From Arthrobacter sp. V1I7 (GTDB lineage: Bacteria; Actinomycetota; Actinomycetes; Actinomycetales; Micrococcaceae): a DNA stretch of 64,000 nucleotides. Below, in pieces: positions 1-64,000 of this stretch. The stretch lies in NCBI RefSeq assembly GCF_030817015.1, contig NZ_JAUSYS010000001.1, positions 868,001-932,000 of the forward strand, written 5' to 3'. The notes beneath the pieces were generated by a model, which was given only the letters and a program-made list of their open reading frames with translations, was not told where the DNA came from and made no database searches. Made by a program: the position numbers and the translations under genes. The first letter of the stretch is position 1; every line of letters starts with the position of its first letter.

Positions 1-290
1 ACGAGAAGAAGCTTGAGATTGTCGGTACCGGTTACCGCGTCCAGGCCAAGGGTTCTGACCTGGAGTTCGCTCTGGGCTACAGCCACCCGGTCAACGTCTC
101 GGCACCGAACGGCATCACCTTTGCAGTTGAGACCCCGACCAAGCTCTCTGTTTCAGGTATCTCCAAGCAGCAGGTCGGCGAGGTTGCTGCCAACATTCGC
201 AAGCTGCGGAAGCCGGACCCCTACAAGGGCAAGGGCATCCGTTACGCAGGCGAAGTCATCCGCCGCAAGGTCGGAAAGGCTGGTAAGTAA
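1..290 (+). CDS. rplF: 50S ribosomal protein L6, C-terminal part
   Basis: This is the last 95 codons of L6; the gene begins before the window. L6 binds 23S rRNA near the factor-binding region of the large subunit. The fragment opens with [12 protein letters not shown] and ends with [13 protein letters not shown] followed by a basic tail, the typical end of bacterial L6 (about 178 residues in full). The stop codon is at 288-290, two bases before the rplR start, as expected inside an spc operon. Confidence 0.97.
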
Positions 291-292
291 CC

Positions 293-676
293 ATGGCGAT
301 CGCAATTAACAAGAAGCGTACGAACAAGAGCAAGTCTGCCCAGCGCAGCCGCCGCCAGCTTCGTATCCGCAAGCGCATCTCCGGAACGGCTGTACGTCCT
401 CGTCTGGTCGTCAACCGCTCCGCACGCCACGTATTTGTCCAGGTTGTCGATGACACCAAGGGCCTGACCGTAGCGAGCGCCTCCACATTGGAAGCCGACC
501 TTCGTGCATTCGACGGTGACAAGACCGCCAAGGCCAAGCGCGTTGGCGAACTGGTCGCCGAGCGTGCCAAGGCTGCCGGTATCGAAGCTGTTGTCTTCGA
601 CCGCGGTGGTAACAAGTACCACGGCCGGATCGCCGCCGTCGCTGACGGCGCACGTGAAGGTGGACTGGCACTGTGA
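293..676 (+). CDS. rplR: 50S ribosomal protein L18
   Basis: L18 binds 5S rRNA in the central protuberance of the large subunit. The 127-residue product has the basic N-terminus with [13 protein letters not shown] and the closing [24 protein letters not shown] block that typifies L18. The ATG follows the rplF stop by two bases, and the stop overlaps the GTG start of rpsE, so translation is probably coupled. Length and order are normal for the spc operon. Confidence 0.98.
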
Positions 677-1389
677 CCGAAAATAACGAAAAGGACATTC
701 AGGTGACTGAAGCTGTAGCTGCTCCGGCAACTGAGACCGCTGCGCCTGCTACCACTGACGACCGCCGTGGTGGCGCTCGTCGTGGCGAGCGTGGCGACCG
801 CGGCCAGGGCCAGGGCCGCGGAGACCGTGGTGGCCGTGGTGGCCGCGACGGTGGCCGCGAAGCCGAAAAGAGCCAGTTCGTAGAGCGCGTCGTAACCATC
901 AACCGTGTTTCCAAGGTCGTCAAGGGTGGTCGTCGCTTCAGCTTCACCGCCCTCGTCGTCGTCGGTGACGGCAACGGTATGGTCGGCGTCGGCTACGGCA
1001 AGGCTAAGGAAGTTCCTGCCGCCATCGCGAAGGGCGTTGAAGAAGCCAAGAAGTCCTTCTTCCGTGTTCCCCGCATCGGCAGCACCATTCCTCACCGCGT
1101 ACAGGGCGAAGCCGCTGCCGGCGTTGTAATGCTGCGTCCGGCTTCCGCCGGTACCGGTGTTATCGCCGGTGGTCCGGTCCGTGCAGTACTGGAGTGCGTG
1201 GGCATCCACGACATCCTCTCCAAGTCGCTCGGTTCCTCCAACGCCATCAACATCGTTCACGCGACCGTTGATGCCCTGAAGCGTCTTGAAGAGCCGGCAG
1301 CCGTGGCAGCACGCCGCGGCCTCCCGCTCGATGAGATTGCTCCGCCGGCAATGGTGCGTGCACTTCTGAACCAGAAGGCAGGTGTCTGA
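673..1389 (+). CDS. rpsE: 30S ribosomal protein S5 with long Arg/Gly-rich N-terminus
   Basis: S5 is a small-subunit protein involved in decoding accuracy and mRNA entry. The conserved S5 body starts near residue 68 ([20 protein letters not shown]) and runs to the end ([16 protein letters not shown]). Ahead of it lies an extension: an acidic/Ala stretch and then an RG/RGG-like block at about residues 31-62. The total is 238 residues against about 166 in E. coli. The GTG at 673 overlaps the rplR stop. A second GTG at 703, behind a GAAAAGGAC-like site, is a possible alternative start that would shorten the protein by 10 residues. Confidence 0.96.
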
Positions 1390-1392
1390 GTC

Positions 1393-1599
1393 ATGGCTAA
1401 GAACCTGATTCCCTCCGACGACACGTTGGAGATCACTCAGATCAAGTCCGCCATTGGCGGCAAGCAGAACCAGCGCGACACCCTGCGGTCCCTCGGCCTG
1501 AAGCGGATCGGACACACCGTTGTCCGGACCGCCGACGCCGTGACCGTCGGAATGCTCAACACGGTTCCGCACCTGGTAAAGGTAGAGGAGGCGAAGTAA
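1393..1599 (+). CDS. rpmD: 50S ribosomal protein L30
   Basis: L30 is a small peripheral protein of the large subunit. The 68-residue product includes the family pattern [20 protein letters not shown] and [15 protein letters not shown]. It sits three bases after rpsE and its stop abuts the rplO start, the normal spc operon position. Confidence 0.97.
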
Positions 1600-2094
1600 A
1601 TGGCAGAGAAGAACACCGCCGAAAAGGCACAGGGCGCCGCTGCTGAGAAGCAGAACGCTCTGAAGGTTCACCACCTGCGTCCCGCCCCGGGTGCCAAGAC
1701 CGCCAAGACCCGTGTTGGTCGTGGTGAAGGTTCCAAGGGTAAGACCGCCGGTCGCGGTACCAAGGGTACGAAGGCCCGTTACCAGATCAAGGCTGGCTTT
1801 GCCGGCGGCCAGCTGCCGCTGCACATGCGCCTGCCGAAGCTGCGCGGCTTCAAGAACCCGTTCCGGGTTGAGTTCCAGGTAGTAAACCTGGACAAGCTCA
1901 ACGAGCTGTTCCCGGAAGGTGGCGCAGTCACCGTGGAGAACCTGGTCGAAAAGGGTGCCGTTCGCAAGAACCAGCCCGTCAAGGTGCTTGGCACCGGCGA
2001 CATCACCGTCAAGGTTGACGTCACCGTCCACGCATTCTCGGCCAGCGCCGCAGAAAAGATTGCCGCAGCAGGCGGAAGCACCACCGCCCTCTAA
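1600..2094 (+). CDS. rplO: 50S ribosomal protein L15
   Basis: L15 is a late assembly protein of the large subunit. The conserved part starts at [13 protein letters not shown] and contains the glycine-rich [17 protein letters not shown] block and [12 protein letters not shown]. An N-terminal extension of about 20 residues rich in Ala, Glu and Lys precedes it. The total is 164 residues, slightly longer than the usual 145-150. The gene closes the spc ribosomal block here and is followed by a strong hairpin at 2124-2169. Confidence 0.97.
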
Positions 2095-2123
2095 GAAGGC
2101 GGCGGGGCAGTAGACCGTTGTTG

Positions 2124-2169
2124 AAACTCCCGGTACCGAGGGGCCCAGGCCTCCGGTGCCGGGAGTTTT
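2124..2169 (+). terminator. intrinsic terminator after rplO
   Basis: A near-perfect inverted repeat (about 18 bases per arm, one bulge and one G-U pair) starts with AAACTCCCGG and ends with CCGGGAGTTTT. It lies 30 bases after rplO. It probably separates the ribosomal operon from secY, which would then need its own promoter in 2170-2280. Confidence 0.75.
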
Positions 2170-2280
2170 CTCATTTCCGCGCCCCGCCGATTGTCCGCAG
2201 GGCGCATCCACCCGTTAGACTCTGTTGTTGGGTTTATTTGACCTGCCTCACACGGCTTTACTTACCACTCAGGAGGACGC

Positions 2281-3591
2281 TTGCTTAGCGCATTCGGCCG
2301 GGCCTTTCGCACGCCTGATCTGCGACGCAAGTTGTTGTTCACGCTGGGAATCATCACAATCTTCCGCTTGGGTGCTTTCATCCCCTCGCCTGGTGTGAAC
2401 TACCAGAATGTCCAGCAATGCTTGCAGACCGGTCAGACCACGGGCGGCATCTATCAGCTCGTCAACCTGTTCAGCGGCGGTGCATTGCTGCAGGTCTCGA
2501 TCTTCGCGCTCGGGATCATGCCGTACATCACGGCGAGTATCATCGTGCAGCTGCTCCGGGTGGTCATTCCCCGCTTCCAGATGCTCTATGAGGAAGGCGC
2601 GTCCGGCCAGTCGAAGCTGACGCAGTACACGCGTTACCTCACCATCGCCCTGGGCCTCCTGAATGCCACGACCCTGGTGTCTTTGGCCCGTTCCGGCCAG
2701 TTGCTGCCCAACTGCCAGCTGCCGATCATCCCGGACACGAGTATCATCACCACGATCCTCCTCATCATCACGCTGACGGCCGGCACCGGCCTGATCATGT
2801 GGATGGGCGAACTCGTCACCGAAAAGGGTGTTGGCAACGGGATGTCGCTGCTCATCTTCACGTCCATCGCAGCCGGTTTCCCCGGATCGCTCGGCGCGAT
2901 CTGGACGGCTCAGGGCCCGGGCACCTTCTTCATGGTCCTGGCCATCGGCCTGCTGACCGTGGGGCTCGTGGTCTTCGTCGAGCAGTCCCAGCGCAGGATC
3001 CCGGTGCAGTATGCCAAGCGCATGATCGGCCGCCGGACCGTCGGCGGTACCAGCACGTACATCCCCATCAAGGTGAACATGGGCGGCGTCGTGCCTGTCA
3101 TCTTCGCATCCTCGATGCTGTACCTGCCGGGCCTGGTTTCCCAGTTCAACCAGCCGGCGCCCGGCGAGCCGCTGGCGCCCTGGGTTGAGTGGATCAACAA
3201 CAATCTGACCCGTGGCGACCACCCCATCTACATGGCGCTCTACTTCGCCATGATTGTGTTCTTCACGTACTTCTATGTTGCGATCACTTTCAACCCTGAA
3301 GAAGTTTCTGACAACATGAAGAAGTACGGCGGCTTCATTCCGGGGATCCGTGCCGGCAAGCCGACCGCAGACTACCTGCAGTACGTGCTTTCCCGGATTA
3401 CCCTGCCCGGTGCCATTTACCTGGGCCTTGTGGCGCTGATCCCGCTGATCGCACTGGTCCTGATCAACGCCAACCAGAACTTCCCGTTCGGTGGCACCTC
3501 GATCCTGATCATGGTCGGCGTCGGTTTGGAGACCGTCAAGCAGATTGACGCGCAGCTACAGCAGCGTCACTACGAAGGGCTTTTGCGATGA
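2281..3591 (+). CDS. secY: preprotein translocase subunit SecY
   Basis: SecY is the membrane channel of the Sec translocon. The 436-residue protein has about ten hydrophobic segments and typical SecY sequences such as GIMPYITASIIVQLL, the QRRIPVQYAKRMIGRR loop, and NPEEVSDNMKKYGGFIPGIR near residue 340. The start is TTG at 2281, chosen because AGGAGG lies five bases upstream and the protein then begins LSAFGRAFRTPDLRRK as in the family. The stop overlaps the adk start (ATGA), so the two are coupled. Confidence 0.98.
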   Translation: MLSAFGRAFRTPDLRRKLLFTLGIITIFRLGAFIPSPGVNYQNVQQCLQTGQTTGGIYQLVNLFSGGALLQVSIFALGIMPYITASIIVQLLRVVIPRFQMLYEEGASGQSKLTQYTRYLTIALGLLNATTLVSLARSGQLLPNCQLPIIPDTSIITTILLIITLTAGTGLIMWMGELVTEKGVGNGMSLLIFTSIAAGFPGSLGAIWTAQGPGTFFMVLAIGLLTVGLVVFVEQSQRRIPVQYAKRMIGRRTVGGTSTYIPIKVNMGGVVPVIFASSMLYLPGLVSQFNQPAPGEPLAPWVEWINNNLTRGDHPIYMALYFAMIVFFTYFYVAITFNPEEVSDNMKKYGGFIPGIRAGKPTADYLQYVLSRITLPGAIYLGLVALIPLIALVLINANQNFPFGGTSILIMVGVGLETVKQIDAQLQQRHYEGLLR

Positions 3592-4166
3592 CGAGAATGT
3601 TGATTATCGGACCTCCCGGATCCGGCAAGGGGACGCAGGCGGAACGCATTTCGGAGCGCCTCGGCGTCGTGGCGATCTCCACCGGCGACATCTTCCGCGC
3701 CAACGTCAAGGGTGAGACTCCGCTGGGCATCGAAGCCAAGAAGTACATGGACGCAGGGGACTTCGTTCCGGACAGCGTGACGAACAAGATGGTCCGCGAC
3801 CGTCTCAGCGAGGACGACGTCGAAAGCGGCTTCCTGCTGGACGGCTACCCCCGCACGACCGCGCAGGTGGATTACCTCGACGCGATTCTGGCCGATGGCG
3901 ACCAGAAGCTTGACGTTGTCCTGCAGCTCACGGCCGATGACGAGGAACTCATCTCACGTCTCCTGGGCCGTGCCAAGGAAACCGGCCGCAGCGATGACAA
4001 CGAGGCCGTCATCCGGCACCGCCTAGACCTGTACCACGAGCAGACGGAAGCCGTGGTGGCGAAGTACGCCGACCGCGGCATCCTGACGCGTGTCGACGGG
4101 ATCGGCGGCATCGACGAGGTCACCGACCGCGTCATGCAGGCCATCAAAGAGGCCCAGAAGGCCTGA
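3588..4166 (+). CDS. adk: adenylate kinase
   Basis: Interconverts ATP + AMP and 2 ADP in the cytoplasm. The P-loop GPPGSGKGTQAER is at residues 7-19, and the AMP-site segment FLLDGYPRTTAQ and the LID arginines follow. At 192 residues this is the short form with a reduced LID (GRAKETGRSDDNEA) and no zinc cysteines. It overlaps the secY stop by four bases. secY-adk-map is the usual actinobacterial order. Confidence 0.97.
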   Translation: MTRMLIIGPPGSGKGTQAERISERLGVVAISTGDIFRANVKGETPLGIEAKKYMDAGDFVPDSVTNKMVRDRLSEDDVESGFLLDGYPRTTAQVDYLDAILADGDQKLDVVLQLTADDEELISRLLGRAKETGRSDDNEAVIRHRLDLYHEQTEAVVAKYADRGILTRVDGIGGIDEVTDRVMQAIKEAQKA

Positions 4167-4184
4167 GCCTGAACCCTTGATCTT

Positions 4185-4216
4185 GAGGCCCTTCCCGGAC
4201 CACCGGGAGGGGCCTC
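4185..4216 (+). terminator. hairpin between adk and map
   Basis: A perfect 14-base inverted repeat (GAGGCCCTTCCCGG and its complement) with a four-base loop. There is no T tract after it, so it may act as an RNA stabiliser or a weak or Rho-assisted terminator rather than a classical intrinsic one. Confidence 0.5.
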
Positions 4217-4274
4217 AGCCATTTGGCCGCGCAGCCCCGGAAACAAGCGCGGCTCCATTGAAAGGACGCTGCTG

Positions 4275-5102
4275 ATGGCCTTCGGCCAGCCCCGCATCGA
4301 ATACAAGACCAACGCCCAGATGCGCACCATGCACGAGGCCGGACTGGTGCTCAGCCGCGCCCTGGATGCTGCCGTGGCCGCCGCGGTGCCCGGCAGGACC
4401 ACCCGGGACCTCGACGCCGTCTTCGCGGCCGTCCTCGAGGATGCCGGCGCAACATCGAACTTCCTCGGCTACCACGGCTTCCCGGCCACCATCTGCACCT
4501 CGGTCAACGAGGAAGTCGTCCACGGCATCCCCGGCGACCGTGTGCTGCGGGACGGGGACATCATCTCGATCGACGGTGGCGCGATCCTGGACGGCTGGCA
4601 CGCCGATTCGGCCCGGACCGTGATCGTAGGGACCGGGGACCCGGAGGACCAGCGTCTCTCCGACGTCACGGAGACGGCGATGTGGCATGGCATTGCCGCC
4701 CTCGCCACCGGCAAGTTTGTCGGTGACATCGGCTCCGCCGTCGACGACTACGTCTCATCGGTGCCGGGGAAGCCGCTCGGGATACTGGAGGACTACGTGG
4801 GCCACGGCATCGGCTCCGAAATGCACATGGCCCCGGACGTGCTGAATTACCGGACCAGCCACCGGGGGCCGAAGATCCGGCCGGGGCTGTGCCTCGCCAT
4901 CGAACCCATGCTGGTGCGCGGCAGCATCGACACCGCCGTGCTGGCGGACGACTGGACCGTGGTGACCACCGACGGCAAGCGCTCCTGCCAATGGGAGCAC
5001 TCCGTGGCGGTCCACGAGAACGGCATCTGGGTGCTGTCGGCGGCGGACGGGGGAGTCGCGAAGCTGGCGCCGCTCGGCGTCGTGCCTGTCCCGATTCCCT
5101 GA
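4275..5102 (+). CDS. map: type I methionine aminopeptidase
   Basis: Removes the N-terminal Met from nascent proteins and uses two metal ions. The five metal ligands of the pita-bread fold are visible: D100 (ISIDGG), D111 (GWHADSART), H177 (VGHGIGSEMH), E210 (LAIEPML) and E241 (QWEHSVAV). The length of 275 is normal for actinobacterial MetAP1. ATG 4275 has GAAAGGACG upstream. The gene is followed by a strong terminator at 5148-5191. Confidence 0.96.
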   Translation: MAFGQPRIEYKTNAQMRTMHEAGLVLSRALDAAVAAAVPGRTTRDLDAVFAAVLEDAGATSNFLGYHGFPATICTSVNEEVVHGIPGDRVLRDGDIISIDGGAILDGWHADSARTVIVGTGDPEDQRLSDVTETAMWHGIAALATGKFVGDIGSAVDDYVSSVPGKPLGILEDYVGHGIGSEMHMAPDVLNYRTSHRGPKIRPGLCLAIEPMLVRGSIDTAVLADDWTVVTTDGKRSCQWEHSVAVHENGIWVLSAADGGVAKLAPLGVVPVPIP

Positions 5103-5147
5103 CCGCTTCCCGCGCGTCGGCGACCCGCAATGTCATCCCCGATGCGG

Positions 5148-5191
5148 AAAATCCCTGGCGAGGCCGGCAATCCGGCGTCGCCAGGGATTTT
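5148..5191 (+). terminator. intrinsic terminator after map
   Basis: Inverted repeat with 20-base arms starting AAAATCCCTGGCGA and ending GCCAGGGATTTT, with a short loop. The A-rich left side and T-rich right side would allow function in both directions. It argues against translation of the next gene starting as far upstream as 5194. Confidence 0.8.
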
Positions 5192-5253
5192 GCGTGTCAC
5201 CCGGACTGCTGCGCGTCGAAGGCTGCCAGCGCGCCGAAGGGCACAATGGAGCC

Positions 5254-6360
5254 ATGACTGCGATTACCGATGTGCCGGGAATCAGGGTGGGCCACGCCAC
5301 CAGGACCGCTGACGGGTGGCTGAGCGGCGTGACCGTGGTCCTGCCGCCGCCGGGCACGGCCGGGTCCGTGGATGTGCGCGGCGGCGGCCCCGGAACCCAT
5401 GAAACCGACGCACTGGACCCAACCACCCTGACGGCCCGGGTCGACGCCGTGGTGCTCACCGGCGGCAGCGCCTACGGCCTGCTGGCAGCCCACGGCGCCC
5501 AGCGCTGGTGTGAAGAGGACGGGCGCGGCTTCCCCGTGACCGGCGGGGTGGTCCCCATCGTGCCGGCCGCGGCGATCTTCGACCTGGGCCGCGGCGGGGA
5601 CTTCACGGCCCGTCCGGACCTGGCCATGGGATACGAAGCCACCGCAGCTGCCGCCGCCCGGGAGTTCGGGCACGACGTCGAACGCGGCAACGTCGGTGCC
5701 GGCACCGGAGCGGCAATCGGCCGGGGACAGTTCAAGGGGGGAGTGGGAACAGCGTCCGTCACCCTCGAGAACATTTCCGGCGAGGGCTCTGTGGTTGTGG
5801 GGGCCATAGCAGTAGTCAACGCGCTGGGACTGCCATGGGGCACATCGCCGCGACGGGCGGAACCCGGCAGCGTGCGTCAAAGCTGGGGCCACGACGGTGG
5901 GGTTCCCGGGCCGAGCTTGCGAGGCGAGGGGGTCGGTGGGGAGGAACGAGCGAGCACTCCGAGGGTTTCGGCTGTCACGGCGGAAGCCGAGTCGGGCGCA
6001 CCCCGTGGCGCTTCAGCCCCAGCGCCGCCGCCGCTCAACACCACCCTCGTCGTCGTCGCCACCAACGCCGTGCTGGACGCCGCCGAATGCAAGCGGACCG
6101 CATCCGCGTCGCACGCCGGCCTGGCCCGGGCGCTGAATCCGAGCCACACCCTGGTTGACGGGGATACGGTGTTCTGCCTCGCCACGGGCGGCATCGCCCT
6201 GGACCGCAGCAGCGAAGCCATCCGGCAGCTGAGCCTCATCACGCTGCAGAGCGCGGCTGCCGACGTCGTCCGCCTGGCCATCCTGGACGGAGTCGCCAGC
6301 GCGCACGCCGTCGTCACCCCTGCCGGCGAATTTCGTGCATACCGGGACGATGTGCGCTAG
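5254..6360 (+). CDS. P1 family (S58, DmpA/NylC-like) peptidase with internal insert
   Basis: Members of this Ntn-hydrolase-like family are autoproteolytically activated aminopeptidases or amide hydrolases. The start VPGIRVGHAT, the ALDPTTLTARVDAVVLTGGSA region and the cleavage-site region LNTTLVVVATNA are typical; in relatives such as NylC, cleavage between Asn and Thr frees the Thr nucleophile (here N262-T263). ATG 5254 is preferred over a GTG at 5194, which lies against the map terminator. Residues about 195-258 form a Gly/Ser/Ala/Pro/Arg-rich insert directly before the cleavage site, longer than I expect for the family. The gene sits between map and infA, which are often closer together. 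Substrate unknown. Confidence 0.85.
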   Translation: MTAITDVPGIRVGHATRTADGWLSGVTVVLPPPGTAGSVDVRGGGPGTHETDALDPTTLTARVDAVVLTGGSAYGLLAAHGAQRWCEEDGRGFPVTGGVVPIVPAAAIFDLGRGGDFTARPDLAMGYEATAAAAAREFGHDVERGNVGAGTGAAIGRGQFKGGVGTASVTLENISGEGSVVVGAIAVVNALGLPWGTSPRRAEPGSVRQSWGHDGGVPGPSLRGEGVGGEERASTPRVSAVTAEAESGAPRGASAPAPPPLNTTLVVVATNAVLDAAECKRTASASHAGLARALNPSHTLVDGDTVFCLATGGIALDRSSEAIRQLSLITLQSAAADVVRLAILDGVASAHAVVTPAGEFRAYRDDVR

Positions 6361-6371
6361 CATTGCTGGAT

Positions 6372-6400
6372 TTAACATTCCGCCGGCAATGGCGTAGTGT
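6372..6400 (+). promoter_or_regulatory. candidate promoter of infA-rpmJ-rpsM operon
   Basis: TTAACA (6372-6377) and TAGTGT (6395-6400) are separated by 17 bases, a good match to a primary-sigma promoter. It lies just after the peptidase stop and about 130 bases before infA, leaving a long 5' leader. Position and spacing are seen in the sequence; activity is inferred. Confidence 0.5.
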
Positions 6401-6529
6401 TGTCTGTTGGTTGTCTGCCCTGTTGTGCCCTTTTGGGTACCGGGAGGCATCAGCCAAACAATCAAAAACGTCCGCGGTCCTTTCCGGTGCAATCCGGGAG
6501 GCCGTGGCAAACAACAGTTAGCGGAGGGT

Positions 6530-6751
6530 ATGGCCAAGAAGGACGGGGTCATTGAGATCGAGGGCGTTGTGACTGAGGCGCTGCCTAACGCGATGTTTCG
6601 CGTTGAGCTCACCAACAAGCACATCGTTCTGGCACACATCTCTGGAAAGATGCGCCAGCACTACATCAGGATTCTCCCTGAGGACCGGGTAGTGGTGGAG
6701 CTGAGCCCGTACGACCTGACACGTGGTCGTATCGTCTACCGCTACAAGTAA
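6530..6751 (+). CDS. infA: translation initiation factor IF-1
   Basis: IF-1 occupies the ribosomal A site during initiation. The product is exactly 73 residues, beginning [20 protein letters not shown] and ending [11 protein letters not shown], a single OB fold. ATG 6530 is chosen over upstream in-frame starts because GCGGAGGG lies just before it and the length fits the family exactly. It leads the alpha operon segment with rpmJ, rpsM, rpsK, rpoA and rplQ. Confidence 0.98.
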
Positions 6752-6820
6752 ACACTGGGCGGCCAGAGCAACAGCCGAAGGCCGGTCCAGCTGACCAACT
6801 GCAACACGCAAAGGAACGCC

Positions 6821-6934
6821 ATGAAGGTCAAGCCGAGCGTCAAGCAGATCTGCGAAAAGTGCAAAGTGATCCGCCGTAATGGCCGGGTCATGGTGATCTG
6901 CGAGAACCCGCGCCACAAGCAGCGCCAGGGCTAA
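6821..6934 (+). CDS. rpmJ: 50S ribosomal protein L36 (zinc-binding form)
   Basis: A 37-residue protein beginning [14 protein letters not shown]. Zinc ligands C11, C14, C27 and H32 are present, so this is the C+ form of L36. AAGGAACGCC precedes the ATG. It sits between infA and rpsM as in most bacteria. The stop is TAA at 6932-6934. Confidence 0.97.
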
Positions 6935-7071
6935 TTTCCCTTCCGGGAAAACCTGGGTTGCTAACCCACGCAAGTAAATAAAGGCAGCACAAGCTGATCT
7001 GGGACATTGAGCAACAACGAGTCCGGACAGCTAACCCCCGGTCGGAGGCTGGGGCCGCACGGAACGTGCGG
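6935..7071 (+). promoter_or_regulatory. structured leader between rpmJ and rpsM
   Basis: The 182-base spacer holds three compact hairpins: TTTCCC/GGGAAA (6935-6950), TGGGTT/AACCCA around GCT (6954-6968), and CCGCAC/GTGCGG around GGAAC (7055-7071). None is followed by a T tract. In many bacteria an alpha-operon leader before rpsM binds ribosomal protein S4; whether this one does is unknown. Confidence 0.35.
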
Positions 7072-7116
7072 GTGTACTGCCTACGACCTCCGGCTTATTC
7101 AAGGAGCACTGCCACT

Positions 7117-7491
7117 ATGGCTCGTCTCGCTGGCGTAGACATTCCCCGCGAAAAGCGGTTGGAAATTGCGCTTACTTACATCTACGGCGTGGGCAAGACC
7201 CGTGCACACGAAACCCTGGCTGCCACCGGCATCAGCGCTGACGTTCGGGTCAAGGATCTGTCCGACGCCGAGCTGGTCCAGCTTCGTGACTACATTGAAG
7301 GCAACTACAAGGTTGAGGGTGACCTTCGCCGCGAGGTAGCCGCTGACATCCGCCGCAAGGTTGAGATCGGCAGCTACGAAGGCCTGCGCCACCGCAAGGG
7401 CCTGCCCGTACGCGGACAGCGTACGAAGACCAACGCACGTACCCGCAAGGGCCCGAAGCGTACCGTCGCCGGCAAGAAGAAGACCCGCTAA
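7117..7491 (+). CDS. rpsM: 30S ribosomal protein S13
   Basis: S13 lies in the head of the small subunit and contacts the P-site tRNA and L5. The 124-residue product begins [21 protein letters not shown], contains GVGKTRA and [19 protein letters not shown], and ends in a lysine-rich tail. ATG 7117 gives the family-standard N-terminus; an upstream in-frame ATG at 7066 would add 17 residues unlike any S13. AAGGAGCACTG precedes the start. Confidence 0.98.
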
Positions 7492-7496
7492 AGCCC

Positions 7497-7543
7497 ATTT
7501 GCCCCCTAAAATCGCTAACGCGATTTCAGGGAACCCGGCAAAT
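7497..7543 (+). promoter_or_regulatory. branched RNA hairpin in the rpsM-rpsK spacer
   Basis: Nested inverted repeats: an outer arm ATTTGCC/GGCAAAT (7497-7503 with 7537-7543), CCCT/AGGG (7504-7507 with 7528-7531), and an inner AAATCGC/GCGATTT with loop TAAC (7509-7526). The structure lies wholly in the 99-base spacer and ends 48 bases before rpsK. No T tract follows, so a processing or autoregulatory role is more likely than termination. Function not established. Confidence 0.5.
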
Positions 7544-7590
7544 GAGGGAATAGCGGATCTTTCCCCCGATAACTTTCTGTAGGAGAAAAA

Positions 7591-7992
7591 ATGCCCCCGA
7601 AGACTCGTGGCGCGGTTCGCAAGCCGCGTAAGAAGGACAAGAAGAATATCGCGCTGGGCCAGGCGCACATCAAGAGCACCTTTAACAACACCATCGTTTC
7701 CATCACGGACCCGAACGGTGCTGTCATCTCCTGGGCGTCGTCCGGTGAGGTTGGCTTCAAGGGCTCGCGTAAGTCCACCCCGTTCGCTGCCCAGATGGCC
7801 GCCGAAGCCGCCGCGAAGCGTGCACAGGAGCACGGCATGCGCAAGGTTGACGTGTTCGTCAAGGGACCGGGCTCCGGACGCGAAACGGCCATCCGTTCAC
7901 TGCAGGCTGCTGGCCTCGAGGTTGGATCCATCCAGGATGTAACCCCCAGCGCCCACAACGGCTGCCGTCCGCCGAAGCGCCGCCGCGTCTAA
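7591..7992 (+). CDS. rpsK: 30S ribosomal protein S11
   Basis: S11 forms part of the platform of the small subunit and the mRNA exit site. The 133-residue product has the family segments [33 protein letters not shown] and the end [23 protein letters not shown] lies eight bases before ATG 7591. Gene order rpsM-rpsK-rpoA-rplQ without rpsD is usual in Actinobacteria. Confidence 0.98.
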
Positions 7993-8014
7993 GGCTTTCA
8001 AGCGCTCAGGAGCT

Positions 8015-8040
8015 TGCCCGGACCCTCACCGGTCCGGGCA
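8015..8040 (+). terminator. stable hairpin between rpsK and rpoA
   Basis: A perfect 10-base stem (TGCCCGGACC and its complement) around a six-base loop, 22 bases after rpsK. No T tract follows. It may cause partial termination or mark an RNA processing point ahead of rpoA. Confidence 0.4.
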
Positions 8041-8125
8041 GGCCCAGCCGCGTTAAGTCTTCAGACCGATCTTTCCACCACCTGTGTTGCGTCATATAGC
8101 GGATGCTCGCCGAAAGGAAACCTAA

Positions 8126-9136
8126 GTGCTCATTGCACAGCGCCCCACCCTCTCCGAAGAGGTCGTCTCCGATAACCGCTCCCGTTTCATTATTGAACCG
8201 CTGGAGCCGGGATTCGGTTACACCCTCGGAAACTCCCTCCGCCGTACCCTGCTCTCCTCCATCCCCGGTGCCTCTGTCACGAGCCTCCGGATCGATGGCG
8301 TGCTGCATGAGTTCACCACGGTTCCGGGTGTCAAGGAAGATGTCACTGAGATCATCCTGAACATCAAGAACCTGTCGGTTTCCTCCGAGCACGATGAGCC
8401 GGTTGTTGCTTACCTGCGCAAGCAGGGACCGGGAGTCGTCACCGCCGCGGACATCGCTCCGCCGGCCGGCGTCGAATTCCACAACCCGGATCTGCACATT
8501 GCCACGCTGAACTCGAAGGGCAAGTTCGAACTCGAACTGACCATCGAGCGCGGCCGCGGCTACGTTTCGGCAGCTCAGAACAAGTCCGGCGATTCCGAGA
8601 TCGGCCGCATCCCGGTCGACTCGATCTACTCGCCGGTTCTGAAGGTTACTTTCCGCGTGGAAGCTACCCGCGTTGAGCAGCGCACTGACTTCGACAAGCT
8701 CATTGTCGACGTCGAGACCAAGCAGGCCATCGCCCCGCGCGATGCGGTTGCTTCGGCAGGTACCACCCTGGTGGAACTGTTCGGTCTGGCCCGCGAGCTG
8801 AACACCGCAGCTGAAGGTATCGAGATTGGCCCGTCGCCGACGGATGCTGCCCTGGCAGCTGACATGGCCCTGCCGATCGAGGATCTGGACCTCACAGTCC
8901 GTTCCTACAACTGCCTCAAGCGTGAGGGCATCCACACCGTGGGTGAACTCGTGGCTCGCTCCGAGGCTGACCTCATGGACATCCGTAACTTCGGTGCGAA
9001 GTCCATCGATGAGGTCAAGGCAAAGCTGGTTGAACTGGGCCTGTCCCTCAAGGACTCGCCTCCCGGTTTTGACCTCGCAGCACGCGCTGCCGCAATTGAA
9101 GAGGACGACGCCGCGTTCAGCGACGACGAACTCTAA
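8126..9136 (+). CDS. rpoA: RNA polymerase alpha subunit
   Basis: Alpha dimerises to nucleate RNA polymerase assembly and contacts activators and UP elements. The N-terminal domain is visible in [20 protein letters not shown] and [20 protein letters not shown], and the C-terminal helix-hairpin-helix domain in [20 protein letters not shown]. The length is 336. The start is GTG 8126, behind GAAAGGAAACC, which gives the normal actinobacterial N-terminus. An acidic tail ends the protein. Confidence 0.98.
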
Positions 9137-9213
9137 CAAACAGATCTTGGCCGGCTGGCTGGATGCACCACGGTGTGCGCAGCCAACTGGCTTCCATATG
9201 AGGAGAAACTATT

Positions 9214-9783
9214 ATGCCTACCCCCGCTAAGGGTCCGCGCCTCGGAGGCGGAGCGGCTCACGAGCGTCTTATGCTCGCGAACCTGTCCGCCGCACTGTTC
9301 GAGCACAAGCGGATCACCACCACGGTGACCAAGGCCAAGCGACTGAAGCCGTACGCCGAGCGCCTGGTGACTTTCGCCAAGCGTGGCGACCTGGCTTCCC
9401 GCCGTCGCGTGCTCGGCCTGATCAGCAACAAGGGCATCGTCCACGAGCTGTTCACCGACATTGCACAGGCAGTGGAGAACCGCGACGGTGGCTACACCCG
9501 CATCACCAAGATCGGCAACCGCAAGGGCGACAACGCTCCCATGGCTGTCATCGAACTGGTTCTCGAGCCGGTTTCCGCCAAGCAGGCCGTGGTAGCCGAG
9601 GCTACCTCCGCTGCCAAGCGCGATGCCGACAAGAAGGACGCTGACACGGCAGAAGCCGCTCCGGTTGCTGAAACCGAAGTTGCCGAGACCGAAGAGGCTC
9701 CTGAAGCTGAAGCTGCTGCTGCTACCGAAGAGGCTCCGGCCGCCGAGGAAGCAGCCCCCGAGTCCGAGAAGGACGCGAAGTAG
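9214..9783 (+). CDS. rplQ: 50S ribosomal protein L17 with acidic Ala/Glu tail
   Basis: L17 lies near the exit tunnel of the large subunit. The conserved part runs from [20 protein letters not shown] to AVIELVLEP at about residue 120. Residues from about 130 to 189 form a low-complexity Ala/Glu/Val/Thr tail not found in the 127-residue E. coli protein but common in Actinobacteria. AGGAG precedes ATG 9214. The operon ends here: a terminator follows at 9827-9864, inside the start of truA. Confidence 0.97.
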
Positions 9784-9799
9784 TTCGCTGATTTCTTCG

Positions 9800-9817
9800 C
9801 ATAGACTTAAGTCTATG
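9800..9817 (+). promoter_or_regulatory. perfect 18-bp palindrome and leaderless-type promoter at truA start
   Basis: The 18 bases CATAGACTTAAGTCTATG are an exact palindrome. They contain a TAGACT -10-like box at 9802-9807 and finish with the ATG of truA (9815-9817), seven bases after the box. There is no Shine-Dalgarno sequence. This fits a leaderless transcript, and the palindrome could be a repressor site over the transcription start. No clear -35 is visible. Confidence 0.5.
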
Positions 9818-10705
9818 AACGACCAGAAACCCGCTGCCCCCGTTAGAGGGGGCGGCGGGTTTTTGCGTATCCGGCTTGATCTGGCGTACGACGGCGGCCC
9901 CTTCAGCGGGTGGGCCGTCCAGCCGGGACGGCGCACCGTCCAGGGGACCCTCGAGCAGGCCCTTGAGCTGCTGATACGGCGCCCGATCCGGGTGACCGTC
10001 GCCGGACGCACCGACGCCGGCGTACACGCCCGGGGACAGGTGGTCCACCTGAACCTCAGCGAGGCGGAATGGCTGGGCCTGAACCGGGGCGTTGAACTGG
10101 ACCCCGCCGTCGCCCTGCTGCGCCGGCTCCGCGGCGCGCTCAGCCGCGGCCTGGGGGACCTCGCGGGGGCGATTGAGGTGCACCGGGTCAGCGTGGCTCC
10201 GGAAGGCTTCGACGCCCGGTTCTCGGCCCTTTGGCGCCGCTACAGCTACCGGATCGCGGACGGCCCGGCCCTCTGGGATCCGCTCGGGCGCACGTGGACG
10301 CTCTGGCACAAGGAACGGCTCGACGTCGGCTTGCTCAACGAGGGGGCCTCCCAGTTGCTGGGGTTGCAGGACTTCCGGTCCTACTGCAAGCCGCGGGAGG
10401 GCGCCACGACCATCCGCGAACTGCAGCGCTTCGAGTTCGCCCGCGGTGCCGACGGCGTCATCGTCGCCACCGTGCAGGCGGATGCGTTCTGCCACAATAT
10501 GGTGCGCTCCCTCGTGGGGTCGGCCGTGTATGTCGGGGCGGGAGTCGAGGCGCCGGGGTGGCTGCACGAGCGGCTCCTGGCGCGGTCGCGGGACGCCAAG
10601 TCCGTCCTGGCCGCCCCGCACCCTCTGGTTCTCGAGGAAATCGCCTACCCCTCCGACGCAGGGCTCCTGGCCAGGGCAGTACTGACCCGGGCGCGGCGCC
10701 TGTAA
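9815..10705 (+). CDS. truA: tRNA pseudouridine(38-40) synthase TruA
   Basis: Converts U38-40 of tRNA anticodon arms to pseudouridine. The catalytic motif AGRTDAGVHARGQV, with its Asp, lies near residue 70, and YRYRI/FRSYC-like segments follow. The conserved domain starts at RIRLDLAYDGGPFSGWAVQ. ATG 9815 gives 296 residues, but the first 16 codons encode the terminator stem. An in-frame TTG at 9863, directly after that hairpin, is a possible alternative start. The gene follows rplQ, as in many bacteria. Confidence 0.9.
   Translation: MNDQKPAAPVRGGGGFLRIRLDLAYDGGPFSGWAVQPGRRTVQGTLEQALELLIRRPIRVTVAGRTDAGVHARGQVVHLNLSEAEWLGLNRGVELDPAVALLRRLRGALSRGLGDLAGAIEVHRVSVAPEGFDARFSALWRRYSYRIADGPALWDPLGRTWTLWHKERLDVGLLNEGASQLLGLQDFRSYCKPREGATTIRELQRFEFARGADGVIVATVQADAFCHNMVRSLVGSAVYVGAGVEAPGWLHERLLARSRDAKSVLAAPHPLVLEEIAYPSDAGLLARAVLTRARRL
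9827..9864 (+). terminator. intrinsic terminator inside the first codons of truA
   Basis: Fifteen-base arms (AAACCCGCTGCCCCC against GGGGGCGGCGGGTTT, one G-U pair), a six-base loop and a run of five T at 9860-9864. It is the best intrinsic terminator after rplQ, yet it occupies codons 5-17 of truA when that gene starts at 9815. Confidence 0.8.
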
Positions 10706-10726
10706 ACGTTGCTGCCCCGGCTGGCG

Positions 10727-12500
10727 TTACTGCTCGAGCTGGGTCGGGGCCTCTTCCGCCGGCAATGTCATGGTGAATGTTGTGCCGGAACCGGGTGTGC
10801 TGACGCAGGAGATGTCTCCACCGTGCCTCTCGACGATGGACTGCGTGATGGAAAGGCCCAGGCCGACGCCGGGGATGGCTGACTGCCTGGCTGCGCGGGT
10901 GCGGAAGAACCGCGTGAAGATCCGGGTGGCTTCCTCTTCGCTGATGCCCATCCCGGTGTCCTGCACCTTGAGCTGGACCCACGAGGCGTCGCTGGCGGGC
11001 GCTGACGGTCACGGAACCACCCGCGGGCGAATACTTGATGGCGTTTGACACCAGGTTGTCGAGGGCCTGGCCGATGCGGAGTGGGTCCGCGTGCGCCCAG
11101 AGAGGCACCGGAACGTCGGTGCTGAGGGAGACGTTGGTGGCGTCGGCCTGGGCCTGGGCGGATCCGATGCTGGTCTCGACCAGTCCGGAGAGGTCAGTCC
11201 GGCGCGGATGGACGGCCAGGACTGTTGACGCGGATACGAGCAAATCGGAGACGAGCGACAGCAGCCTCTCGGCGTTGCGCTGGACCACCTCCAGCCTCCG
11301 GACGGCCACCGGCGAGTAGCCTTCCACCTCGCTCAGCACCAGGTCCACGTTGCCGAGGACTGACATCAGGGGACTCCGGAATTCGTGGGAGACGTTGGAG
11401 ATCAGGTCTTCCTTGGCGGCCAAAGCCTCTACGAGGCCTGTGACGTCGCTGGAGACGATGACGGCCCTGCTGAAGCCGCCGTCGTCGTTCTTGATGATCC
11501 GTGCTGCTGTTGAGATGGCGCGCTGGTTCGGACCCTCGCCAGTCCAGACGAGATAGTCCGCGAAGGTTTCCCCCGCCACCGCCCGGTGAATCGGCCGCTT
11601 GTCCTCGGGAAGGGGCGTCACCCGGTCCTGGCCGAACATGAGCTGCCGCGACTCCTCGGCCGCCGTACCCGAGGCGGTAGGGGAGGCGGCCTGCTGGAAT
11701 ATTGCCTGCTGCCCATTGACCAGGATGGTCCGGCCGTCTGCGTCGACGGCGACAATCCCGACGTCGATCGTGTCCAGAACGGTCTTGAGCAAGCGTTCGC
11801 GCTTCCTGCTTTCAACCAGCAGTTCGCGCAGTTCTTCGTCCTTCTTCTCCAGCCGCTGGCGTTGAACCCGGACGTTGGCACTGGCGAAACGGATGGCCAG
11901 CGAGATGGTGAGCATCATTAGCGGCAGCAGAACTGCGCTGGTGATGTCGGAGGGTGAAATGTTGGGAAATTTTTGGAGTACCGACGGCAGCGTGACCAAA
12001 AGGGTGCAGAAAAAGCTCAGGAAGACCGTGGTGCGGGCAAAAGCGGTGGAGGTGGACAGCCAGATCACGGGGAATATGGCCAGAACTCCGAGGCCGGCAA
12101 CCGCCGGAACGGCGCCGTTGCGTGCGAGGCCAATGACCACGAAATCGAGAATCGGAATCACGAGGAAGGCATTTGCCGGCAGCCGTTCCCACGGAACTAG
12201 GAAGCAGGCAATAAATAGGCCCGCCATGAGGACAATGGACGCAATGAATGTGCCGTTTTGTATCAGGGTAGGCCAGACCGCGGGCGCCGCCACGGCCAAC
12301 GCCGCGAGAAGGACCGTTACCGGAAGCTGGCAAAACGCGACCTGGACGCGGGGTTTTAGTCGTCGGAAAAAACGGTCCGTGTCGCGGACCAGCAGCTGCT
12401 CACCCAATGTTGTACCGGCCGGAACGGGTGCAGGGGCCGGGGCCGGGGGAGGCGCCGGGCCGGGTGCAGGTGCGGAGGCCAGTGCGGGGGTAGCGGCCAC
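10727..12500 (-). pseudogene. membrane sensor histidine kinase, frameshifted near its end
   Basis: A two-component sensor. From a GTG at 12500 (start uncertain) the order is a Pro/Ala-rich N-terminus, about five membrane segments (residues 55-205), a coiled-coil linker, a PAS-like domain (235-355), an H-box with H372 (NVSHEFRSPL) and an N-box (DNLVSNAIKYSP, about 481-492). The frame then breaks at GGG 10997-10999, where one G too many is the simplest reading. The ATPase end (VQDTGMGISEEE, GVGLGLSITQSIVERHGG) continues in another frame to the stop at 10727. As written it lacks a usable catalytic domain. Upstream it meets a run of 38 G. It could be a genuine pseudogene or a sequence error. Confidence 0.8.
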
Positions 12501-12565
12501 GGCCCCTGCGGCGATGGCGGCCGCTGAGCACGATTTCGGCTCCGCTCTTGATCCCGGGCTGCCCG

Positions 12566-12924
<359 letters not shown>

Positions 12925-12943
12925 TTCAGCTCCGGGCTGCGGG

Positions 12944-13417
12944 CTATTCGTCCCGCGAGAGGTAGCACTGCTGGAGTGCATGGATTGTGGCCTGGCCGAC
13001 TTCGGCGATAAAGGCCACCTGCGCCGGCGCCTGCGCCTGCGGCGAAGGCAGGTCCCCGTTCCGGATCATGCCTTCCAGCTCGACGGCCAGGCCGGCGAGC
13101 CGCGACCCTCCCACCATGAAGGTGGAGTTCTTCAGGCTCAGTACGGCGTCCATCGCGGCATCAGGGTCAAGGTCCGCCACTGACCGCATCAGATACTGGA
13201 GCCGCTTGTCCCAGATGCTGATGTAGTCCCTCGCGAAGGACCGGGCTACGCCCGAATCGCCCAACTCCTCTTCCAGCTGCCGGAGCACGGCCAGGTCAAG
13301 CAGCGGCAATCCGACCTCCGGACGCCCTTCCTGTGCAGCGTTTTCAGGGACCCGAGGCACCGACAGGCAGACGCCATTGCTGCTGCCGTCGGCTGCGCCG
13401 GACCTTGAAGTGGACAT
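12944..13417 (-). CDS. Hpt-domain-like protein lacking the phospho-acceptor histidine
   Basis: The 157-residue protein has a disordered start, then a helical region whose centre AVLSLKNSTFMVGGSRLAGL aligns with the Hpt signature H-x-L-K-G-x-S-x-x-x-G-x-x-x-L. The position of His is Leu 93, so phosphotransfer as in classical Hpt proteins is not possible. It may act as a structural or inhibitory partner in signalling. It converges with the response regulator remnant, 19 bases apart. ATG 13417 has no Shine-Dalgarno; a TAGCCT box lies six bases upstream. Confidence 0.6.
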   Translation of the reverse strand: MSTSRSGAADGSSNGVCLSVPRVPENAAQEGRPEVGLPLLDLAVLRQLEEELGDSGVARSFARDYISIWDKRLQYLMRSVADLDPDAAMDAVLSLKNSTFMVGGSRLAGLAVELEGMIRNGDLPSPQAQAPAQVAFIAEVGQATIHALQQCYLSRDE

Positions 13418-13423
13418 GACCTA

Positions 13424-13429
13424 AGGCTA
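13424..13429 (-). promoter_or_regulatory. leaderless-type -10 box of the Hpt-like gene
   Basis: TAGCCT on the minus strand, ending six bases before ATG 13417. Same arrangement as at truA, glmM, glmS, acpS, pfkB-like and alr. Confidence 0.4.
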
Positions 13430-13542
13430 CTTTCTGGCCTTGTAAAAACCTTTGGTGACAGTGGCTCTTGCGGAAACCCTGCGGATTCATTGTGCTTCGC
13501 AGCCCGGTCCCGCCGGGCGGAGCGACGTTCGGAGGAATCTCA

Positions 13543-13725
13543 ATGATGTTGTCAACGGATTCCTCGGGTGCCGACTATGGCGTGGGGTCCCTCGCGGTGG
13601 GCGTTACTACTTGGGGTTTGTGCGCCTTGGTGTTGCACGGCTCCAGCCGGCCAAGCGGGCCGCGTCTTCAGCGGTCCTCCCCTTTGCGCGGGCGTCTTGT
13701 GCGATCGCTAACTTATCGGCAATAA
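13543..13725 (+). pseudogene. possible 5' end of a gene interrupted by the recombinase remnant
   Basis: GGAGGAATCTCA precedes ATG 13543, a good ribosome-binding site. About 22 codons (MMLSTDSSGADYGVG and onward) look like a real N-terminus. Near 13607 the frame runs into sequence antisense to the serine recombinase remnant and becomes meaningless. I do not recognise the product. It could be the stump of a gene cut by a mobile element, or chance. Confidence 0.25.
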
Positions 13726-14165
13726 CCGTAGGATCAGACATTGGCCGGCCGAAGCGTGTTCCGTTCTGCCTCGCGGCGGCGATGCCGGCGTTGACCCGCT
13801 CCACGCTCATACTCGGCCAGGGTGGCGAGCATGTTTAGCATCAGCCGGCCTGTCGAGGTCGCCGGGTCGATCCCGTCCGAGATGGATTGGACATGGACGC
13901 CGCGTTCTCGGAGCAAATTCACTGTGTTGAGCACGTCGATCAGTGACCGGCCCAACCGGTCCACCCGCCACACCACGACGGTGTCGCCCTCCTCGGCATA
14001 CTCGAGGAGCCTCTTCATTCCGGGCCGCCCGATTGCCGTCCTACTCCCCGAGGTCACGTCGGCGAAGACGTCGCGTCTCTGCACGCCCGCGGCGACAAGA
14101 GCATCGAACTGCAGCTGAGCATCCTGGCTCGAAGTACTCACTCGCGTATAGCCCAGTTGTCTCAG
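13607..14165 (-). pseudogene. serine recombinase (resolvase/invertase), decayed
   Basis: Small resolvases cut and rejoin DNA through a serine. TRVSTSSQDAQLQ contains the catalytic Ser, VVVWRVDRLGRSL the conserved arginines, and NMLATLAEYER the start of the long helix. Right there the frame shifts. VERVNAGIAAARQNGTRFGRP and the HTH region continue in another frame, consistent with loss of about 11 bases near 13805 (normal relatives have roughly ERELIVERV). The HTH end is also degraded (SRATPRRTNPK). No good start codon remains upstream of the Ser: a TGA is in frame just before. It is a non-functional remnant of a transposon or invertible element. Confidence 0.8.
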
Positions 14166-14213
14166 GGGTCAATTCTGACTCAAAAAGTCCTCAGCGTACC
14201 GCCACTGAGACAA
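14157..14213. repeat. inverted repeat beside the recombinase (res-like or element end)
   Basis: TTGTCTCAGGGG (14157-14168) and the inverse of TTGTCTCAGTGG (14202-14213) face each other across 33 bases, with a further TGAGACG at 14221-14227. Its place just upstream of a small serine recombinase suggests a recombination (res) site or the end of the element. Confidence 0.4.
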
Positions 14214-14254
14214 TTCACTGTGAGACGCTTTTCCGAACAAAGATAGTCCCGCGC

Positions 14255-14818
14255 TCAGCGCCTCGTCTCGTACCTGGTTAGGACCACGCCGCCGGGAAAC
14301 GTCCGCGTCTCCACTAGGTCCAGGTTCACCCAGCTGTCCAGCGCGGTGAAGAACGGCGTTCCGCCGCCCACCAGGACCGGATGGGTGGCCAGCGCGTACT
14401 CGTCGATCAGCCCGGCCCGCATGGCCGCCCCGGCGAGCGTTGCGCCGCCGACGCTCATCGGGCCGCCGTCCTCGGCCTTGAGCCGGGTGATCTCGGCGAT
14501 CGCGTCGCCGGTGACTAGGCGGGTGTTCCAGTCGACCTTGTCGATCGTCGAGGAGAACACCACCTTCGGCGTGTCTCGCCAGTTCCGCGCGAACTCGATC
14601 TCCGCCGGGGTGGCGTTGGGCTGCTGGTCGCCAGTCGGCCAGTAGGAGCTCATTGTCTCCCAGAGCTTGCGTCCGTAAAGCGACAGGCCGCTCGCCCGCT
14701 CCTGGTCGAGCCACCATTGGAACAATTCGTCGCTCGGCCCGCTCCAGCGAATGTCGTCGCCGGTCGCGGCGATGTAGCCGTCCAGGGTCAGGTTCATGCC
14801 GTAGATCAGTTTCCGCAT
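14255..14818 (-). CDS. dihydrofolate reductase family protein (RibD C-terminal-like)
   Basis: The 187-residue protein belongs to the RibD-C/DHFR-like NADPH reductase fold: MRKLIYGMNLTLDGYIA at the start, LSLYGRKLWETM near residue 46, and GGATLAGAAMRAGLIDEY near residue 124 (substrate/NADPH region). Many such stand-alone proteins have no known substrate. It has its own weak site GGAAGG before ATG 14818 and lies 16 bases after the stop of a short remnant, so the pair may have been an operon. Confidence 0.85.
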   Translation of the reverse strand: MRKLIYGMNLTLDGYIAATGDDIRWSGPSDELFQWWLDQERASGLSLYGRKLWETMSSYWPTGDQQPNATPAEIEFARNWRDTPKVVFSSTIDKVDWNTRLVTGDAIAEITRLKAEDGGPMSVGGATLAGAAMRAGLIDEYALATHPVLVGGGTPFFTALDSWVNLDLVETRTFPGGVVLTRYETRR

Positions 14819-14833
14819 GGCGCCAGCCTTCCG

Positions 14834-15058
14834 TCAGTCGGTCTCCAGAGTATAGATCGGGCCCGGCGCGGGAAACTCATCGGTGCGCGGTCTGACTCGC
14901 AGGTAGTCCTCGTGCTCAGGGCTCAGCGCGGCATACTCGAGCGCCTCACGCCGCGACGCCCCGTCGAACATGAGCACGCCCAGCCCGGTGGAGGATCCGC
15001 CAAGGGCGGCAGGGGTGACATTTATCGCTGCTAAAACGCCGCCCTTTATCGCTCCGAT
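14834..15058 (-). pseudogene. unrecognised C-terminal gene remnant
   Basis: An open frame of 75 codons without a credible start (an in-frame TGA at 15061-15059 precedes it). The best part is GVLMFDGASRREALEYAA and SPEHEDYLRVRPRTDEF, which looks like real protein with acidic/aromatic bias. The first ATG is at 14971 and lacks a ribosome-binding site. It is probably the tail of a small enzyme lost to rearrangement next to the recombinase remnant. Family not identified. Confidence 0.35.
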
Positions 15059-15158
15059 TCACAGACTTTCTCATCTACCCGCTGGCCCCGCCGAGGTCCA
15101 GGGCAGTGTCTTGAGAGTCTGAGACAGCAGGTGCGTTACTTCTTTATACCGGTTCGCG

Positions 15159-15979
15159 TCAGGCGGTTTCTGCCCTGACGGTGTTGGTGATGCTGCCGAC
15201 TCCTTCCACGGTCACGGTGATGGTGTCGCTGTCTTTGAGGAACAGTTGGGGGTCTCGGCGGTATCCGACTCCGGATGGTGTGCCGGTGAGGATGACGTCC
15301 CCTGGCTCCAGCGTGGTGAATTCGGTGATGGTGGCGATGAGTGTGGGGATGCTGAAGATCAGGTGGGAAAGGTCAGATTTTTGTACAACTTCCCCGTTCA
15401 GGGTTGTGCTGATGCCTGCCTTGCTGATGTCGGCTTCTGTCCGGGTGACGATGTAGGGGCCGACCGGGGTGGTGTTGTCCCAGACCTTGCCCTGCAACCA
15501 TTGGTGGGATCTGTTTTGGTAGTCGCGCATGGTGACGTCGTTGGAGACGCAATAGCCTAGGACGTGGTCCATGGCGTCCTGCTCGGCGATGCGGCGGCCT
15601 GTCCTGCCGATGATGACGGCAAGTTCGCCCTCGAAGTCGACCTGGGTGGATTCCGGGGGCAGGATGATGTCGTCGGCTGGTCCGATGAGCGTGGATGTGT
15701 ACTTGGGGAAGAGGACGGGAAAGCGGCCGTGCTGGCGTCGTCGGCATGGTCTTTGTAGTTCAGGCCCACGCAGAGGATCTTCCCGGCCCTTGGTGACGCC
15801 GCTCGGAGGGTGACTTCGGATAGGGCAACCCGTGATTCCGTCAGACGGGCAGCACTGGCAAGGAGATCTGCGGATGTTTCCGGTCCGACGTCGGTGAGCC
15901 CGGCCAGCGGGATGAGGTGTTCGCCGTGAACTTCGCCGATGAAGTTGTGACCCTTGTATCGGTAGTTTGCGTAGGCCAT
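15159..15979 (-). pseudogene. fumarylacetoacetate hydrolase family protein, frameshifted
   Basis: The FAH family includes hydrolases and decarboxylases of keto acids, among them oxaloacetate decarboxylases. Frame one gives MAYANYRYKGHNFIG and ILCVGLNYKDHADDAS. Frame two resumes with FPVLFPKYTSTLIGPAD, FEGELAVIIG with its metal-ligand Glu, YCVSNDVTMRDYQ and LTGTPSGVGY. One missing base at about 15720-15731 explains the break; total length is one short of a multiple of three. Intact, the protein would be about 273 residues. It is the last gene of the tartrate operon, where an oxaloacetate-handling role would make sense (inference). Confidence 0.8.
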
Positions 15980-16093
15980 TCGTTTTCTCTTCCTGATCTT
16001 GGTTGCTGTTTACGGCAGTGCGCGGACGTGCGAAGGGCGTGTTTTGTTCGCCATGGGCACCCACGCCAGCCGTGGGCAGCGTGGGCGAGGGCG

Positions 16094-17011
16094 TTAGAGT
16101 GCCGGTTGCACCCCAAAGGCAACTGCGAGCTTCAGGATCTTCTCGGCGCGGCCCAGGCGTGGCAGGTCCGAACCATCGCGGATCACGCGGCCGCTGGCCT
16201 CGAAGTCGTTCATGAAGTCGGTGGCCCACGCGACGTCCGAAGGCGTGGGGCTGATGACCTCGTTGATCACCGGGGTCTGGTCGATGGCCAGGCAGAGCTT
16301 GCCGGTCATGCCCATCATCACGGTGATGCCGGTCTGCTCGCGCAGGATCGGGTGGTTGGTGCCCACGGTGGGACCGTCGATGGGGCCCGGGAGGTTGCCG
16401 ACACGGCTGGCGACGACGAGCTTGGCGCGCGGGTAGGCCATGGCCTCCGCCGTGGCCACCATGCCCGTGTCGCGGCGGAAGTCGCCCGAGCCGAACGCCA
16501 GGCGGAACGCGCCCTGCGCCTTGGCAATGTGGTTGGCTTCCTCGATACCCACGGCGGACTCCACGAGCGGAATGACCGGCGTCTTGCCGTCCATGCGGTG
16601 GAAGCTCTCGGTCACCTGGTCCGCGGACTCGGTCTTGGCCAGCATCACGCCGAGCAGCCCCGGGGTGCCGCGCAGCCCTGCAAGGTCATCGGCCCAGAAC
16701 GGGCTCGTGGCATCGTTGATCCGGATCCAGGCCTTGCCGCCGCCGGAGAGCCACTCCACCACGTTGCCGCGGGCCTGGTCCTTCTGCGACGGGTCCACGG
16801 CGTCCTCGATGTCCAGGATGATGGGGTCCGCGCGGGAAACAGCCGACTGGTCAAACAGTTCCATTTTCATGGCGTTCACCAGCAGCCAGGAGCGGGCGAT
16901 TTCAGCTGGAATGTTACGTTCCGGGATGAAGTCCGGGAGCACATCACTTAGCACTGGGGTGGCGTGGGAGGTGTCTTCGGTGCTTTGGGGCATGTAGGTG
17001 TGCTGCGTCAT
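16094..17011 (-). CDS. CitE-like HpcH/HpaI aldolase/citrate lyase family protein
   Basis: A 305-residue TIM-barrel lyase of the CitE group, whose members cleave or form C-C bonds of citramalyl-, malyl- or citryl-type thioesters with Mg2+. Visible are RADPIILDIEDAVDPSQK (metal/phosphate site), LAKTES, PLVESAVGIEEA (metal Glu) and AFGSGDFRRDTG. It sits in the middle of the D-tartrate-type operon, so the substrate is probably a small hydroxy-dicarboxylate derivative. ATG 17011 is preceded by CACGGAGACC. Confidence 0.85.
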   Translation of the reverse strand: MTQHTYMPQSTEDTSHATPVLSDVLPDFIPERNIPAEIARSWLLVNAMKMELFDQSAVSRADPIILDIEDAVDPSQKDQARGNVVEWLSGGGKAWIRINDATSPFWADDLAGLRGTPGLLGVMLAKTESADQVTESFHRMDGKTPVIPLVESAVGIEEANHIAKAQGAFRLAFGSGDFRRDTGMVATAEAMAYPRAKLVVASRVGNLPGPIDGPTVGTNHPILREQTGITVMMGMTGKLCLAIDQTPVINEVISPTPSDVAWATDFMNDFEASGRVIRDGSDLPRLGRAEKILKLAVAFGVQPAL

Positions 17012-17027
17012 GGGTCTCCGTGCTAAG

Positions 17028-17336
17028 TCAGTTATGTGATGGTGCTGTAGATGTCATCCGGTAGCAGAGCCCGTCTTCGGCTTCTTCCGGTTCTGTCCAC
17101 ACCTCGATCCCGTGCGGCTTCGTACATGGTGCGTTGTTGGGCGGCGTCGCCTGCGATCCAGAGCGCTGTGGAGTCTGCCATGGCATCATCTGGGTTCCGG
17201 TGCGGATGATTTGGCCGTGCTGGCGGATCTGGACGGTCGCTCCGATATACCGGCGCCAGTGGATGTACTGGCGGAGCATGATCCGCTCTTCGTAGGCGGG
17301 TGCGTGCAGGTTGCGGGGGCCGGTTGATGGGGTCAT
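17028..17336 (-). CDS. small hypothetical protein, possibly double-frameshifted
   Basis: A 102-codon frame whose ATG (17336) overlaps the stop of the tartrate dehydrogenase gene (ATGA), so it is probably translated by coupling. It starts MTPSTGPRNLHAPAYEERI and ends EPEEAEDGLCYRMT with a short tail. The middle (PWQTPQRSGSQATPPNN) looks unnatural. The next frame there reads DDAMADSTALWIAGDAAQQ and RTMYEAA, which looks far more protein-like, as if two compensating indels flank it. I do not know the family. Confidence 0.5.
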   Translation of the reverse strand: MTPSTGPRNLHAPAYEERIMLRQYIHWRRYIGATVQIRQHGQIIRTGTQMMPWQTPQRSGSQATPPNNAPCTKPHGIEVWTEPEEAEDGLCYRMTSTAPSHN

Positions 17337-18412
17337 GGCGCGGACAGGGCCGATGCCACTGCTTTGCCCAGTTCTTCGGTGGTGGCGTTGCCGCCCATGT
17401 CGGGTGTGAGGGCTTGTTGCCCGCGGGCGAGCACGGTTTCCATGGGGGTGGTGATGGCGGCCGCGGCTTCGGGTTCTCCCAGGTGTTCGAGCATCATGGC
17501 GGCGCACCAGATTTGCCCGATGGGGTTGGCGATGCCTTTGCCGGCGATGTCCGGGGCGGAGCCGTGGACGGGTTCGAACAGGCTGGGGAATGAGCGTTCG
17601 GGGTTGATGTTGCCGCTGGGGGCGATGCCGATGGTTCCGGTGCAGGCCGGCCCGAGGTCGGAGAGGATGTCGCCGAAGAGGTTGCTGGCGACGACGACGT
17701 CGAACCAGTCGGGGTGCATGACAAAGTTAGCGGCCAGGATGTCGATGTGGTACTTGTCCACGTTGATCCCTGGGTAGGCGGCGGTCATGGCCTGCACGCG
17801 TTCGTCCCAGTAGGGCATGGTGATGGAGATGCCGTTGCTCTTCGTGGCGGAGGTCAGGTGCTTCTTGGGCCGGCTTTGCGCCAGGTCGAAGGCGTATTTG
17901 AGGATCCGGTCCACGCCGGTGCGGGTCATGACTGTTTCCTGGATGACGGTTTCGCGGTCGGTGCCTTCGAAGATCTTCCCGCCGATGCTGGAGTATTCGC
18001 CTTCGGTGTTTTCGCGCACGACGTAGAAATCGACGTCGCCGGGAACATGGCCGGTCAGGGGGCTGGGCACGCCGGGCAGGAGTTTGACCGGGCGGAGGCT
18101 GACGTACTGGTCGAAGTGGCGGCGGAACTGCAGGAGGCTGCCCCACAGCGATACGTGGTCGGGGACGACGTTGGGCCACCCGACGGCGCCGAAGAAGATG
18201 GAATCGAACTGGTTCAGTTCTTCGAACCATCCGTCTGGCAGCATTTTCCCGTGCCGGGTGTAGTAGTCAGCCGAGGCGTAGTCGAAGTGTTCGTAGTTGA
18301 GGTTGAGGTCGAAGGCTGAGGCTGCGGCGTCCAAAACGCGCAGCCCTTCGGGCACGACTTCGGTGCCGATTCCGTCGCCGGGAATGACTGCGATGCGGTG
18401 GGGTTTCGACAT
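17333..18412 (-). CDS. ttuC: tartrate dehydrogenase / decarboxylating D-malate dehydrogenase type (TtuC-like)
   Basis: A 359-residue NAD-dependent beta-decarboxylating dehydrogenase of the isocitrate/isopropylmalate dehydrogenase superfamily. Seen: IAVIPGDGIGTEVVPEG at the start, the substrate loop VSLRPVKLLPG, RENTEGEYSSIGG, the metal Asp residues in VVASNLFGDILSDLG and the NAD loop EPVHGSAPDIAGKG. The SLRPVKLLPGV and ENTEGEYS versions are those of tartrate/D-malate dehydrogenases rather than LeuB. The operon partners DctA and a tartrate dehydratase support tartrate or malate as substrate. The stop overlaps the next small gene. Confidence 0.88.
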   Translation of the reverse strand: MSKPHRIAVIPGDGIGTEVVPEGLRVLDAAASAFDLNLNYEHFDYASADYYTRHGKMLPDGWFEELNQFDSIFFGAVGWPNVVPDHVSLWGSLLQFRRHFDQYVSLRPVKLLPGVPSPLTGHVPGDVDFYVVRENTEGEYSSIGGKIFEGTDRETVIQETVMTRTGVDRILKYAFDLAQSRPKKHLTSATKSNGISITMPYWDERVQAMTAAYPGINVDKYHIDILAANFVMHPDWFDVVVASNLFGDILSDLGPACTGTIGIAPSGNINPERSFPSLFEPVHGSAPDIAGKGIANPIGQIWCAAMMLEHLGEPEAAAAITTPMETVLARGQQALTPDMGGNATTEELGKAVASALSAP

Positions 18413-18447
18413 CAGGATCCTTCTTCGTCTTTGTCCGGTGTGCGGGG

Positions 18448-19395
18448 TTAGTCGTCGACCGGGTGTGCCGGTTCGCGGTTTTCTAGGACGTCGATGACGG
18501 CGTGCGCGGCGGCCAGTCCGGCCCGTGTCCGGGCTTCGGCTGTCTGGCCGGCGAGGTGGGAGGTGATGAGCACGTTGTCCAGGCCCCGAAGAGGGCTGTC
18601 GCCGGGTAGGGGTTCGCTCTCAAGCACGTCCAGCGCGGCGCCGGCAATGGTGCCGTCGGAAAGTGCTTTGGCCAGGGCCTCTTCATCAATGAGTGAGCCG
18701 CGGGCCGTGTTGATGAGGACGGCGGTGGGCTTCATTGCTTGCAGCCGGGGCGCGTCGATGAGTTTGCCGATGCTCTGGCCTCCACGGGTGTGCAGGGAGA
18801 GGAAGTCAGCGCCGCGAGTGACGGTGTCGAGATCGGTGAACTGTACCGCGCTGTTATCGCGGTCGGGGTGGGCGGTGCTGACCAGGACGGTCATGCCGAG
18901 GGCGACGCCCAGGCTTGCCGTGGCGCGTCCGCTGGGGCCGTAGCCGATGATGCCCAGGGTGGAACGGCGCAGTTGGTGGCCGGCTTCCCGGGGCCAGTGG
19001 CCTTGGCGTACCGCGGTCGTGACCTCCAAGAGGCGGCGTGCGGCCATGATGATCAGTCCGATGGTCAGTTCGGCGACCGAGTGGTGGTTTGTTCCGGGGG
19101 CGTTGCAGACCCTGATTCCTTGCGCGGCCGCGGCCTGGACGTCGATGGAGTCGTACCCCACTCCGCTGCGCGCGATGACTTGCAGGGAGGCAGCGCCGGT
19201 GAGCATGTCGGCCGTGACTGGCTCGCTGGCGAGGATCGCGCCGGATATGCCGTCGAACAACGAGCGACGTTCCTCAAGGGTCCGCGGCCCCCGGGATGGC
19301 GAGTAGACCGGTTCCAGACCGCGTTCGCGCAGGAGCTGGTCAACGGTATCTCCCGGGTGGAGGTAGTCGGTGGTGATCAGGATGCGTCGGGCCAT
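18448..19395 (-). CDS. D-isomer specific 2-hydroxyacid dehydrogenase
   Basis: A 315-residue NAD(P)-dependent enzyme that interconverts 2-hydroxy and 2-oxo acids. Seen: the dinucleotide motif LGIIGYGPSGRATA near residue 150, the catalytic Arg in LINTARGSLID, Glu in ALDVLESEPLP and His in ITSHLAGQTAEA. ATG 19395 (MARRILITTDYLHPG) is preferred; upstream in-frame codons do not resemble the family. The gene lies 35 bases before the tartrate dehydrogenase gene in the same operon. Hydroxypyruvate, glyoxylate or tartronate-type acids are likely substrates (inference). Confidence 0.87.
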   Translation of the reverse strand: MARRILITTDYLHPGDTVDQLLRERGLEPVYSPSRGPRTLEERRSLFDGISGAILASEPVTADMLTGAASLQVIARSGVGYDSIDVQAAAAQGIRVCNAPGTNHHSVAELTIGLIIMAARRLLEVTTAVRQGHWPREAGHQLRRSTLGIIGYGPSGRATASLGVALGMTVLVSTAHPDRDNSAVQFTDLDTVTRGADFLSLHTRGGQSIGKLIDAPRLQAMKPTAVLINTARGSLIDEEALAKALSDGTIAGAALDVLESEPLPGDSPLRGLDNVLITSHLAGQTAEARTRAGLAAAHAVIDVLENREPAHPVDD

Positions 19396-19514
19396 GGTGC
19401 GGTGGCTTCCTATTTTTGTTTGGTGCGGATGAGCTGCAGTCAACGGGCGGGAGTTTATGGTTTGCGCGGCTCGGGGCCGCCGCGGTGTGCGCGGCGGCCC
19501 TGCCGGGTGCGGTG

Positions 19515-20891
19515 TTAGTAGATGTCGACCTTGTCCGCTTCCACAACGGTCGGTGTCTTTGATTCGATTTCGTTCTTTTTCTGGCCTGAGGCGTGCAGGG
19601 CTTTGCGGGCCTGTTCGGGGTCGTAGTCCTTTTCCCATTTGCCGACGACGACGGCTGCCATCACGTTGCCAAGGACGTTGATGAACACCCGGCCTTCGTT
19701 CAGGAGCCGGTCGATGCCGACGATGAGGGCGAGAGCGGCCAGCGGGATGCCGCCGACTGAGCTGAGGGTGCTGGCCAGGACGATGAACGCGCCGCCGGCG
19801 ATTCCAGCGGTGCCCTTGCTGGTGAGCATCATGACTCCGACCATGACGAGCTGCTGTTCCCAGGAGAGGTCCATGCCGACGGCCTGGGCCAGGAAGACTG
19901 AGGCCATGGTGAGGTAGACGGCGGATCCGTCGAGGTTGAAGGAGAACCCGGAAGGGATCACGATGCCTACGGTGGACTTGCCGACGCCCATGGCTTCGAG
20001 CTTCTTGATCAGCTGCGGGAGTACGGCTTCGCTCGAGCAGGTGCTCAGGGCGATCAGCAGCTCGGCCTTGAAGTAGCGCATTACCGTGAAGATGTTCAGT
20101 CCGCAGGCACGGGCGATGGTGCCCAGGACCACGAGGACGTAGAGGATGCAGGTCGCGGTGAACAACAGGACGAGGTAGCCGAGTTGCTGCAGGCTTTGGG
20201 TGCCGTAGTTGGCCACCACGGCCGCCAGCGCGCCGAAGGTACCGATGGGAGCAAGGCGCATGACCCAGTTGACGATCTTGAAGATGACCACGGACAGGGC
20301 CTGGATGCCCTTGGTGAGGAACGCGCCGGATTCGCCGGAGACGTTCATGGCGGCACCGAACACGATGGAAACCATCAGCGCGGCGATGATGGCGTGGCCG
20401 GTCAAAGCCCCAAACAGCGATTCGGGAATGATGTTGTTGACGAACTCGAGGCCGTCGAAGCCCTTATTAGCGGCCGCTGGCACCTTGCTGGCGTCCAGCT
20501 TGTCCGGGTCGATGTTCATGCCTTCGCCGGGGCGGAAGACGTTGGCGACGACCAGGCCTATCAGCATCGACACCAGCGACAGGACGACGAAGTAGCCCAG
20601 CGCCTTGACGCCGATGCGGCCGGCTTTGCGCAGGCTGTCCATCGAGGCGATGCCTAAGGAAACCACGCAGAACACCACAGGGATCACGATCATTTTCACC
20701 AGGGCGATGAACCAGTCGCTGAGCGGGGTGAGCTGTTTGCCGACTTCCGGCAGGAGGAAGCCAACGGCGATGCCCAGGGCTGCACCCAGGACGACTTGGA
20801 ACCAGAGTTCGCGCAGCAGCCGGCCGAACCGGGATCGCTGCTTGGGCGGGTGGGCGGAATATTGCGGGTTCTGCATGGTGTGGGACGACAT
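19515..20891 (-). CDS. dctA: C4-dicarboxylate:cation symporter (DctA family)
   Basis: A 458-residue membrane transporter of the DAACS (glutamate/dicarboxylate) family with eight membrane segments. Family signatures: the serine-rich STCSSEAVLPQLIKKLEAMG, VIPSGFSFNLDGSAVYLTMA, and TSKGTAGIAGGAFIVLASTL (hairpin and substrate site). Such carriers import succinate, fumarate, malate and related acids; here D-tartrate or malate is likely from the neighbours. AAGGAGCACCC precedes ATG 20891. Second gene of the operon. Confidence 0.93.
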   Translation of the reverse strand: MSSHTMQNPQYSAHPPKQRSRFGRLLRELWFQVVLGAALGIAVGFLLPEVGKQLTPLSDWFIALVKMIVIPVVFCVVSLGIASMDSLRKAGRIGVKALGYFVVLSLVSMLIGLVVANVFRPGEGMNIDPDKLDASKVPAAANKGFDGLEFVNNIIPESLFGALTGHAIIAALMVSIVFGAAMNVSGESGAFLTKGIQALSVVIFKIVNWVMRLAPIGTFGALAAVVANYGTQSLQQLGYLVLLFTATCILYVLVVLGTIARACGLNIFTVMRYFKAELLIALSTCSSEAVLPQLIKKLEAMGVGKSTVGIVIPSGFSFNLDGSAVYLTMASVFLAQAVGMDLSWEQQLVMVGVMMLTSKGTAGIAGGAFIVLASTLSSVGGIPLAALALIVGIDRLLNEGRVFINVLGNVMAAVVVGKWEKDYDPEQARKALHASGQKKNEIESKTPTVVEADKVDIY

Positions 20892-20984
20892 CTTGGGTGC
20901 TCCTTTGCACGTCAGACAGCGAGTATTGGAGAGGCGCGGTCCCGGGCAGTGATGCTGCCCGGGACCGGGGCACTACCGGATTGG

Positions 20985-22151
20985 TCAGTTGTGCAGTGCG
21001 TGCAGGATCTTGTAGAACTCGGCCTTGCCTTCGAGCCCGATGCCCGGCAGGTCGCCCGGGGCCACGCGGCCGTTGACGATGACGGCATCGTCGGTGAAGC
21101 CGCCGGTGGGCTGGAACTCGCCCGGGTAGGACTCGTTGCCGCCGAGCTTGAGGGCTGCGGCGATGTGCAGGGAGAACTGGTGTCCGCCGTGGGGGATGCA
21201 GCGGCGTGAGGACCAGCCGTGCTGGGCCAGCATGTCCTGGATCCGGCGGTATTCGGTCAGGCCGTAGCTCAGGGCCGGGTCGACCTGGATGAAGTCGCGG
21301 TCCGGGCGCATCCCGCCGTAGCGGATCAGGTTGCGGGCGTCCTGGAGGGAGAACAGGTTCTCTCCGGTCGCGATCGGGTTCTTGTAGTGCTCGGAAAGGG
21401 TGGCGTTCAGGCAGTAGTCCAGCGGGTCGCCGACTTCCTCGTACCAGAACAGCCCGTACTGGTCGATGGCTTTGCCGTATTCCAGCGCGGTCTCCAGGTC
21501 GAATTTGCCGTTGACATCCACCATCAGGCGGGAGCCGTCGCCGTCGAGGACCTCGATCACGGCTTCGATGCGCCGGAGATCTTCGGCGAGGTCGGCGCCG
21601 CCGATCTTCATTTTGACAACGTTGTAGCCCTTGGCGAGGAAGCCGCGCATTTCGTTCTGCAGGTCTTCGAGGCTCTTGCCGGGTGCGTAGTAGCCGCCGG
21701 CTGCGTAAACGAAGACGTCCTTGTCCGGGTTTCCGTCGCCGTAGTGGTCCGAGATCCATCGGTAAAGCGGCACGCCGGCGATCTTGGCAGCGAGGTCGTG
21801 CAGGGCCATGTCGGCGACGCCGACGGCGACGGAGCGTTCGCCGTGGCCGCCGGGCTTCTCGTTGGACATCATCAGGTCCCACGCCTTCTCCGGCGAGAGC
21901 TGGCCGTCCTCATCAAGCAGATCCTCGGACGGGGCATCCATGATGCGCGGCAGAATACGGTCTTTCAGGATGCCGGTCGCGTTGTAGCGGCCGTTGGAGT
22001 TGAAGCCATAGCCAACCAGAGGCTTTCCATCGACGAACACATCGCTGACGAGCGCGATGATCGTGCAGTCCATCTTGGTGAAGTCAATGAACGCGTTCCG
22101 GATCGAGGAACTGATGGGAATGGTGCCGACGTGGGCGGAAACGATTTTCAT
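20985..22151 (-). CDS. tarD: D(-)-tartrate dehydratase (enolase superfamily)
   Basis: Predicted to dehydrate D-tartrate to oxaloacetate. The 388-residue protein follows the characterised Bradyrhizobium enzyme, as I recall it, almost block by block: SIRNAFIDFTKMD, GYGFNSNGRY, NEKPGGHGERSVAVG, VFVYAAGGYYAPGK, the catalytic Lys in NVVKMKIGGA, metal ligands in MVDVNGKFD, WYEEVGDPLDY and ATGENLFS, and the catalytic His in RCIPHGGHQ. First gene of the minus-strand operon, with a clear promoter overlapping an operator. GGGAGAG lies 11 bases before the ATG. Confidence 0.9.
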   Translation of the reverse strand: MKIVSAHVGTIPISSSIRNAFIDFTKMDCTIIALVSDVFVDGKPLVGYGFNSNGRYNATGILKDRILPRIMDAPSEDLLDEDGQLSPEKAWDLMMSNEKPGGHGERSVAVGVADMALHDLAAKIAGVPLYRWISDHYGDGNPDKDVFVYAAGGYYAPGKSLEDLQNEMRGFLAKGYNVVKMKIGGADLAEDLRRIEAVIEVLDGDGSRLMVDVNGKFDLETALEYGKAIDQYGLFWYEEVGDPLDYCLNATLSEHYKNPIATGENLFSLQDARNLIRYGGMRPDRDFIQVDPALSYGLTEYRRIQDMLAQHGWSSRRCIPHGGHQFSLHIAAALKLGGNESYPGEFQPTGGFTDDAVIVNGRVAPGDLPGIGLEGKAEFYKILHALHN

Positions 22152-22175
22152 CTTTGAATCTCTCCCTGACTGGGT

Positions 22176-22203
22176 ATCTTATTTCTTATAAGACTTAGAT
22201 CAA
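22176..22203 (-). promoter_or_regulatory. promoter of the tartrate operon with operator in the spacer
   Basis: On the minus strand TTGATC (22203-22198) and TAAGAT (22181-22176) are 16 bases apart, about 25 bases before tarD. The decamer TCTTATAAGA (22184-22193) fills the spacer, so a bound regulator would block RNA polymerase. Confidence 0.6.
22184..22193. promoter_or_regulatory. operator 1, TCTTATAAGA palindrome
   Basis: Perfect 10-base palindrome, one of three identical copies between tarD and the divergent GntR-type gene. Lies between the -35 and -10 boxes of the tarD promoter. Confidence 0.7.
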
Positions 22204-22248
22204 GGCTAACCCGAGGTCTCGAGGGTCATGGGTCCCTTCAAGCGAATA

Positions 22249-22258
22249 TCTTATAAGA
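22249..22258. promoter_or_regulatory. operator 2, TCTTATAAGA palindrome
   Basis: Second identical copy, 65 bases from operator 1 and 67 bases from operator 3 (start to start), in the middle of the divergent intergenic region. Confidence 0.7.
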
Positions 22259-22315
22259 ACTTGCGCTCAAGATTAGCCCGGGAGTGACGGGGAGCACAAG
22301 ACCTGCGACTGAATT

Positions 22316-22325
22316 TCTTATAAGA
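22316..22325. promoter_or_regulatory. operator 3, TCTTATAAGA palindrome
   Basis: Third identical copy. It overlaps a TAAGAT box (22321-22326) that may be the -10 of the regulator gene, which suggests autoregulation. Confidence 0.7.
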
Positions 22326-22389
22326 TGTCTCCAGAACTACTCTGTGAGTAACGGGGGCCACAACCCCGATGAGGGATTCGGAGCGGCAG

Positions 22390-23148
22390 ATGAGCACCAC
22401 GAACGTCTTTTCCAGTAAGGGCAGTCTGGCGTACAGCGAGCTCCGCCAGCTGATCCTTTCCGGCGGCCTTGCCCCTGGCTCGCGCGTCTCCCAGTACGAA
22501 CTGGCGGACAACATGCAAATGAGCATCACCCCCCTGCGGGAAGCGATCCGCCGACTCTCAAGCGAGGGCCTGATCATCATGGACACTCACCGGGACTCCC
22601 GCGTGGCTGATGTAAGTGCTTCGGAGGCCCGCGAGCTGCTGGAGGTCCGCCTCTCTCTGGAGCCGTCGGCGACCGAGCTGGCGGCATACCGCAGGACCGA
22701 GGCTGACATCGACGCCATGCGAACGGCAGCGGAGAAACTGCTGCCGGTCACCCGGGTCTGGGGCGAGGACGCCATCACGGCACACCGCGAATTCCACCGC
22801 GCCGTCTACACCGCCTCCCACAATGCCACTATGATCAAGCTCCTGGATGACCTGTGGGACAAGTCCGACCGCTACCGCCGCCTTGGCCTGGAACTTCCTT
22901 CCGGTGATGAGCCCCGCACCATAGACCTGAACCAGCACCACCAGATACTCGTACTTGTAGCCTCCGGTGATGGTCCCGGCGCGGCCGAACTCGCACGGAC
23001 CCACATCGCCAACAGCCTCACAGCCTCAGTAACCGGAGCCCTGGAGGAACGCGAGAACGTCCAGTCAGCAACCCTGGAGAAAAGCGCCTTAGTACCCGGT
23101 GGCGGCTTCCCTCCGACCGTCAGGAACCGGCCGCTGCCGCCGCCATGA
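22390..23148 (+). CDS. GntR family regulator, FadR/FCD subgroup
   Basis: A transcription factor with an N-terminal winged helix (LRQLILSGGLAPGSRVSQYE, then MSITPLREAIRRLSSEGL) and a C-terminal all-helical FCD ligand domain (ARELLEVRLSLEPSATELA, ITAHREFHRAVYTASHN, a likely metal site). It is divergent from tarD across three identical palindromes, so it most likely represses or activates the tartrate operon in response to tartrate or a product, and itself. ATG 22390 with GGAG upstream is preferred to ATG 22369, which would add seven residues. The Pro-rich C-terminal tail is unusual. Confidence 0.88.
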   Translation: MSTTNVFSSKGSLAYSELRQLILSGGLAPGSRVSQYELADNMQMSITPLREAIRRLSSEGLIIMDTHRDSRVADVSASEARELLEVRLSLEPSATELAAYRRTEADIDAMRTAAEKLLPVTRVWGEDAITAHREFHRAVYTASHNATMIKLLDDLWDKSDRYRRLGLELPSGDEPRTIDLNQHHQILVLVASGDGPGAAELARTHIANSLTASVTGALEERENVQSATLEKSALVPGGGFPPTVRNRPLPPP

Positions 23149-23390
23149 CGGCCGTTTGTGAACCAAGCCAGCTGTCCAGTGCAGCAACGAAGGCCGTTCA
23201 AAGCCCGGGACGGTCTGTCCTTCAGGTTGCCAAAGGGGCAGTCTGTGCCGCGGTAGGGGTGTACGCAGTGCATCGCGCAGCATAGCCCACAGAACGTTGA
23301 GCCGGCCCGGGCGAGGGAAAGCATCGCCTGGATATGGGTCTTAAGGGCAGCAGTCCGTCCACGGCTCGAGCCAGGTCGTCGTGCCGACCA

Positions 23391-24275
23391 CTATTGGCCA
23401 CTGAAGGTGTTGATGGCGTTGATGACGGCCGGGCCCAGGATGGCGATGAAGAGCACCGGGAAGATGAAGAACAGCAACGGGAACAAGATGGTGACCGGCA
23501 GCTTCATGGCCTTTTCCTCGGCCCGCTGCCGGCGCTTGACGCGCATGACTTTCGCCTGGATCCGGAGCACCCGGCTGATCGCGATCCCGTAGGTGTCCGC
23601 CTGCACCACCGCCTGAACGAAGCGGCGCAGCTCCGGGATGTTGGTCCGCTCGGACAGCGAAAGGTACGACTCGCGTCGGCTTCTGCCTACCTGCATGTCC
23701 TGCAGTGTCCTGACGAGCTCCTCGGCGAGGGGTCCCTTGCCGTTTTCTCCGGCCCGTGCCATCGCGCCTTCGAAACCCAGGCCTGCCTCCACCGAGATGA
23801 GCATCTGGTCCAGGGTGTTTGCCAATTCAAGCTGGATGGTTTTTTGGCGTTCCTGGCCCTTGCTGTAGAGCAGGAGGTCCGGGATGAAGTAGCCCAGGAG
23901 CAGTACAAAGATCCCCACAGGCTTGAGCATCGACGTTGGCGAACTGGCGCTGATGTAGAAACCCAGCAAGGCGTCGGTCAGGCCCAGAAGCGGCTTGGCC
24001 GCCAGCACCCGCCCGAGCGGCAGCGAAACCGGCCGTCCGGCAAGGGACAGCAGTTTGTCGAGTTTCCGGACGTAGCCGGCAGGCGTCAGCCGGTAGCCGA
24101 CCTGCGCCAGGACGTTGCTGCGTTTCCGTTCCGGGAGCCCGGCAGCGTCCGCGCCGAGCGTGAGTATCCCCCGGATGGCCCGTTGCGATTTCCGGTCAAC
24201 GGAGAGCAGGGTCCAGACGAGATAGCCGAGTGGCAGGCAGACCAGCAGGAGGGCGAGAAATATCCGAGGATCCAT
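23391..24275 (-). CDS. tadC: Tad/type II secretion system F family protein TadC
   Basis: Inner-membrane platform protein of Flp pilus machines. The 294-residue protein has N-terminal and C-terminal membrane segments and the family core ANTLDQMLISVEAGLGFEGA, RSRRESYLSLSERTNIPELR and FVQAVVQADTYGIAISRVLR. Last gene of the minus-strand Tad locus, eight bases after tadB. It appears intact. The 240 bases downstream of it to the GntR-type gene show nothing I can identify. Confidence 0.9.
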   Translation of the reverse strand: MDPRIFLALLLVCLPLGYLVWTLLSVDRKSQRAIRGILTLGADAAGLPERKRSNVLAQVGYRLTPAGYVRKLDKLLSLAGRPVSLPLGRVLAAKPLLGLTDALLGFYISASSPTSMLKPVGIFVLLLGYFIPDLLLYSKGQERQKTIQLELANTLDQMLISVEAGLGFEGAMARAGENGKGPLAEELVRTLQDMQVGRSRRESYLSLSERTNIPELRRFVQAVVQADTYGIAISRVLRIQAKVMRVKRRQRAEEKAMKLPVTILFPLLFFIFPVLFIAILGPAVINAINTFSGQ

Positions 24276-24282
24276 CCCGGCC

Positions 24283-25217
24283 TCAGAACTTCAGGTCAAT
24301 GATCTTGCGCATCCACAGACCGCCGATGGTCATCAGAATGACGGACGCCACGATCATGGTCCAGCCCAGCGGGTTCGTGAACATAACGTCCATGTAGCCA
24401 GGGTTAACCAGCATCAGCATTGCCACGATGCCGATCAGCATGGCCATCAGGATGTAGGCCGAAAACTTTCCTTCGGCGGCGAGGGACTTGATGTGCCCCT
24501 TGATCTCGCTGCGCTCTCGGATGGTCTCGTTGACCTGGTCCAGCACCTCAGCCAGGTTGCCGCCCACCTCCCGGTTTATCTGGATGGCCTGGGCTATCCA
24601 GATGAAGTCCTCGTTTGCATCCGGTCCGCCGTGTCGTTGAGGGAGGACAGGAGATCCCGCCCCAGGCTGGTTTCCGTGACTACCCGCCGCATCTCTTCCG
24701 ACGTCGGGCTTTGAGATTCGGTAGCCGCCGCGTCAATGGCGCGCAGGATACTGTGCCAGGCCCGCAGGCCCCCAGCCAGCACTTGGAGGGTGTCCCCGAG
24801 CTGCTCATCGAACTTCGCCCGCCGCTTGCCGGCCAGGAAACCGAAACCGACCACGAGGTGCCCCACGAGTGGCGCCAGCGGGACGAAGAGGACCGCCAGC
24901 AGGGGACCGGCGACAACCAGGCCCGCCAGCGCCCCGACGAGGGCTCCGGCCCCAAGCAGCACGAAGAAGTCGGCCTGGCTCAGACGAAGTCCCGCGTTTT
25001 CGAGGGATTCCCGGTTGAACAGCCGGACCTTCCGCTGCGAAAAGTACCCGTCGGCCAGATGCACCGCAGAACCGGCAAAGCGGGTCAGCTGGGAATCGGG
25101 CTGGTTCTGGGCGGGGCGCCGACGGTCCAGCGGCACGTTGGACCCGGGGGAGAGCACCACGATCCCCAGCAACAGCACGGCGGCAAAGAGCAGTCCGATC
25201 CCGATAGGCAGCGTCAC
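24283..25217 (-). pseudogene. tadB: Tad platform protein TadB, frameshifted
   Basis: Second membrane platform protein of the Flp pilus assembly. The first part (from ATG 25217) has membrane segments and AGGLRAWHSILRAIDAAATE and ETSLGRDLLSSLNDTADRM. Then the frame stops early at a TAG. The rest (GGNLAEVLDQVNETIRERSE and two closing membrane segments) lies in another frame to 24283. One base missing in the T tract 24614-24616 restores an unbroken NDTADRMQNEDFIWIAQA reading. Intact length would be about 311 residues. Without repair the protein lacks its last third. Confidence 0.85.
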
Positions 25218-25224
25218 GGGCGGC

Positions 25225-26751
25225 TTACACCCGTCCGGCCTGGGTCAGCGGGGCAGCGAAGACGCCGGGAGATACGTGGATGCCCAGGTCCACGAAACGG
25301 TCAATGAAACGTGGGCGGATGCCCGTGGGGACCGGCTTGCCCAGGAACCGGCCATGGGCGTCGACGCCGGCGGCGTAGTCGAAGACGAAGGCATCCTGCA
25401 GCGTGACGATGTCCCCCTCCATCCCCTGGACCTCGGTGACGTGGGTGATCCGGCGGGTGCCATCGCGGAGACGGGAGATCTGGACGATCAGGTTGACGGC
25501 CGAGGCGATCTGCTCCCGGATGGCGCGGAGCGGCAGATCCATGCCGGCCATCAGCACCAGGGTCTCGAGGCGAGCGACGGCCTCCCGGGGCGAGTTCGAG
25601 TGGACGGTTGAGAGGGAGCCGTCGTGGCCGGTGTTCATGGCCTGGAGCATGTCCAGAGACTCGCCGCCGCGGACCTCGCCCACCACGATCCGGTCCGGCC
25701 GCATACGCAGGGAATTCCTCAGCAGCTCGCGGATGGTCACTTCGCCCTTGCCCTCGGTGTTCGGCGGACGGCTTTCGAGCCGGACCACATGGCGCTGCTG
25801 GATCTGGAGTTCGACGGCGTCCTCGATCGTCACGATGCGCTCGTCAGCCGGAAGGAAGGACGAGAGCACGTTCAGCAAAGTCGTCTCGCCGGTGCCGGTG
25901 CCGCCCGATACGATGATGTTCAGCTTCGCTTTCACGCAGGCGTTCAGGAGTTCGGCCATTTCCGGTGTCAGCGTCCCGAACTCGATGAGGTTCCGGACCG
26001 TCAGCGGCACTTTGCTGAACTTGCGGATCGTCAGCGATGACCCTCCGACGGCGAGCGGCGGAATGACGGCGTTGACGCGCGACCCGTCCTCGAGCCGGGC
26101 ATCAACCAGCGGCGAGGACTCGTCGATCCGGCGGCCCACCTTGGAGACAATCCGCTCAATCACCTTGCGCAGGTGGTCTTCTGAGCTGAAGCGGGATTCG
26201 GTCAGGGTCAGCTTGCCGTGCCGCTCGACGTAGATCTGGTCCATCCGGTTGACCATGATTTCGGTGACGGCAGAATCGTCAAGGAGCCTTTGCAAGGGCC
26301 CGTAGCCGAGCACGTCATCCGCGACGTCCTGGACCAAACGTGTCCGTTCCTCGGCCGAGAGCGGGACCTGCTCGGCGTCGATGATCCGAATGAGTTCCTC
26401 CCGTGCGGAGGTACGCAGTTCGTCCTCCTTGACAGCGGAATCGTTGAACCGGGTCCCCATCCGCTCGAACAGGGCAGTCGCGGCGCGCTGCTTGAGGGCC
26501 GCGAAGACATCGACCGGCTGCGGACCCTTTGAACGGAAGTTATCTGCCGACTCAGCGAATCCTGCAGGAACCGCGGGCTGGGGCAGACGCTCGACGATGG
26601 AGGCTGGCTTCCGGGGTGCGACCGCGGCGGCCGTGACCGCTGTCGTGGGCTGAGCGCGTGGGGGAGACTGCGCCGGCGGTGCCGGGGCAGTGGGCGGGGC
26701 CACCGATGGCTGGGTGCCCTCGGCGCTCCTGAGCCGTTCGGAGAGTTTCAA
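25225..26751 (-). CDS. cpaF: Tad secretion ATPase CpaF/TadA with Walker A Lys replaced by Glu
   Basis: The hexameric ATPase that powers Flp pilus assembly. The 508-residue protein has a Pro/Ala-rich start, then ADDVLGYGPLQRLLDDSAVTE, VNAVIPPLAVGGSSLTIRKF, the Asp box IVTIEDAVELQ, Walker B RPDRIVVGEVRGGE and the His box GHDGSLSTVHSNSP. The Walker A reads GGTGTGETTLLN: codon 289 (25887-25885) is GAG where all functional relatives need Lys (AAG). ATP hydrolysis should be abolished. The start is TTG 26751, directly after the cpaE stop. Otherwise full length and in frame. Confidence 0.93.
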   Translation of the reverse strand: MKLSERLRSAEGTQPSVAPPTAPAPPAQSPPRAQPTTAVTAAAVAPRKPASIVERLPQPAVPAGFAESADNFRSKGPQPVDVFAALKQRAATALFERMGTRFNDSAVKEDELRTSAREELIRIIDAEQVPLSAEERTRLVQDVADDVLGYGPLQRLLDDSAVTEIMVNRMDQIYVERHGKLTLTESRFSSEDHLRKVIERIVSKVGRRIDESSPLVDARLEDGSRVNAVIPPLAVGGSSLTIRKFSKVPLTVRNLIEFGTLTPEMAELLNACVKAKLNIIVSGGTGTGETTLLNVLSSFLPADERIVTIEDAVELQIQQRHVVRLESRPPNTEGKGEVTIRELLRNSLRMRPDRIVVGEVRGGESLDMLQAMNTGHDGSLSTVHSNSPREAVARLETLVLMAGMDLPLRAIREQIASAVNLIVQISRLRDGTRRITHVTEVQGMEGDIVTLQDAFVFDYAAGVDAHGRFLGKPVPTGIRPRFIDRFVDLGIHVSPGVFAAPLTQAGRV

Positions 26752-27941
26752 CTAGACCACCACCCGCCGGTGCAGCTTCTTCTGCGTCGTGGCCCGCCAG
26801 GCTGGATCGAACCGTGCCACCAGCTGACCGAGTCCCTTGACGGCAGGGTCCTTGCGGCCACTCTGCAACACCGGGACGCCGCGGTTAGTCGAAAACGCCA
26901 CGGCTTTGGAGCGGGGATGCTGACATCCACGGGAGCTCCGATGGTGGCCTCCACGTCCTGCACGCTAAGACCTGACTTGGAATCGACTATGTTCAGGACC
27001 ACATGGCGTGTCTCCGGCAGCAAGTCCAGCCGGCGAAGGATCTGGAGCCCGGAGCGGAGCCCCCGGATGCTCGGGACGTCCATGGCCGTGACCCAGACGA
27101 CATCCGTGCACTGTTCCATGGCTGCCAGGCCCACCTCCGGCAGTCCCGGGGCGGTGTCCACGACGACGTACTGGAATTGCTCTGCGAGTTGCTCCAGGAG
27201 GCGGGACACTTGTTGCGGGGTGATGTCATCGGCTTCCTCCGGACTCCGCGGCGCACAGAGCGCGTAGATGTTGCTGGGGTGGACTGCCAGGAACGCCTTG
27301 AGGACCAGGGAGTCGTGGCTGGCCGTGGCGGAGACCGCATCGGTGACGGTGTGCTCGGGGTTCAAGTAGAGTCCGGAGGCCACATCGCCGAACTGCAGGT
27401 CGAGATCCACGATGACGACGCCCATCGGGGCCACCTTTCCCAGCCCGATGGCGATGTTGGTGGCGATGGTGGTCTTACCGACGCCACCTTTGGGGGAGAA
27501 GACTCCGATCACCAGGCCTTTGGGAGTCTCGGACTGTTGGACGGCTGTGCTTCGGCTCCGGCTGATGAACGACTGGCAGGCGCGCTCGAGCAGCACGCGG
27601 ATCTGCGCCGGATCAGAGTCGGGGCTGAGGATGTCCCGGATGCCGGCGCGCATGGCCAGCACAACAAAGGCCGGGTCAGGTTCACCGACGAGGACGACGC
27701 TGAGTTCCGGAAGCTGCACGTCGAAGACCGTGGCGAGCCGGAGTGCATCTTCCACTGGCACGTCAGGGCCCAAGATGAGCACCTCGGGCCGCTCCTGGTC
27801 CAGATTTGCGAACAGTTCACCGGGATCGGCCGGATTGACGAAGGCGAACGTCTGCAGTCCGCCGGGAAGTCCTCCGGCGAGGGCCTGGCGCACCCGCGCG
27901 TCGAAGTGGGTATTGGGTGTAATCAGTACGAAGCGGCTCAC
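26752..27941 (-). pseudogene. cpaE: CpaE-like Tad ATPase/receiver protein, frameshifted near the C-terminus
   Basis: Localises the Tad machine in related systems. Order: N-terminal receiver-like domain (MSRFVLITPNTHFDAR, LVGEPDPAFVVLAMRAG), then a MinD/ParA-type ATPase with FSPKGGVGKTTIATNIAIG, VIVDLDLQFGDVA and VVDTAPGLPE. After VDVSIP the frame is lost. One C missing in the G tract 26913-26916 (plus strand) restores a plausible end (RSKAVAFSTNRGVPVLQ through to KKLHRRVVV) with TAG at 26754-26752, touching the cpaF start. The GTG start at 27941 overlaps the corrected cpaB stop. Only the last 59 or so residues are affected. Confidence 0.85.
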
Positions 27942-28713
27942 TTGTAGACCTCCGGTTTCGTGATGATTCCTGGGCGGCCGCTGTCTGTTGCATGAGCGGC
28001 TCCTTGCTCAGCCAGATGCTGGCGGTTTCCGTAAATTCCGAGGCATAGACGATCTTGCCGGCGTCGACGTCGTTCACCGCAACGGTCAGCAATAGGGATC
28101 CGGTAGGCAGCGTCGTGTCTTCAGCAGGTGCAGTACTGCCGTCCGTCGCGGGCTGCGTGGGCGTAGTGACTACGGGGGCGCGCTGCACTGCGGTCACCAG
28201 GACCTTGTGGATGGTCAACTGGGTCGTCTCTTTTTCCGGCTTGGCTTCAAGCCCGCCGTTCTTCAGGGAAATGAAGATTCCCACATGGTCACCTGGTACC
28301 AGCCGGCCACCGACGACCCGCTGCGGTTCCAGCTGGAAGGAGACCTCCTGCAGACCCTCCGGGACCTGCACGGAGCCGCTGGCCCGGAGCTCCTCCGGCG
28401 CTATCAGCCGCTCAGCGACGAGCTGTTCACCCGGGAGCAGGTCGACGGCGGTTACCTTCCCGGTAAGACCATCGAAGTTCTTCAGCGCCGATTTTGTGAC
28501 CGCCTTGCCGGGAAGTTCCTCGCTGGCCACGAAGGCTTTGAGGGCGGCTACTGTAGTGCCGGCGGGAACAGCCTGCTTGACCACGAGAACCGAGACCGGC
28601 TCCAGGTTCTGCACGGCCCGGGTGTCGGCTCCTTGCGCGTAGCTGACCACAAGGATGGCTCCGACGATGGCGAGCACTACGGCCGCCAATCCTGCCAATA
28701 AGCGTGACTTCAA
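27938..28713 (-). pseudogene. cpaB: CpaB/RcpC-like Flp pilus assembly protein, frameshifted near its end
   Basis: CpaB proteins are periplasmic or extracytoplasmic Tad components with SAF domains. Seen: one N-terminal membrane anchor (SRLLAGLAAVVLAIVGAILV), the SAF region VLVVKQAVPAGTTVAALKAF, and FQLEPQRVVGGRLVPGDHVG. After EPLMQQTAAAQ the frame is lost. One base missing at CC 27969-27970 restores IITKPEVYK and a TGA at 27940-27938 that overlaps the cpaE GTG start, as expected in a tight operon. Intact length is about 258 residues. The lesion affects only the last dozen residues, so function might survive. Confidence 0.82.
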
Positions 28714-28746
28714 AGACTGCTCCTGAACTGCTGGGTCGAAAACGTG

Positions 28747-29787
28747 CTACTGGATGAGCCGGACGATAGTTGCCCCACTGGCGTCCACGCGGCCGAGAGT
28801 GAATCCGTCCGCCAGGGAGACATACTCGATGAAGCTGCCGATGATCCCCCTGCAGCTTCCATCGCAGGCCACCGAGGAAGAAACGTAGGCTGTGCTGTTC
28901 CGGAATGTTTTGGGGAGGTCGTCGTTACCGCTGAACTTCCAGCCGGCCACCTTGAATGATGCAAAGTACTTCAACCCGTAGACGGCGCCCGATCCGGTGC
29001 CGCTCACGTCGTCGAAGACCGGCAACAGCACGACAACGTCCTTGCCGGCCGTGATGTCGCTGGCCCAACGCTGCAGGATCGCCAAGCAGATGTCCGGCGC
29101 CCCGCTGTTGCCCGGGTCGCTTCCGCCCTCGGCGACGTCGAGGTCTATCAATCCGCCACAAACGCCCGGATCACTGGTCAGCCAGCCAAAGCCACCTGAA
29201 ACCGGGGCGCCGGATGGACTGTAGAAGCAGTCCGGGTTGGCGTTGCTGCCGTGGTTCTGAAGCAGCTGCAGCGTCCCGTCGACGTGGTTCTGGACCTGGC
29301 AGATCGAGAAAGTGACGGGAAACGCCGTAGGACCCGCCAGCGGGCTGCCCCACTGGACCGTTGAGGCGGCAGTGACTTCGGTGGTGTTGATGCCGAGAGC
29401 GCGGGCGAAGAACAATGAAACATGGTTGGGTTCCTTGCCGGCTTCCTGGGCTCCGGCAGCGACGGTAACGGTGTGGGTGGCCGTGTCCAGGGTCAACGAC
29501 TGGACATTGCTGAGCCGGTCCCCGGCGTTGCTGCTGGCGAGGCTTCGTGCAAGCGCTGAGATGGCCGAGCATTCGGGGTCGTTGGCGTCTTTGGCGCATT
29601 TCTGCGCCACGGCCAGGGCCGCGGCGTCCGACCCGTTGCGAAGCTGGGTCCGCTCGGAGTAGAGCATGCCGACGTCGATCGCGAGGGCAGTGAATCCCAG
29701 CAAGGCAACCATAATGATGGCGACGATGACGCTGATGCCGCCGCGCTCGCCGTCCTCGCGACAAGGTTTCTTCCTCAACCGCCGCAC
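28747..29787 (-). CDS. TadG-like pilus-associated protein
   Basis: A 346-residue protein with one N-terminal membrane segment in the prepilin-like context ERGGISVIVAIIMVALLGFT, then SERTQLRNGSDAAALAVAQ, typical of TadG/DUF2134-type N-termini. The long extracytoplasmic part contains six or more cysteines and Gly/Ser/Asp-rich loops. Start GTG 29787, overlapping the tadE stop, is preferred over an ATG further upstream that would read into tadE. It is probably a minor pilin or surface component. Confidence 0.75.
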   Translation of the reverse strand: MRRLRKKPCREDGERGGISVIVAIIMVALLGFTALAIDVGMLYSERTQLRNGSDAAALAVAQKCAKDANDPECSAISALARSLASSNAGDRLSNVQSLTLDTATHTVTVAAGAQEAGKEPNHVSLFFARALGINTTEVTAASTVQWGSPLAGPTAFPVTFSICQVQNHVDGTLQLLQNHGSNANPDCFYSPSGAPVSGGFGWLTSDPGVCGGLIDLDVAEGGSDPGNSGAPDICLAILQRWASDITAGKDVVVLLPVFDDVSGTGSGAVYGLKYFASFKVAGWKFSGNDDLPKTFRNSTAYVSSSVACDGSCRGIIGSFIEYVSLADGFTLGRVDASGATIVRLIQ

Positions 29788-30149
29788 AGCATCACACCCC
29801 TGCCTTCCATCGCGAACGGCGCAGCAATGCCGGTCATGGTTGAAAACGAATAGGTGATCGTAAGTGAGACCTGCGCGCCGGGGGTACATGTCGAAGGAGT
29901 CACAGCGATGTTGGCGTCCGTCAACGCCGGCTGCAGCCCCGTGGCAGCGTTTCTGACTGCGGTGCGGGCGGCCGTTGGCGTGTTATTGATGGCCATGACG
30001 CGGACGCCCTCGCGGGCGGCGCTGGAGAGCGTGATCTGGGTGTTGTAGGCCCGGCCGAACTCCATAATTCCCAGCAGCAGCAGTACCAGGACGGGGGCAA
30101 GAAGAGCGAACTCCACCGCGACGGCGCCCCGTTCGGATGTTTTGGACAA
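29775..30149 (-). CDS. tadE: TadE-like pseudopilin
   Basis: A 124-residue minor pseudopilin. SERGAVAVEFALLAPVLVLL is the cleavage and membrane motif, and LGIMEFGRAYNTQITLSSAA follows as in TadE. The start is TTG 30149, behind AGGAAGG, which places the membrane helix at residues 10-30. A longer frame would extend into sequence without resemblance to the family. The stop overlaps the start of the TadG-like gene. Confidence 0.82.
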   Translation of the reverse strand: MSKTSERGAVAVEFALLAPVLVLLLLGIMEFGRAYNTQITLSSAAREGVRVMAINNTPTAARTAVRNAATGLQPALTDANIAVTPSTCTPGAQVSLTITYSFSTMTGIAAPFAMEGRGVMLCGG

Positions 30150-30252
30150 GGGGCCGCCTTCCTGAATGTGCCAGTTGCAAGAAACGAATGTGTGGTGGCG
30201 GCTCAGGGCCGCCACCACACGCTCGAGGTCCAAAAAGGTCGGGCCAAGCCGA

Positions 30253-30495
30253 TTACGTGCACTTAGCCGGAACTGCGGCAGTGCTGGCCGTGGCCGCAGT
30301 GCCTGCGACGAAGGCGCCGCCGCTGATCGAGCACTTCGCTTTCGTGAAGGTGTCGGCCAAGGTCCCGCCCAGTAGCGTGACGGCGACGATGATCACGACG
30401 GCGATGAGCGACACCATGATGCCGTATTCGACGGCGGTGGCGCCGCGCTGATCGCGGCGAAGACGGGTTGCGAGGTTGGCGAAAAAGGAACGCAT
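30253..30495 (-). CDS. flp: Flp family type IVb pilin
   Basis: The major pilin: 80 residues, a short basic leader, then DQRGATAVEYGIMVSLIAVV, the Flp prepilin cleavage site (after Gly) and hydrophobic stalk, followed by LGGTLADTFTKAKC and a short Ala/Thr-rich tail. ATG 30495 has AGGAGT eight bases upstream. It stands at the head of the pilus locus, between the prepilin peptidase and tadE. The 196 bases upstream probably carry its promoter, but I see no convincing boxes. Confidence 0.9.
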   Translation of the reverse strand: MRSFFANLATRLRRDQRGATAVEYGIMVSLIAVVIIVAVTLLGGTLADTFTKAKCSISGGAFVAGTAATASTAAVPAKCT

Positions 30496-30691
30496 GGGGA
30501 CTCCTGAGCGAGTTGGGGGCTGGCCCTGCACCAGCACTGAGAGCAACTTAGCAAGCACCGACACGCTCAATATTGGACGTGGGTGCATCCTGTGCTAAGT
30601 CTTCCCAAACTGCACTCTTTCTGTGCGTTCCCTGCGCAGATCCTGCATTGGAGCTGCAAATTCCCGGGCCTGCACTGGAGCCCACTGGGAG

Positions 30692-31358
30692 TCAGGGCAT
30701 CAAGAGGATGACCGTCAGGGCGGCGCAAAGCATGGACGGGCCGTGAGCGACTTCCCGTGGCTTGTTTCCGCGGTTTCTCAGCATAAGGACGAGGGAATAC
30801 CAGGCCACCCGCAACGAAGCCCAGGGCGCCGCCGTAGAACAGCTGAGACCAGCCTTGGTAGCCCAGGTACAGTCCGAGTGGTGCTGCGAGCTTGACGTCG
30901 CCCATTCCGAGGCCGTTTCGGCTGGCCAGAGCAAGAATCAGGTAACCCGCGAACAAAATTACGGCGCCACCGACGCCACGCACCAGGTTTTCTGCTTCGC
31001 CGGCTGCTCCTGCTGCGAGCGTCAGCAGTAGCAGCCCGGCGCCCAGCAGGGGGAGTACTAGCCGGTTCGGAAGCAAGTGGTGAAGGACGTCGATCCGCGC
31101 CAGCTGGACCCCGGCGATAGCGAGCAGCAAATAGGCCGGCAGCTCAGCTGCCGCGCCGAAGCGCCATGCGAGCAAAGCGGACAGCCCGAAGGTGACGGCC
31201 GCCGTCGTGATCCTGGCTATCGTGGATGGTGTAGCCGCCAGATGGGGCAGCAGGCGCCGGATGAGTAATTCGGCCAGCAGCCCGAGGAGCAGCCCGAGAG
31301 CACCGATCGCCGTCATAAAGAACGGGAGAGCGGAGCCTGTTGCGGCGGGGTCGGACAC
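30692..31358 (-). pseudogene. A24-family prepilin peptidase, frameshifted
   Basis: Membrane aspartyl protease that cuts Flp prepilins. Seen: several membrane segments, the first catalytic Asp in LARIDVLHHLLPNRL and the second in NGLGMGDVKLAAPLG. After FVAGGLV the frame is lost. One A too many at 30796-30797 (plus strand) explains it: without it SLVLMLRNRGNKPREVAHG and the stop at 30692 follow, and the length becomes exactly 222 codons. The start is GTG 31358 behind GGAGGAACC. The lesion lies after both active-site Asp residues but before the last helix. Confidence 0.82.
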
Positions 31359-31652
31359 GGTTCCTCCAGGGCTGCAGCGGGCCGGAGCCGGGCAGGACGC
31401 CCCCGGACACCCCATTTTGACCCAAGGCCCCGTCTTCCGCTATTCTTGGTAGTCGTTGTGCGTGTCCTTTCCGATGATGCGTGCCCGTATGAGAATCCGG
31501 TTGCAGGATAGCTACTCATCGTGCACATTCGGGACCATAGGACTACTGGTTACATAGAGCCCTCACCTCTGTTCCGGTAGCGCATAGATAGTAGGTGCAC
31601 TTTCGCGTGACGCCTAAAACAAGAACGCCAGAACAAGAACGAGGCAAACACC

Positions 31653-32096
31653 GTGCGTACGTACACCCCGAAGCCCGGCGATATCAACCGCCAGTGGCAT
31701 GTCATTGACGCCACAGACGTTGTCCTTGGTCGTCTCGCGAGCCAGACCGCAATCCTGCTGCGCGGCAAGCACAAGGCCACCTTTGCGTCCCACATGGACA
31801 TGGGCGACTTCGTCATCATCATCAACGCTGAAAAGGTCGCCCTCACCGGCGCCAAGCTGGAGCAGAAGCGCGCATACCGCCACTCCGGCTACCCGGGCGG
31901 CCTGACCTCCGTCAACTACGCGGAGCTGCTGGAATCCAACCCGGTCCGCGCTGTGGAGAAGGCCATCAAGGGCATGCTCCCCAAGAACTCCCTCGCTGCA
32001 CAGCAGCTGGGCAAGCTGAAGGTCTACCGCGGTGCAGAGCACCCGCACGCCGCTCAGCAGCCCAAGACTTTCGAAATCACCCAGGTCGCCCAGTAG
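31653..32096 (+). CDS. rplM: 50S ribosomal protein L13
   Basis: L13 is an early assembly protein of the large subunit. The 147-residue product begins [20 protein letters not shown] and contains [20 protein letters not shown] and AVKGML-like [20 protein letters not shown]. The start is GTG 31653. The 294-base stretch upstream contains no gene and probably holds the promoter and leader of the rplM-rpsI operon; I see no clear -35/-10 pair in it. Confidence 0.97.
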
Positions 32097-32132
32097 TCCT
32101 GGCCACCAACCAACTTTTTATCAAGGAGAATC

Positions 32133-32642
32133 GTGGCTCAGAACGAAGAACTGACCACCGAAGCCGTTGAGGCTGAGGAAAACCTGACCAGCTACACCTC
32201 GGAAAGCGGTCCTGTTGAAGCAGAAGCGCCGAAGAAGGAACGCCCGGCCCTCACGGTCGCCGGCGCAGCAGTTGGCCGCCGCAAGGAAGCTGTCGCCCGC
32301 GTGCGCATCGTGCCCGGCACCGGCAAGTGGACCATCAACGGCCGCGAACTGGCCAACTACTTCCCGAACAAGCTGCACCAGCAGGATGTCAACGAACCCT
32401 TCAAGATCCTCGATCTTGATGGCGCCTACGACGTCATTGCCCGCATCCACGGCGGCGGCATCTCCGGTCAGGCCGGTGCCCTGCGCCTCGGTATCGCCCG
32501 TTCCCTGAACGAGATCGATACCGAGAACAACCGCGCGACCCTCAAGAAGGCCGGTTACCTTCGCCGTGACGCACGCGTCATCGAGCGTAAGAAGGCTGGT
32601 CTCAAGAAGGCCCGTAAGGCTCAGCAGTACTCCAAGCGCTAA
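32133..32642 (+). CDS. rpsI: 30S ribosomal protein S9 with acidic N-terminal extension
   Basis: S9 contacts the P-site tRNA with its C-terminal tail. The family part starts at [20 protein letters not shown] and ends with the invariant QYSKR. An acidic extension of about 45 residues precedes it, giving 169 residues in all; long S9 N-termini are common in Actinobacteria. The start is GTG 32133 behind AAGGAG, 36 bases after rplM. Confidence 0.97.
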
Positions 32643-32741
32643 AAATGCGCCTTCCCGACCATCGGCCGCTGGCGCGACCGGTGGGTGGGGCCCTCGGCGC
32701 TTTTTAGCGCTCGGATCCACAAGCGCTAAAGTCCGCTTGCG

Positions 32742-32777
32742 AAAGCCCGTTCCGCCCTCGTGGCGGAGCGGGCTTTT
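32742..32777 (+). terminator. intrinsic terminator after rpsI
   Basis: Fifteen-base arms AAAGCCCGTTCCGCC and GGCGGAGCGGGCTTT (one G-U pair), a five-base loop and TTTT at 32774-32777. It lies 100 bases after rpsI and before glmM. A weaker complementary pair (GCGCC/GGCGC) precedes it. Confidence 0.8.
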
Positions 32778-32863
32778 GGCATTAAGCCGGCTGAACGGCG
32801 CGAATCCACCCGGCACCAGGACGCCGGCCGGCGGCGCCGGGCAGAATGTTCGCACTCATCGAC

Positions 32864-32869
32864 TAAACT
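32864..32869 (+). promoter_or_regulatory. leaderless-type -10 box of glmM
   Basis: TAAACT ends seven bases before ATG 32877, and there is no Shine-Dalgarno. It follows the rpsI terminator, so glmM needs its own promoter. Confidence 0.5.
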
Positions 32870-32876
32870 TGATCCG

Positions 32877-34238
32877 ATGTCGAGATTATTTGGAACAGAT
32901 GGTGTCCGAGGTTTGGCGAACGGCCTACTGACTGCGGAGCTGGCGTTGCAGCTGGCCCAGGCCGCCGCCGTCGTGCTGGGACACAACCGCACTACCAGCC
33001 GAGCACGACCCCGCGCCGTGGTCGCCCGCGACCCGCGCGCCAGCGGTGAGTTCCTCGCGGCTGCCGTGGAAGCAGGGCTCTCCAGTTCCGGCATCGACGT
33101 ATACGACGCGGGCGTGCTCCCGACGCCGGCAGCGGCCTACCTGGTGGCCGACCTGGACGCGGACTTCGGCGTGATGATCTCCGCCTCCCATAACCCCGCC
33201 CCGGACAACGGGATCAAGTTCTTCGCCCGCGGCGGCCAGAAGCTGCCCGACGACGTCGAGAACGCCATCGAGGAGCGGCTGGGCCAGGAGCCCTTCCGTC
33301 CCGTCGGCGGCGAAGTGGGCCGCATTCAGCGCTTCTCGGACGCCGAGGACCGCTACATCGTGCACCTCCTCGGGACGCTTCCGCACCGCCTGGACGGGCT
33401 CAAAGTCGTCCTGGACTGCGCCCACGGTGCAGCCAGCGGCTGTTCCCCGCAGGTCTTCAAGGACGCAGGCGCGGATCTCGTGGTGATCGGCGCCGAACCC
33501 GACGGCCTCAACATCAACGAGGGCGTCGGCTCCACCCACCTGGGACCACTGAAGCGCGCTGTGCTGGAGCATGGCGCCGACCTGGGCATTGCCCACGACG
33601 GCGATGCGGACCGCTGCCTCGCCGTGGACCACGAGGGCAACGAGGTTGACGGCGACGAGATCATGGCCATCCTCGCTGTCGCCCTGAAGGCCGCGGGGAA
33701 GCTCAAGGACAATGTCCTGGTCGCGACCGTGATGAGCAACCTGGGACTCAAGATCGCGCTGCGCGCGGCCGGTATCAGCCTGCGCGAGACCGGAGTGGGG
33801 GACCGCTACGTCCTCGAGGGAATGCGCGAAGGCGGCTTCAACCTCGGCGGCGAGCAGTCCGGGCACGTCATCTTTGCCGACCACGCCACGACCGGCGACG
33901 GCGTCCTGACGGGTCTCCAGATTGCGGCCCAGGTGGCCCTCACGGGACGGCCCCTGAAGGAGCTGGCCACGGTCATGACCAAGCTTCCGCAGGTCCTCAT
34001 CAACGTCAAGGGCGTGGACCGCACCCGGGTGCACGGCGACGAGGCCGTGGCCGCGGCCGTTGCGCGCGCCGAAGCCGAGCTCGGCGACACCGGGCGGGTC
34101 CTCCTGCGTCCTTCCGGCACGGAGCCCGTGGTGCGGGTGATGGTCGAGGCCGGAGACGAAGGGACCGCCCAGGCCGTCGCTGAACGCCTGGCTCAGGTGG
34201 TCCGGACCGAACTGGCGCTGGCGCTCGTTCCGGACTGA
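32877..34238 (+). CDS. glmM: phosphoglucosamine mutase
   Basis: Converts glucosamine-6-phosphate to glucosamine-1-phosphate for peptidoglycan precursor synthesis. The 453-residue protein begins [15 protein letters not shown]; the active phosphoserine is S104 in [13 protein letters not shown], the metal loop is [12 protein letters not shown], the sugar loop is GGEQSGH, and the phosphate loop is [15 protein letters not shown] 32877 is preferred over an in-frame start at 32760, which would read through the rpsI terminator. glmS, the preceding enzyme, lies 2 kb downstream. Confidence 0.97.
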
Positions 34239-34292
34239 GGATCCGCCCTCGCGCAGCATTTTAACTCTGCCCAGGGTGGTGTCCGCTGCCGG

Positions 34293-35198
34293 TTACAGGT
34301 AGGCCGGGGCGGCTTCCAGGCCGAAGTACTCCTCCAGCGTGCCGATGCCACCGTTCTTCATCTCGGTGGCCACCTCCGGGCCGATGTAACGCAGATGCCA
34401 GGGCTCGTAGTAATAGCCGGTGATCCCGTGCAGCATCCAGGGGTAGCGCACCACGAAGCCGAACAGGTGGGCATTGGCCTGCGCCCAGACTGCTGCCGGC
34501 TGCTGGGCGAACCGGGGCGTGAAGCTGTCCGCCCCGCTGCCGTCGCCGATGTCGAAGGCCCAGCCGGTCTGATGCTCGGAATAGCCCGGCCGGGCCGAGG
34601 CGGTATCCGCAGCGGCTTGTCCTTGCGATTTCACGTAGCCGCTGTACGTGGCCGCCTGCGTGACATAGGAACGGTACCCGCTGGCAAGAGTCAGGGTCAC
34701 GCCGGCCCCGGCCGCGGCCGCGAACATCTTCTCCGCAGCTGCCGCCGTCGTGCCGTTAAGCAGGGAGGCCTCACCGGCCGCGGCGAGACGGACGGCCGGC
34801 CGGACAAGGTCCGTCGGCTTGAACGTGGAGGGCGCCAGCGGCCGGTGCTTGTTGACCACAACCCAGGGACTCGCCGGATCGATGAGCGAGTGCCGCGGCG
34901 CCGCCGGGGCGGTTGCTGCGGGCGGTGCCGGTGCGGGGGCGGCAGCCGCGGACGTTGCCGCGGCCGCCGGGGTTGATGCCAAAGGTGGCACCAGCGGGCT
35001 GGCGCTGGATGCCGGAGCCGCCTTCGTGGTGGCAATGCCGGCCGCGGACGACGGCGGGGGAGGAGTTTCGGGGGCGCAGGCGGCAAGGGCCGCCAGTCCG
35101 GAACCGGCCATCAGCAGGCGGCTGAAGGCCCGTCGGGTGGGGCCGGCCGGTCCGGATTCCGGGCCTGGTTCCTGCCCGGCGGAGCCATCGTGGCACAC
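34293..35198 (-). CDS. D-alanyl-D-alanine carboxypeptidase, VanY/M15B type, lipoprotein
   Basis: A zinc peptidase that trims the terminal D-Ala of peptidoglycan stems. The N-terminus combines a twin-arginine stretch (TRRAFSRLLMAG) with a lipobox LAALAAC, so Tat export and lipid anchoring are likely. A Pro/Ala/Ser-rich linker runs from residue about 42 to 105. The M15B domain follows with LASGYRSYVTQ, zinc ligands in YSEHQTGWAFDIGD and EPWHLRYIG. Length is 301. The start is GTG 35198, five bases after the coaA stop, so both are one transcript. Confidence 0.9.
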   Translation of the reverse strand: MCHDGSAGQEPGPESGPAGPTRRAFSRLLMAGSGLAALAACAPETPPPPSSAAGIATTKAAPASSASPLVPPLASTPAAAATSAAAAPAPAPPAATAPAAPRHSLIDPASPWVVVNKHRPLAPSTFKPTDLVRPAVRLAAAGEASLLNGTTAAAAEKMFAAAAGAGVTLTLASGYRSYVTQAATYSGYVKSQGQAAADTASARPGYSEHQTGWAFDIGDGSGADSFTPRFAQQPAAVWAQANAHLFGFVVRYPWMLHGITGYYYEPWHLRYIGPEVATEMKNGGIGTLEEYFGLEAAPAYL

Positions 35199-35203
35199 CG
35201 CTG

Positions 35204-36169
35204 CTAGACCTTCCTCAGAAGCATCCGCCGGATGGAGTGGTCTGCGTCCTTCGTGAGGACCAGCTGCGCCCGCCCCCGGGTGGGCAGGACGTTCTCCTCC
35301 AGGTTCGGCTCGTTAATGCGCTTCCAGATTTCGCGGGCAGTCAGCTCGGCCTCGGCATCGGAGAGTGTGGCGTAGCGGTGGAAATAGGACTCGGGCTGCG
35401 CAAAGGCGGTGGTTCGCAGCTTCCGGAAACGGTCCACGTACCACTCCTCGATGTAGCTCGTCTTGGCATCAACATAGATTGAAAAGTCGAAGAAGTCACT
35501 CAGGGCCAGGCCCTGCCGGCCGTCGTGCCGGGGCCGGGCCGGGGCCAGGACATTGAGTCCCTCCACGATCAGCACATCAGGGCGCCGCACCACCACTTCT
35601 TTGCCCGGCACAATGTCGTAGGTCACGTGGGAATACCACGGGGCCCGGACTTCCTCGGCGCCGCCCTTGATTTCGCTCACGAAGCGGAGCAGGCTGCGGC
35701 GGTCATAGGACTCCGGAAAGCCCTTACGTTCCAGCAGCTGACGGCGCTTGAGCTCGGCCAGCGGGTAGAGGAAGCCGTCCGTGGTGATGAGTTCCACGTT
35801 GGGGGTCCCGGGCCAGCGGCGGAGCATCTCGCGGAGCACGCGGGCGATCGTTGATTTTCCCACCGCAACCGAGCCGGCGACGCCGATCACGAACGGCGTC
35901 CGCTGGGTCTTCTCACCGAGGAAAGTGGTGGTCGCCGAATGCAGCTGGCCGGCCGCCTCCACATACAGGTGCAGGAGCCGGGACAGGGGAAGATAGACCT
36001 CGCGGACTTCCTTCATATCGAGCGGATCGCCGAGACCGCGCAGCCTGAGCACGTCCTCTTCATTAAGAGGCTGCTCCATCTGGGCGGCGAGCCGGGACCA
36101 GGTCTGCCGGTCCAGCTCCACGAACGGGGAGACGCCGTCGCCGTTCGCTTCATTGCGTTGCAAAGTCAC
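35204..36169 (-). CDS. coaA: pantothenate kinase, type I
   Basis: First committed step of coenzyme A synthesis. The 321-residue protein has the P-loop [17 protein letters not shown] near residue 95-111, [29 protein letters not shown] and [11 protein letters not shown], all type I CoaA hallmarks. The start is GTG 36169. No ribosome-binding site is obvious; a CAGAAT box ends seven bases upstream, so the transcript may be leaderless. Divergent from glmS across 135 bases. Confidence 0.96.
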
Positions 36170-36291
36170 CCTAGAGATTCTGCCCTTCGCGGGGCTAAGT
36201 GCGAAATGGAAGGGCCCGCCGTGCCCGGCCGGAAGGACGCGGGACGCCTGTCACACCGGCTCATCCCACGTCCCCGCTCCGGGAAACCAGC

Positions 36292-36297
36292 TAGGCT
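36292..36297 (+). promoter_or_regulatory. leaderless-type -10 box of glmS
   Basis: TAGGCT ends seven bases before ATG 36305; no Shine-Dalgarno is present. There is no room for a glmS ribozyme leader. Confidence 0.5.
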
Positions 36298-36304
36298 TGA
36301 GTCC

Positions 36305-38197
36305 ATGTGTGGAATCGTTGGATATGTAGGCCACTCCGCTGGCCGGGTAAGTAATGGACACAATGCCTTGGATGTCGTCCTCGAAGGATTGCGCCGCCTG
36401 GAGTACCGGGGCTACGACTCGGCGGGGATCGCGGTCGTCGCGGACGGAACCATTTCGACTCGCAAGAAGTCGGGCAAGCTGAGCAACCTGATCGCCGAAC
36501 TCGAGGCCAGTCCGCTCCCTGAATCCGTGACGGGCATCGGCCACACCCGCTGGGCAACGCACGGCGGCCCCACGGACCAGAATGCGCACCCGCACCTGGC
36601 CGACGGCGGGAAGCTGGCGCTGATCCACAACGGCATCATCGAAAACTTCGCCGAACTCAAGCTGGAGCTGCTGGGCAAGGGCGTGGAGTTCCGCTCCGAG
36701 ACGGACACCGAGATTGCCGCCGCGCTGCTGGGCGACATTTACCGGAACCAGCTCAACGGTGACGTCTCCAGCGGCAGTCTCACCAAGGCCATGCAGCTTG
36801 CCTGCCAACGTCTCGAAGGCGCCTTCACCCTTTTGGCCGTGCACGCCGATCAGCCCGACGTCGTCGTGGCCGCACGCCGGAACTCACCGCTCGTGGTGGG
36901 CCTCGGCGAGGGGGAGAACTTCCTCGGCTCCGACGTCTCGGGTTTCATCGACTACACGCGCCGCGCCGTCGAGCTGGGCCAGGACCAGATCGTCACAATC
37001 ACCGCCGACTCCGTGGAGATCACCGACTTCTATGGTGCTCCCGCGGAAGGCAAGGAGTACAAAGTCGACTGGGACCCGGCTTCGGCGGAAAAGGGCGGTT
37101 TTCCGTCCTTCATGGAAAAGGAAATCCACGACCAGCCTGATGCCGTCCTGCAGACCCTGCTGGGCCGCTCCGACATTCATGGCAAGCTGACGCTGGACGA
37201 GCTCCGGATTGACCCGCAGCTGCTCAAGAGCGTCGACAAGATCATCGTCCTGGCCTGTGGCACCTCCGCCTATGCCGGCCAGGTCGCGAAATACGCGATC
37301 GAGCACTGGTGCCGGATTCCCACGGAGGTGGAGCTCTCGCATGAATTCCGTTACCGGGATCCGATCGTCGATGAGAACACCCTGATCGTCTCGATTTCCC
37401 AGTCCGGCGAGACGATGGACACCTTGATGGCCGTCCGCTACGCCAAGGAACAGGGCGCCAAGACGGTCTCCATCTGCAACACCAACGGGTCCACCATCCC
37501 CCGGGAGTCCGACGCCGTGCTGTACACGCACGCCGGGCCGGAGATTGCGGTGGCCTCCACCAAGGCGTTCCTGGCGCAGATCACCGCCGCTTACCTGCTG
37601 GGCCTTTATTTGGCACAGTTGCGCGGCAACAAGTTCCAGGGCGAAATCAAGGACATCCTGGCGGACCTGGGCAAGATCCCGGCCAAGATCCAGAAAATCC
37701 TGGACAACGAAGGCCAGATAAAGGAACTCGGCGCAGCGATGGCGGACGCCAAGTCCGTGTTGTTCCTGGGACGCCACGTCGGATTCCCGGTGGCCATGGA
37801 AGGTGCGCTCAAGCTCAAGGAGCTCGCCTACATCCACGCTGAAGGCTTCGCGGCCGGTGAATTGAAGCACGGGCCGATCGCGCTGATCGAGGAGGGCCAG
37901 CCGGTCTTCGTCGTTGTCCCCTCGCCTCGCGGCCGGGACTCGCTGCATGCCAAGGTGGTCTCCAACATCCAGGAGGTCCGGGCGCGCGGCGCCAAGACGA
38001 TTGTGATCGCGGAAGAGGGTGACGAATCGGTCCAGGCCTACGCCGAGCACGTCTTCTACATCCCGGAGACGCCGACGCTGCTGGCCCCGCTGCTCAGCAC
38101 GGTCCCGTTGCAGATCTTCGCTCTCGCACTTGCCTCCGCCAAGGGGTACGACGTGGACCAGCCACGCAACCTGGCCAAGAGCGTGACCGTAGAATAG
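36305..38197 (+). CDS. glmS: glutamine--fructose-6-phosphate aminotransferase (isomerizing)
   Basis: Makes glucosamine-6-phosphate from fructose-6-phosphate and glutamine. The 630-residue protein begins with the catalytic Cys of the class II amidotransferase domain ([10 protein letters not shown], Cys 2). TRWATHG and the NGIIENF glutamine loop follow, then two SIS domains ([38 protein letters not shown]) and the C-tail [11 protein letters not shown] 36305 is fixed by the required N-terminal Cys. The acpS promoter box overlaps its stop codon. Confidence 0.97.
38190..38195 (+). promoter_or_regulatory. leaderless-type -10 box of acpS, overlapping the glmS end
   Basis: TAGAAT spans the last codons of glmS and ends six bases before ATG 38202; no Shine-Dalgarno. 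acpS may instead be co-transcribed from glmS. Confidence 0.35.
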
Positions 38198-38201
38198 CCG
38201 C

Positions 38202-38549
38202 ATGATTGTTGGGATCGGCATAGACGTCGTAGACATTGAACGGTTCGGCCGGCAACTGGAGCGCACCCCCGGGCTGCGCGACAGGTTGTTCGTCCCCGCG
38301 GAACGCGAACTGAACACGCGGTCGCTGGCCGCCCGGTTCGCCGCAAAGGAGGCCGTGGCCAAGGTCCTCGGGGCTCCGGCCGGGATGAACTGGCAGGACT
38401 GCTGGATCGGGCTGGACCAGAACGGGCCCACGATCCAGGTCAAAGGCACTGTGCTGGCCGTGGCGGAGTCGAAAGGCGTCAAGCGCTGGCACCTCTCGAT
38501 GAGTCACGACGGCGGGATCGCCACCGCGACGGTTCTCGCCGAGGGCTGA
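38202..38549 (+). CDS. acpS: holo-[acyl-carrier-protein] synthase
   Basis: Transfers 4'-phosphopantetheine from CoA to acyl carrier protein. The 115-residue protein has the two signatures [15 protein letters not shown] (metal Asp) and [15 protein letters not shown] (metal Glu). Four bases separate it from glmS, and nnrD/E follows 48 bases later. acpS-nnr pairing is common in bacteria. Confidence 0.96.
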
Positions 38550-38597
38550 GCAGGTAAGGCATTTCCACAGCGCCTGTACCGCGAACGGATTGACACC

Positions 38598-40124
38598 ATG
38601 ATCAGCGCCTACACCGGAACCCAAGTACGCCAGGCTGAAAAGCCACTCCTGGAGTCCGGTACCGGCGCTGCTCTCATGCAGCGGGCCGCCTACGGGCTGG
38701 CCAACGCCGTCGTCCGGGAGCTGCTCGGCCGGGGGCAGCGCCGCTACGGCGCGAGCGTGGCGGTCCTCGCCGGCAAGGGCAACAACGGCGGCGACGGACT
38801 GTTCGCCGCCGCGCTGCTGGCCGGCCGCGGCATGAGCACGACGGCGGTGCTCACGTCCGGAGACGCCCACACCGAAGGCCTCGCGGCCTTTGAAAAGGCC
38901 GGCGGCCGGGTAATCCGCCTGGCGGCTGAGAACGTCGCGGAAGCGTCCGCCGCGGCCCGGCGGGCCGACGTTCTCATTGATGCCGTCCTGGGAACGGGCG
39001 CCCAGGGCGGGCTGAGGGGACCCGCTGCTGCCCTGATCCGGGAGCTGGAGCTGTCCCGGCCGCGCTCCCGTTCCCCTTTGGTGGTGGCCTGTGACATTCC
39101 CAGCGGCGTCGACGCCGACACCGGGGAGGCCCAGGCCCCGGTCCTGACAGCCGATCTGACGGTGACCTTCGGAGCCGCCAAAACCGGACTGCTGACCGAC
39201 CCCGGCGCGAATTTTTCCGGGCGCGTCCAGCTGGTCCCGATCGGGATCGAAACCCACCTGCCGGCACCGGACCTGCGCCGGCTGGAAGCCGAAGACCTGG
39301 CCGGGCTGCTGTCCCGTCCCGAACGGCGCTCCCACAAGTATTCCCGCGGGGTCCTCGGCGTCGTGGCCGGCTCGGATCGCTACCCCGGCGCCGCGGTGCT
39401 GGCCTGCCAGGGCGCCCTCGCCTCCGGCGTCGGCATGGTGCGGTACTTGGGTCCGCCCGGCGTCGCCGACCTGGTCCTCCGGGCCTGCCCGGAGGTGGTC
39501 TGCGCCCCGGAGGGCCCGGCCGACACCCATGTCCAGGCCTGGCTGCTGGGTCCCGGCCTCGACGACGGCGCCTCCGCACAGCTTGAGCGGGTCCGCGAGG
39601 CCGCCGCCACCGGGCTGCCCACCGTGGCGGACGCCGGCGCCTTGCCCGCCCTGCCGCGTGAGCTCTCGGAGCGGACGGTCCTGACCCCGCACGCCGGGGA
39701 ACTGGCTGCCCTGCTGGCGCGGTATGGGGACGACTCCGGCCGTGACGGAGTGCGGGATGCGCCCCTCGCCGCGGCACGCCGGGCAGCCAGGCTGACCGGC
39801 GCCACCGTGTTGCTCAAGGGCGCCACTACGCTCGTCGCGGCGCCGGCCGGAGCGGTCTTCAGCCAGGCGGAGGCCACGCCGTGGATGGCGACGGCCGGCA
39901 GCGGGGACGTCCTCGCCGGGGTGCTCGGCTCGCTGCTGGCCCAGCTGGGCGGCCAGGACGAGGCGTTCGCCGCGCGGGGAATCACGGCCGGGGACCGCTG
40001 GGCGGGGATGGCAGCGATGGCCGCAAGCCTGCACGGACGGGCCGGAGGGCGCGCTTCCGCGGGGGGACCCGTGACAGCCAGCGCCATCGCGCAGGCACTC
40101 CCGGCGGTGCTGCGGGATTTGTAA
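38598..40124 (+). CDS. bifunctional NAD(P)HX epimerase/dehydratase
   Basis: Repairs hydrated NAD(P)H. Residues 1 to about 220 form the epimerase (YjeF-N) domain with VLAGKGNNGGDGLFAAALLA and ACDIPSGVDADTGEA. Residues about 235 to 508 form the ADP/ATP-dependent dehydratase (YjeF-C) domain with KYSRGVLGVVAGSDRYPGAA, VLTPHAGELAALL and ATAGSGDVLAGVLGSLLAQ. Both catalytic halves look complete. The start is ATG 38598. Equivalent to E. coli nnr (yjeF). Confidence 0.94.
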   Translation: MISAYTGTQVRQAEKPLLESGTGAALMQRAAYGLANAVVRELLGRGQRRYGASVAVLAGKGNNGGDGLFAAALLAGRGMSTTAVLTSGDAHTEGLAAFEKAGGRVIRLAAENVAEASAAARRADVLIDAVLGTGAQGGLRGPAAALIRELELSRPRSRSPLVVACDIPSGVDADTGEAQAPVLTADLTVTFGAAKTGLLTDPGANFSGRVQLVPIGIETHLPAPDLRRLEAEDLAGLLSRPERRSHKYSRGVLGVVAGSDRYPGAAVLACQGALASGVGMVRYLGPPGVADLVLRACPEVVCAPEGPADTHVQAWLLGPGLDDGASAQLERVREAAATGLPTVADAGALPALPRELSERTVLTPHAGELAALLARYGDDSGRDGVRDAPLAAARRAARLTGATVLLKGATTLVAAPAGAVFSQAEATPWMATAGSGDVLAGVLGSLLAQLGGQDEAFAARGITAGDRWAGMAAMAASLHGRAGGRASAGGPVTASAIAQALPAVLRDL

Positions 40125-40213
40125 CGAAGTCCACAAAAACGCACCGACGGGATTGATAACCCTACTTACCAGTAGTCTGTCTAGAGATTGTCCGCAACGC
40201 ACGAGGAGATCAC

Positions 40214-42748
40214 ATGGAAGTCTGGCCCGGAACGGCTTATCCGCTGGGAGCCACCTTTGACGGCACCGGCACCAACTTTGCCTTGTTCAGTGAACGCGCT
40301 GAAAGGGTGGAGCTGTGCCTCCTGTCTGACGACCTGACGGAGACCCGGATTGAGCTGACCGAGGTGGACGGCTACGTCTGGCACTGCTACCTGCCCCAGA
40401 TCCAGCCCGGACAGAAGTACGGTTACCGCGTCCACGGCCCATACGACCCGGAGCACGGGAACCGCTTCAACCCCAATAAGCTGCTGATGGATCCCTACGC
40501 CAAGGCCGTCCAAGGCCAGATTGACTGGGATCCGGCGCTCTTCTCCTACGAGTTCGGCGACCCCGGCTCCCGCAACGACAGCGACTCTGCGCCGCACACC
40601 ATGCATGGCGTGGTCATCAACCCGTTCTTCGAGTGGGACGGGGACCGCCAGCTGCGCATTCCGTACCACGAGTCGGTCATTTACGAGGCGCACGTCAAGG
40701 GCCTGACGAAGCTGCATCCCGAGATCCCCGAGGAGCAGCGCGGCACCTATGCGGGCGTGGCGCACCCCGCCGTGATCGAGCACCTCCAGAAGCTTGGCAT
40801 CACCGCGATCGAGCTCATGCCCGTCCACCAGTTCGTCAATGACGGCACCCTCCAGGAGAAGGGCCTCAATAATTACTGGGGCTACAACACCATTGGCTTC
40901 TTTGCCCCGCAGAACACCTACAGCTCCTCCGGGGACGTCGGGCACCAGGTGCAGGAATTCAAGGCAATGGTCCGCGACCTGCACAAGGCCGGCATCGAAG
41001 TGATCCTCGACGTGGTGTACAACCACACCGCGGAGGGAAACCACCTCGGTCCCACCCTGTCCTTCAAGGGCATCGACAACGCCGCCTACTACCGCCTGGT
41101 CGACGACGACCAGAAGCACTACATGGATTACACCGGCACCGGCAACTCGCTGAACGTCCGGCACCCGCACTCCCTGCAGCTGCTCATGGATTCCCTGCGC
41201 TACTGGGTGACGGAGATGCACGTTGACGGCTTCCGCTTTGACCTCGCATCGACGCTGGCCCGGGAATTCTACGATGTGGACAAGCTGTCCACCTTCTTCG
41301 AACTCATCCAGCAGGATCCCATCGTTTCCCAGGTCAAGCTGATCGCCGAGCCGTGGGACGTCGGTCCCGGCGGCTACCAGGTGGGCAACTTCCCGCCGCA
41401 ATGGACCGAATGGAACGGTAAGTACCGCGACACGGTCCGCGACTTCTGGCGCGGCGAACCCTCGACCCTGGGCGAGTTCGCCCTCCGCCTGACCGGCTCG
41501 GCGGACCTCTACGAGAGCTCGGCCCGCCGTCCCGTCGCTTCCATCAACTTCGTCACGGCGCACGACGGCTTCACCATGCGCGACCTCGTGTCCTATAACG
41601 AGAAGCACAACGAGGCCAACGGCGAAGGCAACAACGACGGCGAATCGCACAACCGGTCCTGGAACTGCGGCGCAGAGGGGGACACCGACGACGAAAAGGT
41701 GTTGACCCTGCGCGCCCGCCAACAGCGCAACTTCATCGCCACCCTGCTGCTCTCGCAGGGCGTTCCGATGCTGCTGCACGGTGACGAGCTGGGCCGCACC
41801 CAGCAGGGCAACAACAACACTTATGCGCAGGACTCCGAGCTGAGCTGGATTCATTGGGAGGCCATGGACCAGCCGCTGGTGGAGTTCACGGCGTTTGTCA
41901 ACAAGATCCGCCGTGACCACCCCACCTTCCGCCGCAGCCGCTTCTTCGACGGGCGCCCGGTGCGACGCGGCGAGGGAGAGAAGCTCCCGGACATCGTCTG
42001 GCTGAACACCGACGGCAAGGAAATGCTCCCCGAGGACTGGGACAGCAGCTTCGGCCGGAGCATCGGCGTCTTCTACAACGGCCACGGTATCCAGGAACAG
42101 GACTTCCGCGGGCGCCGGATCACCGATGACAGCTTCCTGGTGGCCTTCAGCGCCCACGACGACAACGTGGACTTCCGGCTGCCGACCGAGGAATACTCCC
42201 CGTTCTGGGACGTGCTGGTGGATACCGCCGATAAGGCCGACAAAGACCAGCCGCTCAAGGCCGGAGCCGTGCTGACGCTGGCAGCCAAATCCCTCGTAGT
42301 CCTCCGCGCCTACTCCGGCCCTGAGGTGGAAGTGGACTACTCCGCGGCCGCCTCCCTGGCCGCCATGGCCGAGCATGAGGACGAGGATCAGGAGGCCGCG
42401 GAGGCTGCGGCAGTAACTCCTCCGGAGGCGCCCATAACCCCGGCCCCGGAAACCCGCGCTGTGGAGGCAGACACGGCCCCGGAATCCCCGGACCCGGAAG
42501 CCCCGGTTGCGGAGGCCGACGCGGCCCCGGAAACCCCCGTTGTGGAGGCAGACGCGGCCCCGGAATCCCCCGTTGTGGAGGCCGACGCGGCCCCGGAAAC
42601 CCCGGCCCTGGAGGAGCCTTCACAGGGTTCCGCCGCCGATTCCGCCAAGGACTCTGCGAAGGGCTCAGCAGAGGGTCCGTCGAAGGGATCCGCCTCGAAA
42701 AAGACGGAGGCCAAGAAGCCCAAGACCCCGAAGGGACCGGCGAAATGA
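40214..42748 (+). CDS. treX: glycogen debranching enzyme TreX/GlgX with repetitive C-terminal tail
   Basis: GH13 isoamylase-type enzyme that removes alpha-1,6 branches to feed TreY. Visible are the N-terminal CBM48-like part ([20 protein letters not shown]), [11 protein letters not shown], the nucleophile Asp in [10 protein letters not shown], acid Glu in LIAEPWDVG and [13 protein letters not shown]. The catalytic part ends near residue 715. A tail of about 125 residues rich in Ala, Glu and Pro follows, with 11-residue [11 protein letters not shown] repeats and a Lys-rich end. GAGGAG precedes the ATG. The stop overlaps the treY start. Confidence 0.95.
42512..42610 (+). repeat. three 33-bp in-frame repeats in the treX tail
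   Basis: Units start at 42512, 42545 and 42578, each encoding EADAAPE(T/S)P plus two residues; a degenerate copy starts at 42464. Tandem duplication of the coding tail is the likely origin, and copy number may vary between strains. Confidence 0.8.
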
Positions 42749-45057
42749 GGACGCCTGCGTCGACCTACCGGCTGCAGATCCGATCCGGCTTCACACTCCA
42801 GGACGCCGCCGAGGTGGTGCCGTACCTGAAGTCGCTCGGCGTGGACTGGATCTACCTTTCGCCGATCCTGACGGCGGAAAAGGGCTCGGACCACGGCTAC
42901 GACGTCACCAATCCCGCCGCCGTCGACCCTGACCGCGGTGGCCTCGAGGGGCTCATCGCAGCCTCCCGCGCTGCCCGCTCCGCCGGCATGGGCGTGCTCG
43001 TCGACATCGTGCCAAACCACGTCGGCGTGGCAACCCCGGCCCAGAACCCCTGGTGGTGGTCGCTCCTGAAGGAGGGACAGCAGTCCCGCTACGCCCCGGC
43101 GTTCGACGTCGACTGGGACTTCGGCGGTGGCCGCATCCGGATTCCCGTTCTTGGCGAGGATTCTGACCTTGACGCCCTTGAGATCCGGGACGGGGAGTTG
43201 CGGTACTATGACCACCGCTTCCCGCTTGCCGAAGGCAGCTACGCCGAAGGCGATGACCCCCGCCAGGTCCACGACCGGCAGCATTATGAGCTGATCGGCT
43301 GGCGCCGGGCGGACAACGAACTCAACTACCGCCGGTTTTTCGCGGTCAACAGCCTGGCCGGCATCCGGGTCGAGATCCCGGAGGTCTTCGACGAGGCGCA
43401 CGAGGAGATTGTGCGCTGGTTCCGCGAGGGGCTCGTGGACGGGCTGCGGATCGACCACCCGGACGGTCTCGCCGATCCGGAAGGCTACCTGCGCCGGCTG
43501 CGTGAAGTCACCGGCGGCAGCTACCTGCTGATTGAGAAGATCCTCGAGCCCGGGGAGACGCTCCCGCCCAGCTTTGAGTGCGAGGGCACCACCGGCTACG
43601 ACGCCCTGGCGGACGTGGACCGGGTCTTCGTCGACGCCGCCGGCCAGGGTCCGCTGGATGCGCTGGACACCGGGCTGCGCGAAGGCCAGGCCGCCGACTA
43701 CGAGGCCATGATCCGCGGCACCAAACGCAGGATCACGGACGGTATCCTGCACTCGGAGATGCTCCGGCTGGCCCGCCTGGTGCCTGCCGGGGCCGGCCTT
43801 CCAGTGGAAGCCTCCGCCGACGCGCTGTCCGAAATCATTGCCGCCTTCCCGGTCTACCGCAGCTATCTGCCGACCGGCGCCGATGTCCTGAAGGAAGCCG
43901 CCGAGCTTGCCGTCCGACGGCGTCCGGAACTGGACGGCGCCGTGGGCGTTCTGCTGCCGCTGCTGCTGGACGCGGAGGAGGAACTGGGACGCCGGTTCCA
44001 GCAGACCTCCGGCATGGTGATGGCCAAGGGTGTGGAAGACACCGCGTTCTTCCGCTACACGAGGCTGGGCACCCTCACCGAGGTCGGCGCGGATCCCACG
44101 GAGTTCGCCGTGGCACCGGACGAGTTCCATGTCCGAATGGCCCGCCGCCAGGCAGAGCTTCCGCTGTCCATGACCACGCTCAGCACCCACGACACGAAAC
44201 GCAGCGAGGACACCCGCGCGCGGATCTCGGTGCTCGCGGAGCTGGCCGCCGAATGGAAGGCATCCCTGACCCGCCTGCAGCAGCTGGCGCCGCTGCCGGA
44301 CGGACCGCTCGCCAACCTGCTGTGGCAGGCCATCGCCGGCGCGTGGCCGGCGGACCGGGACAGGCTGCGGTCCTATGCGCAGAAGGCTGCCCGCGAGGCC
44401 GGCAACTCGACCAACTGGACGGACCCGGACGCGGATTTTGAGGAAAAGCTCAGGGCCGCCGTCGACGCCGCCTTCGACAACGCCGAGGTGCGCGCCGAAC
44501 TGGAGAAGCTGGTGGCGCTGCTGGAACCGTACGGTGCCGCCAATGCCCTGGGCGCCAAGCTGGTCCAGCTGACCATGCCCGGCGTCCCGGACGTTTACCA
44601 GGGCACGGAATTCTGGGACCGCTCGCTGACGGACCCCGACAACCGCAGGCCGTTCAGCTTCGACGCCCGGAAGCGGGCCCTGGCAGCGCTCGACGCCGGC
44701 GAGCAGCCGGCGTCGTTCCTGGACGAAGCGGCGAAGCTGCTGGTGACGTCGCGAGCCCTCCGCCTGCGCCGCGACCGGCCCGGGCTCTTCACCGGCTACG
44801 CGCCGGTAGCGGCCTCCGGTCCGGCGGCAGGGCACCTGCTGGCGTTCAACCGGGGCGGCAGCGCGGCGGGGGCCCTCACGCTCGCGACCCGGCTGCCGCG
44901 CGGGCTGGAGCAGAAGGGCGGCTGGCAGAACACCGCCATCAGCCTCGCCACGGCCATGACCGACGAGCTGACGGGCCGGTTCTTTGGCCCGGGCGGGGTG
45001 GAGGTGGGGCTGATCCTGGGGACCTACCCGGTCGCCCTGCTGGTACCCGCCGCCTAA
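42745..45057 (+). CDS. treY: maltooligosyl trehalose synthase
   Basis: Turns the reducing end of maltodextrins into a trehalosyl end. The 770-residue GH13 protein begins [20 protein letters not shown], typical of TreY. Its sites include [11 protein letters not shown], the nucleophile in [23 protein letters not shown] with the acid Glu, and [15 protein letters not shown]. The ATG overlaps the treX stop. In treX-treY-treZ order it forms the starch/glycogen to trehalose route. Confidence 0.96.
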
Positions 45058-45096
45058 GCACTCCTGAACAACCGACATGGGGAACGGAAGAAAGTC

Positions 45097-46884
45097 ATGA
45101 CCTTGCCCGCACACGGAAGCGAACGCTTCGATCTCTGGGCGCCGGAAGCGCAGGCGGTCACGCTGCTCGCTGACGGACAGCAGTACCCGATGAACCGCGC
45201 CGGCGCGGAGCGCGACGGCTGGTGGACAGCCGCCGGTGCTCCCGCCCACGGGGAGGTGGACTACGGCTACCTCCTGGACGGGGAGACCACGCCGCTGCCG
45301 GACCCGCGGTCCCGGCGGCAGCCGGAGGGCGTCCACTCGCTCTCGCGGACTTTCGACGCGGGCAGCCACGCGTGGGCGGACGGCCAGTGGAAGGGACGCG
45401 CGCTGCAGGGTGCCGTGATCTACGAGCTGCACCTGGGCACCTTCACGCCGGAGGGAACCCTGGACGCGGCCGCCGAAAAGCTGGGCTACCTGGCCGGGCT
45501 TGGCGTTGACTTCGTGGAGCTCCTGCCGGTCAACGGCTTCAACGGCACCCACAACTGGGGCTACGACGGCGTGCTCTGGTACGCGGTGCACGAGGGCTAC
45601 GGTGGCCCCGCCGCATACCAGCGCTTTGTCGACGCGGCCCACGCCGCCGGACTCGGCGTCATCCAGGACGTGGTGTACAACCACCTCGGCCCGAGCGGGA
45701 ACTACCTGCCGAAGTTCGGACCGTACCTCAAGGCGGGGGAGGGCAACACCTGGGGGGACTCCGTGAACCTGGACGGCCCCGGCTCCGATGACGTGCGCCG
45801 CTACATCCTGGACAACGCGGCCATGTGGCTCCGCGACTACCACGTGGACGGGCTGCGGCTCGATGCCGTGCACGCCTTCAAGGACGAGCGGGCTGTGCAC
45901 CTGCTGGAGGACTTCGGTGCCCTCGCCGACGAAGTGTCCGCCGAGACCGGGCGCCCGGCCACCCTGATCGCCGAATCCGACCTCAACAATCCGCGCCTGC
46001 TCTACCCGCGGGACGTCAACGGATACGGGCTCGCCGGGCAGTGGAGCGACGACTTCCACCACGCCGTCCACGTCAACGTCAGCGGCGAGGCCACGGGATA
46101 TTACGAAGACTTCGAGTCGCTGGGAGCGCTGGCCAAGGTCCTGCGCTCGGGGTTCTTCCACGATGGCAGCTACTCCACCTTCCGCGAGCGGCATCACGGC
46201 CGGCCGATCAACCCTGCGCTGGTCCACCCGGCCGCGCTCGTGGTCTGCAGCCAGAACCATGACCAGATCGGCAACCGCGCCACCGGCGACCGGCTGTCCC
46301 AGTCGCTGCCGTACGGGCAGCTGGCGCTCGCCGCCGTCGCGACCCTGACCTCACCCTTCACCCCGATGCTGTTCATGGGGGAGGAATACGGAGCCACCAC
46401 GCCGTGGCAGTTCTTCACCTCCCACCCGGAGCCGGAACTCGGAAAGGCCACCGCGGAAGGCCGGATCAAGGAATTCGAGCGGATGGGCTGGGACCCTGCC
46501 GTGGTGCCGGATCCCCAGGATCCGGAAACGTTCAGGCGTTCCAAGCTCGACTGGTCCGAAGCCGCGGAAGGGGACCACGCCCGGCTGCTGGAGCTCTACC
46601 GCTCGCTGATCGCGCTGCGCCGCTCGACGCCGGAGCTCACCGGCCTCGGCTTTGAGGACACCGCCGTGGACTTCAGTGAGGCGGAAGGCTGGCTCGTGCT
46701 GCGGCGCGGCCGGGTCCGGGTGGCGATGAACTTCTCGGCACAACCGCGGCGCGTTTCCGTCCGCGGCGCCTCCCTGCTGCTGGCAACGGACGACGCCGCG
46801 GTGCTCGACGCCGCCGTGCTCGACGCCGCTGCCGGCGGCCATCTCGATCTTCCCGGCCACAGTGCCGCCATCATTTCCGAATAG
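45097..46884 (+). CDS. treZ: maltooligosyl trehalose trehalohydrolase
   Basis: Releases trehalose from the maltooligosyl trehalose made by TreY. The 595-residue GH13 protein has an N-terminal beta domain ([17 protein letters not shown]), [30 protein letters not shown], the nucleophile in [12 protein letters not shown], acid Glu in [10 protein letters not shown], and the transition-state region [29 protein letters not shown] precedes the ATG, 39 bases after treY. Confidence 0.96.
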
Positions 46885-46897
46885 ACAGGACCCACGC

Positions 46898-47935
46898 ATG
46901 ACTTATGTTGCCGCTGAGAACCGATACGACTCCATGCCCTACCGCCGGGTGGGACGCAGCGGGCTGAAACTGCCTGCTATTTCGCTTGGCCTGTGGCACA
47001 ACTTCGGGGACGACTTGCCTTTCGCGACCCAGCGCGCCATCCTGCGCCGGGCCTTCGACCTGGGCGTCACCCACTTCGACCTGGCCAACAACTACGGCCC
47101 GAAGGCCGGTTCGGCCGAAACAAACTTCGGCCGCCACCTCCGCGACGACTTCGCCCCGTACCGGGACGAACTCATCATCTCGACCAAGGCCGGCTACCAC
47201 ATGTGGCCGGGCCCGTACGGGGAGTGGGGGTCCCGCAAATACCTGCTCGCCAGCCTGGACCAGTCGCTGAACCGGATGGGGCTCGATTACGTGGACATCT
47301 TCTACAGCCACCGGCCGGACCCGGAGACGCCGATGGAGGAAACCATGGGCGCCCTGGACCGGGCGGTCCGTTCCGGCAAGGCCCTGTACGCAGGCATCTC
47401 CTCCTACACGCCGGAGCAGACCCTGGAGGCGGCCCGGATCCTGAAGGAACTGGGCACCCCGCTGCTGATCCACCAGCCCAGCTACTCCCTGCTGAACCGC
47501 TGGACCGAAAACGGCAGCCCCAACCTGTACGAGGTGCTGGACCAGGTGGGCGCCGGGTCCATCGGCTTCTCCCCGCTGGCACAGGGCATGCTCACCGACC
47601 GTTACCTCAACGGCATCCCGGCCGATTCCCGCGCCGCGCAGGAGAAGTCCCTGGACGGGAACAGCATCACCGAGGACAAGCTGGAGCGCGTGCGCGGACT
47701 GCAGCAGATTGCGGAGAGCCGGAGGCAGTCGCTGGCGCAGATGGCCATCGCCTGGATCCTCCGGGACCAAAGCAAGGGCTCGCCGGTCACGTCCGCCCTC
47801 GTCGGGGCGTCCAGCGTGGAGCAGCTCGAGGACACGCTCGCCGCAATCAACAGGCTCGACTTCTCGGCCGAGGAACTCGCGGCGATCGACCGGTTCGCCG
47901 TCGAGTCAGAGATCAATCTCTGGGCGCAGAAGTAA
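46898..47935 (+). CDS. aldo/keto reductase, YghZ-like
   Basis: NADPH-dependent carbonyl reductase; the E. coli relative reduces L-glyceraldehyde-3-phosphate and methylglyoxal. The 345-residue protein shows [20 protein letters not shown], the catalytic Tyr in [13 protein letters not shown], Lys in [16 protein letters not shown], His in [12 protein letters not shown], and [18 protein letters not shown] 46898 is preferred; an upstream in-frame ATG lies inside treZ. It follows treZ by 13 bases and could be co-transcribed. Confidence 0.92.
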
Positions 47936-47942
47936 CGGGCTG

Positions 47943-47966
47943 CCCCGGGTAACAGAAATACCGGGG
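47943..47966 (+). terminator. GC-rich hairpin after the aldo/keto reductase gene
   Basis: CCCCGGGTA and TACCGGGG pair around an AACAGAAA-type loop, seven bases after the stop. There is no T tract. Likely transcript end of the tre operon. Confidence 0.4.
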
Positions 47967-48107
47967 CCCGGGGGAACAACCACGGCCCCGGTACCGTTGA
48001 CTACAATGCTAAGGGGCGCCGTATGGCGCCGTGCCCGCCAGTCGCCGTCGTCGTGCATCAGCGCACGTCCGGGCCGGGCACATGACGTTTGTTCTCAAAG
48101 GAGTTCC

Positions 48108-49193
48108 GTGTCTTCAAATCCGATTCGTGTTGCAATCGTCGGCGTAGGTAACTGTGCCGCATCGCTGGTCCAGGGCGTCCAGTACTACCAGGACGCTGAT
48201 CCGCAGGCCACGATCCCGGGTCTGATGCACGTGGAGTTCGGCAAGTACCACGTCAACGATGTGCAGTTTGTGGCCGCTTTCGACGTGGACGGTAAGAAGG
48301 TCGGCAGCGACCTCGCCGACGCGATCGGTGCCAGTGAAAACAACACCATCAAGATCGCCGATGTCCCGCCGACGGGCGTCACCGTGCAGCGCGGCCCGAC
48401 CCTCGACGGGCTTGGCAAGTACTACCTCGAGACCATCGAGCAGTCCACCGAGGAGCCGGTCGACGTCGTCCAGGCGCTCAAGGACGCCAAGGTCGACGTG
48501 ATGGTCTGCTACCTGCCGGTCGGTTCGCAGGAAGCCGCTGAGTTCTATGCCCAGAGCGCGATCGACGCCGGTGTGGGGTTCGTCAACGCCCTGCCGGTCT
48601 TCATTGCCGGCACCAAGGCCTGGGCGGACAAGTTCACCGCCGCCGGCGTGCCGATCGTGGGCGACGACATCAAGAGCCAGATCGGTGCCACCATCACGCA
48701 CCGCGTCATGGCTAAACTCTTCGAGGACCGCGGCGTCACCCTGGACCGCACCTACCAGCTGAACGTCGGCGGCAACATGGACTTCAAGAACATGCTGGAG
48801 CGCGACCGCCTCGAGTCCAAAAAGATCTCCAAGACTCAGGCCGTCACCTCGAACGTGGAAGCCGAACTTGCCGCCAAGGACGTCCACATCGGCCCGTCGG
48901 ACTACGTCCAGTGGCTCGACGACCGCAAGTGGGCCTTCGTGCGCCTCGAGGGACGCAACTTCGGCGACGCCCCGGTGTCCTTGGAGTACAAGCTCGAAGT
49001 CTGGGACTCGCCGAACTCAGCCGGCGTGATCATCGACGCCATCCGCGCCGCCAAGATCGGCCTGGACCGCGGCATCGGCGGCCCGCTGCTCTCGGCATCG
49101 AGCTACTTCATGAAGTCCCCGCCGGAGCAGTTCAACGACGACCTCGCCCGCGAAAAGGTCGAGGCCTTCATCCGCGGCGACCTGGAGCGCTGA
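48108..49193 (+). CDS. ino1: inositol-3-phosphate synthase
   Basis: Converts glucose-6-phosphate to inositol-3-phosphate, the first step towards mycothiol and phosphatidylinositol. The 361-residue protein has the NAD-binding start [19 protein letters not shown] and actinobacterial segments [39 protein letters not shown] (catalytic Lys region) and SNVEAEL. The start is GTG 48108 behind AAAGGAG. mshA, the next mycothiol enzyme, lies 3.3 kb away. A GGCGCC-GTAT-GGCGCC palindrome sits in the upstream region at about 48015-48030. Confidence 0.95.
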
Positions 49194-49226
49194 CCCGCTT
49201 CCCCCTCCCCGCCGCTTTCCCCCGCC

Positions 49227-49412
49227 GACGCTCCCGCACCTTTGGGGCGTTCCAGCCCGACGCTCCCGCACCTTTGGGGTGTTCCAGCCCGACGCTCCCG
49301 CACCTTTGGGGTGTTCCCGCCCGACGCTCCCGCACCTTTGGGGTGTTCCAGCCCGACGCTCCCGCACCTTTGGGGTGTTCCCGCCCGACGCTCCCGCACC
49401 TTTGGGGGCGCC
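49227..49412. repeat. tandem array, six copies of a 32-bp unit
   Basis: Unit GACGCTCCCGCACCTTTGGG then GTGTTCC and five to six more bases; copies start at 49227, 49259, 49291, 49323, 49355 and 49387, so the period is exactly 32. The 314-base stretch between ino1 and the next gene is otherwise empty. Each unit has a CACC-TTTG-GGGTG mini hairpin. There are no spacers, so it is not a CRISPR. Open frames through it in both directions are artefacts of the period. Confidence 0.93.
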
Positions 49413-49507
49413 GGGGGTCCGGGTATGTCCGGCAAGCGATTCCTCACGTCTGGCCGGTACCGGCCGGATCCTCCCTCACACGGTGCAGGCATGGGAGGGT
49501 CGCTCCC

Positions 49508-50464
49508 TCAGACTGGGCTGGAAAAGCCAGCAGCAGCCGACGGGGTGAGGTACGCGGTGCGGAGGATCCGCTTGATCCTGGCAGTGGCGCCCGTGAAGCC
49601 CTCCGCAAGGTCTTCTTTTGTCAGGACGAGCACCGTCCATCCCGCTGCCTCGAACGACTTGTCACGGCGGCGGTCGCTGAAGATCTGGGCGGGGAGCAGA
49701 TGATGGCCGCCGTCGTATTGGACGGCCAGCCGCCGACGGCGATATCCAAGGTCCGCCGTCGGGGAACCCGGGCTCTCCCGGAGCGGGAGCTGCAGCTCCG
49801 GCTCCGGGAGACCGGCGTCGCATATCGCCAGGCGTAGCAGTGTTTCCGGACCTGAATCGGACCCCACCCGCATCAAGTCCAGGGCCATCCGCGCGCGGAC
49901 GATTCCCTGCAGATTCGGGTGGCGGCTCACCATCGAACGCAACCCCTCGATGGTCGCGAAGGGCTCGCTCCGTCCCTCCAAAGCGAACCGGGGAATCCGC
50001 ACGAGCTCGTCGCCCATGCAGACCAATTCGGACAGGCTCAACCGCCGGGCGAGGTCGAGCCACGTCCGCGGGCGCGTGCTGATCCGGATGCCGTCCGCAG
50101 CTTCGACCTCGCCCTCCAGAGCCATAACGGTGTGCCCGACGATGCCTTTGCGCCGTACCTCGGGCAACGCCCGCGGTTTGCTCAGGTGCAGCTCCTCAGA
50201 GTCCGAGAGCCACGGAGGCAGGAGCTGACATCGAAGCCTGGCGGCCGTGACGTGCGAGATCCAGGCGCCTGGCGACGCGGCAGACAGGGCGCGAGCCGCC
50301 GTCTCCAACTCAAAGCTCCAGTCCGAGGGCCGGTAAAGACCCCGGCTGACATGACGGATGTCGGACTGTCTCAATCTGGTTCTCGGCACTCCCAATGACT
50401 TTGCAGCCGCGATGGTGAAGGGTGCTGCGCTGAGTGGACCGGGAAGCTCAGCTCGCGTTCTCAT
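49508..50464 (-). CDS. DUF559/Vsr-fold-like protein of unknown function
   Basis: The 318-residue protein has an N-terminal region like AbiEi-type antitoxin proteins (SLGVPRTRLRQSDIRHVSRG, LYRPSDW) and a C-terminal PD-(D/E)xK nuclease-like domain (GPETLLRLAICDAGLPEPEL, TADLGYRRRRLAVQYDGGHH, DRRRDKSFEAAGWTVLVLTK). Such proteins are frequent in Arthrobacter, but I know no proven role. In the core, Gln replaces the more usual Glu in the V-Q-Y-D-G strand, which might weaken catalysis. It is flanked on both sides by 32-bp tandem arrays. A CACAAT box ends six bases before ATG 50464. Confidence 0.7.
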   Translation of the reverse strand: MRTRAELPGPLSAAPFTIAAAKSLGVPRTRLRQSDIRHVSRGLYRPSDWSFELETAARALSAASPGAWISHVTAARLRCQLLPPWLSDSEELHLSKPRALPEVRRKGIVGHTVMALEGEVEAADGIRISTRPRTWLDLARRLSLSELVCMGDELVRIPRFALEGRSEPFATIEGLRSMVSRHPNLQGIVRARMALDLMRVGSDSGPETLLRLAICDAGLPEPELQLPLRESPGSPTADLGYRRRRLAVQYDGGHHLLPAQIFSDRRRDKSFEAAGWTVLVLTKEDLAEGFTGATARIKRILRTAYLTPSAAAGFSSPV

Positions 50465-50570
50465 GCTGGCATTGTGAACTCATTTAAAGAGCCGTGCGGG
50501 CGTTATCCACAGCTCTCGCGCATCCGCCTTTGGCAGCGGGCACGGGTTCCGGCGACCCCGGCACGAGCCC

Positions 50571-50722
50571 CGCGCAGGATGTGAGGGAGCGTTCACTCGG
50601 GAGACGCAGGATGTGAGGGAGCGTTGGTTGGGGAGACGCAGGACCTGAGGCAGCGTGGGTGGGGGAGACGCAGGATGTGAGGGAGCGTGGGTTGGAGAGA
50701 CGCAGGACCTGAGGGAGCGTTC
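50571..50722. repeat. second tandem array, five copies of a different 32-bp unit
   Basis: Units beginning GACGCAGGATGTGAGGGAGC start at 50571, 50603, 50635, 50667 and 50699 (the first is degenerate), again with a period of 32. The last unit runs into the fhs stop codon. Read on the minus strand the unit begins ACGCTCCCTCACAT, close to ACGCTCCCGCACCT of the first array, so both arrays probably belong to one family in opposite orientation. Confidence 0.9.
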
Positions 50723-52481
50723 AGAAGAGGCCGACGGGATTTCCCTCGGCGTCGACGTCCATCCGCATCGCGGCCGGGACCTTGGGCAGGCCAGGCATGG
50801 TCATGACAGCGCCGGTGAGAGCCACGATGAAGCCGGCGCCGGTCTTGGGGATCAGGTCGCGCACGTGCACGGTGAAGCCCTTCGGGGCGCCCAGCCGGCT
50901 GGCGTCGTCGCTGAAGGAATACTGGGTCTTCGCCATGCAGACCGGGAAGCCGGACCAGCCGTTCTTCTCGATCTCCGCGAGCCGCTTGAGCGCCGGGACG
51001 GAGAAGTCCACGCCGTCGGCGCCATAAATCTCCTGCACGATGGTGCGGATCTTGTCCTCCACCGACATCTCCAGCGGGTACAGGTGCCGGAAGGTATGCG
51101 GCGCGTCGACGGCCGCGGCAACCTTCGCCGCGAGCTCGTCCCCGCCGTCCCCGCCCCCGCCTCGGCCCCAGACATCGGCGACGGCGGCCTGGACACCCGC
51201 CGTGGTGCACCAGTCCAGCAGCCAGTCCAGCTCCTCCCGGGTATCGGTGGCGAACTTGTTGATGGCCACCACCGGGGTGATGCCGAACTTCTCCACGTTC
51301 CGCACGTGCCGCTGGAGGTTGGCGACGCCGGCGGCCAGGGCCCCGACGTTCGGGTCCTTGAGCTGATCCTTGGCAATGCCGCCGTGCATCTTGAGCGCCC
51401 GGATGGTTGCCACGACGACGACGGCGGAGGGGGCGACATCGGCCATCCTGGCCTTGATGTCCATGTACTTTTCGGCACCCAGGTCCGCGCCGAAGCCCGC
51501 CTCGGTGACCACGATGTCCGCGAGGCTGCGAGCGGCCTGGGTGGCGATCAGGGAATTGCAGCCGTGCGCGATGTTGGCGAACGGGCCACCGTGCACCAAC
51601 GCGGGTGTCCCGGCGATGGTCTGGACGAGGTTGGGCTTGATCGCGTCCTTGAGGAGCAGGGTCAGCGCGCCCTGGACGCCGAGGTCGGCGACGGTGACGG
51701 GCCGGCGGTCGTAGGTGTAGCCGAACGTGATCCGGCCCAGCCTTTCCCGGAGGTCGGGCAGGTCCGTGGCGAGACAGAACACGGCCATGATCTCGGAGGC
51801 CACGGTGATGTCGAAACCGTCCTGCCGCGGAATGCCCTGCGCCGGACCCCCGAGGCCGATCACGACCTCCCGGAGCGAGCGGTCGTTCATGTCCAGCACC
51901 CGCTTGAAGGTCATCCGGCGCGGGTCGATGTTCAGCTCGTTGCCCTGGAAGATGTGGTTGTCCACGAGGGCCATCAGGGCGTTGTTCGCCGAGGTGATGG
52001 CGTGGAAGTCGCCGGTGAAATGCAGGTTGATCTCATCCATCGGCAGCACCTGCGAGTAGCCTCCGCCGGTGGCGCCGCCCTTCATGCCCAGGATGGGTCC
52101 CAGCGAGGGCTCACGCAGCGCGATCATCACCTTGTGTCCCGCCCGGGCCAGCGAGTCGGCCAGCCCCACGGTGGTGGTGGACTTGCCCTCGCCGGCAGGC
52201 GTGGGCGACATGGCAGAGACCAACACCACCTTGCCGGCGCGAGGGCCGGCTCCGGCGGGCCGGCCGGCGCCGGCGGCCCGGTCATCCCCGGCGGCCCTGA
52301 GCTTCGCCGGATCGATCTTGGCCTTGTACCGGCCGTAGAACTCCAGGGCGTCGGGGCTGATGCCGGCCGCGGCGGCGACCTCCTCGATCGGGCGCATTAC
52401 GGCCCGCTGGGCGATCTCCAGATCACTCGGCACGGCAGGAGCTGCGGCGGCAGGGCCTCCGGGGAGGGCGTTATCAGACAT
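50721..52481 (-). CDS. fhs: formate--tetrahydrofolate ligase
   Basis: ATP-dependent synthesis of 10-formyl-THF. The 586-residue protein has the ATP loop [62 protein letters not shown] and [15 protein letters not shown] at the end. ATG 52481 (MSDNALPGG) with GAAGGACG upstream is preferred over an ATG 42 bases earlier. It is slightly longer than the usual 557 because of an Ala/Pro-rich start and an internal Ala/Gly loop. It is separated from mshA by 58 bases, same strand. Confidence 0.96.
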
Positions 52482-52539
52482 CGGCGTCCTTCGGCTCGTG
52501 GCGTCGGCGGGTGTTCCGGCCAATGGCGGCAGGCCGGTG

Positions 52540-53826
52540 TTACCGGCTGGTGGCCCCGGCAGCGGGCTTGTGGCCCACCGGGATGGTCAGGTTTCCAAAG
52601 TACTGGCTCAGCGCGGTGTGATAGCTCTCCATCGTGATCGCAGCGGTGCGCTGCCACCCGAAGTCCTGGGCGTGCAAGGCCGCGGCCCGGCCCATATCCT
52701 GGCGGGTGGCGGGGTCGTCGTACAGCGCCTCGAGGACGTCCGCCCAGTCACCGGGCTTATGGCCCTCCACCAGCAGTCCGGTGCGTCCGTCGAAGACCGC
52801 GCGGGAGAGCCCGCCGACCTTGGTCGCGACCACCGGGGTCCCGCAGGCCTGGGCTTCGAGAGCCACGAGTCCGAAGGATTCGCTGTAGGAAGGCATCACC
52901 ACGACGTCGGCCGAACGGTACCAGGCGGCGAGCTTCGGCGCGCTGACCGGCGGATGGTGGGTGACGACGTCGTCCATCCCGGCCGAGCTGATCAGGGTCT
53001 TCAGGTTAAAGTCCTTGGCCCCGCTGACCGCGCCCACGATGGTCAGCCGCAGGTCGATGTCCGGGCGGCGGGCGCGGAGCAGGGCCGCAGCCTTGATCAG
53101 GATCTGGGGTCCCTTGAGCCGCTGGATCCGGCCTGCAAAGAGCAGATGGAAGCTACCCGGCGGCACCCCATGGTGCGCCCGGGCCCGGCTCCGGAAGGCC
53201 GGCGTGAACACCGTCAGGTCCACCCCCGGCGGGGCCACGTCGATGTGGTCGATGTCCGCGTTGTAATGGGAGACGAGTTCCGCGGCCTCCGTGCCGGTGT
53301 TGGCGATCAACCGGGTGGCGCCGTCGACGATCCGATGTTCGCCGTCCTCGCGCCGCCGCGGCTCCGGCTGCTCACCGGACTCCAGCAGCAGGTTCTTGAC
53401 CTTGGCCATGGTGTGCATGGTGTGCACCAGCGGCACGTCCCACAGCCGGGCGAGCTCCAGCCCCGCCACGCCGGAGACCCAGTAGTGTGAGTGAATCACG
53501 TCGTAGCGGCCGTGCGGCTGGAGCTGGCGGATCCTGTCGATCTCGGCCACCATACTGTGCAGCAGTCCGGGCAGCTCTTCCTTGGGCAGCTTCCGCGGCG
53601 GGCCGGCCAGGACGTTGTGGACGCACACGCCCGGGGAGGGATGCTCGACGGCGGACTGTCCGGCGGCCGTGGACCTCGTGAAGATCTCCACCTCGACGCC
53701 GGTCTCCGCCAGCGCCGCGGCCAGCGCCCGGATGTACACATTCATGCCGCCGGCGTCGCCGGACCCGGGCTGCTCCATCGGCGAGGTGTGAAGGGACAGG
53801 AAGGCAACACGGCGGACCAGTGACAT
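52540..53826 (-). CDS. mshA: D-inositol-3-phosphate glycosyltransferase (mycothiol)
   Basis: Adds GlcNAc from UDP-GlcNAc to inositol-3-phosphate, the first dedicated step of mycothiol synthesis. The 428-residue GT4 protein has [67 protein letters not shown] and the EX7E-type donor site [30 protein letters not shown] directly precedes ATG 53826. Together with ino1 upstream it identifies a mycothiol-producing actinobacterium. Confidence 0.96.
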
Positions 53827-53889
53827 CCTTCTCCTCCCTCTGCTGCCGGAACTGCATGTCGATAAAACACTACTCCTGAAGTTCGGGGA

Positions 53890-54105
53890 GGTTCACAGGC
53901 CCGTGCCCGGTGCGCCTACTCGCTGGACGCGGCCGGTGCCGCCGGCTTCCGGGCCATGCAGTTCAACGCCGTGGTGGAAAGCACCGCCGGGCGGTGGCTG
54001 CCCGGAAGTCGGCGGTCTTCGACGTGCTCGCCCACGATCCCGGAGGCCTTCCACCACCCGCGCCTGGGCTACCTGGGGCTGCACCTGATGTACCGCACGC
54101 CCTAG
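53890..54105 (+). pseudogene. GNAT acetyltransferase C-terminal remnant
   Basis: The frame ends ...AAGFRAMQFNAVVES, then a scrambled stretch, then IPEAFHHPRLGYLGLHLMY and a stop at 54103-54105. The flanks match the C-terminal half of common GNAT acetyltransferases (RAMQFNAVVESN, then LGF-x-IPEAF and GLHVMYR). The middle fits only in the next frame (KSAVFDVLAH), so two compensating indels are present. The N-terminal half is missing. It overlaps the end of the convergent GH4 gene by four bases. Confidence 0.65.
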
Positions 54106-55604
54106 GAGCCACCACCGTTGCCGGGGCTGCCGCCGCGCCAGAGCTGCTGCAGTTCCGGGAAAGCGGCCTCATAACCGGCGAGCAGCTTCGCCGCGAGCAC
54201 GTCCGAATCGACGAGGGGATGACGGGCGAAGGCGGCGAGGGCCGCCTCGCGCCGCCGGGCCCCCGCTGCCGGTCCGGTGGCCTGCCCGACTTCCTGGCCT
54301 GCTGCCGGCCCGGTGGCCTGCACGACCAGCCGTTCAACATCCTTGACCCGACGCATCAGGGCGAGCTGCCCGGGGGCCGGGCGTTCCTGCGGGAGCGGCA
54401 CCACGCCGTCGGGCGTCACCCGGCAAGGAACCTCGACGACGGCGTCCGCGGGCAACCCCGGGACCGCCGGGTCCGCGGCGTCCCCGGGCAGCTCCGGGAT
54501 TGCCCCCGCCGAGCCTGCCGGCGGCGCGGCATTCGGGGTGTTCAGGACCAGCTCCGCGGTGCCGCCGCCGGAGAGCGCCCGCATGACCGCCAGGGCCACA
54601 CGTTCGTAGCCGCCTCCGGCGAGGTCCGTCTCGTCCCGGCGCTCGCCGGCCGGCCGGGCCTCGGCCAGATACCCTTCCTCGCGGGATCTTCGGGCGGCCT
54701 CCCAGAGCGGATACGCCGCCGCGCCGGCTGCGGCGAGCCGCGGGTAGAGCTCCGATTGCTGCCGGTCGATGGACTCCCCGCGGGTTTCGGCGGCGGAGCG
54801 GATGCCGGACAGGGCGCGTCCGGTCTCGTAGTAGTAATAGAGGTACTCGTTCGGCAGGCACCCGAGTTCAGCAAGGAATGCCTGGGGGAACAGCCTGCCT
54901 TCCTCGAAGCCGGCGAGTGCCCCGGCGTCCGCCAACAACCCGGGCAGGGCATCCCGGCCGCCGGACTCCAGCCGGTAAAGCCAGCCGAGGTGGTTGAGGC
55001 CGTAGTAGCCGACGCCGTCGAGCCTGCCCTCGGGCAAGGCGACGCCGGCGGCCCGGGCGGCCCGGTACACGAGCCCGCCGGCCGAATCGCAGATGCCGAC
55101 GACCCTCCGGCCGAGCACCGGGACCAGGGCCTCGGTGACCATCCCGGCAGGATTGGTGAAATTCAGCAGCCACGCCTCCGGGCAGCGCTCGCGCATTTCC
55201 GCGGCGAGCTCCAGCATCCGGGGTATCGAGCGCAGCGCATAGGAGATGCCGCCGGCGCCCGTGGTCTCCTGGCCGAGGAGCCCCAGATCCAGGGCGATCC
55301 GCTCATCGGCCATCCGCCCCGCGGTCCCGCCGGGCCGGATGGCGGCAAACACGATGTCCGTGCCGTCGAGGGCCTCCGGCAGCGAAGTGGTGGTGCGGAC
55401 CGTGGGCATGTTTCCGGGGGACAGGCCGCCAGCGGGCTCCAGAGCCGCCAGTGACGCGAGGACCGCGTCGAGGGCGGCCAGCCGGCCGGCGTCGACGTCG
55501 TACAGCACCAGCTCCCGGACCAGCCCCGCGAAGGGGCCGGAGCGGAGCGCCCGGTAGACCAGCGGTACCCGGAATCCGCCGCCGCCGGCAATCATGAGCC
55601 GCAT
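54102..55604 (-). CDS. family 4 glycoside hydrolase (6-phospho-beta-glucosidase type)
   Basis: NAD- and Mn-dependent glycosidase family. The 500-residue protein starts with the dinucleotide fold MRLMIAGGGGFRVPLVYRAL. It shows NFTNPAGMVTEAL, the metal-Cys region VGICDSAGG, YYGLNHLGWLYRLESGG with the metal His, and LPNEYLYYYYETGRAL. The extended Ala/Pro-rich region at 380-460, including a repeated ATGPAAG, is unusual. An IS481 element lies 13 bases upstream of the ATG and has replaced everything beyond the -10 box, so expression is uncertain. Confidence 0.88.
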   Translation of the reverse strand: MRLMIAGGGGFRVPLVYRALRSGPFAGLVRELVLYDVDAGRLAALDAVLASLAALEPAGGLSPGNMPTVRTTTSLPEALDGTDIVFAAIRPGGTAGRMADERIALDLGLLGQETTGAGGISYALRSIPRMLELAAEMRERCPEAWLLNFTNPAGMVTEALVPVLGRRVVGICDSAGGLVYRAARAAGVALPEGRLDGVGYYGLNHLGWLYRLESGGRDALPGLLADAGALAGFEEGRLFPQAFLAELGCLPNEYLYYYYETGRALSGIRSAAETRGESIDRQQSELYPRLAAAGAAAYPLWEAARRSREEGYLAEARPAGERRDETDLAGGGYERVALAVMRALSGGGTAELVLNTPNAAPPAGSAGAIPELPGDAADPAVPGLPADAVVEVPCRVTPDGVVPLPQERPAPGQLALMRRVKDVERLVVQATGPAAGQEVGQATGPAAGARRREAALAAFARHPLVDSDVLAAKLLAGYEAAFPELQQLWRGGSPGNGGGS

Positions 55605-55610
55605 GCGGAC

Positions 55611-55616
55611 AGTCTA
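55611..55616 (-). promoter_or_regulatory. leaderless-type -10 box of the GH4 gene, at the IS junction
   Basis: TAGACT on the minus strand ends six bases before ATG 55604. Its first three bases belong to the CTAG target duplication of the IS (55614-55617), so the box survived the insertion while the -35 region did not. Confidence 0.45.
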
Positions 55617-55617
55617 G

Positions 55618-56693
55618 GTGTATTACCCACGGAGGTTGGTGACACGGCTGGCGGGTGGTTGACCCTTGAGTGAGGTGTGGCCTCGGTTGTGATTGTAGTG
55701 GTGCAACCAGGCGGGGAAAGCGGCAACACGCTCGGCCTCTGATGCGTAGGGCTTCGCGTAGGCCCATTCGTCGAGCATGGTGCGGTTGAACCGCTCAACC
55801 TTTCCGTTGGTCTGGGGGCGATAGGGGCGCGTGCGTTTGTGCTTGATGTCCGCACCGAGAGCCTGGGCGAAGACGCGGGAGCGGTAGCAGGAGCCGTTAT
55901 CTGTCAAGACCCGGCTCACCGTGATCCCGGCGGCGTTGAAGGCAGCGTTTGCCCGTTCCCAGAAGCCGGCGGCGGTTTCTTTCTTCTCGTCAGAGAGGAT
56001 CTCGGTGTAGGCAAAGCGGGAGTGGTCATCGACTGCGTTATGCAGGTAAGCGTAGCCGGGCCTGCGGTTGGCGTTTGTGCCGGTCTTGTTCCGGTTCCCC
56101 GCGGCCCGGCCGGTCACGCGGTGTCCGCCGCCGTCAGGAATCCGGCCGAGTTTCTTGATGTCCACGTGGACCATGTCCCCGGGGTTCTGGTGCTCGTAGC
56201 GGCGGATCACCCTGCCCGTGGCCCGGTCCAGCCACGACAGCCTGGCAAGCCGGTACCGGGAGAGGACCTTGTGCACGGTGGACGGGTGGATACCGAGCAG
56301 GTAACCGATCCTCGCCGGCCCCCAGCGGCGGTTGACCCGCAGCGCGATGATTCGTCGTTCCCGCCGGGCAGGAGTGCGGCGCGGGGACCGGGACGGCCGG
56401 CTGGAGAGGTCCTCCATGCCGTCTTCGCCCAGCTCCCGGTAGCGGCTGGCCCAGCGCGCCGCGGTCGGGACGGAGACCTGAAAACGTTCTGCAGCCCGAC
56501 GTAACGGCCAGCCGTCCTCGACAATGCACTTTGCCAGCTCGATCCGTCCCCTGCGGGCGAGAAAAGCATTAGGGTGGGACATTGAAGACCTCCGTTTGTG
56601 GAATTGGACTCTAGACAAGCCCCACTCCACTCGGAGGTCTTCTTCATGTCACCACACCACGCCGACCGTCACTAACGTCTGTGGTTAATACAT
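55618..56693 (-). mobile_element. complete IS481-family insertion sequence, 1076 bp
   Basis: The ends are imperfect inverted repeats of about 26 bases: left GTGTATTACCCACGGAGGTT, right (reversed) ATGTATTAACCACAGACGTT, each continuing (G/A)GTGAC. The element is bounded by CTAG at 55614-55617 and 56694-56697, a four-base target duplication. It contains one transposase gene filling the element. It sits between the divergent GH4 and PfkB genes. Confidence 0.88.
55623..56582 (-). CDS. IS481 family transposase
   Basis: A 319-residue DDE transposase. It has an N-terminal HTH pair (RRAAERFQVSVPTAARWASR, GIHPSTVHKVLSRYRLA), then the catalytic core: first Asp in DMVHVDIKKLGRIPDGG, second Asp in VSRVLTDNGSCYRS and Glu in PQTNGKVERFNRTMLDEW. 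ATG 56582 (MSHPNAFLARRGRIELAK) gives the usual IS481 N-terminus and has GGAGGTCTTCA nearby; an in-frame start further upstream would reach into the terminal repeat region. No frameshift, so the copy may be active. Confidence 0.95.
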   Translation of the reverse strand: MSHPNAFLARRGRIELAKCIVEDGWPLRRAAERFQVSVPTAARWASRYRELGEDGMEDLSSRPSRSPRRTPARRERRIIALRVNRRWGPARIGYLLGIHPSTVHKVLSRYRLARLSWLDRATGRVIRRYEHQNPGDMVHVDIKKLGRIPDGGGHRVTGRAAGNRNKTGTNANRRPGYAYLHNAVDDHSRFAYTEILSDEKKETAAGFWERANAAFNAAGITVSRVLTDNGSCYRSRVFAQALGADIKHKRTRPYRPQTNGKVERFNRTMLDEWAYAKPYASEAERVAAFPAWLHHYNHNRGHTSLKGQPPASRVTNLRG

Positions 56694-56776
56694 CTAGGCG
56701 TACCGGCTTCGGCCGGGCTGCTCCGGCCGCCGGCTCCGGCGGCCGGGGGTGTCTTTCCTGCCACACCAGGACGGCG

Positions 56777-56782
56777 TAGTCT
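56777..56782 (+). promoter_or_regulatory. leaderless-type -10 box of the PfkB gene
   Basis: TAGTCT ends seven bases before ATG 56790, without a Shine-Dalgarno. It lies 80 bases from the IS right end, so this promoter appears complete. Confidence 0.45.
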
Positions 56783-56789
56783 GCCGTAC

Positions 56790-57881
56790 ATGGACGCGAC
56801 CCCGCCGCGGCGCTTTGACCCACTTTCCTCCGTCCGATCCCCGGCGTCGGAGGGTTTCGACCTGCTTCTGACGGGCACAGTCTTCCAGGACATCATTTTC
56901 ACCGGGCTGCCGCATGCGCCCGTTGCCGGTACCGAAATCTGGAGCGAAGGGATGGGCAGCTGCCCAGGCGGCGTCGCGAACCAGGCGATTGCCGCGGCGC
57001 GGCTGGGTCTGCGGACGGGTTTGGCGGCTGCCTTCGGCGACGACGGTTACGGCGACTACAACTGGAAAATCCTGGCTGGACAGGAGCACGTGGACCTCTC
57101 CCTCTCCCAGCGGGTACCGGGCTGGCACTCCCCGGTGACGGTTTCACTCAGCGTGGAACAGGACCGGTCCATGGTCACCCATGGACATCCTGCTCCGGTC
57201 ACCTCCTCCCAGCTGGTCGGCACGCCGCCACCGGCGCTCGCCGCCGTCGCCGGGCTCGACGAGGAAGTGGAGACCTGGGCCCTTGAGGCCCACAAAGCCG
57301 GCGTGCGCTTGTTCGGCGACGTCGGCTGGGACCCCACCGGGGCATGGTCATCGACCCGGCTGCACAATTTGAAGTACTTTCACGCGTTCATGCCCAACCA
57401 GCACGAGGCGATGGCGTTCACGGGACGGGACAACCCGTGGTCGGCGTTGTATTCGCTGGCGGACCAGGTGCCGGTGGCCGTCGTGACGCTGGGCTCCCAG
57501 GGGGCCATGGCGGTCGACTCGGAAACGGGCGAGGAGGAATGGGTGCCGTCCCTGCCCGTCGCGGCCTATGATCCGACCGGTGCCGGGGACTGCTTCGGCG
57601 CAGCATTCATCGTCGGCTGCCTGGCGGGCTGGCCGCTCGGCGACCGGCTGCGCTTCGCCAACCTGTGCGCCGCCCTGGCCGTGCAGGAAGTCGGCGGTTC
57701 CCTGGCCGCGCCCGGCTGGGGCGACATTGCCGACTGGTGGCAGCGCGCCAACGCCCGGAAGGAACGGCAGAGCAGCCAGTGGTTGCGCCGATACTGCTTC
57801 CTGGACGACATCGTCCGCGACGTGCCCGCCGAGGCGCAGCGGCGGGCGACGGCGACCATCGCCCACCTCTCCGACGCCTAG
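56790..57881 (+). CDS. PfkB family carbohydrate kinase
   Basis: Ribokinase-like sugar or nucleoside kinase of 363 residues. Seen: GTVFQDIIFTGLPHAPVAGT, GSCPGGVANQAIAAARLGL (first PfkB signature region), AAFGDDGYGDYNW, and the second signature with the catalytic Asp, YDPTGAGDCFGAAFIVGCLA. The substrate cannot be told from sequence. Its place next to the GH4 phospho-glycosidase suggests a former sugar locus, now split by the IS. Confidence 0.87.
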   Translation: MDATPPRRFDPLSSVRSPASEGFDLLLTGTVFQDIIFTGLPHAPVAGTEIWSEGMGSCPGGVANQAIAAARLGLRTGLAAAFGDDGYGDYNWKILAGQEHVDLSLSQRVPGWHSPVTVSLSVEQDRSMVTHGHPAPVTSSQLVGTPPPALAAVAGLDEEVETWALEAHKAGVRLFGDVGWDPTGAWSSTRLHNLKYFHAFMPNQHEAMAFTGRDNPWSALYSLADQVPVAVVTLGSQGAMAVDSETGEEEWVPSLPVAAYDPTGAGDCFGAAFIVGCLAGWPLGDRLRFANLCAALAVQEVGGSLAAPGWGDIADWWQRANARKERQSSQWLRRYCFLDDIVRDVPAEAQRRATATIAHLSDA

Positions 57882-57889
57882 CCGCCCCT

Positions 57890-58432
57890 CGCTGGACAGG
57901 GCCCCGTCTCGGTTGGGCCTTCCTCTCCGGTCCGTGCCGCTGGACATGCTCTCCGGCCCGGCCCGGGCTGGCCTGGCCTGGCCTGGCCCGGCCTGGGCGC
58001 GAGCCAGGGTCCGTGCCGCTGGACATGCTCTCCGGCCCGGCCCGGGCTGGCCTGGCCTGGCCTGGCCCGGCCTGGGCGCGAGCCAGGGTCCGTGCCGCTG
58101 GACATGCTCTCCGGCCCGGTTGTGGCATGGACATAATCCCGCTGTGCCCATTCCCTGGCGCGAGCAATGGGCATGTCCTCCCGGGAGAGGAGCATGTCCA
58201 TTGGTGGGCGGGATCGGGCCTGTGGGTCGGCGGTCCGGGGCTGTGAATCGTGGGACCGGGCGCGTGCATTCGGGCTTGGGCAGGCCCCTGTCTCGGTTGG
58301 GCCTTCCTCTCCGGTCCGTGCCGCTGGACATGCTCTCCGCCCGGGCTGTGGCATGGACATAATCCCGTTGTGCCCATTCCTTGGCGCGAGCAATGGGCAT
58401 GTCCTCCCGGGCGAGGAGGGCATGTCCATTGT
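57890..58432. repeat. intergenic repeat region: 79-bp tandem units and a larger direct duplication
   Basis: The 595 bases between the PfkB gene and alr contain no gene. A 79-base unit starting TCCGTGCCGCTGGACATGCT occurs at 57931, 58010 and (partial) 58089. The segments 57890-57960 and 58120-58203 recur at about 58281-58340 and 58346-58432, so a larger block was also duplicated. GGACATGC and GCATGTCC motifs alternate and would form hairpins. Long open frames here are artefacts. Confidence 0.88.
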
Positions 58433-58464
58433 TGGAAGAATTAAGCCGGATGCGCTCCCGCCCC

Positions 58465-58470
58465 TAGAAT
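58465..58470 (+). promoter_or_regulatory. leaderless-type -10 box of alr
   Basis: TAGAAT ends six bases before GTG 58477; no Shine-Dalgarno is present. Confidence 0.5.
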
Positions 58471-58476
58471 CGTTAA

Positions 58477-59726
<1,250 letters not shown>

Positions 59727-59730
<4 letters not shown>

Positions 59731-60377
59731 GCGCCCCCGAGTGGGAGCTGACGCTGGAGGTACGGACGGCCGAGCAGACCCACGCCCTCGCCGCGGGCCT
59801 CGGTACGCAGCTGGAGGCCGGAGACCTGCTGGTCCTCACCGGCGAGCTCGGCGCGGGGAAGACCACGTTCACGCAGGGGCTCGGTGAAGGCTTGGGCGTC
59901 CGCGCCGGGATCATCTCACCCACGTTTGTGCTGGTCCGCATCCACCCGAGCCTTCCCGACGGCCCCCGGCCGGGCGGCCCGGACCTCGTGCACGTCGACG
60001 CCTACCGGCTCGGGTCCGCCGCCGAGATTGACGACATTGACCTCGAAAACACCATGGACAGCGCGGTGACCGTGGTGGAGTGGGGCCGCGGCCGGGTGGA
60101 GCACCTGAGTGACAGCCGGCTTGAGGTGGACCTCGTCCGCACCCTCGGCGGCGCCGCCCCGGCCACTGCCGGACCGGCCGCTGCCGGACCTGCCCCTGCC
60201 GGCCCTGCCGCCGACACCGTGACGCTGGATTTCGATACCGACGACGACGACGAGCCCCGCACCATCGTGTTCCGCGGCTACGGTCCGCGCTGGGTCACCC
60301 CGCCGTACCTGCCCGGCACCGCGGCCGCGGCTAGGCCGGGTGGCCGCGCCCGGAACCAGCACCGAGCCACTGACTGA
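59727..60377 (+). CDS. tsaE: tRNA t6A biosynthesis ATPase TsaE, long C-terminus
   Basis: ATPase that supports the TsaB-TsaD complex in making threonylcarbamoyl-adenosine at tRNA position 37. Walker A GELGAGKTTFTQG at residues 39-51, then GIISPTFVLVR, DAYRLGSAAEIDDIDLE and VVEWGRGRVEHL. The family ends near residue 150. Here a tail of about 65 residues follows, with Ala/Pro/Gly repeats, an acidic DTDDDDE cluster and a basic end. Start GTG 59727 overlaps the alr stop. Confidence 0.93.
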
Positions 60378-60398
60378 GCCAACGGAACGGACCTCCTG

Positions 60399-61070
60399 AT
60401 GCTGATCCTCGCAATCGACACTTCGGCCGTAGCAAGCGCCGCGCTTGTCTCGGACGACGCTCCGGAGTCGGTGGTGGGCAGTTTTGCCACCGAGGACACC
60501 CGGAGCCACGCGGAAGTCCTGGCTCCGGGGATCGAGAATCTGCTCGCCGAGGCGGGCCTGGGCGGGGACGACGTCGACCTCATTGTCACCGGGGTAGGCC
60601 CCGGTCCCTTCACCGGGCTGCGCTCCGGCATCGTCACCGCCCGCACCCTGGCCTTCGTCTGGGGCAAGCCGCTGTACGGGTTGATGAGCCTGGACGCCGT
60701 CGCCCTGGAAGTGGCCGAGTCCGTTGACGCGGCGCCGGACTTCCTCGTCGCCACGGACGCGCGGCGCAAAGAGGTGTACTGGGCGCGGTACACGCTCGCC
60801 GGCGGGCAGCTCCCCGAGCTCCTTGACGGGCCGCATGTCGGTTTCGCGGCGGACCTGCCGGACCTGCCGGTCTACGGTGCCGGTGCCGGAATCTATGCCG
60901 ACGCCGTCAAGGCCGTCGACGGCTTCAGCTCGCGCCAGCCGGAGGCACTCTCGCTGGGACAGTTTGCGCTCGCGCGGCTGGCTGCTGGGGAGAAGCTGCT
61001 GGACTCGACCCCGCTCTACCTGCGCGAGTCCGACGCCCAGATTCCCGGTCCCCGGAAGCGCGCGCTGTGA
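60399..61070 (+). CDS. tsaB: tRNA t6A biosynthesis protein TsaB
   Basis: Scaffold partner of TsaD in t6A synthesis, with an ASKHA fold but no full active site. The 223-residue protein shows LILAIDTSAVASAALVSDD, TRSHAEVLAPGIENLLAEAG, VTGVGPGPFTGLRSGIVTAR and FLVATDARRKEVYWARY. GACCTCCTG lies before ATG 60399. Its stop overlaps the rimI start. Confidence 0.95.
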   Translation: MLILAIDTSAVASAALVSDDAPESVVGSFATEDTRSHAEVLAPGIENLLAEAGLGGDDVDLIVTGVGPGPFTGLRSGIVTARTLAFVWGKPLYGLMSLDAVALEVAESVDAAPDFLVATDARRKEVYWARYTLAGGQLPELLDGPHVGFAADLPDLPVYGAGAGIYADAVKAVDGFSSRQPEALSLGQFALARLAAGEKLLDSTPLYLRESDAQIPGPRKRAL

Positions 61071-61597
61071 GCGGCCAGGACGCGGCGGCGCTGCCGGGCG
61101 GGCTGGCGCTGCGGGACATGACCGCCGCGGACATCCCGGCCGTGCACGACCTTGAGCGCCGGCTGTTCCCGGTGGACGCCTGGCCGTTGCAGATGTTCCT
61201 TGATGAGCTGGCGCAGGCGGAAACGCGCCGCTACCTGGTTGCCGAAAGTGCCGGCGGCATCGTGGGCTACGCCGGACTCATGTGTATCGAGCCGATAGCG
61301 GACGTGCAGACCATCGCCGTCGTGCCGGAGCAGGAAGGCAAGGGCATCGGCTCGGCACTGCTGGGCGAACTCATCCGGGAAAGCCGGCGGCGTCACGCCG
61401 AAGACGTGCTGCTGGAAGTCCGGGCGGACAACCCCCGCGCGCAGCAGCTGTACCTCCGCTTCGGCTTTGAACAGATCCACGTCCGACCCCGGTACTACCG
61501 TGACGGCGTCGATGCCCTGATCATGCGCCTCCGGCTGGAGCCCGGCTCCGACCACATCCCGCACACCACTTCGCCTCGGGAAGCAGACCGCCCATGA
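61067..61597 (+). CDS. rimI: ribosomal protein S18 alanine N-acetyltransferase RimI
   Basis: GNAT acetyltransferase of 176 residues. The acetyl-CoA loop [20 protein letters not shown] and [20 protein letters not shown], ending in [14 protein letters not shown], match RimI. It sits between tsaB and tsaD with overlaps at both ends (GTGA, ATGA), the standard arrangement. The C-terminal 20 residues are not conserved. Confidence 0.93.
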
Positions 61598-62691
61598 ACC
61601 GCACCCAGCCCCTTGTCCTCGGCATCGAGTCCTCCTGCGACGAGACCGGCGTCGGGATCGTCCGCGGGACCCGGCTGCTGACCAACACGGTCGCCTCCTC
61701 GATGGAGGAGCATGTCCGTTTCGGCGGCGTCATCCCCGAGATCGCCTCCCGCGCCCACCTGGACGCCTTCGTGCCGACCCTCCGGGAATCCCTCGTGGAC
61801 GCCGGGGTGACGCTGGAAGAGATCGACGCCATCGCCGTCACCTCCGGACCCGGACTCGCGGGAGCGCTGATGGTCGGCGTGTGCGCCGCGAAGGCGCTCG
61901 CCGTCGCCACCGGCAAGCCGCTGTACGCAATCAACCACCTCGTGGCGCACGTCGGCGTCGGCCTGCTCGAAGCGGACCACGGCAGCCCGCAGCCATTCCG
62001 GCAAAATGCATTGCCGGAAAACCTCGGTGCGCTGCTCGTCTCCGGCGGCCACACTGAAATGCTGCGGATCCGCAGCATTACCGACGACGTCGAACTGCTC
62101 GGTTCCACAATCGACGATGCCGCCGGCGAAGCGTACGACAAGGTCGCGCGGCTGCTGGGCCTGGGATATCCCGGCGGGCCCGCCATCGACCGGCTGGCCC
62201 GCACCGGCAATGCCAAGGCGATCCGATTCCCGCGCGGGCTCACCCAGCCCAAGTACATGGGAACGGCGGAGGAGCCGGGCCCGCACCGCTACGACTGGTC
62301 CTTCAGCGGGCTCAAGACCGCCGTCGCCCGGTGCGTGGAGCAGTTCGAAGCGCGCGGCGAGACGGTTCCGGTGGCGGACATCGCCGCGGCCTTCCAGGAG
62401 GCGGTGGTGGACGTGATCACGGCCAAGGCGGTGCTGGCCTGCCGTGAGAACGGCATCACCGAGCTGCTGCTGGGCGGCGGCGTGGCCGCGAACTCCCGGC
62501 TGCGCCAGCTCACCGAACAGCGCTGCAGCGCGGCCGGGATCCGGCTGACGGTCCCGCCGCTTTCGCTGTGCACCGACAACGGCGCCATGGTCGCCGCCCT
62601 CGGCGCACAGCTGGTGATGGCCGGGATTGCACCCAGCGGCATCAGCTTCGCGCCGGATTCGTCGCTGCCGGTCACCAGCGTTTCCGCCTGA
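61594..62691 (+). CDS. tsaD: tRNA N6-adenosine threonylcarbamoyltransferase TsaD
   Basis: Catalytic subunit of t6A synthesis. The 365-residue ASKHA protein has [32 protein letters not shown], metal His residues in [47 protein letters not shown] and the final [12 protein letters not shown]. The ATG overlaps the rimI stop. It ends the operon. The 63 bases to the convergent ligase gene contain a GGCTCCGG/CCGGAGCC hairpin at 62696-62713. Confidence 0.96.
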
Positions 62692-62754
62692 ACCCGGCTC
62701 CGGACCCGGAGCCCGTACCGGCTCCGGGCTAGGCGCCGGTCCCGGAGGCCGTGG

Positions 62755-63906
62755 CTAGGCGTCGGGGCCCTTGCGCATCTGCTGGACGAGGTCCAGGACG
62801 ACGGCGCGCAGGTCGCCGCCGTGCTCCGCGGCAACCCGGCGCTGCCGCTGGTAGCCGGCGCCGCGTTCGATGATTTTCAGGACGTCCGCCAGTTCGGCGC
62901 TGCAGCCGAGCTTCGCCGCGACCGGCTCCAGCCGGTGGACCGTCTCGCGGAGGTGTTCGGTAACGAGCTGTTCGTTGCCGGCGGCGTCCAGGATGATGAT
63001 TGCTTCGACGCCGTAGCGGGCCGCCCGCCACTTGTTCTCCTGCACGTGCCACGGCGGCATGGTGGGGATGGTGCCCCCGTTGTCCAGTGTCGTGGAGAAC
63101 TCGTCGACGAGGCACTGCGTCAGGGCGGCGATGGCGCCGACTTCCTCCAAGGTGGCCAGGCCGTCGCAAATGCGCATCTCGATGGTGCCAAGGGCGGGGA
63201 CGGGACGGATGTCGCAGCGGATCTCGGACAGCGTGTCGATCACGCCCGTGGTGAACATGTCCTGGACATAGGACTCGTAGTCCTCCCAGCTGGAGAACTG
63301 GAACGGCAGGCCGGCGGTGGGCAGTTGCTGGAACATCAGGGCACGGTGCGAGGCGTAGCCGGTATCTTCGCCGCCCCAGAACGGGCTGGAGGCGGAGAGC
63401 GCCTGGAAGTGCGGGAAGTAGTTCACCAGGCCGTCGAGGACGGGAAGGGCCTTGTCCCGGCGGTCGAGTCCGACGTGCACGTGGACGCCGTAAATGACCA
63501 TCTGGCGGCCCCACCACTGGGTGCGGTCGATGAGCTTCGCGTAGCGCGCCTTGTCGGTCACGGGCTGGAGCTGCGGCGGGCTGAAAGGGTGGCTGCCGGC
63601 GCAGAAGACCTCGACGCCCATCGGGTCGGTGACGTCCCGGACCGCGGCCAGGGAGCTGCTGAGGTCCGCTTTCGCTTCCGCCACCGTGTTGCAGATCCCG
63701 GTGACCAGTTCCACGGTGTTCAGCAGCAGTTCCTGCTTGATGTGGGGGTGCTCGTCGTCCTCGTTAAGCTCGGGATGCGCGGCGGCAACCCCGCGGAGCA
63801 CCTCATTGGCCACCGAGGCGAGTTCGCCGGTTTCTGCGTCGACGAGGGCGAGCTCCCATTCCACACCAAGAGTTGATTGCCTGGATGAAGCGAAATCAAT
63901 CTTCAT
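62755..63906 (-). CDS. YbdK-type carboxylate-amine ligase (GCS2 family)
   Basis: The 383-residue protein belongs to the glutamate-cysteine ligase 2 family: FASSRQSTLGVEWELALVDA, QELLLNTVELVTGIC, YGVHVHVGLDRRDKAL, IGTIEMRI-like LGTIEMRICDGLATLEEVGA and WRAARYGVEAIIILDAAG. E. coli YbdK has weak gamma-glutamylcysteine activity; mycothiol producers usually lack glutathione, so the true substrate is open. ATG 63906 (MKIDFASSRQ) is preferred over an in-frame ATG 90 bases upstream. Nothing else is visible from 63907 to the window end. Confidence 0.88.
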   Translation of the reverse strand: MKIDFASSRQSTLGVEWELALVDAETGELASVANEVLRGVAAAHPELNEDDEHPHIKQELLLNTVELVTGICNTVAEAKADLSSSLAAVRDVTDPMGVEVFCAGSHPFSPPQLQPVTDKARYAKLIDRTQWWGRQMVIYGVHVHVGLDRRDKALPVLDGLVNYFPHFQALSASSPFWGGEDTGYASHRALMFQQLPTAGLPFQFSSWEDYESYVQDMFTTGVIDTLSEIRCDIRPVPALGTIEMRICDGLATLEEVGAIAALTQCLVDEFSTTLDNGGTIPTMPPWHVQENKWRAARYGVEAIIILDAAGNEQLVTEHLRETVHRLEPVAAKLGCSAELADVLKIIERGAGYQRQRRVAAEHGGDLRAVVLDLVQQMRKGPDA

Positions 63907-64000
63907 GTGGTCCCTTCGCTGTTCTGCTGTCCGTTGCCGTGACCCCATCTGGCAGCGGCACTGGCAGGGCGGTTGGCGGGGGCAACGGTGGTCCAATTCT

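Follow-up and report, generated by a model that had tools for sequence, protein, structure and literature searches.

Frame breaks and a Walker A substitution in the Tad pilus operon of Arthrobacter sp. V1I7: consensus errors are at least as likely as pilus loss

Background

In the solved CpaF motor ATPase of Caulobacter (9e24; PMC12019362, PMC11300603), lysine K287 coordinates the gamma-phosphate and the K287A mutant is without ATPase activity, as described in the part of PMC12019362 on which we draw. On gene-fragmenting indel errors in long-read assemblies, the consulted portion of the Kastor paper (PMC12007338) gives 83 frameshifted genes for one draft before correction.

The Tad locus of the soil bacterium Arthrobacter sp. 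V1I7, for which a literature search found no published account, has the same gene set and gene order as the Tad/Flp operons of Arthrobacter and other actinobacteria, but differs from them by four frame breaks and by a Lys to Glu change (K289E) in CpaF. An initial annotation had reported lesions in five of the nine Tad genes and had taken them to suggest a pilus locus losing function. All five lesions are present in the sequence, as judged from tblastn, a codon-frame hidden Markov model (HMM) and alignments, with GAG at 25887-25885 for the substitution. In this study we compare these lesions with the frame breaks found elsewhere in the V1I7 genome and with the corresponding loci of its relatives.

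Results

A standard Tad operon carrying lesions

The V1I7 genome (5.03 Mb in 2 contigs, with a completeness rating of 100%) belongs to Arthrobacter in the wide sense, and the nearest named matches of its CpaF are Arthrobacter proteins. Within the window, that is, the whole 64-kb stretch of DNA analysed, a nine-gene operon occupies 23391-31358 on the minus strand in the order pppA, flp, tadE, tadE/G, cpaB, cpaE, cpaF, tadB, tadC (Table 1), with the Tad families for the Flp/Fap pilin, T2SSE ATPase, CpaE/TadZ, CpaB/RcpC, TadE/G-like protein and A24 peptidase all present. The operon adjoins rplM and rpsI, a placing shared with the relative G046, and the DNA identity of the Tad core to its nearest relatives is 83-84%. 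The locus is a standard Arthrobacter Tad (type IVc) pilus operon, and it reads as a Tad locus with lesions, not as a member of another family. No nonsense codon, IS element or large deletion was seen inside the operon, and the window had no Rfam match at gathering thresholds.

Table 1. Features of the Tad operon and of two unrelated broken genes in the window
Feature	Positions	Strand	State	Basis
Histidine kinase gene	10727..12320	-	one frame break near 10980, inside HATPase domain	HMM, Pfam
FAA-hydrolase gene	15159..15979	-	one frame break near 15734	HMM, Pfam
tadC (T2SSF)	23391..24275	-	open	Pfam PF00482, E 2.6e-17; aligned in 25/25 relatives
tadB	24283..25217	-	one frame break near 24614-24617, within T2SSF domain	homology, codon HMM, alignment
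cpaF/tadA motor ATPase, 508 aa	25225..26751	-	open; Walker A K289E	PF00437 (T2SSE), E 1.7e-67; PDB CpaF match
cpaF codon 289	25885..25887	-	GAG (Glu); Lys in relatives	sequence, alignment
cpaE/tadZ	26752..27941	-	one frame break 26913-26916, at run of four C; last ~52 residues out of frame	homology, HMM, alignment, Pfam
cpaB/rcpC	27938..28713	-	one frame break between 27967 and 27994, past RcpC domain	homology, HMM, alignment, Pfam
TadE/G-like protein	28747..29787	-	open	PF13400, E 1.4e-13
TadE	29775..30149	-	open	PF07811, E 5.2e-18
flp pilin	30253..30495	-		PF04964, E 4e-15
pppA, prepilin peptidase (A24)	30692..31358	-	one frame break near 30797-30800, end of peptidase domain	homology, HMM, alignment, Pfam

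The flp gene of the operon was the single Flp_Fap match in a genome-wide profile search at E 0.001, and with no other such match in V1I7 we rejected the loss of a redundant pilus copy as an explanation. Further Tad-like ATPase clusters lie near 592 kb and near 1168 kb, neither with an HMM call, and the genome has a second A24 peptidase gene, which is open. Of the 35 same-genus genomes that have this Tad type, 30 carry a second Tad locus no more than 15 kb away, and four have one at another place or on a different contig. Across most of the genus this second, tandem locus sits between the first locus and pppA/rplM (in G046, for example, at L115:3653-10006); unlike most of the genus, V1I7 lacks it at this locus, as does G018. 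G213, the nearest lineage in the flank tree, has a Tad locus without a break call; a second Tad locus was not seen there in the stretches read, which are separated by a gap of about 3 kb.

Frame breaks in tadB, cpaE, cpaB and pppA

Breaks were called with a codon-frame HMM that was trained on the V1I7 genome, uses no annotation and is blind to homology. It placed calls in the Tad genes at 24616, 26915, 27967 and 30814 and elsewhere in the window at 10980 and 15734, with zero calls in the remaining 44 kb at the standard penalty. The same six were returned at shift penalties of 16 and 20, and penalties of 10-14 added one or two (858, 18451); at a penalty of 25 the calls at 10980, 15734 and 27967 were left, and at 30 those at 10980 and 27967. 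Since three of the four Tad calls are lost at 25, the Tad breaks rest on homology as well. With G046 ORFs as queries, tblastn switches frame in tadB (24615/24609), cpaE (26892-26916) and pppA (30753-30796), and the cpaB match ends at residue 237 of 255. In an alignment with nine relatives the four breaks fall at 24614-24617, 26913-26916, ~27993 and ~30797-30800. The positions first proposed agree with these for tadB, cpaE and pppA, but for cpaB the alignment puts the break some 24 bases upstream of the proposed 27969-27970. The pieces of tadB, cpaE and pppA match consecutive parts of one relative's gene, in keeping with the earlier view that the genes were intact until very recently.

The tadB break cuts the T2SSF domain in the middle, with pieces matching profile positions 2-55 and 65-124, and a conserved C-terminal segment of some 52 residues is lost from cpaE. 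The other two breaks lie near C-terminal ends and may have a mild effect: that in cpaB follows the RcpC domain, at residue 237 of the 255 of the G046 protein, and that in pppA leaves a match that still reaches position 101 of the 104 of the A24 domain. Among the six breaks that could be localised, from which the histidine kinase break is left out as only one relative aligned there, one (cpaE, four C) is in a run of at least four identical bases and five are outside runs. Homopolymer slippage, which fits only this one of the six, was rejected as a general cause.

No HMM call fell in a Tad gene in the stretches of 28 relatives that cover the locus, G203 being set apart for its poor assembly; such calls as those stretches had lay on the opposite strand, or in adjacent genes whose products we read as a response regulator or an Hpt-type protein. 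The G203 locus (L187) has 10 frame-break calls in 12 kb, and its assembly looks poor. A generally bad assembly of that kind was rejected for V1I7, which is far cleaner.

The Walker A substitution in CpaF

The V1I7 CpaF aligns with Caulobacter CpaF 9e24 over residues 9-490 (E 1.3e-135), and its codon 289 falls on K287. The two proteins are alike along their length, but V1I7 has Glu at the position of the lysine for which the portion of PMC12019362 used here describes the alanine mutant. Lys stands at this position in 25 of 25 aligned relatives, and the Walker A Lys is found in 120 of the 120 homologues listed. A scan with a looser Walker A motif, which also fits other P-loops, gave 133 loci, 124 of them with Lys and only two with Glu, both being the same V1I7 gene. 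The catalytic Walker A Lys of the motor is not present in V1I7 CpaF, and by analogy with K287A the change should disable the motor. Taken at face value, the lesions together would mean, as read from the sequence, that no Flp pilus could be made. The initial annotation held that the substitution cannot be an indel error, which is true, but a substitution error may have produced it.

Breaks in unrelated genes of V1I7 and its relatives

Both unrelated broken genes of the window are within 13 kb of the Tad operon, and in each the pieces flanking the break read as one protein. Four relatives have matches to the FAA-hydrolase gene at 90-93% identity, and in all four it is open. The V1I7 gene sits in a block (~13.3-23.4 kb) without a match at the same place in G046, which also holds an HpcH/HpaI aldolase, an isocitrate/isopropylmalate-type dehydrogenase, a 2-hydroxyacid dehydrogenase, an SDF symporter, MR_MLE and GntR.

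Outside the window we sampled 61 stretches of V1I7 (1.22 Mb, about a quarter of the genome, with 994 kb coding; two overlap by 5 kb), which gave 47 HMM calls (13, 0, 20 and 14 in four batches), 11 of them one-sided, that is, with 5 residues or fewer on one side. The calls were sorted into ordinary genes, mobile elements and end artefacts by reading the translations, and many proved to be transposases or mobile genes by this reading. Twenty-four two-sided candidates were named, and 18 of these were put to Pfam (L243:995 as one piece only). For eight genes both pieces fall in a single Pfam family at consecutive positions, with junctions at 459/462 (RND), 43/46 (ndk), 154/157 (SDR, a gene seemingly broken twice), 188/201 (PTS EIIC), 101/103 (PRiA4), 119/127 (GH32), 172/181 (ABC exporter) and 66/70 (MFS); two further genes, a second ABC exporter and a glycosyltransferase, have adjoining domains across the break. 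The two ABC exporter genes are adjacent (L281:9386-12824), with one frame break each. The ndk gene (L130:14308-14758) has an open frame of 120 aa in V1I7 and of at least 146 aa in all 39 other genomes with a match, among 40 searched; in five rows of this comparison the match contains a single stop, which is probably where the gene itself ends. By this strict count at least 10 ordinary genes are cut in the 994 kb that are coding; a further eight or so breaks are plausible. A gene like a mobile-element NTPase (L134:17222-18825), with four frame calls and several stops, is apparently a true old pseudogene.

In the relatives, 59 stretches with 899 kb coding gave 15 HMM calls, 11 of them one-sided. 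Three of the other four were put to Pfam, one with one piece only, and one or two of the four look real: one joined different genes, rpsE is open by tblastn, one has no family, and a formate-tetrahydrofolate ligase (G018) looks true. Eleven evenly stepped stretches of G046 and G044 gave three calls, all one-sided. The rate of lone breaks in V1I7 exceeds that of the relatives several-fold, an excess that may partly reflect gene content, as the relatives' stretches are mostly conserved neighbourhoods.

Density of breaks around the operon

The Tad operon has 4 breaks in 7.55 kb of coding sequence, where 0.076 are expected at the strict rate (10 per 994 kb) and 0.36 at the raw rate (all 47 calls). 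The strict rate gives a ~50-fold excess (P 1.3e-6, or 7e-4 with a correction for how many such loci there are), and the raw rate gives P 5e-4, or 0.29 corrected. Next to the operon, 9.8 kb of coding sequence between 10.7 and 23.1 kb of the window hold 2 breaks where 0.10 are expected (P 0.005, and 0.08 at the raw rate). As the neighbours are dense in breaks too, it is the whole 20 kb stretch that is dense, not the operon alone.

Selection on the Tad genes

Substitutions in Tad pieces (2490 codons) and in eleven flanking genes (4259 codons) were compared with 19 relatives; G203 was left out for its bad assembly, as were columns in which fewer than 13 genomes were represented. Per-branch omega covers the terminals of V1I7 (G000), G046, G142 and G205, which are four of the 12 Tad and four of the 10 flank terminals. 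For V1I7 it is 0.080 on the Tad branch against a background of 0.099 (2dlnL 6.3) and 0.059 on the flank branch against 0.073; the Tad omega of G046, 0.159, is above that of V1I7.

At columns invariant in 25 relatives V1I7 has 18 unique changes, compared with 0-12 in close relatives and 18 and 30 in two outgroups. Taken alone, without the flank control, this count would suggest relaxation. When controlled by the flank, the unusual changes of V1I7 number 31 in 2490 Tad columns and 26 in 4259 flank columns (means in the 19 others, 11.7 and 12.5), giving a Tad/flank rate ratio of 2.0 in V1I7 against 1.6 in the others. Pilus-specific relaxed selection was therefore rejected: omega is not raised, and the excess of unusual changes is not specific to Tad. 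The Tad operon has been under purifying selection up to about the present, and given the lack of Tad-specific relaxation any inactivation would be confined to a short final portion of the branch, by our estimate a few per cent. An omega below background is also expected after a very recent loss.

Discussion

The most likely explanation, to which we give about an even chance, is that the V1I7 lesions are residual consensus errors, locally dense over some 20 kb (10.9-30.8 kb) with others scattered through the genome. A real loss of the pilus is no more likely than this, and part of the lesions may be real. If consensus quality fell locally, this would break the operon and its unrelated neighbours alike, and residual errors would leave a genome-wide scatter of lone breaks without relaxed selection in the Tad genes. 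In favour of this reading, the same kind of break occurs in unrelated neighbours and in ordinary genes above the relatives' rate, the Tad omega is below background, the indels are mostly free of runs, and the operon was not seen to hold a nonsense codon, IS element or large deletion. The likeness to the long-read indel errors in the part of the Kastor paper (PMC12007338) consulted here is in the scattered single-frame breaks in ordinary genes, which at the strict rate extrapolate to about 44 in V1I7, and the difference is that its localised breaks lie mostly outside homopolymers. Counting against errors are the ~50-fold density of breaks in the operon at the strict rate and K289E, for which a substitution error at the catalytic codon would be needed. 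If about 9% of coding sequence is essential, the lack of a break in any gene judged essential by name (P ~0.1) also counts, weakly, against errors.

Spontaneous 1-bp indels fall mostly in runs, and the most frequent nanopore errors are not those outside runs, so five of six localised breaks outside runs are a poor fit both to slippage mutation and to the commonest nanopore error. This also weighs on the view, which we hold as possible but somewhat short of an even chance, that a real and very recent inactivation struck the only Flp pilus, by further hits following a first or under selection against piliation, in a genome shedding dispensable genes. The clustering of breaks in one operon speaks for it, as do the 18 changes at invariant columns and a locus that is unbroken in 28 relatives, G213 included. 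K289E, moreover, strikes the residue whose Ala mutant lacks ATPase activity in Caulobacter, as far as the portion of PMC12019362 drawn on here describes it. In the sampled stretches transposases, several of them broken, are frequent as read from the translations, and both adjacent ABC exporter halves are broken, as in operon decay. Against it, the unrelated neighbours are broken too, so that the damage is not confined to the pilus unit, omega is not raised, the excess of unusual changes is shared with the flank (2.0 vs 1.6), and a simultaneous wave of hits elsewhere in the genome is needed. Read as real, then, the lesions would describe a pilus strongly selected until very recently and struck by at least five hits, the ATP site of its motor included, within a genome-wide burst of single-gene inactivations, a sequence of events to which we give the same chance, somewhat short of even. 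A mixed culture, in which the consensus blends intact and mutant cells, or a mutator lineage scattering hits would account for breaks in scattered ordinary genes, but omega is raised in neither the Tad genes nor the flank, and we think this improbable. The cpaE break at its run of four C could be taken to point to programmed frameshifting or reversible phase variation in the operon; the other three Tad breaks, however, do not fall in runs of at least four, and 28 relatives are without a break in their Tad genes, which makes this the least probable of these explanations, with very little in its favour.

The initial annotation is supported in part, including the Lys to Glu change at CpaF codon 289, and the comparison it proposed with the Tad loci of relatives gave no break call in 28 and Lys kept in 25 of 25. 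Damage peculiar to the pilus locus is not supported, given two unrelated neighbours and at least 10 ordinary genes broken alike and no relaxed selection; with breaks genome-wide and a Tad omega below background, a pilus locus losing function is not established.

Conclusions

Should consensus errors be the cause, the lesson of V1I7 is that several lesions in one operon prove no decay until the background of lone breaks in the same genome has been measured. If the lesions are real, the loss of a surface organelle would be dated to the last small part of the lineage's history and the locus would hold a natural P-loop mutant of CpaF, with the loss of the pilus caught in its first moments, ahead of any trace of relaxed selection.
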